Shown piece by piece: positions 1 to 43,856 of a DNA stretch of 43,856 bases. This DNA comes from Lachnospiraceae bacterium UBA3821. GTDB lineage: Bacteria > Bacillota > Clostridia > Lachnospirales > Lachnospiraceae. The notes below the pieces were generated by a model. It ran no database searches, was not told where the DNA came from, and worked only from the letters and a program-made list of their open reading frames with translations. Location of the stretch: the NCBI GenBank assembly GCA_002368865.1, contig DFDT01000130.1, forward strand, positions 1 to 43,856. The letters are read 5' to 3'. The position numbers were made by a program, and so were the translations under genes. Numbering within the stretch: the first letter of the stretch is position 1; each line of letters starts with the position of its first letter.

Positions 1-1282
1 AGATCTGGATGGCACCCTCCTGGGCAATCTGCTCGATTCCCTTCACAAACTGCTTCCGCTTCATGGTGTCCATCTGCCTTACCCTGGCAAAATGCTCCGG
101 CGCAAAGGTCGGAATCCCCTCGTACTGGAATTTGTCCTTGGGCATACAGATCGTATCTCCGATGGAAAAAATGCCCGGATCAAACACACCGATAATATCT
201 CCCGCATAAGCCTCCGACAGGATCTTGCGCTCATCCGCCATGATCTGCTGAGGCTGGGACAGGCGCATCACTTTATTTCCCTGCACATGGCGCACTTCCA
301 TATTGGCGTCAAAACGGCCGGAGCAGATACGCATAAACGCGACTCTGTCCCGGTGTGCCTTGTTCATATTTGCCTGAATTTTGAATACAAAGGCGGAAAA
401 TTCATTTTCTGCAGGCTCGATCATGCCGATATCCGCTTTTCTGGGAAGCGGGGTTGTGGTCATATTCAGGAAATGCTTCAAAAAGATCTCCACGCCGAAG
501 TTGGTGAGAGCCGAACCGAAACAGACCGGTGTCAGTTTTCCGGCACGCACCGCATCCAGATCAAATTCCGCGCTGGCGCCGTCCAGGAGTTCAATCTCGG
601 CTAACAGCTTGTCCGCCGCCTCATCACCGAGCAATTTCCTCAAATGCGTCTCATCCTCCACTGCAACCTCTGTAGCCTTGCCCTCTTTGGTCCCCTTCTC
701 CGTGTCGGAATAAGCAATGACACACTTTTTCTCCCTGTCATACACGCCCTGGAACGCCTTACCGGAACCGATGGGCCAGTTCACGGGACAGGTGGCAATA
801 CCAAGTTCTTTCTCGATATCATCCAGCAGTTCAAACGTATCTCTGGCATCTCTGTCCATCTTATTGATAAACGTAAAAATAGGGATTCCCCGCATACCGC
901 AGACCTTGAACAATTTTCTGGTCTGGGCCTCCACACCCTTCGATGCGTCGATCACCATGACCGCAGAGTCCGCCGCCATCAGTGTTCGGTACGTATCCTC
1001 CGAGAAATCCTGATGCCCCGGCGTGTCCAAAATATTGATACAATATCCGTCATACTCAAACTGCAGCACGGAGGAGGTCACAGAGATACCTCTCTCCTTC
1101 TCGATCTCCATCCAGTCCGATACCGCATGACGCGCTGTCGCCTTTCCCTTTACGCTTCCCGCCAGATTAATGGCTCCTCCGTAGAGCAGAAATTTCTCCG
1201 TCAGCGTGGTCTTACCCGCATCGGGATGGGAAATGATCGCAAAGGTACGGCGACGATTGATTTCTTCTGTATAGTTACCCAA
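1..1282 (-). CDS. prfC: Peptide chain release factor 3 (RF3), C-terminus cut by window edge
   Basis: This is a translational GTPase that removes RF1/RF2 from the ribosome after peptide release. About 427 residues are present; the 3' end lies outside the window. The start is TTG at 1282, preceded by a perfect AGGAGG (1291-1296) 8 nt away; no nearby ATG or GTG has a comparable site. The GTPase signatures are the P-loop HPDAGKTT (about residues 19-26), DTPGHQDF (G3) and NKMD (G4). The order of the domains and the phrase ERGISVTSSV around switch I are typical of RF3 rather than EF-G. The gene begins 32 bp after the deoB stop on the same strand, so the two are probably co-transcribed. The assignment is firm; only the missing C-terminus prevents a full-length check. 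Confidence 0.95.
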   Translation of the reverse strand, partial: MGNYTEEINRRRTFAIISHPDAGKTTLTEKFLLYGGAINLAGSVKGKATARHAVSDWMEIEKERGISVTSSVLQFEYDGYCINILDTPGHQDFSEDTYRTLMAADSAVMVIDASKGVEAQTRKLFKVCGMRGIPIFTFINKMDRDARDTFELLDDIEKELGIATCPVNWPIGSGKAFQGVYDREKKCVIAYSDTEKGTKEGKATEVAVEDETHLRKLLGDEAADKLLAEIELLDGASAEFDLDAVRAGKLTPVCFGSALTNFGVEIFLKHFLNMTTTPLPRKADIGMIEPAENEFSAFVFKIQANMNKAHRDRVAFMRICSGRFDANMEVRHVQGNKVMRLSQPQQIMADERKILSEAYAGDIIGVFDPGIFSIGDTICMPKDKFQYEGIPTFAPEHFARVRQMDTMKRKQFVKGIEQIAQEGAIQI

Positions 1283-1314
1283 AACAATATCCTCCTGATC
1301 CTGTCCTCACATGC

Positions 1315-2490
1315 TCACAGCATGCTGTCGCCGGCAAATTCCGGCGCAATACCAAAATATTGTAACACAGTTGCCCCTATATCGGCAAATGTTTTTCTCG
1401 TTCCCAGGTTTTGGGGCGGAATCCGGCTCCCGTACATCACAAACGGAGTGTATTCTCTGGTATGATCTGTGGTCTTTGTATAAGCCGGATCACAGCCGTG
1501 ATCCGCCGTGAGCATCAATACATCCTCCGGCTTCATCCGGTTCAGGATCTTTGGCAGCTTTTCATCAAAATAAGTCAGCGCCTTCGCGTATCCGTCCACG
1601 TCCCTGCGATGTCCGTAAAGCATATCATAGTCCACCAGATTCACAAAACAAAGCCCTTCAAACTCTTTGTCCAGATATTCCAGTGTGCGATCGATCCCCT
1701 CTTCATTGCCGGCAGTATACACCGCTTCCGTGATCCCCTTTCCGGCAAAAATGTCCTTGATCTTGCCCACGGCGATCACATCTTTCCCGGCTGCCTTCAG
1801 CTGATCCAGCATCGTCACGGCAGGCGGTTCCATCGAAAAATCATGTCGGCGCAAGGTGCGAGTAAAATTTCCTGGCTCCCCCACAAAAGGTCTGGCGATC
1901 ACCCGCCCCACACCATGTTCCCCGGTCAGTATCTTTCTGGCAATCCTGCAATACTCATACAGCTGCTTGGGCGGCACAAGCTCCTCATGGGCAGCAATCT
2001 GAAACACGCTGTCCGCGGAGGTATAAACGATCAGCTTCCCTGTCTTCAGATGCTCCTCACCGTAGTCCGCGATCACCTGTGTTCCTGAATACGGCCGATT
2101 GCAGAGGATTCCGCGCCCGGTCTGCTCTCGAAACGGAGCCAGCACTTCCTCCGGGAACCCTTCCGGATATGTGGGCAGCGGCTTCCCTGAATAGACTCCC
2201 GCAATCTCCCAATGCCCGATGGTGGTATCCTTTCCCCTGGAAGCCTCCCGCATACGGGCGACAACGGCAGTGTGAGGCTCTTTCGCCGTCCACTCCGTGC
2301 CGTCCGCCTTCTTTGCCGTCTGTACCCCCTCTATCTGAAACAGCCCCATCTTCTGTAGATTCGGCAGTGCGAAGTACGGACTTTTCGAAACACTTCCGAT
2401 CGTGTTTACATGGAAGTCTCCGTAATCACCCGCATCCTCCATCTGCCCCACACCAAAACTGTCCAATACGATCAAAAACACTCTCTTCAT
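1315..2490 (-). CDS. deoB: Phosphopentomutase
   Basis: This enzyme interconverts ribose-1-phosphate (or deoxyribose-1-phosphate) and the 5-phosphate, feeding nucleoside carbon into the pentose phosphate pathway. The 391-residue length is the usual one for the family. It belongs to the alkaline phosphatase superfamily. The N-terminal metal/nucleophile region (IVLDSFG, Asp10) and the C-terminal metal motifs TADHG (about 328-332) and DHTREYTP (about 342-349) are all present. The ATG at 2490 has only a weak purine-rich ribosome site. No other nucleoside catabolism genes (deoC, pdp, punA) are next to it; its partner here is prfC downstream. The spoIIIAH stop lies 83 bp upstream, and I saw no convincing terminator or promoter in that gap. 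Confidence 0.96.
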   Translation of the reverse strand: MKRVFLIVLDSFGVGQMEDAGDYGDFHVNTIGSVSKSPYFALPNLQKMGLFQIEGVQTAKKADGTEWTAKEPHTAVVARMREASRGKDTTIGHWEIAGVYSGKPLPTYPEGFPEEVLAPFREQTGRGILCNRPYSGTQVIADYGEEHLKTGKLIVYTSADSVFQIAAHEELVPPKQLYEYCRIARKILTGEHGVGRVIARPFVGEPGNFTRTLRRHDFSMEPPAVTMLDQLKAAGKDVIAVGKIKDIFAGKGITEAVYTAGNEEGIDRTLEYLDKEFEGLCFVNLVDYDMLYGHRRDVDGYAKALTYFDEKLPKILNRMKPEDVLMLTADHGCDPAYTKTTDHTREYTPFVMYGSRIPPQNLGTRKTFADIGATVLQYFGIAPEFAGDSML

Positions 2491-2573
2491 AGTCTGCCCC
2501 GTTTATCCTTCCCGTAAATTTCTGCTTCCTGTCAGTCTCATGACATTATGTAATTTCAGCATACCACAAAATC

Positions 2574-3314
2574 TCACTGCACAACAGTACTGATCACAAT
2601 ATTTTCTGCGGGAATGCCTGTTTTCCTCTTAACAATATCCTCAATCTGGGCGCGCTGTACCTCATTCAGAGAAGTCGCGTTCACCACCACATCCACCATA
2701 TCGTCTGCAATACTCACCACCACGTCCGAGAAGCCTTTCGCTTCCAACAGGATCTCCGCAGCCGATTCCTTCTCCGCTGTCACAGTCATCTCCACCATGC
2801 TGTCCACCGCATCCTGCTTCTGCTCGTCGCTCAAGCCGTCACTGCCTATGATCTGCATTAGCGTCTCTTTGTTTTTTGCCCTGGTCTGTTCTTTCAAAAG
2901 CTTTGCATCCGACAGCACCGCCACGCCATCCGACGATGTGAAGACCGCTTCCCCCGGGATCTCACCGGCCTCCGGCGTCACCTCTGCGATCTGCATGTCA
3001 CTGTCCAGATAATCGTCCATGATCACATCCGCATCCGTATCCAGACTCTCAATCTCCGTCAGGCCGGCTGAGAGCAGATCGGTTTCCGACAGATCCAACA
3101 GCCCGTTCAGTTCCGCGCTGTCACTCAGCTGCTCGGAGGTGTAGTTTTCCGTGATCACGCCCGAAGAATTCGCCGCGCTGTACAATTCTCCGTCCTCCAC
3201 CGTCAAATACTCCTCTTCCAGGTTGGTGCCCGCAAATTGCAGATATCCTGCAATGGCGATCATAACTGCCAGCGCGGTGATCATCAGTTGGTTCTTTTTC
3301 ACTAAATTTTTCAC
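2574..3314 (-). CDS. spoIIIAH: Stage III sporulation protein AH
   Basis: SpoIIIAH sits in the mother-cell engulfing membrane. Its extracellular domain binds forespore SpoIIQ, forming the channel that feeds the developing spore. The 246-residue product has one N-terminal membrane segment (about residues 10-27, ending YLQFAG). A long acidic linker follows, then a C-terminal mixed alpha/beta region typical of the ring-building (EscJ/PrgK-like) fold in this family. The start is GTG at 3314, with AGGGAG 6 nt upstream. It is the last gene of the spoIIIA operon, 54 bp after spoIIIAG. The acidic linker is long and low in complexity, as is common in clostridial versions. Confidence 0.93.
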   Translation of the reverse strand: MKNLVKKNQLMITALAVMIAIAGYLQFAGTNLEEEYLTVEDGELYSAANSSGVITENYTSEQLSDSAELNGLLDLSETDLLSAGLTEIESLDTDADVIMDDYLDSDMQIAEVTPEAGEIPGEAVFTSSDGVAVLSDAKLLKEQTRAKNKETLMQIIGSDGLSDEQKQDAVDSMVEMTVTAEKESAAEILLEAKGFSDVVVSIADDMVDVVVNATSLNEVQRAQIEDIVKRKTGIPAENIVISTVVQ

Positions 3315-3368
3315 AGCAATCTCCCTCTTATTCTTTCATTTTTAGAAAGTCTATCACTTTCTTTTGTT

Positions 3369-4001
3369 TCATTGTATGAGACCTGTCTGCAATATATGCT
3401 TGTTTCCCATCGGAAGTACTTTCACTCTGTGCGCCTCCACGCCGAAAAGCGCCTGCGCTGCCTCCGTGATACTGCGGTTCACCTTTCCGTCGCCCGCGCC
3501 TTCCGCGATCACAAGTACGCCCTCCACCCGGGGATACAGAATCTTCGTCACAAACGGCTCCCCCTCTTTGTTCTGGTACACGGTACTGTCCCCTTTTTCA
3601 TACTGTGTGACAGACCGGGTTCCTCCTTCGCTGTCCTGCTCTACGGTACTGGAACGCGAGATCGGCTCATCCTTCTCAACCACCTGCTCTTCAGAAGACA
3701 CAAACGTGAGCATCACCTCAACCTCTCCTACATTTTCCATAGCGGACAATAATCTTTTTAACTTCTCCTCCTGAACGGTCTCGTAATCCATGGACCCACT
3801 GCCGTCCTTTTCCGTGGTCTCCTCCTGTATCACCCGTTTTTCCGAAATGCTTTCCTTCGAACTGCTCTCTCCCGATGAGCCCTCCTCCTTTTTTACCGGG
3901 AGCGCTATCACAAACAATAAAATCCCGGCCAATACCATAATGATCAGATTCTCTCTTTGAAACCACTTTTTCCACAGGCTCAGCCAATCAATCTTTTTCA
4001 T
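3369..4001 (-). CDS. spoIIIAG: Stage III sporulation protein AG
   Basis: SpoIIIAG is a ring-forming component of the mother cell-forespore secretion-like channel. The 210-residue product has a basic cytoplasmic start (KKIDWLSLWKKW), one membrane segment around residues 19-36, then a Ser/Glu-rich linker and a C-terminal globular domain containing GVLVIAEGAGD. That last motif is very typical of the family. The ATG at 4001 has a strong GGGAGGAAG site and overlaps the end of spoIIIAF by 14 bp, indicating translational coupling. The position between AF and AH is the conserved order. Confidence 0.94.
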   Translation of the reverse strand: MKKIDWLSLWKKWFQRENLIIMVLAGILLFVIALPVKKEEGSSGESSSKESISEKRVIQEETTEKDGSGSMDYETVQEEKLKRLLSAMENVGEVEVMLTFVSSEEQVVEKDEPISRSSTVEQDSEGGTRSVTQYEKGDSTVYQNKEGEPFVTKILYPRVEGVLVIAEGAGDGKVNRSITEAAQALFGVEAHRVKVLPMGNKHILQTGLIQ

Positions 4002-4377
4002 TTTCTTCCTCCCCCAACACGACAGGCTCGATCTTCACCCGGTCAATCTTATCCACTTCCACTCCCTCTATGTCCTGATTTCCCTGCCTGGTCTCAGCAG
4101 ACGCCGCTTCCTTCGGCACTGCCTCATCCTGTTCCGTCACAGATGTCCCGATCACTTGCAGCTGCTCCTGAAACCATTTTATCCGCTCCTCCAGGCTTTC
4201 CTCTCCTGTTCCTGTCAGAATATGGCCAATCGGCAAAACAAGCTGAATCAGAATCATAGCGCTGAGCAGCATTTTCAGATACTTCTCGTAAGAGCCATTC
4301 GGTCTGCAGTGAATCAATGTCTGCGCGCAGATCACAAAAACACCGATCCTGCAGACTGCCGTCATCCAGTTTGTCAT
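3988..4377 (-). CDS. spoIIIAF: Stage III sporulation protein AF
   Basis: This is a small membrane protein of the SpoIIIA channel complex, with two N-terminal transmembrane segments (about residues 3-20 and 34-52) and a hydrophilic, acidic tail of about 75 residues. I place the start at the ATG at 4377 (MTNWMTAV), 16 nt after the spoIIIAE stop and with a GGGGG ribosome site. A longer in-frame reading to 4431 would overlap spoIIIAE and add a hydrophilic stretch not expected before the first membrane helix. The 129-residue length is shorter than the roughly 200 residues of the Bacillus protein because the C-terminal soluble domain is reduced and mostly charged. Confidence 0.88.
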   Translation of the reverse strand: MTNWMTAVCRIGVFVICAQTLIHCRPNGSYEKYLKMLLSAMILIQLVLPIGHILTGTGEESLEERIKWFQEQLQVIGTSVTEQDEAVPKEAASAETRQGNQDIEGVEVDKIDRVKIEPVVLGEEENEKD

Positions 4378-4393
4378 AGCATCTACGCCCCCT

Positions 4394-5452
4394 TCATAAA
4401 CCTTTATTTGTGGCGATTGCAATGATCGCAATGGAGATCAGAAACAATAACATCGCCGTCCCTGCAAGCCGGAACAGAAAAAATGCACCGTTTCCCACCT
4501 GATCCGCGCAGGTTGTGATCCGCTTGTTGCTGACAATTCCCATAAGCGCCGCGGCAGCCTTCAGCATAAATGCAGTCAGACCTATTCGAAACAACGGTGT
4601 CAGGCATAAAAGGCACAGGAGGATCAAAAGCCCCAGCCCCATACTGTTTTTGATCACAACAGCCGATCCCACCGTAAGCTTCATCACTCCTTCCGCGGCA
4701 TCTCCGACTCCGGGCAGCGCTCCCATGGTCTTTTGTACAATTGTATTTTGAAAAGAATCCAGCACCGGCGTCAACACGGACTGAAAAACGCTGAGACCCG
4801 TCACGATCCAGACGGAAGCCTTTAGCACGCCTCCGATGATCTTCTCAAGAAATTCCATAAACAATGTCAGCTTCTCCTCGATCCAGATACCGTTGACAAC
4901 GGCCAGCAGGCAATAGCTGTATATCAGGGGAAGTATCACGCCGCTCAAGATCTCCTGCACGATGCAGAGCAGGATCAGCATAAACTGATAATAGCTTCCC
5001 GCTGTCACAGCCCCCGCCGCAACTCCCACCGCCATCAGATATGCCGGTATTAAAAGCCGGCTGAACAGAACAATATTTTCCATGACATGCGCGGTCTGAT
5101 CCATCGTCTGCGAAAAACATTTCAACAGCACGGTACTCATCAATAGATAGATAAAATAAAAACTCAGATCGGCCACCTGATGCTTGTCAAATACTTCCAC
5201 AAAATGTCCCACCAGCGCTGACATCACCCCCAGTACCACTAACCACACAAAAACATTTTTTATTCCTTCGGTGCTCCCCGCCATCTCCCTGATTCCAAGC
5301 TGCAAATAGTCCGATAACACGCCCAGTACATCCCCCTGGAGCAGACGATGCATCAGTTCGGAAAAGGAGATATCATATGCGGGAAACAGCCTGTCCATCT
5401 CATTCTGTAGCTGCCCGAACCCATACTCCTCCCAAATCGTTTCCACATCCAT
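4394..5452 (-). CDS. spoIIIAE: Stage III sporulation protein AE
   Basis: SpoIIIAE is the large polytopic membrane protein of the SpoIIIA complex. I see at least seven hydrophobic segments across 352 residues, and the central GALPGVGDAAEG-type sequence and the C-terminal membrane helix are family hallmarks. The ATG at 5452 has GGGGGAG 8 nt upstream, and an in-frame TGA lies 24 nt further up, so the N-terminus is complete. It starts with a hydrophilic, acidic segment (MDVETIWEEYG) and lacks the cleavable signal-like segment seen in the Bacillus subtilis protein (about 399 residues). It is 29 bp from the spoIIIAD stop. Confidence 0.94.
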   Translation of the reverse strand: MDVETIWEEYGFGQLQNEMDRLFPAYDISFSELMHRLLQGDVLGVLSDYLQLGIREMAGSTEGIKNVFVWLVVLGVMSALVGHFVEVFDKHQVADLSFYFIYLLMSTVLLKCFSQTMDQTAHVMENIVLFSRLLIPAYLMAVGVAAGAVTAGSYYQFMLILLCIVQEILSGVILPLIYSYCLLAVVNGIWIEEKLTLFMEFLEKIIGGVLKASVWIVTGLSVFQSVLTPVLDSFQNTIVQKTMGALPGVGDAAEGVMKLTVGSAVVIKNSMGLGLLILLCLLCLTPLFRIGLTAFMLKAAAALMGIVSNKRITTCADQVGNGAFFLFRLAGTAMLLFLISIAIIAIATNKGL

Positions 5453-5481
5453 GTATGTAACTCCCCCCGTCTGTCACTTTT

Positions 5482-5868
5482 TCAGGCCAGACTTTGGATC
5501 TGTTCGATCACCGCAAACAGTATCGGCAATCCGGCAAAGATCACAGAAAGCTTTCCCAATATTTCAATCTGTTCCGATACCGCTCCGTATCCCGCATCTT
5601 TGCAGAGGCCGGCGCTGAATTCGCAGATATAAGCAATGCCGATGACTTTGAACAGAACCGTCAGATATTCCCCCGAACCGTCCAGATATCTTTTCAGCAA
5701 TTCAAATTTATCCAGGACCAGTTCCAATTGTCCCAGTACAAACCCAAAGATCAGAATGCAGATCCCCATTCCAATCAGGATCCCGTACTCCGGCTTCTGT
5801 ACCTTGAACTGCAGGGCAAGAAGCACCCCCAGGACAGCCAATACTCCTATTTTGATCACCGCCGTCAT
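5482..5868 (-). CDS. spoIIIAD: Stage III sporulation protein AD
   Basis: This is a small hydrophobic protein of the spore channel complex. It has 128 residues from the ATG at 5868, which follows GGAGGGG by 7 nt. An ATG 21 nt further upstream lacks any ribosome site and would add only a polar heptapeptide, so I reject it. There are three to four membrane segments, with a short charged middle part (ELVLDKFELLKRYL). Length and order match the family (about 130 residues). It follows spoIIIAC after a 27-bp gap. Confidence 0.92.
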   Translation of the reverse strand: MTAVIKIGVLAVLGVLLALQFKVQKPEYGILIGMGICILIFGFVLGQLELVLDKFELLKRYLDGSGEYLTVLFKVIGIAYICEFSAGLCKDAGYGAVSEQIEILGKLSVIFAGLPILFAVIEQIQSLA

Positions 5869-5895
5869 TCCCGGTCCCCTCCCTTCCATATGGCC

Positions 5896-6090
5896 CTATA
5901 ATACAAACAGCGCCTGAATTGTCTGGAACAGATCATATATATACGGTACGATCCATGACAGTACAAGCACCAGCCCTGCAAGACTGATCAAAAAAGCATG
6001 TTCCTCCCTGCCACTGTGCTTTAACACCTGTCCCAATAATGTCACCAAAATTCCCACCGCAGCAATCTTAAAGATCAGACTCACTTCCAT
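5896..6090 (-). CDS. spoIIIAC: Stage III sporulation protein AC
   Basis: This is a two-helix membrane protein of 64 residues from the ATG at 6090 (MEVSLIFKIAAV). SpoIIIAC proteins are about 65-68 residues with exactly this helix-loop-helix plan, and the loop here (KHSGREEHAF) carries the usual Gly and charged residues. An alternative ATG at 6105 would give 69 residues but has no ribosome site; the 6090 start has a purine-rich GGGGTGTGAG upstream. The exact start is therefore somewhat open, the identity is not. Confidence 0.9.
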   Translation of the reverse strand: MEVSLIFKIAAVGILVTLLGQVLKHSGREEHAFLISLAGLVLVLSWIVPYIYDLFQTIQALFVL

Positions 6091-6125
6091 CTTCTCACAC
6101 CCCATCCGCTATACTGTCTTTTTTC

Positions 6126-6665
6126 TCAAAGCAATACAATTACCATCAGCAAACCGCACATCCCGCCAAGGCTCAATGCAAGACGGCATTTTCCAGGAAG
6201 CTCCCGCTCCGCAATTCCAATAAGGTTCCGCAGCTGCTCGATTCCCTGTTCCAGATACTTCATTTGCATTTCTCCATCCTGAAATCCCCTTCCTTGAAAC
6301 GGCTCTAAAAAAGCCATTTTATCCTCCGGCTTCAGGGGCAGATCTGCAAAACACTGTTCCATTTCCGCACAAAATACATCCTGAAATGTGAACCGTTCCC
6401 CACAGGCTCCCCCATAGGCCTGATACTCACTATATATTCGGTACCCATTTAGCAGTCTCTCCCGATAGGGCTCCTCCAGACGAATAGCCATGTTTTTACA
6501 GCATTCTGGCATAGCCGCTTTTCCGTACCGTATTTCTCCCCGAAACAATTCCAATATTTTGACCAATGTCCGTAGCGCCTTTACTCTGCTGATAAATCTC
6601 CTCCGATACCACGATCCAAGTCCCAAACTGCCGCTCAGGATCAGAATTCCCCCAAGAATTCGCAT
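6126..6665 (-). CDS. spoIIIAB: Stage III sporulation protein AB
   Basis: The 179-residue product has an N-terminal membrane helix, a long charged coiled middle with the family phrase LRTLVKILELFRGEIRYG, and a C-terminal hydrophobic anchor (GGMCGLLMVIVLL). The fold is related to GspF/T2SF-type platform proteins, and the protein is a component of the SpoIIIA channel. The ATG at 6665 has a GGAGGGCGG site. The spoIIIAA reading frame continues 170 nt past this start; see the separate finding. The C-terminal membrane helix and the length are normal. Confidence 0.93.
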   Translation of the reverse strand: MRILGGILILSGSLGLGSWYRRRFISRVKALRTLVKILELFRGEIRYGKAAMPECCKNMAIRLEEPYRERLLNGYRIYSEYQAYGGACGERFTFQDVFCAEMEQCFADLPLKPEDKMAFLEPFQGRGFQDGEMQMKYLEQGIEQLRNLIGIAERELPGKCRLALSLGGMCGLLMVIVLL

Positions 6666-7557
6666 TGTTCACCGCCCTCCTTTTCGGAACCACAAACCGT
6701 TCAAACAGATTGTCCGCAAACAACTCCGGAAAACGCTTCTTTGCATCCTCCGGATCCCTGCCGTGTACTGTGGCCAGAACCTTACACCCACACACAGCCG
6801 CCGCCCGCAAAGCCTCCACGTCCTCTCTGCCTCCCAACTCGTCCACCGCCATCACTTCAGGCGCCATAGAGCGCAGCAACAGAAACATTCCCTGCACTTT
6901 CGGGCAGGCCGTCAACACATCCGTCCGGCATCCCAGATCATTTTGCGGACACCCCAGATAGGAGCCGGACAACTCCGAACGCTCGTCCACCACACCCACA
7001 TTCCGCGCTCTGCCATAGGGATTCCCGTCAGACACTTTACGGATCAATTCCCGCAGCAGCGTGGTCTTGCCCGCCCCTGGCGGCGAAATGATCAGTGTAT
7101 TGCGCACCTCCCCTTCCTCGTACAGATCAGGCAGGATCCGATCCGCCACGCCGAATATCTGATGCGAGATCCTGATGTTGAGATAATACAAATGCTTCAT
7201 TGTGCGGATTCTTCCGCTTTCCTCGCACACCGTCTGACCGGTCATTCCGATCCGGTGACCTCCCGGTACCGTAAGGAATCCCTGCCGTAACATATCTTCA
7301 AACGCATACGGGGAACCCTGACAGATACGCATCAGAAAATCATCCAGTTCCTGCTGTGTAACCTTATGTGCCCGCTCCGCCAGATCCGTAAAAAAGCCCT
7401 GCTCGTCCAAAAAAACATCATTCCCCGTTCGCCGGATCAAAATCGGCTGACCGATCCGCATCCGGATCTCTCTGATGTGTTCGGCTTCCGCAATGACCGA
7501 ATTCCAAAAATTCGCCACATCCTGTCCAAAAAGTCTTCGCAGACTGTTCTCCCGCAT
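6496..7557 (-). CDS. spoIIIAA: Stage III sporulation protein AA (ATPase), C-terminus anomalous
   Basis: SpoIIIAA is the cytosolic ATPase of the spore channel, related to type II/IV secretion ATPases. It has a Walker A motif SPPGAGKTTLL and a Walker B-like region with VMAVDELGGREDVEA, both family signatures. As read it has 353 residues, against about 307 in Bacillus. The family-like part ends at FERFVV (about residue 290). After that the frame runs 170 nt into spoIIIAB and encodes an unrelated polar tail. Shifting the frame by one base right after FERFVV gives RKGGR and then TGA, 3 nt before the spoIIIAB ATG. That is the expected coupled arrangement, so the tail may be a frameshift product. 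Confidence 0.9.
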   Translation of the reverse strand: MRENSLRRLFGQDVANFWNSVIAEAEHIREIRMRIGQPILIRRTGNDVFLDEQGFFTDLAERAHKVTQQELDDFLMRICQGSPYAFEDMLRQGFLTVPGGHRIGMTGQTVCEESGRIRTMKHLYYLNIRISHQIFGVADRILPDLYEEGEVRNTLIISPPGAGKTTLLRELIRKVSDGNPYGRARNVGVVDERSELSGSYLGCPQNDLGCRTDVLTACPKVQGMFLLLRSMAPEVMAVDELGGREDVEALRAAAVCGCKVLATVHGRDPEDAKKRFPELFADNLFERFVVPKRRAVNNANSWGNSDPERQFGTWIVVSEEIYQQSKGATDIGQNIGIVSGRNTVRKSGYARML

Positions 7558-7574
7558 ACCCTCTCCCCCATCCT

Positions 7575-7603
7575 CTTTTCATTTATATGAGGGAAATGAA
7601 AAG
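7575..7603. promoter_or_regulatory. Perfect 10-bp inverted repeat in the divergent spoIIIA / regulator gap
   Basis: CTTTTCATTT (7575-7584) and AAATGAAAAG (7594-7603) are perfect inverted copies separated by 9 nt. The repeat overlaps the suspected spoIIIAA promoter and lies just upstream of the plus-strand regulator promoter. It has no U-run, so it is more likely an operator than a terminator. Which protein binds it is unknown; the adjacent DtxR-like regulator is the obvious candidate. Confidence 0.45.
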
Positions 7604-7610
7604 TTATACC
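7581..7610 (-). promoter_or_regulatory. Possible sigma-E promoter of the spoIIIA operon
   Basis: Reading the minus strand, GGTATAAC is followed after about 13 nt by CATATAAAT. This resembles the sigma-E pattern, an ATA-type -35 and a CATACAAT-like -10. It lies about 25 nt upstream of the spoIIIAA ATG. The spoIIIA operon is sigma-E controlled in known spore formers, so a site is expected here, but the match is imperfect. Confidence 0.35.
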
Positions 7611-7618
7611 AATTTTAT

Positions 7619-7647
7619 TTGCCTGAAAAAGTGATATGTGATATAAT
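7619..7647 (+). promoter_or_regulatory. Sigma-A promoter of the DtxR-like regulator
   Basis: TTGCCT (7619-7624) and a perfect TATAAT (7642-7647) are separated by 17 bp. Transcription would start near 7654, giving a leader of about 50 nt before the ATG at 7705, which has a GGGAGGT ribosome site. Confidence 0.75.
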
Positions 7648-7704
7648 ACTTGCAATATAGAGAAATACCTTCATCATAACCAGCAAGATGCCGGGAGGTC
7701 AGAC

Positions 7705-8070
7705 ATGAAAACGAATGAATCTGCAGAAAATTATTTAGAGACCATATTGATCTTGAGTCACAAAAATCCGGTTGTCCGCTCCGTAGATATCGCCACCGAA
7801 CTGGGATTTAAGAAATCCAGTGTCAGTGTTGCCATGAAGAATCTGCGCGAAGCCGGTCATATTACCGTAACCCGAGAGGGATTTATCTATCTGACAGAGT
7901 CGGGACGGGAAATTGCAGAAATGATCTATGAACGGCATCAGCTGATCTCCGAATGGCTGATCCGATTAGGGGTAGACGAGACAATCGCCACCGAGGATGC
8001 CTGCCGCATGGAACATGTGATCAGTAAAGAAAGTTTTGAGGCAATCAAGAAACATATCGGGGTTTCTTGA
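7705..8070 (+). CDS. DtxR/MntR-family metal-dependent transcriptional regulator
   Basis: The 121-residue protein has a winged helix-turn-helix (about residues 8-65, with SVSVAMKNLREAGHI as recognition helix region) followed by a short metal/dimer domain. It lacks the SH3-like third domain. Compared with Bacillus MntR, the metal ligands map as: Asp8 to Asn9, Glu11 to Glu12, His77 to the His of ERHQL, Glu99 to Cys, Glu102 and His103 to the EH of MEHVIS. The Cys is what DtxR-type iron regulators carry at that position, so the site may not be manganese-specific. No transporter lies next to it, so its regulon is not visible here. Confidence 0.85.
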   Translation: MKTNESAENYLETILILSHKNPVVRSVDIATELGFKKSSVSVAMKNLREAGHITVTREGFIYLTESGREIAEMIYERHQLISEWLIRLGVDETIATEDACRMEHVISKESFEAIKKHIGVS

Positions 8071-8083
8071 TTGCCTCGTTTTT
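8038..8083 (+). terminator. Intrinsic terminator containing the regulator's stop codon
   Basis: A 16-bp perfect stem (8038-8053 with 8062-8077, beginning GAGGCAATCAAG) with an 8-nt loop is followed by GTTTTTTCC. The 5' arm encodes the last residues of the regulator, and the TGA stop at 8068-8070 sits inside the 3' arm, so terminator and coding sequence overlap. Confidence 0.9.
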
Positions 8084-8113
8084 TCCTATCTAATATCAAT
8101 TCTATGAATAAGA

Positions 8114-9700
8114 TCACCAGGTATAAATATTGTGGTAAAGTCTGTAATAATTGCCTCCCAGTTCCTGCACCTGGATCTGGATTGCAAAATGATCCCGCTC
8201 CAGTTTCTGAAGCCCTTCCTTTACGTATCCGGCTTCATAATCCCCTGTCCCATATGCTTTTTCAATCTCTGCCAACACATATTTGGGTACTACATTACTG
8301 AAAGACTGCTGTCCTGCCCCCCGATCCGTCATCTGCTTCAGACAGTTCTGATAGTACGCCTGCAGGGTGGTCTGTACCGCATCTTCCGAAAGTCCGGCCT
8401 TTTCCAGACTGTACACATCGCCGCCGGACACAAAGCTTACGCTGTTTTTCTCCTTCTCCTGCTCCTTCGGCGTCCAAGTCAACGGCTGCTGCGGGTTCGG
8501 GTTCAGCGTAATCCCCGCCACAACATTGCTGTCGCCCGCAGGCTCACTGATCACGGTCTCCGCATCCAGGCTGCCGCAAGGCGGCAGATAGACACTCATC
8601 CCGGTTCGCACATGTGTGCCTACAAACTGTGCATCCGTCTTGTTAAAATAGTCATAGGTGGACGGATCCGTATCATCCCATGTCACATCCACATTGTAAT
8701 AGGTATCCCCGATCCTGATAATATTCCATGCGTGATCTTCTCCGGAATATCCCGTGCAATAATAGCAGGGAATCCCCAACTGCTGCATCATATATTGGAA
8801 TGCTCTGGAATAGCCGGCGCACACGGTATCCCCATTGACCAGCGCGCTGTAGGCACTCTGATTCATTGCGGAAGACAGCGAATAGCTCGCCTTCTTGATC
8901 AATTCGTCGTGAACATACATCTCTTTTGCCGTTTCGGTACCATAGTTGGACGCTCCGCTTACAATCGACTGTGCGGCAGCTTCAAACTCTTTTTTTGCCT
9001 GATCCAGCTTCTTTGCGGTGCGATTGTAGGACAAAGTGATCTCTACGCATTCCCCACCGGGCCGATACTTACAACTGTAACCGGTCTCCAGCCAGAAAAG
9101 TTCCGGGTGATCATTGTACACAGCCTCAAATACATTTTTCAGCTGTGCCGTATTCACTTGCTCCACCGGTGCAAACGAGCCCTGCAGCTGCACTGCATTG
9201 GCATAAATCTGTCTGTATAAATGCTGCATCTGTGCATTCAGCATATGATAGTAGGGATAAAATTCCGCGTCAAAAACGTACTCATCACCGGTGATCCCCG
9301 TATCCAGCTGTTCATCCAGTTCCTCCGCCTGTTCCTCCGCGAGCTCCTCTCCGCTCATGTTCACAGGCTGGTAGCCGTTTCTACTGCTTACCTGACTCGG
9401 CAGATTCAGGGAACCTCTGATCGGCGCCACATAACCGGCTATCTCATCTGCTGCCAGCACTCCGTCTGCAATCCGATAGGCGCTGTCTTCCGGATTTCCT
9501 GTAAGTCCTGTGCTTTCCCCTGCACCTCCCTCTTCAGACGCATTTGACTTTCCCAGATCGGAAAGCAACCCATGCTCTCCATACAGCGTTTCCGACAGAC
9601 TCTTTGTCATATCCGGAGAAAAGGCCAGCACTAAAATGCCGGCACACGCCAGCATAATGAAAACAATGATTCCATAAAAAAGCTTTTTGAGAAATCTCAT
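8114..9700 (-). CDS. Membrane-anchored transglutaminase-like protein
   Basis: The 528-residue protein has an N-terminal membrane helix (about residues 8-27), a long acidic low-complexity region, then a transglutaminase-like (papain-fold) core. The catalytic triad can be read as Cys294 (GDTVCAGYSRA), His323 (GEDHAWNII) and Asp338 (YYNVDVTWDD). The domain is like those of bacterial extracytoplasmic proteases and cross-linkers. The active residues are intact, so it should be an enzyme, perhaps acting on cell-wall or surface proteins; the substrate is unknown. The start follows the sugar-kinase stop by 6 nt, so the two are probably in one operon. Confidence 0.85.
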   Translation of the reverse strand: MRFLKKLFYGIIVFIMLACAGILVLAFSPDMTKSLSETLYGEHGLLSDLGKSNASEEGGAGESTGLTGNPEDSAYRIADGVLAADEIAGYVAPIRGSLNLPSQVSSRNGYQPVNMSGEELAEEQAEELDEQLDTGITGDEYVFDAEFYPYYHMLNAQMQHLYRQIYANAVQLQGSFAPVEQVNTAQLKNVFEAVYNDHPELFWLETGYSCKYRPGGECVEITLSYNRTAKKLDQAKKEFEAAAQSIVSGASNYGTETAKEMYVHDELIKKASYSLSSAMNQSAYSALVNGDTVCAGYSRAFQYMMQQLGIPCYYCTGYSGEDHAWNIIRIGDTYYNVDVTWDDTDPSTYDYFNKTDAQFVGTHVRTGMSVYLPPCGSLDAETVISEPAGDSNVVAGITLNPNPQQPLTWTPKEQEKEKNSVSFVSGGDVYSLEKAGLSEDAVQTTLQAYYQNCLKQMTDRGAGQQSFSNVVPKYVLAEIEKAYGTGDYEAGYVKEGLQKLERDHFAIQIQVQELGGNYYRLYHNIYTW

Positions 9701-9706
9701 CTGTTC

Positions 9707-10645
9707 TCAACACCTTTCCAGCATTTCCACTGCTTCCCTCGTACAAAAACCCTCCGAAAACGCACTGGCACTCCCCGCTGCGATTCCCTTGCGAAACGCA
9801 CGGGCATAGTCCTGTGACTCCAGCCATCCGGCCATAAAACCGGCCACCATGGAATCTCCCGCTCCGACACTGTTTACAACCCGCCCCGCAGGAGCAGACT
9901 GTGACAATGTCTGTCCGTCTTCCGTAAGCAGTACTGCGCCCTCTGCACCCAGAGAGATCAACACATTTCGCGCACCCATCTCCTGCAGTTTCCTGCCATA
10001 AGGGATCGTGGTCTCCCGCCCCGTAAGCCGCACACCAAAAATCTCACTCAATTCCTGCCCATTGGGCTTGATCAGAAACGGGTGATGCGGCAATACATGC
10101 AGCAAAAGATCCCCGGCGGCATCCACCGCAATCAGAACCCCTTTTCCCTCCAGATATCTCATAATATCCGTGTAGACATCCGGACTCAGCGAAGGGGGCA
10201 CACTGCCCGACAAAAACAATACATCTCCGCTCTGCAGAGCCCCCAGTTTCCGCATCAGGGCTTCCATATGTTCCGCCCGGATCATGGGACCGGCTCCATT
10301 GATCTCCGTTCCGTCAACGGAAGTCAGCTTAACATTGATGCGATTCATTCCGCTTTCCACCGGGATCAGATCTGTTTTGATCCCCAATGTATCAAGCTGA
10401 CGCTCAATCTCCTCCCCGGTGAATCCTGCTTTAAACCCGATCGCCGTGCTGGGAATCCCCAGATTCCTAAGGGCCATGGATACATTGATTCCCTTGCCGC
10501 CGGGCATGATTCGCTCTGCGGAAGTCCGGTTGGTCATCCCCAATCGAAAATTCTCCACAGAAACAAGATAATCCAAAGAAGGATTCAGGGTAACTGTAAC
10601 GATCAAACGGGACCTTCCGTCAGGCGCTTTATCCAAATCTGCCAT
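9707..10645 (-). CDS. 1-phosphofructokinase-like PfkB-family sugar kinase
   Basis: This is a ribokinase-superfamily enzyme of the FruK/LacC branch. TVTLNPSLDY near the start, the GGKGINVS motif and the C-terminal ATP/anion-hole motif NSVGAGDSMVAGF are all present, with the catalytic Asp in GAGDS. It probably phosphorylates fructose-1-phosphate or tagatose-6-phosphate. No fruA or fruR gene is adjacent, so the exact substrate is not settled. I favour the ATG at 10645 because the GGGAGG just upstream abuts the alternative ATG at 10657 with no spacer; even so the spacing to 10645 is long (12 nt). The product is about 312 residues. Confidence 0.88.
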   Translation of the reverse strand: MADLDKAPDGRSRLIVTVTLNPSLDYLVSVENFRLGMTNRTSAERIMPGGKGINVSMALRNLGIPSTAIGFKAGFTGEEIERQLDTLGIKTDLIPVESGMNRINVKLTSVDGTEINGAGPMIRAEHMEALMRKLGALQSGDVLFLSGSVPPSLSPDVYTDIMRYLEGKGVLIAVDAAGDLLLHVLPHHPFLIKPNGQELSEIFGVRLTGRETTIPYGRKLQEMGARNVLISLGAEGAVLLTEDGQTLSQSAPAGRVVNSVGAGDSMVAGFMAGWLESQDYARAFRKGIAAGSASAFSEGFCTREAVEMLERC

Positions 10646-10670
10646 GATCAGTTCCATCCTCCCGATAATG

Positions 10671-11141
10671 TCATAGAATTTTTTCCATCAAAGTCTTTTG
10701 AACACCAAAACCCATATGGTCATAAAAAGCTCTGGCACTGTCATTTCCCTCCCAGACATGGAGCGTTACATTATGACATCCCTGCTTCCTTGCAAACTCG
10801 GTCACATACTCATACAACTCCCTGCCCACATGTTTACCCCGGGCCTTCTCGTCCACGCAGAGATCATCTATATAAAGCGTCTTCATATCATGAATATTGT
10901 TCAGTCCCTTACGCTCCTGCAGTTCACAGAAACAATACCCCATCACCTGATCCTTCTCGTCCGTCGCTACAAATACCGGCGTATCCGGATTGACAAAGAT
11001 TACTTCCAGTTCTTCATCCGTATATTTCTTTGTCCCTGAAATGAAAATATCCGGACGAATGTCCGCATGAATTTCCAACACCTCACTGAGCAGTTTATTC
11101 ACTGCCTGCATGTCATTATGTCCCGCTTTTCTGATCCGCAT
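10671..11141 (-). CDS. GNAT-family N-acetyltransferase
   Basis: The 156-residue single-domain protein has the acetyl-CoA pyrophosphate loop region DDLCVDEKARGKHVG (motif A, R/Q-x-x-G-x-G/A type) and the C-terminal ARAFYDHMGF (motif B), both classical GNAT features. The substrate cannot be read from sequence. The ATG at 11141 follows GAGGG by 7 nt; an upstream GTG at 11165 is in frame but has a poorer site. It lies 25 bp upstream of the sugar kinase start and is likely co-transcribed with it. Confidence 0.85.
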   Translation of the reverse strand: MRIRKAGHNDMQAVNKLLSEVLEIHADIRPDIFISGTKKYTDEELEVIFVNPDTPVFVATDEKDQVMGYCFCELQERKGLNNIHDMKTLYIDDLCVDEKARGKHVGRELYEYVTEFARKQGCHNVTLHVWEGNDSARAFYDHMGFGVQKTLMEKIL

Positions 11142-11234
11142 GTCCGTTCCCTCGCTGTCTTTCACAGCCTTTTGCTGTCTATTCTGTTTCTATAACGCTC
11201 CTGCGTTTTCTAGTGCCAGTATGGCTTTTGATCC

Positions 11235-11330
11235 TTATGGGTAAATCCCTGTAATCTTTGCCAGAAGTTCCTCCAGGTCTTTATTTTTCTTATGGGCATT
11301 CCGTATATCCGGCAAATGTAAGCCAAACAT
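11235..11330 (-). CDS. Small ORF of 31 residues with a strong ribosome site
   Basis: The ATG at 11330 is preceded by GGGAGGAG at good spacing and the frame ends at TAA (11235-11237). The product begins MFGLHLPDI and is amphipathic, with KKNKDLEELLAKI looking helical. It has no recognised family. The strong ribosome site in an otherwise gene-free 415-bp gap is the only evidence that it is translated; it lies downstream of the tRNA-like element on the same strand. Confidence 0.35.
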   Translation of the reverse strand: MFGLHLPDIRNAHKKNKDLEELLAKITGIYP

Positions 11331-11438
11331 AAATCTCCTCCCAAATTTCCGTCAAAATCCCCGTTCCCACCCTCGCAGCCGCAGTTAATGTCCGGTAATA
11401 AAGATAACGATCACAATACAATCATACGTTTTTGGGGC

Positions 11439-11551
11439 ATAACAATCCTAAGGGGATTCGAACCCTACGCCTGCCCTTTGGCGCACCATGAGGGACGACT
11501 TGCGCTGTCGCCTGCGTTGACATTCACCCCGCTGCCGCTACCGACTATAAT
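11439..11551 (-). ncRNA. Candidate structured RNA with tRNA-like fold (YrlA/Y-RNA-like shape)
   Basis: On the minus strand this 113-nt segment begins 7 nt after the DIP1984-family stop. By hand I can fold: a closing stem ATTATAGTC (11543-11551) with GATTGTTAT (11439-11447), one mismatch and two G-U pairs; an inner ACGC/GCGT helix (11514-11517 with 11467-11470); a 6-bp hairpin GGCGAC/GTCGTC (11494-11512); a hairpin within 11474-11494 closed by CCCT/AGGG and TGG/CCA; and a T-arm GGGTTCGAATCCC (11453-11465) with a textbook TTCGAAT loop. There is no anticodon arm or CCA-adjacent acceptor of normal shape, so it is not a tRNA gene. Length and T-arm fit bacterial Y-RNA-like tRNA mimics; family membership is inferred. 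Confidence 0.5.
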
Positions 11552-11557
11552 TCTCTA

Positions 11558-12019
11558 TTATTCAAGCTCTACCAGTTCAGTATTCCAGTTGGTCTCCTGC
11601 AGCTTGTTATCCAACTTCCGGAGTTCCTTCGCCATTCTGTCGATCTGGGACTGCCACTTTGTGACTTCAATAGTGGACTTCACCTTGATTTCCGAACCTC
11701 TTGCGCGATATGCTGTCTGGCTTGCCGTACGCACCAGATCCTTGTAAATAGAAATTTTTAATGTCAGCGCATCCTTTCTTGCGATCAATTCTGTCATCGT
11801 CTGTCCGTCCACAAGTGTACTGCAGTTGGTAAGATTGATCTTGGAGATCAATTCCGCCAATCTGGCGATTGCAACATCCAGCTCTTTCTTCAGTTTCTCC
11901 GGATTTTCCGCCGATTTCTCACCCTCCTGCACCAACATATTGCTGTTCAGGCGGCTTTTCAGCTGCTCAATATTTCTGTTCAGATCCGCTCGCTCCTGTA
12001 ATGCTTCTGCCAGTTTCAT
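11558..12019 (-). CDS. DIP1984-family protein
   Basis: The 153-residue protein matches my memory of the DIP1984 family. It opens MKLAEALQERADL, with a charged, largely alpha-helical, coiled-coil-like N-terminal half (NRNIEQLKSRLNSN). A conserved centre INLTNCSTLVDG and an Arg/Lys-rich helical end containing TAYRARGSEIK follow. No catalytic motif is obvious and the biochemical function is unknown. The ATG at 12019 has GGAGGAAGG upstream; an in-frame extension to 12055 lacks a ribosome site. Its mRNA continues straight into the tRNA-like RNA element, which suggests a protein-RNA pair. Confidence 0.75.
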   Translation of the reverse strand: MKLAEALQERADLNRNIEQLKSRLNSNMLVQEGEKSAENPEKLKKELDVAIARLAELISKINLTNCSTLVDGQTMTELIARKDALTLKISIYKDLVRTASQTAYRARGSEIKVKSTIEVTKWQSQIDRMAKELRKLDNKLQETNWNTELVELE

Positions 12020-12138
12020 GGTCCTTCCTCCGTTTCGCTTTTGTTTTATCATCAAGGCGATCTTCTCTGCCGCCTGCGTTCTACTGTTTTTCTGATATCT
12101 ATTTTATCATAAATTCTGTAAGATACAAGCCAAAGCCG

Positions 12139-12708
12139 TTACAGGAACTCTACTGTGCCGTCCTCCAAATGATAAATGGCACCCAGTACCTGCAATCCGT
12201 ACTCTTTCTCATCTTTCTGGATCTGAAGACTGCGCTCTATGATCTCACAGCTGTGCTTCACATTCAGGCAACATGCCGCAACTTCATCCTTCTCATCTCC
12301 GATCGCTTTGATGATCTCATCGGTAATGTACTTGATATATCCCTCCGGCTGGTGATTCAGCGCCGCATCCACCGCCCCGCAATGGTCATGCCCCAGCACC
12401 ACGATCAGACCGGTTCCCAAGTGTTCCGCCGCATACTCGATACTGCCGAGCTGATGGGACTCCATCACATTGCCGGCCACACGGATCACAAAAAGGTCCC
12501 CCAGCCCAGCCTGGAAAATGACCTCCGGGATCACTCTGGAATCGGAGCAGGCCACGATGATCGCATAGGGGTGCTGCCCTTCCTTTACCAACCTGAGCAG
12601 TGTTTCTGTGGAAGCCTCACAGCAAGCTTTTCGGGAAGCCACATAGGCCTTATTGCCTTCCACCAGTTTCTCTTTTGCATACTGGGCAGAATACTCATAC
12701 TGTACCAT
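12139..12708 (-). CDS. Beta-class carbonic anhydrase
   Basis: This enzyme interconverts CO2 and bicarbonate. The 189-residue protein from the ATG at 12708 has all zinc and active-site residues of beta-CAs: Cys54, Asp56 and Arg58 (ACSDSRV), His107 and Cys110 (GHDHCGA). The ribosome site AAAGGAG sits 7 nt upstream. In-frame sequence up to 12840 could be added but is basic, low in complexity and lacks a better site. The isolated setting suggests a housekeeping role in CO2 supply for carboxylases. Confidence 0.94.
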   Translation of the reverse strand: MVQYEYSAQYAKEKLVEGNKAYVASRKACCEASTETLLRLVKEGQHPYAIIVACSDSRVIPEVIFQAGLGDLFVIRVAGNVMESHQLGSIEYAAEHLGTGLIVVLGHDHCGAVDAALNHQPEGYIKYITDEIIKAIGDEKDEVAACCLNVKHSCEIIERSLQIQKDEKEYGLQVLGAIYHLEDGTVEFL

Positions 12709-12842
12709 AGTTGCATCTCCTTTTCTTTTGCGTTTTATTATTATTTGTTTATTTGCAAGCATCCAGAAGCCTGCTCCCTTCCGCCTGACAGCGACCTGCT
12801 TTACGCCCTTCTTACTCGATACCTGTTCGGTTTGCAACAATT

Positions 12843-13355
12843 TTACTGTCGGTTGAAATAGCTGATTCCCCCGCTGGGATTGAAGTAAGTTCTGATATAA
12901 CCGTCCGTGGAGAGAATGACGAATTCATTCGTCGCCTCCACATAATAAACTCCGTCCCCGTCCTCTTTCTCGGTCTTGTACAGCGCATCCGGATTATTGA
13001 TGACCGCAGAAGCCGCCGTCTCATAGTCCGCCGCCGAAGCAAATCCCATCTCGATACCATGCTTTTCATAATGCTGATTCAGGAGTTTTTTACTGCGGAA
13101 TTTGTATGTTGTTTCGACTGTCTCTGATGTCTGCGATTCTGTCGTCGGCTGTGATTCCGACGGCTGTTGCGGCTCTGCGATTGTCTCCGGTTCCGCCAGC
13201 TGCTGTGTCTGCGTTACTGCTGCCGGTGCAGTTTCGGTTGGCTGTTCTTGTATGAAATCCGGTATTTCTTTGCCTGCCAAGACCAAAATAACCGCAGCAA
13301 TCGCCGTAAGTATGGAGATGACCGGACCCTTTGACTTTTTATCCGTACTTTGCAT
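12843..13355 (-). CDS. Membrane-anchored protein with BECR-like C-terminal domain
   Basis: The 170-residue protein has an N-terminal membrane anchor (about residues 12-28), a Gln/Thr/Pro/Glu-rich linker (about 36-80), then a compact C-terminal domain. The domain has His in HYEKHG, a conserved EMGF, DGVYY, TNEFVILS and the ending DGYIRTYFNP. The His-rich first helix followed by beta strands and a terminal T-x-F resembles the barnase-EndoU-colicin-RelE (BECR) ribonuclease fold found in toxins. This is a shape-based inference. Function and any immunity partner are unknown; nothing toxin-like is adjacent. Confidence 0.5.
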   Translation of the reverse strand: MQSTDKKSKGPVISILTAIAAVILVLAGKEIPDFIQEQPTETAPAAVTQTQQLAEPETIAEPQQPSESQPTTESQTSETVETTYKFRSKKLLNQHYEKHGIEMGFASAADYETAASAVINNPDALYKTEKEDGDGVYYVEATNEFVILSTDGYIRTYFNPSGGISYFNRQ

Positions 13356-13455
13356 ATTGATTCCTCTGTTGCTTTTCTTTCTTCCCTATAAACTTTGTTT
13401 TCATTATACCATAAATAGTGGGGACTTGTCACCTTGATCCTGTCTCACATTTCAG

Positions 13456-13489
13456 AAAAGGAGCGCAAATTGTCTCCAATTTACGCCCC
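13456..13489 (-). terminator. Intrinsic terminator of the sigma/anti-sigma operon
   Basis: On the minus strand GGGGCGTAAATTG and CAATTTGCGCTCC pair across a short loop, with two G-U pairs, followed by TTTTC. It lies just after the anti-sigma-like gene (stop 13528). Confidence 0.7.
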
Positions 13490-13527
13490 TTCGTCCAAGC
13501 AATCTTCTTTTCCGGATCATGCATTAT

Positions 13528-14502
13528 TTATTGCAACTCATATGCAATGAAAAATTGCTTTGTCTCCAACTCTTTCTCGTTCATGTCCGGATATCTCTCT
13601 CCAAAACCGGCCTCCCGCAACGTCATAACCTTTGGCACAACCTTGATATCCGCGCTCTCAGTCGTCCCGTCATCAAAATGCGCCGTACAGGTAATGACTA
13701 CATCCCCCAGCAATTGTGTCATGGCATCCACATGTCTGTCACTTATTCCAAACTCCTGATCTGGGAAATACGTTTTGTGTAAACCTTCCACATCTAAGTC
13801 TTCCATCTTCTTTTCTCCGCATACACTGAAATCTGTGTAGGGAGCAGTCTGCTTGTCATAAGCTACCGTGTAGGAATAATATATCTGATTATCCAGGTCA
13901 TCCCACCCATATTGTGGTTTCTCGTCATCTGTATGGATGCTCTTTCCGTAATCCTCATAGGGCGCCGGCTCCGCTTCGATCACAACACTGTCCTGGTTCT
14001 TTGGCTCGCAGATCTGCAAAAAGCCTTTATTTACACTGTAAGTGATCTTTTCGATATGGGATCCCTCACACCGGAAGGAAAAAACAGATCGGTAGGCATA
14101 CTCATCCGAACCTGCACTTTTCTGCCCCCAATTTCCTCCACCGCCAACTCCCGTAGTTATCACGGGCTTACCTTTTTCCATGACCACCCCGCCCGTTGCA
14201 TCCCGGTCAGACGCCAATGCTTTCAGCGTAAAGCTATGGGAATACTCCTCCATTATAAGATCCGCATCTTCCATCCTTCTGTTCGCACTTTGTGCATAAA
14301 CAGCCACTGCAACTGCTGCACAGGCTGCCACTGATGCCGCCGTAACCGCAAGACGTCTGAATGTAACCGCACGGTCCTTTCTGATTTTCTGCGCTGCTCT
14401 GAGATTTCCATCCTGCACTTCGTTCTGATACAATCCTTTCAGTTTTTCCTGCATGCTCTGATCCAACCTGATCTGATCCATCGTGTTTTTATACCTGCTC
14501 AT
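13528..14502 (-). CDS. Likely anti-sigma factor partner of the ECF sigma factor
   Basis: The 324-residue protein has a cytoplasmic N-terminal part of about 50 residues, one membrane helix (about 51-69) and a large extracytoplasmic C-terminal region. The N-terminal part (IRLDQSMQEKLKGLYQNE) fits a sigma-binding helix bundle. I do not recognise the outer domain. The ATG at 14502 overlaps the sigma-factor stop by 4 bp (ATGA), so the two are translationally coupled. That coupling, plus topology, is the main reason for calling it an anti-sigma factor; a zinc-binding ZAS motif is not obvious. Confidence 0.65.
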   Translation of the reverse strand: MSRYKNTMDQIRLDQSMQEKLKGLYQNEVQDGNLRAAQKIRKDRAVTFRRLAVTAASVAACAAVAVAVYAQSANRRMEDADLIMEEYSHSFTLKALASDRDATGGVVMEKGKPVITTGVGGGGNWGQKSAGSDEYAYRSVFSFRCEGSHIEKITYSVNKGFLQICEPKNQDSVVIEAEPAPYEDYGKSIHTDDEKPQYGWDDLDNQIYYSYTVAYDKQTAPYTDFSVCGEKKMEDLDVEGLHKTYFPDQEFGISDRHVDAMTQLLGDVVITCTAHFDDGTTESADIKVVPKVMTLREAGFGERYPDMNEKELETKQFFIAYELQ

Positions 14503-14993
14503 TCCAATCCCTCCTCGCTCAAAATGGTCTTTAATTTTTTCCTGGCCCTGACAAGCCGCACATTTACAGCATTTGGACTTTTACCCAGCATACCTGCAAT
14601 CTCACAGAGGGAATATCCCTCATAATAGTGTAGATACACGATATTCCGGTCAATTTCAGGAAGCTTTTGCAGCTCGGATAACACAAAGTTTTCTTCCGCC
14701 TCCTGGGAACTTTGATCAAACTGCTCCAGCGACTCATAAGAGCTTTCTTTTTTCCGAAAAGCCATTTTCCGGAAATCCCGGCATTGGTTGATCGTAACCC
14801 GCAACAGCCACGCTTTTAAATGCTCCTTGTCCACAAAGCTCTCACCATGCCGCAGTAGTTTGATAAAAACCTCCTGCACAATGTCTTCCGAGTCAGCCAC
14901 ATTCATCAGATTCTGGTAAGCAATCCTGTATACAAGGTTAGAGAATTCTTCCACAACTGAAATATAGCTCTGCTCATTATCCATCTGTATCAT
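14499..14993 (-). CDS. ECF-type RNA polymerase sigma factor
   Basis: This is a group IV sigma factor of about 164 residues. Region 2 contains SEDIVQEVFIKLL and LKAWLLRVTINQ; region 4 contains LPEIDRNIVYLHYYEGYSLCEIA and a helix-turn-helix KSPNAVNVRLVRARKKL. There is no region 1 or 3. I take the ATG at 14993; AAAGGAGG lies 13 nt upstream, which is long, while alternatives (GTG at 15026, TTG at 15005) would overlap the ribosome site. A near-palindrome ATCGT-AC-ACGAT at 15043-15054 is upstream. Target promoters are unknown. Confidence 0.9.
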   Translation of the reverse strand: MIQMDNEQSYISVVEEFSNLVYRIAYQNLMNVADSEDIVQEVFIKLLRHGESFVDKEHLKAWLLRVTINQCRDFRKMAFRKKESSYESLEQFDQSSQEAEENFVLSELQKLPEIDRNIVYLHYYEGYSLCEIAGMLGKSPNAVNVRLVRARKKLKTILSEEGLE

Positions 14994-15042
14994 TGCTGTA
15001 TCCAAACCTCCTTTCACACAGAACACGAACAGAGAGGAAAAT

Positions 15043-15054
15043 ATCGTACACGAT
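15043..15054. promoter_or_regulatory. Short inverted repeat upstream of the ECF sigma gene
   Basis: ATCGT (15043-15047) and ACGAT (15050-15054) face each other across 2 nt, about 50 bp upstream of the sigma start and in an AT-rich tract. It could be a promoter or operator element. With so short a repeat, chance is a real alternative. Confidence 0.25.
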
Positions 15055-15097
15055 AATAAAAAATTTTCTGCAATACATATTCCGAAAGATTATATCA

Positions 15098-15152
15098 GAA
15101 TAAACGAGAGAAGCGCAGGCAACCGCCGCTTCCGACTGCCCACGCTTCTCTC
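15098..15152 (-). terminator. Terminator between hsp20 and the sigma gene
   Basis: GAGAGAAGCG (15106-15115) pairs with CGCTTCTCTC (15143-15152), with further pairing inside. On the minus strand the stem is followed by GTTTATTC, so it ends the hsp20 transcript. Its U-run is weak. Confidence 0.7.
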
Positions 15153-15183
15153 ATTTATTCCTCTATCGCTTTATTTTTGAATG

Positions 15184-15672
15184 TTACCCTTCAATCGCAA
15201 TGGTCTTTTTCTGCTCCACCGCTTTCTTGGGATCTTTCTTGGGGATCTCCAGCCTCAAGACACCGTCCTCAAATTTCGCTTTGATATCCTCCTCCGTGAT
15301 CTCATCGCCAACATAGAAGGTTCTGGACATGCTTCCCGCATATCTCTCCTGACGAATGATCTTACCGGACTGCTCATCCTTTTGCTCCTTATCCAGTCCT
15401 TTGGAAGCCTGAATGGTCAGATACCCGTTCTCCAACTGAAGGTTCAGCTCATCCTTCTTGAACCCGGGCAGATCGATATCGACTTCATAGCCGTTATCCT
15501 GTTCTCTGACATCCGTCTTCATCAACCTGTCAGCATTCTTCCCGTACAAAGGATTCTTCTTACCATAAACCGGCTGGTTCCACTCGCGGTCCATCTGGCT
15601 CATGAGCCTGTCAAAACCATCAAACCAATCGTCCATCATATTCTCTCTGAAAATACTCGGTGCATATAACAT
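15184..15672 (-). CDS. Small heat-shock protein, Hsp20/alpha-crystallin family
   Basis: This 162-residue chaperone has an N-terminal helical arm with DDWFDGFDRLM. An alpha-crystallin core of about 90 residues follows (ELNLQLENGYLTI, then EDGVLRLEIPKK). The C-terminal tail ends IAIEG, close to the I-x-I anchor used for oligomer assembly. The ATG at 15672 follows GGAGG. It is monocistronic: a CIRCE element and sigma-A promoter lie upstream and a terminator follows. Confidence 0.93.
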   Translation of the reverse strand: MLYAPSIFRENMMDDWFDGFDRLMSQMDREWNQPVYGKKNPLYGKNADRLMKTDVREQDNGYEVDIDLPGFKKDELNLQLENGYLTIQASKGLDKEQKDEQSGKIIRQERYAGSMSRTFYVGDEITEEDIKAKFEDGVLRLEIPKKDPKKAVEQKKTIAIEG

Positions 15673-15751
15673 AACAACTACCTCCTTTTATATGAATCAA
15701 TTATTTGCTTTGTTCTCAGGAAATATTCCTTTATTTCCTCCTGATAATTAT

Positions 15752-15780
15752 GTTATAGCACTTTTATTAGCACTCGTCAA
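15752..15780 (-). promoter_or_regulatory. Sigma-A promoter of hsp20
   Basis: On the minus strand TTGACG and TATAAC are separated by exactly 17 bp. The -35 box lies inside the CIRCE element, so bound HrcA would block RNA polymerase. Confidence 0.85.
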
Positions 15781-15793
15781 TAGTGAGTGCTAA
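15767..15793. promoter_or_regulatory. CIRCE operator (HrcA binding site)
   Basis: TTAGCACTC (15767-15775), a 9-nt spacer, and GAGTGCTAA (15785-15793) form a perfect CIRCE inverted repeat. It is the HrcA repressor target, here controlling hsp20. The hrcA-grpE-dnaK operon is not in the window. Confidence 0.97.
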
Positions 15794-15843
15794 TAAAATT
15801 TTATAAACAAACTATTATGCATTTATAAATTGTCAGAACTTTC

Positions 15844-16923
15844 TTATGCGCCCTCGTTCATCTTGACCAGTTTGGCCGCCTGGTCCGCCGCAATGCACGC
15901 GTCCAGGATCTCCTGAATATCCCCGTTCATAACCTTATCCAGCTTATAAATTGTCAGACCGATGCGATGATCCGTCACACGCCCCTGCGGAAAATTATAG
16001 GTACGAATTTTCTCTGAACGATCGCCCGTACCGATCTGACTGCGCCGCAGCTCCGCCTCCGCATCATGTCTCTGCTGCTGTTCCAGATCATACAGCTTCG
16101 CCCGGAGCAGATTGAATGCCTTCTCCTTATTCTGGATCTGGGATTTCTCCGTCTGGCTATAGATCACGATTCCCGTGGGATAATGAGTCAGACGCACCGC
16201 TGAGTCCGTGGTGTTGACACACTGTCCTCCGTTTCCGGATGCACGCATCACATCGATTCGGATATCCTTGTCTTCAATCTTGATGTCAATGTCCTCGTCC
16301 ACCTCCGGCATGACCGCCACGCTGATGGTAGAGGTATGGATCCGCCCGCCGCTCTCCGTCTCCGGCACACGCTGCACGCGGTGCACACCGCTCTCATATT
16401 TCATCACGGAATAAGCGCCCTGCCCGGTAATGGTAAACTGCACTTCCTTCATGCCGCCGATTCCGATCTCATCCACATTCATGGTCTCCACTCTCCAGTG
16501 GCGCCCCTCCGCATAATGTACATACATACGATAGATTTCCGCTGCAAACAGCGCCGCCTCATCACCGCCGGCGCCTGCACGGATCTCTACGATCACGTTC
16601 TTGTCATCGTTGGGATCTTTGGGCAGAAGCAAAATCTTCAGCGTCTGCTCCAGCTCTTCCGCACGCTTCTTACTGTCATTCAGCGTTTCCTTGATCATCT
16701 CCCGCATTTCATCATCATTCTCCTCGTCCAGCATTGCCAGAGAATCCTCGATGTCCTGCTTGCATTTCTTGTATTCCGTATAAGCTTCCACAAGGGGCGT
16801 CAGATCACTCTGCTCCTTCATCAGCTTACGGAAACGCTCCTGATTATTTGTGACCGTAGGCTCATGCAGCTCTCCCATGATCTCCTCATAACGGATCAAT
16901 AAATCTTCTAACTTATCAAACAT
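15844..16923 (-). CDS. prfA: Peptide chain release factor 1
   Basis: RF1 reads UAA and UAG stops and hydrolyses peptidyl-tRNA. The length (359) is standard. The GGQ catalytic motif is at residues 232-234 (NGGQCVN). The stop-codon tripeptide is PET at 187-189 (RVPETESGG), the RF1-type PxT rather than the SPF of RF2. The ATG at 16923 follows GAGGTTGGGAA. It lies 39 bp after prmC, whose product methylates the GGQ glutamine, so substrate and modifier are co-transcribed. Confidence 0.97.
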
Positions 16924-16962
16924 TTCCCAACCTCACTATCTTCTCAAATTTACAGTCGTCTC

Positions 16963-17799
16963 TCAAAACCAGGTTCCGTAAACCACCCGATCGAGTCCTG
17001 CATAATCCTGTATGACACAGACCTCCTGAAAACCCGTCCGCATCATGAGCTGCTTCACCGCTTCTCCCTGATTATATCCAATCTCAAAGAAAAGCATTCC
17101 GCCTCCACACAGGTACCCGGGACTCTCTGCAACAATCTTTCTGTAAAAATCCAAGCCGTCCACCCCGCCGTCCAGCGCCGCAAGCGGTTCATGTTCCCGC
17201 ACCTCCGGCATCAGTTCCGGGATCACCTGTCGTTCAATATAGGGTGGATTGGAAACAATGATCTCGAATTGTTCCGAAATATTTTCAAACAGATCTCCCT
17301 GTACGAAGTTGATCTGCTGCTCTCCCAGCAATCGCACGGCATTCTTCCCAGCAACCGCCAGTGCCTCCCCGGAAATATCCGCCCCCACGCCGCTGCATCC
17401 GTTGGTATAATGGAGCAGACTGATCAAAATGCAGCCGCTCCCCGTACACAGATCCAGCACCCGCATTCCGTCGTGCAGATTTTTCAATACTTCCTCCACC
17501 AGAATTTCAGTATCCTGTCTGGGGATCAGTACATGCTCATTCACCAGGAAATCCAGTCCCATAAAATTCTGCATTCCGGTCAGATGCTGCAGCGGAATTC
17601 TCGCACAGCGCTTCTCCAACAATGCCTCATAAGCCGACTGTTCCTGCTCTGTCACTTCTCTGTCTCCATGCACGAGCAATGTATTGCGGTCTGTCCCGCA
17701 AATAAATTCCAGCAAAAATCGGGCATCCAGCTCCGGCTCCGGCACTCCGGATTCCAAAAGCATATTTTTGCCCTTTTCATAACACTCCCGATAATTCAT
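16963..17799 (-). CDS. prmC: Release factor glutamine methyltransferase
   Basis: PrmC methylates the Gln of the GGQ motif in RF1/RF2 using SAM. The 278-residue protein has an N-terminal helical substrate-binding domain, the SAM motif VLDLCTGSGCI, and the catalytic NPPY motif in IVSNPPYIE. The ATG at 17799 overlaps the upstream DUF1385 stop by 4 bp and uses AAAAGG as ribosome site, pointing to translational coupling. Its immediate neighbour is its substrate's gene prfA. Confidence 0.96.
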   Translation of the reverse strand: MNYRECYEKGKNMLLESGVPEPELDARFLLEFICGTDRNTLLVHGDREVTEQEQSAYEALLEKRCARIPLQHLTGMQNFMGLDFLVNEHVLIPRQDTEILVEEVLKNLHDGMRVLDLCTGSGCILISLLHYTNGCSGVGADISGEALAVAGKNAVRLLGEQQINFVQGDLFENISEQFEIIVSNPPYIERQVIPELMPEVREHEPLAALDGGVDGLDFYRKIVAESPGYLCGGGMLFFEIGYNQGEAVKQLMMRTGFQEVCVIQDYAGLDRVVYGTWF

Positions 17800-18827
17800 A
17801 CCTTTTGCACCGTTTCATCCATGCGCTCGTCATCCTCAGCCTCCTGCGGTGTATCCTTCAGCCAGCTGTCGTCCACCTCATACCCGAAATTGTCCTTCAG
17901 ATAGGCTTTCCAATCAAACACCGCTTCCACTGCTGCGATCGCCACTTCGACCATATCTTCATCCGGCTCCCTCGTAGTCAGCCGTTGGATCAGCATCCCC
18001 GGCGCAGACAGGATATTCACAAACAGATTGTCACTTCTTCCTGCCAGGCGGATGATCTCATAGGAGATTCCTGCCACCACAGGCATCAGTAAAACTCTCA
18101 GCACCACTTTCTCCACCGCATTGTCAACCCGAATGAAGAAAAACAAGATAATACTCACAATCATCACAAAGAAAATAAAACTGGTGCCACATCGCTTATG
18201 CTGTCTGGAGCTATGCATGACATCATGTACCGTCAGCGGCCTGCCTTTTTCCACACAGTTGATGCATTTATGCTCTGCACCGTGATACTGGTAAAGCCTC
18301 TTGATGTCTTTCATGGCGCTGATGCCCCACACATAGAGCAGGAACACCACAAGTCTGATCACCCCTTCGATGATCGCGATCAGGGAATCATTTCTGATAT
18401 ATTTCTGAAAAAACAAGGATAAAAAGTACGGCAATACGATAAATATCCCCACCGCCAGGCAGATAGAAAAGACCGTCACCAACACGCTCATCAGCTGCTC
18501 ACTGCCGCTGTCGGCCTTTTTCACCTCACCGCTTTCTTCCTCATCGTAAAAAGCCGCCGAATAGTTGAGTGCCTTGATTCCCAATATCATGGAATCCACA
18601 AAATTAAATACGCCTCTGATAAACGGCAATTCCTTCAGCTTGTTTTGATGAAGCGTTCCCTGAAAGGTTTCCACATCCACAGCAATGCCGCCGTCCGGTT
18701 TTCTGACCGCGACCGCATATTTTTCTTTGTTTTTCATCATGATTCCCTCCAGAACGGCCTGTCCGCCGATCCCGGAGTATCTGTTACACTTCTTTTTGGA
18801 ACTGTCCTTGGATATGCTCTTTTCCAT
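17796..18827 (-). CDS. DUF1385 family membrane protein
   Basis: The roughly 343-residue protein has the DUF1385 opening GGQAVLEGIMM, about four membrane segments in the middle, and a conserved HGAEHKCINCVE motif rich in Cys and His that could bind metal. Its function is unknown; in Clostridia it regularly sits between rpmE and prmC. The ATG at 18827 has GAGG 6 nt upstream. An ATG 12 nt earlier is in frame but overlaps that site. The C-terminal 30 residues are charged. Confidence 0.85.
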   Translation of the reverse strand: MEKSISKDSSKKKCNRYSGIGGQAVLEGIMMKNKEKYAVAVRKPDGGIAVDVETFQGTLHQNKLKELPFIRGVFNFVDSMILGIKALNYSAAFYDEEESGEVKKADSGSEQLMSVLVTVFSICLAVGIFIVLPYFLSLFFQKYIRNDSLIAIIEGVIRLVVFLLYVWGISAMKDIKRLYQYHGAEHKCINCVEKGRPLTVHDVMHSSRQHKRCGTSFIFFVMIVSIILFFFIRVDNAVEKVVLRVLLMPVVAGISYEIIRLAGRSDNLFVNILSAPGMLIQRLTTREPDEDMVEVAIAAVEAVFDWKAYLKDNFGYEVDDSWLKDTPQEAEDDERMDETVQKV

Positions 18828-18910
18828 ACTTAACCTCATTCATAACCGCTCAGGAACATTCACCAAGTCCCTTCGTCCTAAACGATCACCAGATCACATA
18901 ATACAAAATA

Positions 18911-18926
18911 TGCGCCATATGGCGCA
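18911..18926. promoter_or_regulatory. 16-bp perfect palindrome upstream of the DUF1385 gene
   Basis: TGCGCCATATGGCGCA is a perfect palindrome 84 bp upstream of the DUF1385 start and just downstream of the rpmE terminator. It has no U-run, so an operator or another protein-binding site is more likely than a terminator. Confidence 0.35.
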
Positions 18927-18933
18927 CCAACAC

Positions 18934-18964
18934 AAAAAGGGTTGAGATAGAAATACCTCAACCC
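18934..18964 (-). terminator. Terminator of rpmE
   Basis: On the minus strand GGGTTGAG pairs with CTCAACCC around a 10-nt loop, followed by TTTTTG. It separates rpmE from the DUF1385-prmC-prfA operon. Confidence 0.85.
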
Positions 18965-18977
18965 CTTGCATACATTC

Positions 18978-19178
18978 CTATTGAACACCGTATTTTCTGT
19001 TGAACTTATCAATACGGCCATCAGTTCTCGCAGTTTTCTGCTGACCTGTGTAGAATGAATGACACTTGGAGCAAACCTCTACGTGGATCTCAGGCTTTGT
19101 AGAACCGGTCACAAACGTATTACCGCAGTTGCAGGTAACAGTTGCTTGATAGTACTTAGGATGAATTCCTTCTTTCAT
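18978..19178 (-). CDS. rpmE: 50S ribosomal protein bL31
   Basis: The 66-residue protein starts [10 protein letters not shown] at 19178, with GAGAGG upstream. It carries paired Cys motifs (CNCG and CSKC) that bind zinc, so it is the zinc-containing C+ form rather than the zinc-free paralogue. An in-frame upstream extension lacks a ribosome site and family similarity. A clear promoter lies about 80 bp upstream. Confidence 0.96.
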
Positions 19179-19259
19179 GCTTTTCACCTCTCTATAATAA
19201 TTGTAGAATAGTTCTATGTTCTCATCCGCACTGCTTATGGAACCACAAACAGCGGTATT

Positions 19260-19288
19260 ATTGTAACACAGAGAGGGACATGATGCAA
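19260..19288 (-). promoter_or_regulatory. Sigma-A promoter of rpmE
   Basis: On the minus strand TTGCAT and TACAAT are 17 bp apart, predicting transcription from about 19253 and a leader of about 75 nt. It lies just after the rho stop codon, so rpmE can be made independently of rho. Confidence 0.8.
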
Positions 19289-19306
19289 TACCCAATTTAA
19301 AGAAAT

Positions 19307-20836
19307 TTAAATGAATTTATTTTTCTTCACTAAATTCACAAATTCAACATTGTTCCGCGTACGGGCAAACATGTCCAAAATCTTATCCGTGGCCTCATCC
19401 GGTTTCAATCCGTTTAACGCCTTCCGCATAATATTGATTGCTTCCAGTTCATCCTGATCCAACAGCAGATCCTCCCGCCTGGTACTAGACTTGGCCAGAT
19501 CAATAGCCGGGAAAATGCGTTTCTCGGACAATTTTCTGTCGAGTACCATCTCCATATTACCGGTACCTTTAAATTCCTCGTAAACCACGTCGTCCATCTT
19601 GCTTCCGGTATCAACCAGTGCCGTGGCGAGAATGGTAAGGCTTCCGCCGCCTCTCATATTACGCGCGGCACCAAAGAACCGTTTCGGCATATGTAATGCC
19701 GCCGGATCCAAACCACCGGACAATGTTCTGCCGCTGGGCGGGACAACCTGGTTATAGGCTCTGGTCAATCGCGTGATACTGTCCAGGAGGATCACCACAT
19801 CTTTCTGATGCTCCACCAGACGTTTTGCACGCTCAATCACCATCTCCGAAACTCTTTTATGATGCTCCGGGAGTTCATCAAAGGTAGAATAGATCACTTC
19901 TACATTTTCTCCCACAATAGCCTCTTTTATATCCGTTACTTCCTCCGGGCGCTCATCGATCAGCAAAATGATCATATGCATCTGCGGATTTGACCGAAGA
20001 ATAGACTTCGCCACTTCTTTTAACAAAGTTGTCTTACCTGCTTTAGGCGGGGACACGATCATACCACGCTGTCCCTTGCCCACAGGACTTACCAGATCCA
20101 TAACCCGCATGGAAATGTTGCATCCCGGCGTCTCCAGCTTAATTCTCTCATCCGGGAAGATCGGCGTCATATTCTCAAAATTCTTGCGCTTCGCAGATTC
20201 CTCCGGGGTGTATCCATTGATTGACTTCACAAAAAGCAATGCGCTGAATTTCTCCTGCTGGGTTTTGACCCGTTTATTACCGCACAGGATATCTCCGGTC
20301 TTCAGCATAAATCTGCGGATCTGACTGGGCGCCACATACACATCATTCTCTCCGGGCAGGTAATTTTCGCAGCGAATAAACCCATAGCCGTCCGGCATAA
20401 CTTCCAGAATACCGCTTGCCTCCTGTCCGCTGTCAAGCTCTTTCAGTGCCTGTGCTTCCTCCTCCGGAGACTGTGTCCCCGGAATCTGATCTGCCGCCTG
20501 TATTCCAGTTTGTCCTGCCGCTGTTCCCTGCACGTTTACGGGCGGTGCTGCCACTGCCTGTCCCGATGCCACAGTTCCCGCCTGACGCGGTGCATTCCTG
20601 ACGATAACAGTCCTGGACTTCTCTGGATTTCTCGTCTGCTCCACTGTCTTTTCCGGCTCTCTCTCCCTGCTCTTCGACGCTTCTTCCGCTTCGGCAAGCT
20701 TTTTCAGGCGTTCATCCTCTGCCAGCATAGCTTCCACAAGCTCTGACTTCTTCATGGTAGAAGTTCCCTTCAATCCGCGCACCTTTGCCAGCTCTTTCAA
20801 TTGCAGCAATGCCAATGATTCATATTTTTCTCTCAT
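19307..20836 (-). CDS. rho: Transcription termination factor Rho with long N-terminal insertion
   Basis: Rho is a hexameric RNA-dependent ATPase that ends transcripts. The 509-residue protein has the N-terminal SAP-like [14 protein letters not shown], a cold-shock-like RNA-binding domain (from about 140; DGYGFIR), and the Walker [10 protein letters not shown] (262-270). Between the first two domains lies about 85-90 residues of low-complexity Ala/Gln/Pro/Glu sequence (about 50-138), making it longer than E. coli Rho (419). Its ATG at 20836 has GGAGG. The leader is about 160 nt. Confidence 0.96.
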
Positions 20837-21160
20837 ATCATCCTCCTAAAGCATACTCAAATCACATCATCTGATATATATCACTTTTCCTTCTGTATTT
20901 TCCTTATATGTCACGCACAACACGTTACCATGCTGCATATGTTCCACACATTGCACACGTTTCATTGGGGATTTTCACAAGACAGGTATAGAACGTGCAT
21001 ATATTATAATATAATTTTATCTAAATAGGAAGCCCTAATTTATTAAAATTCTTAATTTATTTGGCAGATTTGCAAAAAACAATTGCATTTTTCCCGCTTT
21101 TCACTATACTGTAATTGTTTCACATGATTTCGGGTGTCCCATAAGTACGAAGGAGCTATT
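20837..21160. other. Divergent intergenic region of rho and the PAP2-like gene
   Basis: The region is AT-rich near 21000-21060. On the minus strand a TATAAT near 21002-21007 with a poor -35 may start the rho transcript. On the plus strand TTGCAT (21083-21088) and TATACT (21105-21110), 16 bp apart, form a likely promoter for the PAP2-like gene. I see no riboswitch or repeat. Confidence 0.5.
21083..21110 (+). promoter_or_regulatory. Promoter of the PAP2-like gene
   Basis: TTGCAT and TATACT with a 16-bp spacer lie about 50 bp upstream of the ATG at 21161. Confidence 0.55.
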
Positions 21161-21826
21161 ATGAAAAAATGCAAAATACTTTGGAATAAATACCATCATG
21201 CCCTGCCTTTGATCCTGTATATCATCATTTATTGGATCTGGTTTTGGCATTTGGAGGCAAAGGTGACCGATCCGCAATATATCATTCACATGCGTATAGA
21301 CGACTATATTCCCTTCTGTGAACTGTTTGTAATTCCCTATTGTATGTGGTTCGGTTACATAACCGGCGTCATACTCTATCTGCTCTTTACCGACAAAAAA
21401 GAATATTACCGCGCCTGCCTGTTTCTGTTCACCGGAATGACCATATTCCTGATCATCTCCACGCTGTGGCCAAACGGACACCAACTGCGGCTCGCCGCAA
21501 TGCCCCGGGATAACATTTTTACTCATATCGTTTCTTCCCTGTGGAACACCGACACGCCGAACAATCTCTGGCCCAGCATACATGTTTATAACTCACTCGG
21601 TGCACACTTTGCGGTGCTTCACAGCAGCCGGCTTACGGAGAAAAAATGGGTTCGCCGCGGATCGCTCATCCTATGCTGTTCCATCATTCTCTCTACCGTT
21701 TTCATCAAACAGCATTCCATGTTTGATGTACTGACAGCCTTTGGCATGGCCGCAATCATGTATGTTTTGGTCTATCAAGCTTCATTTGTAATCTTTTCAT
21801 GTAGGCGCCAAAAGCGGAGGGCATAG
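21161..21826 (+). CDS. PAP2-like membrane phosphatase/phosphotransferase
   Basis: The 221-residue protein has about five membrane helices. The PAP2 active-site pieces are WPSIHVYNS (the S-x-H motif) and KQHSMFDV (H-x-x-x-D type), while the first K-x6-R-P motif is not obvious. The family dephosphorylates lipid phosphates such as undecaprenyl pyrophosphate or phosphatidic acid, or transfers inositol phosphate. The ATG at 21161 has AAGGAG. Its last 71 bp overlap tail-to-tail with the SfsA-MutY gene. Confidence 0.75.
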   Translation: MKKCKILWNKYHHALPLILYIIIYWIWFWHLEAKVTDPQYIIHMRIDDYIPFCELFVIPYCMWFGYITGVILYLLFTDKKEYYRACLFLFTGMTIFLIISTLWPNGHQLRLAAMPRDNIFTHIVSSLWNTDTPNNLWPSIHVYNSLGAHFAVLHSSRLTEKKWVRRGSLILCCSIILSTVFIKQHSMFDVLTAFGMAAIMYVLVYQASFVIFSCRRQKRRA

Positions 21827-23531
21827 GATATTGATCCTTTGTCTCCTCCGGCCTGATATAGATCCAGTCCTTGATCTCTGTTCCGGGATTCCGTTGTTCC
21901 AATTCATCCGTCTGCACCATATACCCCTTCATATGCCATTCCTTATGCGTAAAAATATGTTTTGCATCCTCTAACGGTACGATCCGGATTGTTTTCACAC
22001 CGTTTCTATCCAGATAAGCTATGACTTCCTCTGCAGTCCGGAATCCGTCCAGCCACGGAAACTCATACATTCCCGCCAGCAGTCCCTTCTCAGGTCGTTT
22101 TCGAATGACCGTATGCTCTGCGTCTCTGATGAGCAAAACGGTCTTTTGCTCTATCTTTCTGCCCTTTGCATGGGCTTTTCGCGGATAATCAAGTTCCGTT
22201 CCGTCGCCATGTGCCAGGCAAAGCCCCGCCAACGGGCACTTATCACACAAAGGTGCCCCATTAGGAATACAGACACAGGCCCCCAATTCCATCATGGCTT
22301 GATTAAAATCTCCCGGTCTGTCCCCCGGAATGATCTGCCCGACTTCCTGTTCCATCTGTCGTTTCACCTGAGCATCGGATATCAGACGCTCATCCTTGCA
22401 CAATCTCGCCAACACCCGCATCACATTACCGTCCACGGCCGGCACTGCCTCGCCAAACCCGATGGATGCGATCGCACCGGCTGTATAACTGCCGATTCCG
22501 CATAAGGTAAGCAGATCCGCATAGCTGGAAGGTATCTTTCCGCCAAATTGACCCATAATCTGCACTGCCGCTTTCTGCAGATTGCGCACCCGATTATAAT
22601 ATCCCAGACCTTCCCAGAGTTTTAACAGCATCTCCTCCTCTGCCCCCGCCAACATTTCCACGTTGGGAAGCGCCTTCATAAAACGCTCAAAATAAGGTTT
22701 TACCGCCTCTACCCGGGTCTGCTGCAGCATGATTTCCGAAATCCATATGCGATAGGCATCCGGCTGATCCCGCCATGGCAAAATACGTTTATTTGCATCG
22801 TACCACATAAGAAGCGGCGCAGGTATCTTTGCCAAAACCTGATCCCTGTTTTCCAGTCTGACCGGCACTTCGGCATCTATCTCTATTTTGTCCTCTGACA
22901 CATTACAGTCATATGCGTAAATCTCCACGCCAGCTGCTGCCGCCTCTGTCAGCGCCTCTGCAAATGCGGGCTGAATTTCACGGGTCGGTCGAAAATACGC
23001 CGCACCTTTCATCTGGATCACAAAGATCACGCAGGCTCCAAAGCCCTCTCTTCTCGCCTGTATCAGCTCCCGCATATGTTTCACAGCCCGTTCAGACGGT
23101 GCATCCGGAAAGCTCACAACGCCGTTTTCTTCCAAGGTGACTCCCTTGACCTCCAGAAAAATCTTTTGTTCCTCCGTCTCCAGATAAAAATCAAACCTGG
23201 AGTTTCCGTAACAGGTTTCCGGCCGCACCGATACCAGATCTGGAAACAGCTTCTTTTTGAGAAGCCATTCTCCTACCACCTGATTCGGTGCCTGGGAATC
23301 CACGTTTACCAGTCTGCCGTTCTTTTCCACCGTCACAAGATCATAAGCGGTGGCACGCTCTTTCTTATCACTGTGCGTCAGCCATACCCGCGCTCCCGGC
23401 ACCAGCAGTTCTCTGCACCTTCCGGTGTTCTTTACATGTATTTTTTCAATTTTATCATTTAATTTCACATAGGCTGTAAACCGATTGATCCTCTCAATCC
23501 ATTCAGCCTGCGCGATGGATGGATACTTCAT
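21756..23531 (-). CDS. SfsA-MutY fusion: nuclease-like SfsA domain plus adenine DNA glycosylase
   Basis: The 591-residue protein joins two complete families. Residues 1-235 are SfsA: RFDFYLE (Asp114) and IFLEVKG (Glu127, Lys129) form a PD-(D/E)xK-like nuclease site. Residues 236-591 are MutY: LPWRDQPDAYRIWISEIMLQQTRV includes Glu266 as catalytic acid, VDGNV Asp367, four Cys for the iron-sulfur cluster (421, 429, 432, 438) and a Nudix-like 8-oxoG recognition domain at the end. MutY removes A opposite 8-oxoguanine. The frame is continuous through the join with no stop or internal start needed. It overlaps the 5'-nucleotidase stop upstream by 29 bp. Confidence 0.93.
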   Translation of the reverse strand: MKYPSIAQAEWIERINRFTAYVKLNDKIEKIHVKNTGRCRELLVPGARVWLTHSDKKERATAYDLVTVEKNGRLVNVDSQAPNQVVGEWLLKKKLFPDLVSVRPETCYGNSRFDFYLETEEQKIFLEVKGVTLEENGVVSFPDAPSERAVKHMRELIQARREGFGACVIFVIQMKGAAYFRPTREIQPAFAEALTEAAAAGVEIYAYDCNVSEDKIEIDAEVPVRLENRDQVLAKIPAPLLMWYDANKRILPWRDQPDAYRIWISEIMLQQTRVEAVKPYFERFMKALPNVEMLAGAEEEMLLKLWEGLGYYNRVRNLQKAAVQIMGQFGGKIPSSYADLLTLCGIGSYTAGAIASIGFGEAVPAVDGNVMRVLARLCKDERLISDAQVKRQMEQEVGQIIPGDRPGDFNQAMMELGACVCIPNGAPLCDKCPLAGLCLAHGDGTELDYPRKAHAKGRKIEQKTVLLIRDAEHTVIRKRPEKGLLAGMYEFPWLDGFRTAEEVIAYLDRNGVKTIRIVPLEDAKHIFTHKEWHMKGYMVQTDELEQRNPGTEIKDWIYIRPEETKDQYPMPSAFGAYMKRLQMKLDRPKHT

Positions 23532-24459
23532 CGCTCAAACTCTCTCTTCCCTTCTTTTTCCGATAAGGCACCCTCGCCGCCGGCACTGCCTCCGCCGCAC
23601 TCAACGTGTGCACCGACTGATCATCAAAAAAAATCTGTGCACCGAAAGCCGCCAAAACAGCTTTTTTCTCCAGACCACCCAGGAAAAAGGCCTCGTCCAC
23701 CCTGACCTGCCATGCGCGCAGGGTCCGTATTACCCGCTCATGGGCAGGAGCACTCCGGGCTGTGACCAATGCCGTGCGGATAGGACATTCTCCCGTCTCC
23801 GCTGCCAGTCTTTCCTGCAATGCGGACAATTTTTTCAGGAACTGTGCAAACGGCCCCTCCGCCAACGGTGTCCGTGCATTGCGCTCCTCATTTTCCTCAA
23901 AAGCGTGCAGTCCCTTTGTCTGAAAGATCCGCTCCGATTCATCCGTAAACAGGACCGCATCCCCGTCAAAGGCAATCCTGATCTGTGACGGCCTGCCGTT
24001 CCATCCCGCGTTGGAAGTAAATGTTCTGCCCTGCTCGGTACAGATGATCCCTGCGGCAATCCCACTGTCGATTGCACACTGCACATCCTCTTCACAAGCT
24101 GAGAGATACAGGTCGGTGTGAAATGCTTCCAGATAAGGCGCCAGGGACGCTCCGCTCACTAAAACCGCCCTTGTGATCGGTAAATGATAATGCCGTATCG
24201 TATGAAATACCCGCAGAGAAGTATCCGGACTGTTGTGGGACATGATGATCACCTCAACCAGCGGCTCCTCCCCCTCCCGATTCAACGCCAGAAACGATCG
24301 GATCAATCCGAATCCCGGCCCCGGTTTCAGCGGCACCTGCTCATTCGCAATCTGATAGCTGCAATAAGCCGCAACGCCCTGCGCCTCATAAATGGCATGT
24401 TCTTTTGTCAGGTCAAATAATGCCCTGGCCGATATGCCGATCACCATTTTGTCTGCCAT
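23503..24459 (-). CDS. 5'-nucleotidase (cytosolic 5'-NT IA-like)
   Basis: The 318-residue protein matches the bacterial 5'-nucleotidase family (PF06189). Features visible are the opening VIGISARALFDL, RIAFDGDAVLFTDESE (acidic HAD-like site) and IFFDDQSVH near the C-terminus. It would dephosphorylate nucleoside 5'-monophosphates. I choose the ATG at 24459, which follows AGGAG; an upstream in-frame ATG at 24522 lacks a site. It is coupled to the SfsA-MutY start. Confidence 0.85.
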   Translation of the reverse strand: MADKMVIGISARALFDLTKEHAIYEAQGVAAYCSYQIANEQVPLKPGPGFGLIRSFLALNREGEEPLVEVIIMSHNSPDTSLRVFHTIRHYHLPITRAVLVSGASLAPYLEAFHTDLYLSACEEDVQCAIDSGIAAGIICTEQGRTFTSNAGWNGRPSQIRIAFDGDAVLFTDESERIFQTKGLHAFEENEERNARTPLAEGPFAQFLKKLSALQERLAAETGECPIRTALVTARSAPAHERVIRTLRAWQVRVDEAFFLGGLEKKAVLAAFGAQIFFDDQSVHTLSAAEAVPAARVPYRKKKGRESLSDEVSIHRAG

Positions 24460-24503
24460 ATCGCCGCTCCTTTCTCTATCCATATCAGAGCAGCATCCGG
24501 ACG

Positions 24504-25100
24504 TCAGCGCAAACGATTGCACTCATACTTTTCCAATGTCAGCAGGCAGGATCGTAACGATGCATATCTCTCCTGGGTCTCTCCGTCCGGCACCTCTATG
24601 TCACAGGCGACTGCCATGGTTGTGATCATATCATCTGTAATACGGTGATGCAGCCCGGCCAGAATATTCAGTCTGTCCTCATAGGATGTGGCATCCAGAA
24701 ACTCCATGAGCTGCGGATCCAAACCGCTTGTTTCTTCCGGAAAGCTTTCCTCTGCATGATTCTCCTCTGCCGGAACCCCTTGCGGCTTTTCCGTCTGGAT
24801 CTTCCCGTCCGTTCCCTGCGCAGTTCCCACGGCATGTTCCCGCTCTCGCTCTGCCTTGCGCTCTTCATTTTCACTCTGCAGTTCAAAACGATATTTCTGT
24901 GCCGCGTCAGGATACTTCTGCCTGTCCACCTCACTCAGAAACATGTCAAGAGGTCTGGCATATGTTTTAAAGTCTCCATACAGGGCCTGATATACCACCA
25001 GCTGCTCATCCGTTTCCGTATGCTGTGCTATTGCCGTGATCTGATATAGATTTCCCTTAAAATGTTTATAGATTTCATGCGGTCTGGGAATAAATGACAT
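24504..25100 (-). CDS. DUF1653 protein with acidic linker
   Basis: The 198-residue protein has an N-terminal DUF1653 domain (HEIYKHFKGN through YGDFKTYARPLDMF, about residues 5-62), a charged low-complexity linker (about 70-125), and a helical C-terminal region. The DUF1653 fold is small and beta-rich; its role is unknown. ATG at 25100 has AGGAG 7 nt upstream. It sits 44 bp upstream of the 5'-nucleotidase start. Confidence 0.8.
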   Translation of the reverse strand: MSFIPRPHEIYKHFKGNLYQITAIAQHTETDEQLVVYQALYGDFKTYARPLDMFLSEVDRQKYPDAAQKYRFELQSENEERKAEREREHAVGTAQGTDGKIQTEKPQGVPAEENHAEESFPEETSGLDPQLMEFLDATSYEDRLNILAGLHHRITDDMITTMAVACDIEVPDGETQERYASLRSCLLTLEKYECNRLR

Positions 25101-25229
25101 TTGCAAACTCCTTTCGGCAACCGTCTTTCAAACGATCCATAACGATTTACTCATAAAGAGTATACCCCTATTTTATACAAATGTCATGCAAATCTTTTGT
25201 CGAAATCTGTCATTCCCGCAATCCTATTC

Positions 25230-25616
25230 TTATAAAGTAAAAAACTGGTATTCAAATTTACAGCTGTCCTCCGGGGATGCGCAGGGAAAATTCTCCGCCA
25301 ATGCTTTCAGCTCCTGCATCAACGCCTCCCGCTCCGCAGGATCCATTCGATCGATCTTTCTGTGATGAATCGTAAACGTATACATGCGCTCCGTATTCTT
25401 CTCCACCACTCTGTTCAGCGTAATTCCGCAATGTGCATATCCCATCTGTGTCAATTGCTCCTCGGTTTCCTTTAACAGCACTTTTTCCTGCTCTCTGTAA
25501 AACTGCTCTTTCTCCGCCAATTCCAACTGCTCCTGCCCGCGCACCGTTTCCTTGACACAAAACCCGATCATTCCCACTAAGACAAGCACTGCGATCCCAT
25601 ACAAATAATTTTTCAT
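25230..25616 (-). CDS. Small membrane-anchored hypothetical protein
   Basis: The 128-residue protein has an N-terminal membrane helix (about 4-20), a Glu/Gln-rich coiled-coil-like stretch (about 28-55), and a C-terminal domain with two Cys (about 111 and 118) that could pair outside the cell. I do not recognise the family. ATG at 25616 has AAGGAGG 9 nt upstream. No partner is implied by the neighbours. Confidence 0.7.
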   Translation of the reverse strand: MKNYLYGIAVLVLVGMIGFCVKETVRGQEQLELAEKEQFYREQEKVLLKETEEQLTQMGYAHCGITLNRVVEKNTERMYTFTIHHRKIDRMDPAEREALMQELKALAENFPCASPEDSCKFEYQFFTL

Positions 25617-25715
25617 AATAAAATACCTCCTTATCCGATGTCATTGGTCTCTGACGTTCTGATAAGAAGGTATCATATTTTCAGTCCATAAAAAGTACCT
25701 TGATCCGTTTGCCTG

Positions 25716-26231
25716 CTATTTTTTCAAAATACGGAACCATATCTCACTGACGCTGTTGTAGATAAGTATGATTCCGATCAGCCGCACAATGATCGTCGCT
25801 GTGCCAAACGGATTCGCCACGATCAGGATCCCGAAACCGACGGTGAGCAGGGAGAATACCAACGACACCTGCCAACCGGTAAATCCGCTCTTTTTATAAG
25901 AGATTGCATGCATGAGCCCGAAGGCACCGTACAAAATAATACCAGCCCCGGCAATGATGGGAAACACCGAAATGATCAGTTCCGGATTCAGCAGGATCAC
26001 CAATCCCGCAATTGCCGTCACAATTGCCCCCACCCACGGAAACACCGCCATCTCCACACTGTCCTTGCGCACCAGCAGTGACACGATTGCGACGATCGCG
26101 CTGATCAGCAGACCGGCTCCCAGCACCTTAACAGCAACCGTCAGGGTATCTCCCGGATAAATGACCAGCACAGCCCCCAACACGATAATAACAACCAGGT
26201 AAAAAAATTGCGCCAATTTCGAGTTCTTCAT
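25716..26231 (-). CDS. DUF308/HdeD-like membrane protein
   Basis: The 171-residue protein has six predicted membrane helices in three repeated hairpins, as in HdeD-family acid-resistance proteins. I take the ATG at 26231 with GGGGGTG upstream; a GTG at 26240 overlaps that site. It lies 44 bp downstream of the yfhO-type gene (between its stop and this start), on the opposite side of a shared gap, so it may be separate. Function is inferred from family only. Confidence 0.8.
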   Translation of the reverse strand: MKNSKLAQFFYLVVIIVLGAVLVIYPGDTLTVAVKVLGAGLLISAIVAIVSLLVRKDSVEMAVFPWVGAIVTAIAGLVILLNPELIISVFPIIAGAGIILYGAFGLMHAISYKKSGFTGWQVSLVFSLLTVGFGILIVANPFGTATIIVRLIGIILIYNSVSEIWFRILKK

Positions 26232-26274
26232 CGTTTTCACCCCCGATTATGAAGCAATGCTTCTCTTTTGTATG

Positions 26275-28857
26275 TTATTCTACCATATTTTCCTTTTTTT
26301 GAACAGTTCCTATGCCTTGTCTTTTTTTGCGCTTTTCGAAATCATACCAGCTGAGGCCAAACCCGATCACACTGACCAGTGTAACAACTGCTCCCTGCCA
26401 TTTCCCGAAAGGCTTATACTCCATTTCCAGCACATAGTCTCCCGGCTGCAGATCAAAAGCCATCAATGTCCCTCCAAACAACTCAGGTTCCTTCACCTCT
26501 CCGTTCAACTTCACTTTCCAGCCTCTCTCACAGGGAACGCTCAGGATCAATCTGCCTTCCTTTTGCAGCTTTATGCTTCCCCGAAGATGGGTACTGTCAT
26601 AACTCACCTGTTCCAGGTGATCCTCCGCCAGAGCATCCATGACCTTCATCAGCACATTTCGGTTCATGCGGTAAATATCCGCAGAAATTTTCCGGGAATC
26701 ATCCTCTTTATCATTATTGGTGATGCGCACGGATTCACCCGCCTTCAAATATCCCAGATACAGGATCGACCCTTTCTTAAGGTTGTTCCATTCCATCCCA
26801 TCCGGCGTCGTACCATATGTCTTGACCTTCTGTGTACCCGCCGCAGTGATGATCCCGTAATAGATTCCGTCCTGCTCCACCCTGTATTCCACATCATCAC
26901 CGTTGGATTTCTTACTGCAGATTTCAAACAGCCTCTCATCTATTCCCAGGTCATGCACCATCTGATTCTGCAGCCTCAGCGCGCTGCCCGAATAGCCATC
27001 GGGAAGATCATATCCTGTCGGCGCCACATATCCGAACGGCAGCGTATCCTGTATCTGATAAAGTGTGATCCCGTTTTCTTCTCCCATTGGCACATACAAA
27101 GAATTCTCATATTCGCTCGAATCCCCAAACATGTATTTCACGTTTAAAAGTGCCGATGTGAAAGCCGTTGCACCGTCAAAGTCATAGAAAACCTTACTGT
27201 AGCGCATTCCCAGCCGCTCGTAGAGATCCATCACCGCCGAGTTCATGGTGGAAGAAAAGACCGTAGCCGTGGGATACCCTACCAGAGTCCCGTCATTTTT
27301 GGTTTTTCGCTTAAATTTCTCGATTCGATACAGACTGTCTTCTGTCTCTGCCGTGCGTTCGTACAGCGCTTTATAATCCTCCAGATTCTCCAGATAAGCG
27401 GACCGACTCACATTGCTCACGCTGGTCACGCCGGTGTTGATACAGGTCTCCAACACCATTGCCGCCACCGCAAGACCAACCAGGACCCTGCGCGTACTCC
27501 CGCTCTGCTTCTGATATCCCAGATACAGAAGCACCGCATAAATCGTCACAAACAAAAGGGTCAGCCACTCCACCCCCGGCAGAATATCCTCATGGGTCGC
27601 AAACTGCTCCACAAACACCATGATCACTGCCACCGCCACATAGACATGTATCACCCGTTCCTTCTGTTCCTTTCGGGCAAAGTCCAAAGAAACCACCCCG
27701 TCATAGCACATCACCAGAATCAAAAAAATATAAATAAATGATTGTCTGCCCGGCAAAGAATCCGGATAATTCAGACCATGCCAGATGAAATCCAGCAGAT
27801 TTGTGCTGAATCCCAGTAAAATGAATCCCGCCAGTGCCATCATGCCAAAGCGCCTGCGCGCCGGTATCCTCTCATTCAAAACATAAAGCGGCACGCATAG
27901 AAACGCACTGACGCCGCAATAAATATTGGGCCAATGATCCAATCCTTTTTCCACAGATACGGCCACACAATGTCTGGCCAGCATCTCCATCACAGAAAAA
28001 TAACTCTCCACTTTTTGCGGAAAAGAAATATCTCCGAAGTCAGTGGCCAGGATCGCACATACCTCCGGAATCAGCAAGACAGCCGCCATCCCGCCGGCAA
28101 GCAGCGAAAAAACCGCAAAATCCCCGAGAGAATAAAATTTATCCCACCAGCCCTTTTTCATGCAGACTAAATAGATATAATAAAACACCAGAAAAATACA
28201 GATCATGATGGAAATATAGTAATTCGTCAGAATGGACAATGCCAGTGTAATACAATACAGGAAGGGTTTCTGCTCAAACACCAGCCGTTCCAGTCCCATC
28301 AGGATAAACGGCAGCAGGATCACACAGTCCAGCCACATAATGTTCCAGTTATATGCCGCCAGGAAACCGGACAATGCATATCCCAGTGAGAAAAACAGCG
28401 CCATTCCCTGCCTGTATGTACGGCCAGGCCATGTATCCGACTTCTCCGCACCCTCCTGGAGCCCCGTCTCTCCTCTCTTGAAGAAATACGCATACGCAGT
28501 CAACCCGCACAACCCGATCTTGACCACCACCAGGTAAGTCAGGAACTCCATATAGTGAGCCTCAGGGATCAACAATCCCAGCCAATGAAACGGACTGGCC
28601 AGATAATAGACATACAACGCCAGAAAATTTGACCCGATCCCCACATTCCAGGTATAGTCTATCCCCCTGCCGCTTTTCACGGAACGCATAAATTCCGAAA
28701 AAAAAGGCATATACTGATGATACATGTCCGTGCTCAAAAAACTTCTGTCCCCAAACGGATAGATCCCGTCTACCGCAAAGACGACCAACATGATAAATAT
28801 CGGCAGAAAAAATGCCGCTATTCCCATTTTTTTTAATCCTGACTTTCTGTCACCCAT
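26275..28857 (-). CDS. YfhO-family membrane protein
   Basis: The 860-residue protein from the ATG at 28857 has at least 12 membrane helices in the first two thirds and an extracytoplasmic C-terminal region, then a last helix. The opening FLSTDMYHQYMPFF and the early STDM motif are typical of YfhO. In Bacillus YfhO works with CsbB in modifying lipoteichoic acid with GlcNAc, as a glycosyltransferase of the GT-C type. GAGGTTGG is the ribosome site. An in-frame extension upstream to 29025 would run into the divergent gene. Confidence 0.85.
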   Translation of the reverse strand: MGDRKSGLKKMGIAAFFLPIFIMLVVFAVDGIYPFGDRSFLSTDMYHQYMPFFSEFMRSVKSGRGIDYTWNVGIGSNFLALYVYYLASPFHWLGLLIPEAHYMEFLTYLVVVKIGLCGLTAYAYFFKRGETGLQEGAEKSDTWPGRTYRQGMALFFSLGYALSGFLAAYNWNIMWLDCVILLPFILMGLERLVFEQKPFLYCITLALSILTNYYISIMICIFLVFYYIYLVCMKKGWWDKFYSLGDFAVFSLLAGGMAAVLLIPEVCAILATDFGDISFPQKVESYFSVMEMLARHCVAVSVEKGLDHWPNIYCGVSAFLCVPLYVLNERIPARRRFGMMALAGFILLGFSTNLLDFIWHGLNYPDSLPGRQSFIYIFLILVMCYDGVVSLDFARKEQKERVIHVYVAVAVIMVFVEQFATHEDILPGVEWLTLLFVTIYAVLLYLGYQKQSGSTRRVLVGLAVAAMVLETCINTGVTSVSNVSRSAYLENLEDYKALYERTAETEDSLYRIEKFKRKTKNDGTLVGYPTATVFSSTMNSAVMDLYERLGMRYSKVFYDFDGATAFTSALLNVKYMFGDSSEYENSLYVPMGEENGITLYQIQDTLPFGYVAPTGYDLPDGYSGSALRLQNQMVHDLGIDERLFEICSKKSNGDDVEYRVEQDGIYYGIITAAGTQKVKTYGTTPDGMEWNNLKKGSILYLGYLKAGESVRITNNDKEDDSRKISADIYRMNRNVLMKVMDALAEDHLEQVSYDSTHLRGSIKLQKEGRLILSVPCERGWKVKLNGEVKEPELFGGTLMAFDLQPGDYVLEMEYKPFGKWQGAVVTLVSVIGFGLSWYDFEKRKKRQGIGTVQKKENMVE

Positions 28858-28910
28858 GACCAACCTCACTGCATATACTATTCTATATCGATCGGATAGG
28901 ACCCACACAT

Positions 28911-29597
28911 ATGTCGCCAATACCATCCTCACAACCTGCTCATCCAGATCCCTGCATTGCAATCCTGGGGCGCAGGAAAGACACAAAAAATTATGAAAAC
29001 TTTCTCCGGCGCAACGGTTTTTCATTTGTCACCACGCTGACGCCCGAAGATGTCTGCTGCTGTACCGGACTCCTTTTGCCCGGCGGCGGAGATATCACGC
29101 CCGGATTCTTCGGAGAAAAAAATAATGGCTCCGATCATATTGACACAGAACTGGATATTCTCCAGCTTCAGGCGCTGGAGCTCTGCATCAGGCAACACAA
29201 GCCCGTCCTCGGCATCTGCAAAGGCATGCAGCTGATCAACGTGGCGTTTGGCGGAACCATTCTGCAGGATATGCCCTGCCGCAGTCTGCATCTATATTCA
29301 GGACAGGATCTGTATCATCCGGTCCACACCGAACAAACTTCCGTTCTGCATAAACTGTATGGCCCCTGCATTGCACACACCAGCGTAAACTCTGCCCACC
29401 ATCAGTGTCTGCATCGCCTTGGAAAAAATCTTCAGATCATACAACGCTGTACTCTGGATAATTGTCCGGAAGCCATCACTCACAATACGCTTCCCCTTCT
29501 CGGCGTCCAATGGCATCCCGAACGTCTCGACCCTGTCCAGACTACGCTGTCGGGGGCACCGATCCTCTCTTTCTTCCTGGCACAGGCAGGGCATTGA
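28911..29597 (+). CDS. Class-I glutamine amidotransferase (gamma-Glu-GABA hydrolase-like)
   Basis: The 228-residue protein belongs to the peptidase C26 family. The nucleophile Cys103 lies in LGICKGMQLIN and the catalytic His202/Glu204 in WHPE. LLPGGGDI is the oxyanion loop. Family members hydrolyse gamma-glutamyl amides. The ATG at 28911 is divergent from yfhO with only 53 bp between the starts. Its 3' end overlaps the Mbeg1-like gene by 56 bp tail to tail. Confidence 0.85.
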   Translation: MSPIPSSQPAHPDPCIAILGRRKDTKNYENFLRRNGFSFVTTLTPEDVCCCTGLLLPGGGDITPGFFGEKNNGSDHIDTELDILQLQALELCIRQHKPVLGICKGMQLINVAFGGTILQDMPCRSLHLYSGQDLYHPVHTEQTSVLHKLYGPCIAHTSVNSAHHQCLHRLGKNLQIIQRCTLDNCPEAITHNTLPLLGVQWHPERLDPVQTTLSGAPILSFFLAQAGH

Positions 29598-30720
29598 TAG
29601 GTTTCGTATCCTCCTGTGCCCGCAGGATCCCCCAAAAAGCATCCACATTCCTGCGCAGGATTCCCATTGTATTTCCATCCACCTTTCGAAATGCCCGGAC
29701 AAGTCTGCCCACATTACTTTTCCAGTCAGCGGCAAAGTCCAGCACACTCTCCGTCTGGGTTTCCGACACAATCTGATACATTGTATCCACCATCAGTTTC
29801 CGCTGTTCCTCATTCATCGAAAAGATCCATTGGTTGAGCGCATTGTCCGTGCGATGTACCGCCGGATAAATATCCTTCAGCAATACAAACCGCCCGTTCC
29901 GGATCTTCCACCGAAACGGATCATGCTGTACCGGTCCGTAACTTCTGGCCGCAACTGCCCGGTATCTGTTATCCCCGGATAACAACATTCCAACGATTGA
30001 AAACGCCGGAAGATATTTTACCACCCTGTCTGCGATCGCTGCATAGCGCATGGATCGGAATATCTCCGGCCGAAATCCCGGTCCGTCCATATTGTAGATC
30101 CGCAAAATCCGGCGCCGCACCTCAGATGCGCAATACATCGCCCCATACACGGCAAAATTTCCGCCTTTGGAATGTCCTCCCACATAAAACGGACCCGAGA
30201 AACGCCTGGCCACCGTATTCAGATATCTGACTGCCATCGTCTGTCCCGGAACCGGACAAAGAAACGCCATGTTGAAGTCTTCCTTCCATCCCACAAAGGT
30301 TTCATCCGTTCCTCTGAATGCCACATATACCGTCCCGTCCTCCAGCAGAAAAGTAACCGCTGCGAACTGCACTTCCCGTGTCTTTTCCACCAGATTCACA
30401 TAACAATTTAATCTTAGATTCGCAAATCTCCTGCTCTCGGACATCCATGCGAACAATGTCCGATTCTCTCTTGCAAAAATAATCTTATGAAACAATCTTT
30501 CCCGCTGCGGATGCTGTCTCAGACTTTTTAGAGTCACAGAGGCATGATCTCCCTTCAGCCCGGGAACCATGCCGTCAAACCTCAAATATGCCAGCTGACA
30601 GAGCAAAAGGCTGTCCACATCATTAAACGCGTATGCTCCAAAAGGCATTTTCCCATAGGTTTTTAAATAGGTTTCCACCGTATCTGTCCTGTTTTGGAAA
30701 AAATTTCTCCACAGTTTCAT
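29542..30720 (-). CDS. Mbeg1-like (DUF2974) alpha/beta-hydrolase
   Basis: The 392-residue protein has an alpha/beta-hydrolase core. The nucleophile elbow is GGHSKGGN (Ser184), and VYVAFRGTDE earlier is typical of lipases with a GTD motif. DUF2974/Mbeg1 proteins are common in Firmicutes and their substrate is unknown. There is no signal peptide, so it should be cytosolic. ATG at 30720 has no strong ribosome site. A citrate-synthase terminator sits just downstream on the same strand but upstream of this start, at 30823-30872. Confidence 0.8.
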   Translation of the reverse strand: MKLWRNFFQNRTDTVETYLKTYGKMPFGAYAFNDVDSLLLCQLAYLRFDGMVPGLKGDHASVTLKSLRQHPQRERLFHKIIFARENRTLFAWMSESRRFANLRLNCYVNLVEKTREVQFAAVTFLLEDGTVYVAFRGTDETFVGWKEDFNMAFLCPVPGQTMAVRYLNTVARRFSGPFYVGGHSKGGNFAVYGAMYCASEVRRRILRIYNMDGPGFRPEIFRSMRYAAIADRVVKYLPAFSIVGMLLSGDNRYRAVAARSYGPVQHDPFRWKIRNGRFVLLKDIYPAVHRTDNALNQWIFSMNEEQRKLMVDTMYQIVSETQTESVLDFAADWKSNVGRLVRAFRKVDGNTMGILRRNVDAFWGILRAQEDTKPINALPVPGRKRGSVPPTA

Positions 30721-30822
30721 ATTTTACCATATCCTTCCAAGACTTCAAGTATGAACGATATAAACTCTGCCATTATTATATCTTTTGACCAGAATGATAT
30801 ACAGCTATAGCTGCAGAAAGCC

Positions 30823-30872
30823 AAAAAGAAGCTGTCATCCGGCCGAATACAATCAGCCCAAATGACAGCCTC
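30823..30872 (-). terminator. Terminator of the citrate synthase gene
   Basis: On the minus strand GCTGTCAT and ATGACAGC pair (30831-30838 with 30862-30869) with some nested pairing, followed by a U-run (TTCTTTTTGG). Confidence 0.85.
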
Positions 30873-30893
30873 TTCCTCATTTTGTAACCTATT

Positions 30894-32240
30894 TTATCGC
30901 TCATCCATCGGGATATAGATCCGCTCTTCCATCACACTCTTATAGGCCGGACGAATGATCTTATCCATATTCAAAAGCTCTTCGATCCGATGCGCACTCC
31001 AGCCCACAATACGGGCGATTGCAAAGATCGGCGTGTACAGTTCCAGCGGGATCTCCAACATACTGTAAACAAATCCGCTGTAAAAGTCCACATTTGCACT
31101 GACTCCCTTGTAAATACGCGATTTTTTGCCTATCAGCTCCGGTGCCACACGCTCAATCATAGAATAAAGCGCATAGTCTTTATCTCTGCCCTTCTCTTTG
31201 GCCAGCTTCTCCACAAAGCTCTTGAACACCTGCGCTCTCGGGTCGGACAGCGAATACACCGCATGTCCCATACCGTAGATCAGCCCTTTCTGGTCAAATG
31301 CCTCCTTATTCAAGATCTTCTGCAGATAAGCGCGTACCTCATCCTCATCGGTCCAGTCAGATACATGCTTCTCCAGATCATGCATCATCTCCACAACCTT
31401 GATATTTGCGCCGCCATGTTTGGGCCCTTTCAGGGAAGACAAAGCCGCTGCGATCACAGAGTATGTGTCCGCCCCGGAGGAAGTCACCACGCGGGTCGTA
31501 AAGGTGGAATTATTGCCGCCGCCATGCTCCATATGCAGCACCAGAGCCGTATCCAACACCCTTGCCTCCAGCTCGGTATATTTCTTGTCCGGACGCAGCA
31601 TCATCAAAATATTCTCTGCTGTAGACAATTTTTTCCCGGGACGATGAATATACATACTTTCATCATTCTCATAATGATTGTAGGCATGATAAGCATATAC
31701 CGCCAGTACGGGAAACAGACTGATCAGTCCCATACACTGACGCAGCACATTTTCCACAGAGGTGTCCTTGCAGTTTTTATCATAAGATGCCAGCGTCAAC
31801 ACACTCCGCGTCATAGAATTCATGATATCGCTGGTGGGCGCTTTCATAATCACGTCCCTTGTAAAATTTGTGGGCAATGTCCGCTCTGCCGCCAGCACAT
31901 GCCGGAATGTATTCAATTCTTCCTCAGTGGGCAGTTCTCCAAACAGCAAAAGATATGCCACCTCTTCAAAGCCATATCTTTTCTGGGAAAACCCCTTGAC
32001 CAGTTCAATACAGTCATACCCTCGATACCATAATTTTCCTTCGCACGGCGTCTTTACACCATCAACCATTTTAAAAGACTCTATCCGTGAAATATTGGTA
32101 AGTCCTGTCAGGACACCGTTTCCGTTTTTATCCCGCAGCCCTCGCTGTACTTCATATTGTTCAAAAAGACTCTGATTGATCTGATCTGCTTCCCTGCAAA
32201 GCTGCGCATAGTCGCCATAATAAATTCCGCTCTTTTTCAT
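30894..32240 (-). CDS. Citrate synthase family protein
   Basis: The 448-residue protein is of the citrate synthase type I/II superfamily. It has an N-terminal small domain, the phrase GKLWYRGYDCIELV (usual for 'R-G-Y' near the active-site region), HMEHGGGNNSTFT and SLKGPKHGGANIKVVEMM, which include active-site His residues. It may make citrate from oxaloacetate and acetyl-CoA. Methylcitrate activity cannot be excluded. The ATG follows GGAGG. It stands alone between a promoter (32411-32439) and a terminator. Confidence 0.92.
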   Translation of the reverse strand: MKKSGIYYGDYAQLCREADQINQSLFEQYEVQRGLRDKNGNGVLTGLTNISRIESFKMVDGVKTPCEGKLWYRGYDCIELVKGFSQKRYGFEEVAYLLLFGELPTEEELNTFRHVLAAERTLPTNFTRDVIMKAPTSDIMNSMTRSVLTLASYDKNCKDTSVENVLRQCMGLISLFPVLAVYAYHAYNHYENDESMYIHRPGKKLSTAENILMMLRPDKKYTELEARVLDTALVLHMEHGGGNNSTFTTRVVTSSGADTYSVIAAALSSLKGPKHGGANIKVVEMMHDLEKHVSDWTDEDEVRAYLQKILNKEAFDQKGLIYGMGHAVYSLSDPRAQVFKSFVEKLAKEKGRDKDYALYSMIERVAPELIGKKSRIYKGVSANVDFYSGFVYSMLEIPLELYTPIFAIARIVGWSAHRIEELLNMDKIIRPAYKSVMEERIYIPMDER

Positions 32241-32410
32241 TTCTCTCCTCCTTGCTGCTTTTTTTCATTTGCTTTTCTATTTTTCGGATTCCTTCTATCA
32301 CCTGATCAACCGCCAATTCAATTTACCACATTGGGATACGCACATTTCAAGCATATGCTTTCGGAATACCAAAAGAAAAGACGAAACGAAGCAAGAAAAA
32401 CTTCCCTTTT

Positions 32411-32439
32411 ATGATAAAGCATAATGGAATTCATTACAA
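32411..32439 (-). promoter_or_regulatory. Possible promoter of the citrate synthase gene
   Basis: On the minus strand TTGTAA and TATCAT are separated by 17 bp. The predicted leader is about 165 nt. The 240-bp gap is AT-rich and shows nothing else. Confidence 0.5.
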
Positions 32440-32481
32440 GAAAAATTTTGTAAATAATTCTAAATTAATCATTCTTAATTT

Positions 32482-33288
32482 CTAAATTCTGTCTTCATAC
32501 GGCACCCGCGGCACTTCCTCACATACAATTTCTTTTAGCTTCTCAAAATTCTCCCTGGAATTGGCAGCAATCACAGGGAACGGCCTGTCCACCGGAAATT
32601 CCTCATAATACAGGCATTCCGCAATGCCGCCCGCCTCCCTGATAATGGGAAACGCTGCTGCCGCATCCCAGGGAAACAGCCTCATCTCGAAATAAAGCTC
32701 CACCCTGCCCGCCGCCAGCATCGCCAGCTCCAGACAGGCTGTACCCATGCGCCGCAGATCATCCGACTGCAGATATACCCTTCTGATCACATTGAAACAG
32801 GCTTCCGCATAACGCTTGTCATACAGACACATAGCAGAGCACAGATGGGAATGACTGAAATCCCGATCCGAAACCCGGATCGGCTGTTCATTCAGGAAAG
32901 CCCCTTTCCCTGTCTCCGCGCGATACACTTCATCGCGGTATGGATTATAGATCACACCGGCGTAGGGTTCCCCATTTCTCACCAACCCCACGGATATCCC
33001 GCTGAAGCCGATATCCCGGATAAAATTGGACGTTCCGTCAATGGGATCCACCACCCAGATATTCTCTGCATGCAATTGCCTGTGTTCCCCTTCTTCCCCC
33101 AGCATCTCACTTTCCGGAACAAGAGCCGGCAGTCTTTCCGCAAGAAAATTCTGTACCGCCTTGTCCGCTTCTGTCACATAGTTGGAGTTATTGCCTTTCT
33201 GCTCAATACGATCTTTCAGGCTTTTATCTGTCATCAATTTGCTTGCCTCGCGGACAATCGCCGCGATCTGTACTGTCAGTTCACTCAA
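32482..33288 (-). CDS. Inositol monophosphatase family protein
   Basis: The 268-residue protein carries the Mg-dependent phosphatase motifs GEEGE, DPIDGTSNF and WDAAAAFPI in order. It probably hydrolyses inositol phosphates or a related sugar phosphate. The start is TTG at 33288 with GGGAGG 8 nt upstream, and no ATG nearby is better. It is 21 bp downstream of the LacX-like epimerase gene. Confidence 0.92.
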   Translation of the reverse strand: MSELTVQIAAIVREASKLMTDKSLKDRIEQKGNNSNYVTEADKAVQNFLAERLPALVPESEMLGEEGEHRQLHAENIWVVDPIDGTSNFIRDIGFSGISVGLVRNGEPYAGVIYNPYRDEVYRAETGKGAFLNEQPIRVSDRDFSHSHLCSAMCLYDKRYAEACFNVIRRVYLQSDDLRRMGTACLELAMLAAGRVELYFEMRLFPWDAAAAFPIIREAGGIAECLYYEEFPVDRPFPVIAANSRENFEKLKEIVCEEVPRVPYEDRI

Positions 33289-33309
33289 ATCTGTTCCCTC
33301 CCGCCTCTT

Positions 33310-34200
33310 TCATCCCCAAACCCTGATCTGATAAGACACGGAAAACTCCTCTCCGCTCTCCAGTACATTCCCATATTCTCTTTCTTCCAGCGCCTGCCCA
33401 AAATCCACTCTGTCACAGCGTCCGTACCAGGGTTCAATGCACACGAAAGGCGCATGCTTCCCAACCGGCGACCAGATGCCAAATAAGGGAGCTTCAAAAC
33501 TCACTGTCAACAGCTGTTTTTTCTCCGCATCCAAAAGAGTTACAGCATCTGCCTGCTGATCTTCTATGATCAGTGCATCCTCCGCAAACAACGCATCCGA
33601 CATGGCAAGGCAGCCTGCCGAAAGATCAAGTTTCTTTTGTCTGTCCGAGAGGCATCCGCTGCCGTCTCCCTCGATCACATTACAGGTAAGCGCCTCCGTC
33701 ACAGTCTGCCCGTTCTTTTCAAACAGCAGATAAGATCGGTTCAGATCACAGCCAAACGCAGGATGCCCGCCAATGGAAAAATACATCTTCCGCGCATCGG
33801 TATTTTTTACTTTCCAATGAACAATCACCGTATCGCCCTGCAATTCATAACCAACTGTCAGCCGAAAAGCAAACGGATACTTCTCCTGTGTTGCCTCTGC
33901 ATCCGTCAACACAAACCACAGTTCGTTTTCTGCCGCTCTGCCTTGCTCCGGCACAAAATCCATATCTCTGGCAAATCCATGCTGCGACATCTGATAGGCT
34001 TTCCCGTCATAATAAGACGTTTTATCCCGATAATTTCCAACTAACGGAAACAAGATCGGCGAAGTCCGTCCCCAGAACACAGGATCCGCCTGCCACATCA
34101 TCTCCCTGCCGTCCGAACTGCGCACTAAAGACCGGATCTCCGCACCGTGCTCTGCCACGGTAAGCTGCAATTTCTCGTTTCTCAAAATAAATTCTGCCAT
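33310..34200 (-). CDS. Aldose 1-epimerase family (LacX-like) protein
   Basis: The 296-residue beta-sandwich protein has the phrase WGRTSPILFPLVGNYRD and GGHPAFGC. This branch (LacX) resembles hexose-6-phosphate mutarotases. The catalytic His is likely in GGHPAF and the Glu in CIEPWYGRCD. ATG at 34200 follows GGAGAGGGG. It is co-directional with suhB-type gene 21 bp downstream, hinting at a shared sugar-phosphate role. Confidence 0.88.
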   Translation of the reverse strand: MAEFILRNEKLQLTVAEHGAEIRSLVRSSDGREMMWQADPVFWGRTSPILFPLVGNYRDKTSYYDGKAYQMSQHGFARDMDFVPEQGRAAENELWFVLTDAEATQEKYPFAFRLTVGYELQGDTVIVHWKVKNTDARKMYFSIGGHPAFGCDLNRSYLLFEKNGQTVTEALTCNVIEGDGSGCLSDRQKKLDLSAGCLAMSDALFAEDALIIEDQQADAVTLLDAEKKQLLTVSFEAPLFGIWSPVGKHAPFVCIEPWYGRCDRVDFGQALEEREYGNVLESGEEFSVSYQIRVWG

Positions 34201-34242
34201 AGTTTTCCCCTCTCCAAAATAGATTTTATCTCTGACGCTTCT

Positions 34243-35529
34243 CTATACTTCCTGCTCCAGCGACGCAAAATATCTCTTTCCGGCCTCCCTGGACCGTGCA
34301 TCCCTGGCCGCATCCACCTCCTCATAATGCGCCTCCAAAAGCTCCACGATCTCCCCGCTGATACCGCCGCTCTCTATATTTTCATGCAATACCTTCAATG
34401 CGTTTTCCTTGTCCATGCCCTTGCGGTAAGGTCTCTCCTCCGTGATTGCAGAGAAAATATCCGCCACCGCCATGATCCTGGACCCCAGATCCAGCATAGA
34501 CGCATCAAAATGAAACGGATACCCTCTGCCGTTTAGTTTCTCATGATGAAATCCCGCCCAATCCGCAATCTTGCCAAAACCTTCCACATCCATCAAAATG
34601 AGTCTGGTGTAATAAGTATGTTCTTTAACGACGTTAAATTCTTCCTCGTCCAGCTTGCCCGGTTTCTCCAGAATTGCCCGAGGCACCCGAAGCTTCCCGA
34701 TATCATGCAGATTTCCTGCAATCTCCATCATCAGACATTCTTCCTCGCTCATTCCCGCAAGCTCTGCCAGTTTCTTTGCCGACGCGGCCACCCCTGCGGA
34801 ATGCATGGCGGTAAACGGACTCCGAAAGTCAATGATCCGGGACATGAAACCGGTGAGCTCCACCGTTTGCTGAAGGGTAACCGGATGCATCTCCCCTGCA
34901 AAAAACATCAAAAATGCCGGATTATTTAACACGTCCAACCAGATAAACTCCCGCTTGCTCACCCGCAGGAATGCATCCACCATAGTCGGTGAGAATTCCG
35001 TACCATGTCCGCACTCGATTGCAGAACAGATACGTTTCACCTGATTCAGCACAGGTTCATCTTCCCGCAGCATGAGCGATACGACATCCGCCAGATGAAT
35101 GGCGCTGGCGATCTCTATGTATAAATACGCTTTTGCGGCATTTTCTTTTGATCCGCCTTTTGTTTCCGCAAGCTTTTGGTTTTTCACATAACTGTTCTGG
35201 CAGATCTCTATGACATCCGCAATCTCTTCAAACTGTTTGAGATCCCGCAGCATCCGCGCTCCTGTGATCGCCACATTGGCAGCATCCTCTTCAATCTCCA
35301 GAACAGACTGTTTTTTCTCCGAAACCACAGCCCCCACATCATGCAATAGCGCTGCATAGATCGTCAGGTGCAGTGCCTCCTCATCCAGCCCGCACTCCCG
35401 CGCCACCTGATAGGCCAGATACGCTGTCTGCTCGTGATGATGCTCCATGTCCGGGTTGATCAGATTCATGGCTTTCGCCAATGCCCCAAGCAAAGATCTG
35501 ATATTGGTGAATGAGTTATTGTCCTGCAT
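34243..35529 (-). CDS. Tandem HD-domain protein with C-terminal HD-GYP
   Basis: The 428-residue protein has two HD hydrolase domains. The first has HHHEQTAYLAY and LLHDVGA. The second has NLHDIGKLRVP, HTYYTR and FHHEKLNGRGYPF, the HD-GYP signature found in cyclic di-GMP phosphodiesterases. Neither has an attached receiver or sensor region. It probably hydrolyses cyclic dinucleotides; the first HD domain may be regulatory. The ATG at 35529 follows GAGGAG. Confidence 0.87.
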   Translation of the reverse strand: MQDNNSFTNIRSLLGALAKAMNLINPDMEHHHEQTAYLAYQVARECGLDEEALHLTIYAALLHDVGAVVSEKKQSVLEIEEDAANVAITGARMLRDLKQFEEIADVIEICQNSYVKNQKLAETKGGSKENAAKAYLYIEIASAIHLADVVSLMLREDEPVLNQVKRICSAIECGHGTEFSPTMVDAFLRVSKREFIWLDVLNNPAFLMFFAGEMHPVTLQQTVELTGFMSRIIDFRSPFTAMHSAGVAASAKKLAELAGMSEEECLMMEIAGNLHDIGKLRVPRAILEKPGKLDEEEFNVVKEHTYYTRLILMDVEGFGKIADWAGFHHEKLNGRGYPFHFDASMLDLGSRIMAVADIFSAITEERPYRKGMDKENALKVLHENIESGGISGEIVELLEAHYEEVDAARDARSREAGKRYFASLEQEV

Positions 35530-35575
35530 ATGTTTACTCCTCTGTCCTTACTGTTCGCCCATGCTTTTTTGAAAT

Positions 35576-36301
35576 CTAAAATCCCCATGGCAGATACGCT
35601 GCCAACACCGCAAACACCATTGCCGGCAACATGTTCGCCACCCGCAGTTTCTTGCCCCACACCAAATTCACGCCCACGCAAAAAATGAGCACCGACCCGA
35701 TCAGCGCCAGATACTCTATGGCCAGATCCGTCATGACAGGTGCGATCAGCCGCGCAAGCAATGTGATCGCCCCCTCGAATAAAAAGACCGGAATCGCCGA
35801 AAATGCGCATCCTTTTCCCATGGAAGAGGTCATCACAGCAATAATGATAAAGTCTAACACTGACTTCACCGCCAAAGTAGAATAATCGCTTAAAATTCCG
35901 TCCTGAATCGCTCCCACGATCGCCATGGCGCCGATACACACCGTCAGCGATGCCGTCACGAAAGCGTGGACAAATTTTGCATCTCCGCTGTTTCCGGTCT
36001 TGTTTTTCAGCCATTCGCCGAACACTTCGAAGCCCTTCTCAATTCCGATCAGTTCCCCGATGATTGTGCCGATTGCCAGACAGAGGACCACCAGCATGGA
36101 TTTCCCGCTGTGCAAAGCCCCGCCCTCTATCTGCAGCATTCCCTCCATAGCGCCTGCGATTGCAATAAAAAGCACACTCACACCGCACGCCTTGTTCAGA
36201 GAATCCTGCTGCTCCTCTTTAAATAATTTTCCCGTAAAATGTCCGATCACGCCACCCGCTACAATGGCGGCGCTGTTAATGATTGTACCAAGTCCTATCA
36301 T
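35576..36301 (-). CDS. DUF554 family membrane protein
   Basis: The 241-residue protein has about seven membrane helices and the family opening MIGLGTIINSAAIVAGGVIGH. It is widespread and of unknown function. I use the ATG at 36301 with GGAAGAAG upstream; an in-frame upstream start lacks a site and would overlap the preceding gene's stop. Confidence 0.88.
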   Translation of the reverse strand: MIGLGTIINSAAIVAGGVIGHFTGKLFKEEQQDSLNKACGVSVLFIAIAGAMEGMLQIEGGALHSGKSMLVVLCLAIGTIIGELIGIEKGFEVFGEWLKNKTGNSGDAKFVHAFVTASLTVCIGAMAIVGAIQDGILSDYSTLAVKSVLDFIIIAVMTSSMGKGCAFSAIPVFLFEGAITLLARLIAPVMTDLAIEYLALIGSVLIFCVGVNLVWGKKLRVANMLPAMVFAVLAAYLPWGF

Positions 36302-36330
36302 ATCGCTTCTTCCGCTTCTCTCAATCCTTA

Positions 36331-37830
36331 TCATTTTGCGCTCTGCGCTATTTTCTGTATCTCTTCAAACATGTCCTTACCGATATAGCACCCTGCCGCC
36401 GGATATTCCGTCACATTGATGGCGCAGTCAAAGGTCTCGATCATACCCTCTATGGGTTGGATCATACCGTTCCACTCCTCATCGAATACTTTGCGCAGCC
36501 GTTTCCAGTCCGTATACATCCGGACTGCATCTCTGTCTTTTTTCCCCGGCATCATGGGAAACGCAATCTTCATATCCTTTTTCAGCACAGTCCTGCCGCT
36601 CTCATCCGGCTGAGGCGCCTCGCCTTCTGTCTTCATAGGAATCACAAAATTTGCTTTCACCAGTTCCTTTGCCATAAAACGATAATATAATCGATATACA
36701 AGCTCTGCATCCGGGCTCTCCGGCCGTCCCATCTGCCCGATGAGCAACATCCACCGCACCAGATCCGGATTGGTCACGGGAATATCAGCCTGCGGTGTAT
36801 CACCGTAATCCGGCTTCAGGACCAGTTTTTCCGCATCTACAGAAGTCTGCTCGGAACAGATCAAAGCACCGCATGCTCCGTTCAGGTAAAATGCATCTCC
36901 AAGGAAATCCCGGATGCCGTTTTTCTCCTCGCCGTTTTCAATTTTTCTGACCTCGAATTTACTGGCAGGATAAGTTGCCGCATAGGTTTGATAATATGCC
37001 TTGGGGATCAGCATGATATCCGGATGGCTACACATATAGGAACCATCCTCCTGTCTGTATGTCTGGGAAAACAGATGGGGTTCGCCGGTTGCCTTGTCAT
37101 AGATCGTATAGATTTCATCTGCCTCCAGAATTTTCCGGCACAAAGCATCTGCCAGTTTCTCCACCTTCTGCTGTTTCTCCCGCTTCTCCTCCTCGGACTC
37201 TTTGATATTTTTATTGGCATGGAACCAGTTGAACAATCTCCATGCCTCCGCCAGATCCGCAATGCTCATTGCCTCCAGCTCACTCTCCGCCAGATCCAGA
37301 TTCTTGCGCGCCACATAGGTATCTCCGATGGCTGTGATATAGGCATCGTGTGCCGCCTTGGTGGTCACATCCGCGGTGTGCACAATGGAACCGATGCGCA
37401 CCTGCATCGGCTGTGGAGCATCCAGTTTCAAAGCCACCATGCAGTTGATCGCCTCCCGCACAGACTTCTCCTCAATCTCCAACCCCTTTATTGTAGTCTG
37501 GTACACCGCCCCGTCATCGGCGCCAAATTCCGATACATACACACTCATACCGTTCTTCACGATTCCCTGCACCCTGCCGACTACCACCACAGCCTTTGAA
37601 TGCCGCAATTCAAAAACATCCTGCACGCCCAAGACAAAAGATCCCTCCGGCGCGCTCTGCTCACTGCGCTCATTCTTTTCGAAAGAAGACGTTGCCGACT
37701 CCGCATTCTGAACCGACTCTTTTGACGCAGTTTCTTCTACTGCCTTGGATGCTTCAGATGTTTTCTTTTCCTCCTGCTTTATATCTTCCTGCTTTTTATT
37801 CTTTTGAAATAACTCCGATAACTTTCCCAT
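36331..37830 (-). CDS. EF-Tu-domain-2-like plus SseB-like protein
   Basis: The 499-residue protein begins with a charged helical region (about 1-60), followed by a beta-barrel piece (FVLGVQDVFELRHSKAVVVVGRVQG, about 65-110) that looks like translation factor domain 2. A helical linker follows, then SseB-like blocks (LVRWMLLIGQMG and the C-terminal AINVTEYPAAGCYIG). The role is unknown. The ATG at 37830 has GGGAG. Similar proteins may exist in related species; this is domain-level reading. Confidence 0.55.
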   Translation of the reverse strand: MGKLSELFQKNKKQEDIKQEEKKTSEASKAVEETASKESVQNAESATSSFEKNERSEQSAPEGSFVLGVQDVFELRHSKAVVVVGRVQGIVKNGMSVYVSEFGADDGAVYQTTIKGLEIEEKSVREAINCMVALKLDAPQPMQVRIGSIVHTADVTTKAAHDAYITAIGDTYVARKNLDLAESELEAMSIADLAEAWRLFNWFHANKNIKESEEEKREKQQKVEKLADALCRKILEADEIYTIYDKATGEPHLFSQTYRQEDGSYMCSHPDIMLIPKAYYQTYAATYPASKFEVRKIENGEEKNGIRDFLGDAFYLNGACGALICSEQTSVDAEKLVLKPDYGDTPQADIPVTNPDLVRWMLLIGQMGRPESPDAELVYRLYYRFMAKELVKANFVIPMKTEGEAPQPDESGRTVLKKDMKIAFPMMPGKKDRDAVRMYTDWKRLRKVFDEEWNGMIQPIEGMIETFDCAINVTEYPAAGCYIGKDMFEEIQKIAQSAK

Positions 37831-37852
37831 GTTTTCTCCCTTTCGTCTTTTT

Positions 37853-38036
37853 CTATCTGTTTTGGCACAATGCGTTCACCGCATCTTCGATACTATCCCT
37901 TGCCCGTAATCCTTCAATCCATTCCGCTGGAATCCCGGAATAACCCCCATAGATTCCGGCCAGCTCGATATCCATGATACCACCATTCTGCCAATTTGTC
38001 CGCAAAATCCTTCAGACTTTTCCCTGCCTTATCCAT
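37853..38036 (-). pseudogene. Remnant resembling an ADP-ribosylglycohydrolase
   Basis: One frame starting at 38036 reads KDFADKLAEWWYHGY, like the N-terminal part of DraG-type ADP-ribosylglycohydrolases. A second frame from 37975 reads LAGIYGGYSGIPAEWIEGL, like their C-terminal end, finishing at the TAG at 37853. The pieces overlap in different frames. This suggests an internal deletion plus frameshift that removed the catalytic core. Confidence 0.5.
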
Positions 38037-38103
38037 TTCTCAATAATGATGATAGACTCATCATTGCTGCCAATCATTTCGACAGAAATTTTATCAACTG
38101 TTG

Positions 38104-38313
38104 TTACGAATTTTTGAATTCATTCGAGTATAATTCATCATGAATCTTCTCTACAATCTCACTACCCTTTGTCAAATTTAAAAACAGATAATTTCCGAAA
38201 CGATCACTATGCTTACTGAATCCCTTTAATTCAAGATGAAATCTATAATATCTATGTTTTCAAAATCCGGAAATATCATTATTGTCCTTAAGCTCAATTA
38301 TGTATCCCCCTGG
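38104..38313 (-). pseudogene. Degraded coding remnant with an in-frame stop
   Basis: A single frame reads GGYIIELKDNNDISGF, then TGA, then KHRYYRFHLELKGFSKHS and on to EIVEKIHDELYSNEF before TAA. The TGA is probably a mutated TGG. The missing N-terminus and the stop mark it as dead. The small acidic/aromatic style is reminiscent of immunity-type proteins, but I cannot name a family. Confidence 0.45.
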
Positions 38314-38321
38314 TCATTTAA

Positions 38322-38792
38322 TTATGTATCTATCCGTATGATTTCTGTTAAAGCCTTATTTCTATATGCCACATCATCTCTGACGGTAAAACCCTGGCTC
38401 TCCCAAAACGCATTTCCAATCTCATTTCTATTGAAAACCAGAAGCGCAACCTTGTTAATGCCTTCTGCCTTAAGCGCACTAAGACTGTTTTCCAAGAGTT
38501 TTCCTGCAATCCCTTGTTTTCGATAATCTTCCGCAACAGACATATGATAGATATATCCTCTTCTTCCGTCATGCCCGGTCAACACAACCCCTATAATACG
38601 GTCTGCTTCTTCTGCCACATAAGATGTGTTGGGATTCCTTTTCAGAAACTTCTCTATTCCTTCTTTAGAATCATCAAGATTATTAAACCCCATATTCTTG
38701 CACGATATCCAAAGTTCATACACCTTCTCATAATCAGCAATGGTCATTACCCGAAATTGTATTTTATCTGCCCGAATAAAATTTGCACTCAT
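38322..38792 (-). CDS. GNAT-family N-acetyltransferase
   Basis: The 156-residue protein has acetyl-CoA binding motif A (MSVAEDYRKQGIAGKLL) and the C-terminal FWESQGF. Its ATG at 38792 lies 2 nt after the HAD stop, so it is coupled to that gene. It is AT-rich like its neighbours. Substrate unknown. Confidence 0.87.
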   Translation of the reverse strand: MSANFIRADKIQFRVMTIADYEKVYELWISCKNMGFNNLDDSKEGIEKFLKRNPNTSYVAEEADRIIGVVLTGHDGRRGYIYHMSVAEDYRKQGIAGKLLENSLSALKAEGINKVALLVFNRNEIGNAFWESQGFTVRDDVAYRNKALTEIIRIDT

Positions 38793-38794
38793 CC

Positions 38795-39586
38795 TTACCT
38801 ATAGCTCCCTCCGAATTCCATTATTAAATTTTTTATATATTCCGCTATCCCATCTTCATCATTTGTCCCAATTGTTATATCTGCTACGGCCTTAACCTCA
38901 TCCAAGGCATTTCCCATGGCAACGCCTAAGCCGCAAAGCTTAAGCATTCCGATATCTGCCAAATCATCGCCAAATACAGTTACATCCTTCAAGCTGATTT
39001 CTAATGTTTCGCACATTTTTATGATAGCATTTTCTTTTGTGACATTTTTCTTTGTAAACTTGTACCAATACTCATCCGTAAATCTGATGGAATCGCAATT
39101 CGGAAGGCTTTGCTGTATTTGTCTCGCCTTGCTTTCATCCACTATTCTCACACACACTTTAAGAGAAGCTTCTTTCCAATCTGAAAAATCGGAATAAATG
39201 TCGCCACCCCATGTTTTTTCAAGCGAAGTATATTTTTCTCCATAGTTGGCATAGTGATCCTCCGCCGTATCTATGGTTATCTCACAATCGTCTCCTAAAT
39301 ATTTTCTTGCTATATGAAGAATGTCGCCGGTTTCTTCAGCAGATAAAGCCTGCTCATATATAACCCGCTCCCCTGCCTTTACAATTGCTCCTCCACTTGC
39401 AATGATTACATCCGGAACAAGTTTATTAGTAAAACTCAATGAATTCCTTATGCTTCTCGAAGTAGATATTCCTATAAGGTATCCGCTTTCCCTTGCCGCA
39501 AGCAACGCAGCAAAAGTCTTGTCTGATATTATTTTGTTGCTGGTAAGAAGCGTTCCGTCCAAATCAAACAATAATAATTTAATCAT
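38795..39586 (-). CDS. Cof-type HAD-IIB phosphatase
   Basis: The 263-residue HAD hydrolase starts LLLFDLDGTLL (Asp8 nucleophile, Asp10). It has SGGAIV in the type IIB cap region and the late motif TVFGDDLADIGML. It likely dephosphorylates a sugar phosphate or nucleotide. The ATG at 39586 overlaps the dCMP-deaminase stop by 8 bp, so translation is coupled; an upstream extension to 39649 is inside the deaminase gene. Confidence 0.88.
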   Translation of the reverse strand: MIKLLLFDLDGTLLTSNKIISDKTFAALLAARESGYLIGISTSRSIRNSLSFTNKLVPDVIIASGGAIVKAGERVIYEQALSAEETGDILHIARKYLGDDCEITIDTAEDHYANYGEKYTSLEKTWGGDIYSDFSDWKEASLKVCVRIVDESKARQIQQSLPNCDSIRFTDEYWYKFTKKNVTKENAIIKMCETLEISLKDVTVFGDDLADIGMLKLCGLGVAMGNALDEVKAVADITIGTNDEDGIAEYIKNLIMEFGGSYR

Positions 39587-40070
39587 ATTCAACCACCCAT
39601 TGAAGTTCTTTTGCAGGTACCACGGAATAATCGCCGGCATTGGGCCCAATTCTCAAATACACATTTCTGATACCGGCTTGAATGATCATCCTGGCACATA
39701 GTGGGCATGGTTTAGCCCTATGGATAGTATTGTCTCCCGGGTTAACGCCGGAAAGATATAGATCAGCATTTAATGTCTGCTCTCTTGCGCAGTTTAATAA
39801 GGCATTTGCTTCTGCATGTACAGCCCGACATAATTCATATCCCTGCCCTTGATGTAGATTTTTCTCTATCCTTGGGCAGTATCCAATATCACAACAATTT
39901 TCCTCACCTCTGGGTGCACCATTATATCCTGTAGATATCACTGCATCTTCCTTCACAATCACAGCGCCATATTTGCGCTTAATACAGGTGCTTCGATATG
40001 CAAATACTTCAGCGCAATTCAAATATGTGTCAATTTTTGATACTCTTTTTCCCTGTTCAGATAAAACCAT
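39579..40070 (-). CDS. dCMP deaminase family (ComEB-like) protein
   Basis: The 163-residue zinc deaminase carries CRAVHAEANAL (His85, Glu87) and PCPLCA (Cys122, Cys125), the complete zinc/active site. It should convert dCMP to dUMP for dTTP supply. Extra Cys residues (CCDIGYC) near 59-65 match the second zinc site of some dCMP deaminases. The next gene is a coupled HAD phosphatase. Confidence 0.9.
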   Translation of the reverse strand: MVLSEQGKRVSKIDTYLNCAEVFAYRSTCIKRKYGAVIVKEDAVISTGYNGAPRGEENCCDIGYCPRIEKNLHQGQGYELCRAVHAEANALLNCAREQTLNADLYLSGVNPGDNTIHRAKPCPLCARMIIQAGIRNVYLRIGPNAGDYSVVPAKELQWVVEYD

Positions 40071-40129
40071 GCTTTCATTGCTCCTCAGCGTAATATATAA
40101 AAAGATAATCTGCTTTTACAAACCGGAAT

Positions 40130-41038
40130 TTATATTTGTACCAAATTTGAATCAATATATTCAAAATATGGTTTTTTATTTACTTCTAATTTGTGTTCCA
40201 GGTACCATTCCGCACTCTCCTTTATTCCATCTTCTAAAGATATGGTTTCCGGATAAATTTTGCTCTGACGACTAACATCTAAAAAATACTCGTAGTTGTA
40301 AAAACTGAAATAATTTCTCTGCTCTATATCATCATAAACATTTACAAAATAAGGTGTTTTTCCAAAGCATTCGTAACATTTTGTTACCCATTCCTTAATA
40401 GATATCGCTTCTGTATTCCCAACATTCATAATATGTTCTTCGGGTTTCTCTCTAATAATTACTTCCATCAATCTACATAAATCTTTTACATGAAAGAATT
40501 GTAATTTCATACTTCCATCTTTCGGCAAATAAAATTTTCTATCTGCTAAGGCACAATCAAATACAAACGCTTCTCTATAAACATTATTCATAGGTCCATA
40601 CAAATATGGTGGTCTTAATATATATGCATCACTCACTTTTTCAAGCAAAACATTCTCAGCTTCAATCTTATTTGTTCCGTATGCACCCCAATACTTATTA
40701 ACAGACTTTTTTGATTCTTCAAGAAATGGTTGATCCCCATACTCTGGATACACAGCACTTGAACTAATCATAATGTATTGTCCAAAGGGACCTAATTCTT
40801 CAATCAAGTCACAAATATCAGCAGCATTGTAAGCTGTTATATCAGCAACAGCATCAAAGGACATAGCCTTCAATATCCCCCTTAAATTATGCCTATCAGC
40901 TTCAATAAGTTTCACCCCTTGAACCTGTGGTTTTGTATTTCTATTAAGTACATATACCTCATAACCTGCATTCACAAAATAATCTGCTACATATTTACTT
41001 ACAAAAGTTGTTCCACCTGTTACTAATATTCTTTTCAA
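40130..41038 (-). CDS. NAD-dependent epimerase/dehydratase
   Basis: The roughly 302-residue Rossmann protein starts KRILVTGGTTFVSKYV (nucleotide-binding loop). It has an SSSAVY stretch and the YGTNKIEAE motif, whose Tyr-x3-Lys pair is the catalytic YxxxK. The extended-SDR fold acts on sugar nucleotides. I prefer the TTG at 41038, with AAGGAG 6 nt upstream, over an ATG at 41059 that overlaps the site. It is AT-rich. Confidence 0.83.
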   Translation of the reverse strand: MKRILVTGGTTFVSKYVADYFVNAGYEVYVLNRNTKPQVQGVKLIEADRHNLRGILKAMSFDAVADITAYNAADICDLIEELGPFGQYIMISSSAVYPEYGDQPFLEESKKSVNKYWGAYGTNKIEAENVLLEKVSDAYILRPPYLYGPMNNVYREAFVFDCALADRKFYLPKDGSMKLQFFHVKDLCRLMEVIIREKPEEHIMNVGNTEAISIKEWVTKCYECFGKTPYFVNVYDDIEQRNYFSFYNYEYFLDVSRQSKIYPETISLEDGIKESAEWYLEHKLEVNKKPYFEYIDSNLVQI

Positions 41039-41088
41039 TGCAATCTCCTTAATATGCAAAATAAAAATTGAAAAGATTGAAGAATGCC

Positions 41089-41472
41089 CTACACATGTTT
41101 CTTCTGTTTTCTGAATATCCCATATTCATATACCCCCACCAAAGCGCATCCAAGTCCGTAGCACAAAATATCTTTCCAGTCAAATACGCCACCGATCAGT
41201 ACACTGAAAAACCTGCTGTCTGAAAGCCCCAGCACATCCACAATGTGAAACCATTGCAATATCTCCACAAATACCGCAAATATAAATATGGCAAGCGGCA
41301 AAAGTGGCCACCCCTCCGGCACAAAAATCCGCACAAAAGCATATATCACGATCACCACCAGCATATCTCCCACATAGGGGCGAATGAAACGATCATTTAC
41401 ATATAGCGCGATCAGAACTTCAATTGTCAGAAGTAAGATGGTTGTTATCAGATAAAGTACCCGTTTTCTCAC
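41089..41472 (-). CDS. DUF2809 family membrane protein
   Basis: The 127-residue protein has four membrane helices and the family phrase GGVFDWKDILCYGLGC. Function unknown. It lies 50 bp upstream of the epimerase start and is likely co-transcribed with it, although its composition is nearer that of the flanking chromosome. Confidence 0.8.
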   Translation of the reverse strand: MRKRVLYLITTILLLTIEVLIALYVNDRFIRPYVGDMLVVIVIYAFVRIFVPEGWPLLPLAIFIFAVFVEILQWFHIVDVLGLSDSRFFSVLIGGVFDWKDILCYGLGCALVGVYEYGIFRKQKKHV

Positions 41473-41509
41473 AGTGTATAAACCTCACATTCGCTCCGCG
41501 CTGCCGCGC

Positions 41510-41674
41510 CACCAGTTCTGCCGCGCCATTCGCAAAACTCGTGCTTGCGCACTCCTGCGGCTGCGTATGCAGCCGCGTTTTGCTCATAGAGTGGCGCTCT
41601 ACCCATGAACAGAATCCCACAAAAAAATCTGCAAGCAGTTTTTTTGTGTTCTTCTATTCATGGCAGAACTGGTG
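41510..41674. repeat. 165-bp nested palindromic element
   Basis: The element is bounded by a 13-bp perfect inverted repeat: CACCAGTTCTGCC (41510-41522) and GGCAGAACTGGTG (41662-41674). Inside are further hairpins: GCAAAAC/GTTTTGC (41532-41538, 41577-41583) around a perfect GCGGCTGC-GTAT-GCAGCCGC (41557-41576), a small AGAG/CTCT stem, and a terminator-like ACAAAAAAA / TTTTTTTGT hairpin with CTGC/GCAG core (about 41619-41647). It begins directly after the cardiolipin-synthase stop. Its internal reading frame (about 41420-41620) is low-complexity and I judge it non-coding. It looks like a dispersed intergenic repeat; copies elsewhere cannot be seen here. Confidence 0.65.
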
Positions 41675-41676
41675 GG

Positions 41677-43272
41677 CTACATCATCGGGGCTAATAGTTT
41701 CATGAACTGGCCCAGCAATTTCATCCAGATTTTTTCTTTTTTGATGGTTTCAAATGTCACCTGACGGCATTGCTGAAGCGTTGTCTGATAGTCGGCCTCA
41801 ATATCCGCCACGCAATCCGTCTTATAGAGGAAAGTGGCGCACTCAAAATGATGATATAAACTGCGGTAATCCAGATTGATGGTGCCCACCACAGCCTTCT
41901 CGTCATCACTGACAAACACCTTGGCATGCACAAATCCGGGCGTATATTCGTAGATCTGCACCCCAGCCCTCACCAACTCATAATAATGGGTTTTGGCCAG
42001 TGCGTAAGCCGTGATCTTATCCGGAATTCCCGGCAGGATCAGCTTCACATCTACACCTCTCTGCGCTGCAAACTTCAGTGCCATTTCCAGTTCTCCGTCC
42101 AGGATCAGATACGGCGTCATAATGTGTACATAATCATTCGCACGATAGAGAATATCGATATAGACATTCTCACCCACCTTCTCCCCATCCAGCGGGCTGT
42201 CCGCATAAGGCATAACATATCCGGATGTATGCGGCATATCTGCATTGCCAACTTCATTTTTTTCCTCCGATACTTCCGGAAATAAAAATCGGTCAAATTC
42301 CGGCTCTTTCTCGTCGATATTCCACATCTGCAGAAACATCAGGGTAAAGCTTGACACAGCATCCCCCTTTAACCGTACCGCTGTATCTTTCCAATGTCCG
42401 AAAATCTGGATATGGTTGATATATTCGTCCGCAAGATTTACCCCGCCGTTGAAAGCCACCCTGCCGTCAATGACCAGGATTTTCCGATGATCTCTGTTGT
42501 TGTAATGCGTGGACAGAAAAGGCGTCAACGGTGAAAATTCCTTACACTTGATCCCTTCCTGTTTCATCAGTTTCGGATAATTGTAGGGCAACAGGGTAAT
42601 CTCACACATGCCATCATACATGACGCGCACATCAACTCCCGCCTTTGCCTTCTCCGCAAGGATTTTTAAGATTCTCCCCCACATGTACCCTTCCTGCACA
42701 ATAAAATATTCTATAAAAATAAAATGTTCCGCCTTGGCCAGTTCCTCCAGCATATCCTGAAACATCTCCTCACCCAGCGGATAATAGGTGACCTCTGTAT
42801 TGTCATAAATCGGATAGCATCCTGTTTTTGCCACATAGCGGCACAGATCATCGGTTCCGTTCCTGTCCGCCCCGATTTTCTCCAAAATGGTCTCGTTCTG
42901 GGGCAGCTTATGAAGATTTTCCTGTGTCAGCACATCCACCCGTCTTCGGATCATTCGATGCCCCAAATTAGACCTCGTATATGCCAGAAAGATAGAGGCC
43001 GGAATTGGCGCCAACGACATGATAAAAAGCCATGTAATCTTTGCGGAAGCATCCATAGTCATATTAAACAGATACACAAACATCACAAATGTGAACAATG
43101 TCGTAAACACGGAAAAATGTGGCAGATAATCCCGAAACCATCCGTAAACACTGATCCAGAGGGAAACCTGCAATGCGATCAGGAGCAGGATCACTACGAT
43201 CCTGCTGAACAGGATCCGCAGGATTCCTTTCTTTTTTGTATTTGATAAACTTAATATCTCTGTGTCACTCAT
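41677..43272 (-). CDS. cls: Cardiolipin synthase
   Basis: The 531-residue phospholipase-D superfamily protein has two N-terminal membrane helices and two HKD motifs: HRKILVIDG (around residue 260) and HAKVFVSDD (around 455). It joins two phosphatidylglycerols to form cardiolipin. I use the ATG at 43272 with GGAG 8 nt upstream; an in-frame ATG at 43308 lacks a site. The 3' end abuts the palindromic element. Confidence 0.93.
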   Translation of the reverse strand: MSDTEILSLSNTKKKGILRILFSRIVVILLLIALQVSLWISVYGWFRDYLPHFSVFTTLFTFVMFVYLFNMTMDASAKITWLFIMSLAPIPASIFLAYTRSNLGHRMIRRRVDVLTQENLHKLPQNETILEKIGADRNGTDDLCRYVAKTGCYPIYDNTEVTYYPLGEEMFQDMLEELAKAEHFIFIEYFIVQEGYMWGRILKILAEKAKAGVDVRVMYDGMCEITLLPYNYPKLMKQEGIKCKEFSPLTPFLSTHYNNRDHRKILVIDGRVAFNGGVNLADEYINHIQIFGHWKDTAVRLKGDAVSSFTLMFLQMWNIDEKEPEFDRFLFPEVSEEKNEVGNADMPHTSGYVMPYADSPLDGEKVGENVYIDILYRANDYVHIMTPYLILDGELEMALKFAAQRGVDVKLILPGIPDKITAYALAKTHYYELVRAGVQIYEYTPGFVHAKVFVSDDEKAVVGTINLDYRSLYHHFECATFLYKTDCVADIEADYQTTLQQCRQVTFETIKKEKIWMKLLGQFMKLLAPMM

Positions 43273-43368
43273 GTCTCTCACTCCTTTTCCCATCTTATAA
43301 TCTACCATATTTTTCCCGGTTTATAAACGCTTATTTTACCTAAATTTTGCTTCTGCTCCCACAGACAT

Positions 43369-43423
43369 AAAAAAGCATCTGCAGCATATCTTCCGTAACT
43401 TGATGATATGCATACAGATGCTT
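43369..43423 (-). terminator. Terminator of eno
   Basis: On the minus strand AAGCATCTGTATGCATATC pairs with GATATGCTGCAGATGCTT, with one bulge, and is followed by TTTTTTATG. A long, stable hairpin. Confidence 0.9.
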
Positions 43424-43443
43424 CTTCATTCAATCAAAAAAAC

Positions 43444-43856
<413 letters not shown>

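Follow-up and report, generated by a model that had tools for sequence, protein, structure and literature searches.

A conserved, pseudoknotted RNA paired with DIP1984 genes in four bacterial phyla

Directly behind the DIP1984 gene of Lachnospiraceae bacterium UBA3821 lies an element that we take to be a new class of structured RNA: conserved, multiply pseudoknotted and paired with DIP1984 over four phyla. The window, that is the whole stretch of DNA analysed, is 43,856 nucleotides long (contig DFDT01000130.1). With a probability of roughly 0.7, positions 11352–11546 specify a conserved pseudoknotted RNA, likely a stable noncoding RNA, that is bound by DIP1984 as a ribonucleoprotein (RNP). Sequence comparison establishes that the element pairs almost exclusively with DIP1984 and that it matches neither Ro, nor tRNA, nor any known RNA family. 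The literature searched yielded no report of a DIP1984-associated RNA element. If true, the DIP1984–RNA particle would be a previously undescribed RNA–protein particle, and it would be a new RNP type, as an earlier preliminary description of this DNA had put it conditionally. It would also give DIP1984, which is found in 340 Acinetobacter plasmid records, a first rational functional hypothesis.

The window gene is a clear member of the DIP1984/DUF6847 family. Its product matches Pfam DUF6847 (PF20935) with 163.4 bits against a cut-off of 27 and NCBIfam DIP1984_fam (NF038048) with 176.6 bits against a cut-off of 70, in both cases over the whole length. The neighbouring genes encode a carbonic anhydrase, a GNAT protein and a 1-phosphofructokinase. 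The AlphaFold model of the protein (pLDDT 96.4) has a short pair of strands besides its four long helices, and its sole clear structural match is 3kdq, a PDB entry of its own family with the same fold. Residues invariant in all 33 sequences of a protein alignment (A1) include A6, L7, R10, Q31, N65, E110, R134, Q141, N144 and W145, and no recognisable active site was seen among the residues invariant in these sequences. Conserved polar residues combined with the lack of a recognised active site suggest that DIP1984 suits the role of a binding protein. The label septicolysin, attached to DIP1984 on some Acinetobacter plasmid records, was discarded: nothing found here supports a lysin.

DIP1984 loci were gathered from the genomes of relatives (61), from one genome per species (36 loci), from 398 phylum genomes, from plasmid and phage records and from viral contigs. 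When the sequence behind the DIP1984 stop codons is read, the same landmarks recur across loci. Forty sequences were aligned with MAFFT on sequence only, and this alignment (A3) is the basis of the structure counts and of model R1. In the window, the element starts 11 nt past the DIP1984 stop codon and comprises the following parts.

11558–12019, minus strand: DIP1984/DUF6847 gene for a 153-aa protein, the likely partner of the RNA element
11352–11546, minus strand: whole RNA element, ∼195 nt, matched by R1 with 162.4 bits, a score that is not independent, the window copy being one of the 40 rows from which R1 was built
11538–11542, minus strand: conserved 5' GGUAG, whose GGUA could pair with UACC at 11394–11397, without covariation
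11529–11538, minus strand: closing stem P1, 5' strand, pairs with 11375–11384
11375–11384, minus strand: closing stem P1, 3' strand, pairs with 11529–11538
11519–11524, minus strand: stem P2, 5' strand, pairs with 11387–11392
11387–11392, minus strand: stem P2, 3' strand, pairs with 11519–11524
11514–11516, minus strand: pseudoknot PK1a, 5' strand, pairs with 11503–11505
11503–11505, minus strand: pseudoknot PK1a, 3' strand, position placed by eye on the sequence
11507–11512, minus strand: hairpin PK1b, 5' strand, pairs with 11494–11499
11494–11499, minus strand: hairpin PK1b, 3' strand, pairs with 11507–11512
11480–11484, minus strand: hairpin P4, 5' strand, pairs with 11467–11471
11467–11471, minus strand: hairpin P4, 3' strand, pairs with 11480–11484
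11473–11476, minus strand: GGGC in the P4 loop, PK2 5' strand, pairs with GCCC at 11435–11438
11435–11438, minus strand: GCCC, PK2 3' strand, pairs with GGGC at 11473–11476
11453–11465, minus strand: tRNA-type T-arm GGG-UUCGAAU-CCC, with three G-C pairs in the window copy
11358–11374, minus strand: G-rich 3' tail GAGGGUGGGAACGGGGA, conserved, apparently unpaired

The preliminary description had rightly recognised a structured element at this place and had misjudged its borders: the segment that it delimited is the 5' half, stopping ∼45–65 nt short of the 3' strands of P1 and P2, and the element reaches ∼11352. Its T-arm with TTCGAAT is found at 11453–11465, and its two further hairpins correspond to 11494–11512 and 11467–11484. 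The 'end-closing stem' and the 'ACGC/GCGT junction helix' of that description fall outside the fold supported by covariation, as the bases concerned belong to the first pseudoknot and to P4. Beyond the 3' end of the RNA, a 31-codon open reading frame with a GGAGG site was noted by eye (11235–11330, minus strand); two close relatives (L009, L010) have a similar reading frame start (MFG...) 3' of the RNA, again by eye.

Covariation at other DIP1984 homologues, by which the earlier account was prepared to stand or fall, is present: in A3, 39 of the 48 proposed pairs vary on both sides, the two pseudoknots included. Paired cells make up 81.0% of the total, compared with 66.5% after shuffling, a value reached by 0 of 500 shuffles, and they fall to 35–40% when the partners are slid by 1–3 columns. 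The covariation score is 0.434, against 0.197 for shuffled and at most 0.112 for slid partners. Four of the five measures in the shuffle control were reached by none of the 500 shuffles and the remaining one by 2. Taking the A3 figures helix by helix, the outer and the inner four pairs of P1 are 95–96% paired, all with both-side changes, and the two middle pairs, where length varies, 49%; P2 is paired in 96.3% of cells, with both-side changes in all six pairs. For the pseudoknots the values are 82.4% in PK1a (both-side changes in 3/3 pairs), 75.8% in PK1b (5/5) and 90.0% in PK2 (3/4). P4, a region in which the alignment is length-variable, is paired in 63.2% of cells and shows both-side changes in 4/4 pairs. 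The inner P6 hairpin reaches 72.3%; the outer part of P6, at 44–49%, has no support in A3, and P0 (GGUA/UACC) displays zero covariation there. Thermodynamic folding by itself carries no signal: for a 128-nt piece covering the part first described, z was +0.30, with 125 of 200 shuffles folding equally well. The comparative evidence establishes a fold made of a two-part closing stem, two pseudoknots, P4 and a T-arm.

The conservation is unevenly distributed over the parts. The tail GAGGGUGGGAACGGGGA is among the most invariant columns of A3. The T-stem columns are filled in 36 of the 40 rows and are 96.5% paired in those; one further peculiarity is a cyanobacterial copy (L075) with filled T-arm columns and a loop that is not of the T type. 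The T-arm is absent from L017, L025, L030 and L031, in which the remaining fold is kept. The T-arm is thus a dispensable module. In copies from Acinetobacter and Psychrobacter, closing stems and GGGCGAGU persist, but neither a 5' GGUAG nor a T-arm or G-rich tail was seen.

The preliminary description had attached a structured RNA to the DIP1984 gene of the window, and this attachment turns out to be general. In a set of 79 loci spanning four phyla, 78 have an R1 match no more than 1.5 kb from DIP1984, usually directly 3' of the gene; the set has some redundancy, as L061 and L062 are apparently second fetches of L014 and L015 and the L086 element is identical in sequence to that of L080; L066, also counted, has a stop inside its DIP1984 gene. 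The sole locus without a match is L084. Altogether 88 sources were scanned with R1, of which 79 hold a full-length DIP1984 gene. Left out were L007, L072 and L073, below the family cut-off; L069–L071, partial DIP1984 matches, although L071 does carry the RNA; L043, with the gene cut by the contig end; L088, a 27-residue match; and L116, an RNA locus. Outside the model, 38 of 39 loci match R1, the weakest with an E value of 2.3e-4 (L079), several of the 39 being close relatives or near copies of model members. The lineages concerned are Bacillota (Ruminococcus, Flavonifractor and others, with Flavonifractor plautii ATCC 29863 and Ruminococcus flavefaciens FD-1 as culturable carriers), Actinomycetota (L076, L077, L082, L083), Cyanobacteriota (L075) and alpha- and gamma-Pseudomonadota (L074, L078–L080). 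No other gene accompanies the RNA so consistently: among the largest clusters of open reading frames, DIP1984 occurs in 58 of 68 loci and the next families in at most 7, and cross-lineage neighbours are limited to a sigma-factor-like reading frame in 5 loci and a 499-aa one in 3.

The distribution over whole genomes tells the same story. DIP1984 exceeds its cut-off in 28 of 398 phylum genomes and the RNA is present in 26, all of them among the 28 (Fisher 8.9e-39), although one of the 26 (G262) has only a C-terminal piece of the DIP1984 gene. The two carriers without the RNA are G342, where the DIP1984 match (36 bits) covers half the model, and G444, with a broken gene. Scanning the 370 phylum genomes without an over-cut-off DIP1984 returned no RNA match, in a scan that could miss lone, diverged RNAs because R1 derives from DIP1984-adjacent copies, some of them in these same genomes, and because six candidates per genome were scored under strict filters. 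Among the 61 relatives, RNA and DIP1984 are both found in the same six genomes. Such co-occurrence demonstrates a link in function rather than contact. L123 contains a second DIP1984 gene that is decaying and lacks an adjacent R1 match; by eye, it is followed by an apparent decaying RNA without tail.

Together, the covarying, knotted fold and the recurrence of the pair in four phyla make it likely that DIP1984 and the RNA form an RNP. The most serious competing explanation, in our judgement an unlikely one, is that the element acts in cis, as a part of the DIP1984 mRNA that protects its 3' end or mediates autoregulation, with no separate RNA. Its position fits, the gap between stop codon and element being a few to ∼50 nt on the same strand in most loci, and several loci have a ribosome-binding site and a further gene beyond the element. 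The order is nevertheless reversed in L003 and L004, where the RNA lies upstream of DIP1984, and extra copies are detached from the gene. L012 has a tandem duplication of the final DIP1984 codons together with the RNA (∼3461–3924), the second copy having altered hairpin and T-arm sequences, and L013 has two R1 matches at the same places; L063 holds two copies (1952–2150 and 2919–3117) ∼770 nt apart with one reading frame between them, which looks like that of an AbiEi-type antitoxin; and in L085, a viral contig of 178 kb, DIP1984 is accompanied by copies at 3994–4185 and 4795–4990, 0.5 and 1.3 kb behind the gene. Downstream genes vary between lineages, and a protective 3' stem would seem not to need unpaired bases and pseudoknots that are kept across four phyla. 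A simple scan, which picks up doubtful cases too, found a terminator-like hairpin followed by a T-run after 34 of 68 elements; those of L017, L025, L033, L036, L041, L047 and L065 are convincing, others not. L047 also has a T-box leader at 629–843 on the minus strand, below the Rfam gathering score (70.7 versus 93, E 8.5e-14). Upstream placement, detached extra copies and terminator-like hairpins favour an RNA product over a mere 3' UTR. We consider it improbable that the pair is a selfish or addiction module, with the RNA as the antitoxin or immunity part of a toxin–antitoxin or plasmid-keeping system. The patchy spread of DIP1984 (28/398 genomes), its carriage on plasmids (369 of 72,556 records, 340 of them from Acinetobacter), the two RNA copies on the viral contig and, by eye, the decayed second gene with decayed RNA in L123 would be expected of such a module. 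On the other hand, most loci contain a single RNA unit and not a repeat array, the pair shares an operon with rtcB and rtcA in Acinetobacter, and 3kdq, the one clear structural match, belongs to the family itself and is no toxin, a point of limited weight as a missing match proves little.

Descent from a known RNA was the other line of explanation. It is very improbable that the element belongs among the true relatives of Ro–Y RNA (YrlA), its Ro gene having been replaced, even though it has a T-arm, an end-closing stem with an internal loop and, in Acinetobacter, a place in an rtc operon. Membership of YrlA, a family whose resemblance the preliminary description had pointed out, found no backing: a search of the genome of the window (G000) with RF02553 (YrlA, 114 positions) gave nothing at E ≤ 0.001, and at E ≤ 10 the whole of Rfam gives, within 11250–11600, a single 13-base chance match on the other strand. 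The element is longer (195 versus 114 positions) and pseudoknotted. No Ro gene lies beside it, as already stated in that description, and TROVE was not found in G000, a 70% complete genome. TROVE partial matches occur in two of the 28 DIP1984 genomes (G159 and G401), ∼61–62 kb and 438 kb from DIP1984; in both, RF02553 gives a weak match at a distance of ∼1 kb from TROVE, below the cut-off and of a kind also seen in 7 of 14 control genomes. Being near TROVE and far from DIP1984, these matches suggest that the YrlA/Ro and DIP1984–RNA systems are separate. The last candidate, the remnant of an integrated element in the form of a degenerate tRNA gene or attachment site, had been suggested by the perfect T-loop sequence and is refuted: ARAGORN reports no tRNA or tmRNA gene and Rfam no tRNA match in the window, and the fold is kept with compensatory changes in 40 sequences. 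Resemblance to tRNA is confined to the T-arm, which is absent from at least 4 of the 40 copies; no acceptor stem was seen next to it. Other Rfam searches concur: release 15 has no match over the gathering score in the window, the only match in 19 relative loci is one ordinary tRNA outside the element, and at E ≤ 5 no match falls on the element in five loci.

As to what the RNP might do, the mechanism that we propose starts with an RNA transcribed together with the DIP1984 gene. The helical DIP1984 protein would hold it in the closing-stem region, the T-arm would serve as a tRNA-like handle, presumably also as a possible TruB substrate, and the free G-rich tail may be the part that meets a target. 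Such a particle would act in the quality control or repair of RNA, probably tRNA, under stress. This function is a tentative suggestion, arising from the Ro–Y RNA analogy and from the location of the Acinetobacter pair between rtcB and rtcA, and it is the weakest step of the argument. On the Acinetobacter plasmid p2VB280821 (L079) the order is ribonuclease, rtcB, a gene without Pfam match, DIP1984, RNA and rtcA; CAKLQH020000004.1 (L145), also from Acinetobacter, has the same order plus a divergent rtcR in front. With aroA and pepD in addition to the rtc operon on its 232 kb, the latter is probably a contig of bacterial origin, despite its label 'Acinetobacter phage'. The R1 match in the Acinetobacter rtc records is weak (20.2 bits) and the tail is missing. 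Among 366 matching plasmid records, none but L079 itself contains the greater part of the Acinetobacter rtc stretch, and on the Acinetobacter plasmid pAB0057 DIP1984 adjoins znuD2. RtcB is not enriched in RNA-bearing genomes (18/26 versus 210/372, p = 0.22), which argues against a general dependence on RtcB and makes RNA repair only a lead; among the RtcB matches listed for the 28 DIP1984 genomes, none is near the DIP1984 gene. With no enrichment or proximity elsewhere, and other Acinetobacter copies located elsewhere, the repair link comes from two records of one genus. More speculative again, and doubtful in our view, is a portable RNP machine unrelated to Ro–Y, RNase P and tmRNA, in which the RNA would be the working part, the T-arm gripping tRNA-like substrates and the G-rich tail being presented, and with which cells, some phages and plasmids would sense, shield or mend damaged tRNA. 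This would account for Acinetobacter keeping the pair inside an rtc operon. The partner gene, the solved structure 3kdq and the RNA-repair operon context make the function testable at once.

Few structured RNAs of such complexity span phyla to our knowledge, namely RNase P, tmRNA, 6S, SRP and raiA, and most phylum-spanning complex structured RNAs have basic functions. In length, in its two pseudoknots and in its occurrence in Bacillota and beyond, the DIP1984 RNA resembles raiA/ModT (RF03072), described in PMC11706538 as ∼210 nt long, with two pseudoknots and distributed over Bacillota and another phylum. Identity with raiA was rejected, as there is no sequence–structure match either way: RF03072 has no match in G000 or in the control genomes, the same search having matched in 3 of 15 genomes elsewhere, and R1 yields only two matches of 2.6–3.0 bits over three loci from the raiA search, the raiA of G421 not being found. 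Genome G421 holds both RNAs, 627 kb apart. The closest parallel is provided by Ro (Rsr) and its Y RNA/YrlA, a system that likewise combines a small RNA bearing a T-arm and an end-joining stem with a dedicated adjacent protein gene. The Salmonella operon rsr-yrlBA-rtcBA, as presented in PMC7790460, places Ro and Y RNAs in an rtc operon, so that both systems are met with in rtcB/rtcA operons, YrlA in Salmonella and the DIP1984 RNA in Acinetobacter. The components themselves differ: DIP1984 is of a four-helix type in its AlphaFold model and not a TROVE protein, and its RNA is set apart from YrlA by greater length, two pseudoknots and a G-rich tail. By analogy, the DIP1984 RNP is likely to work somewhat like Ro–Y RNA without being one.
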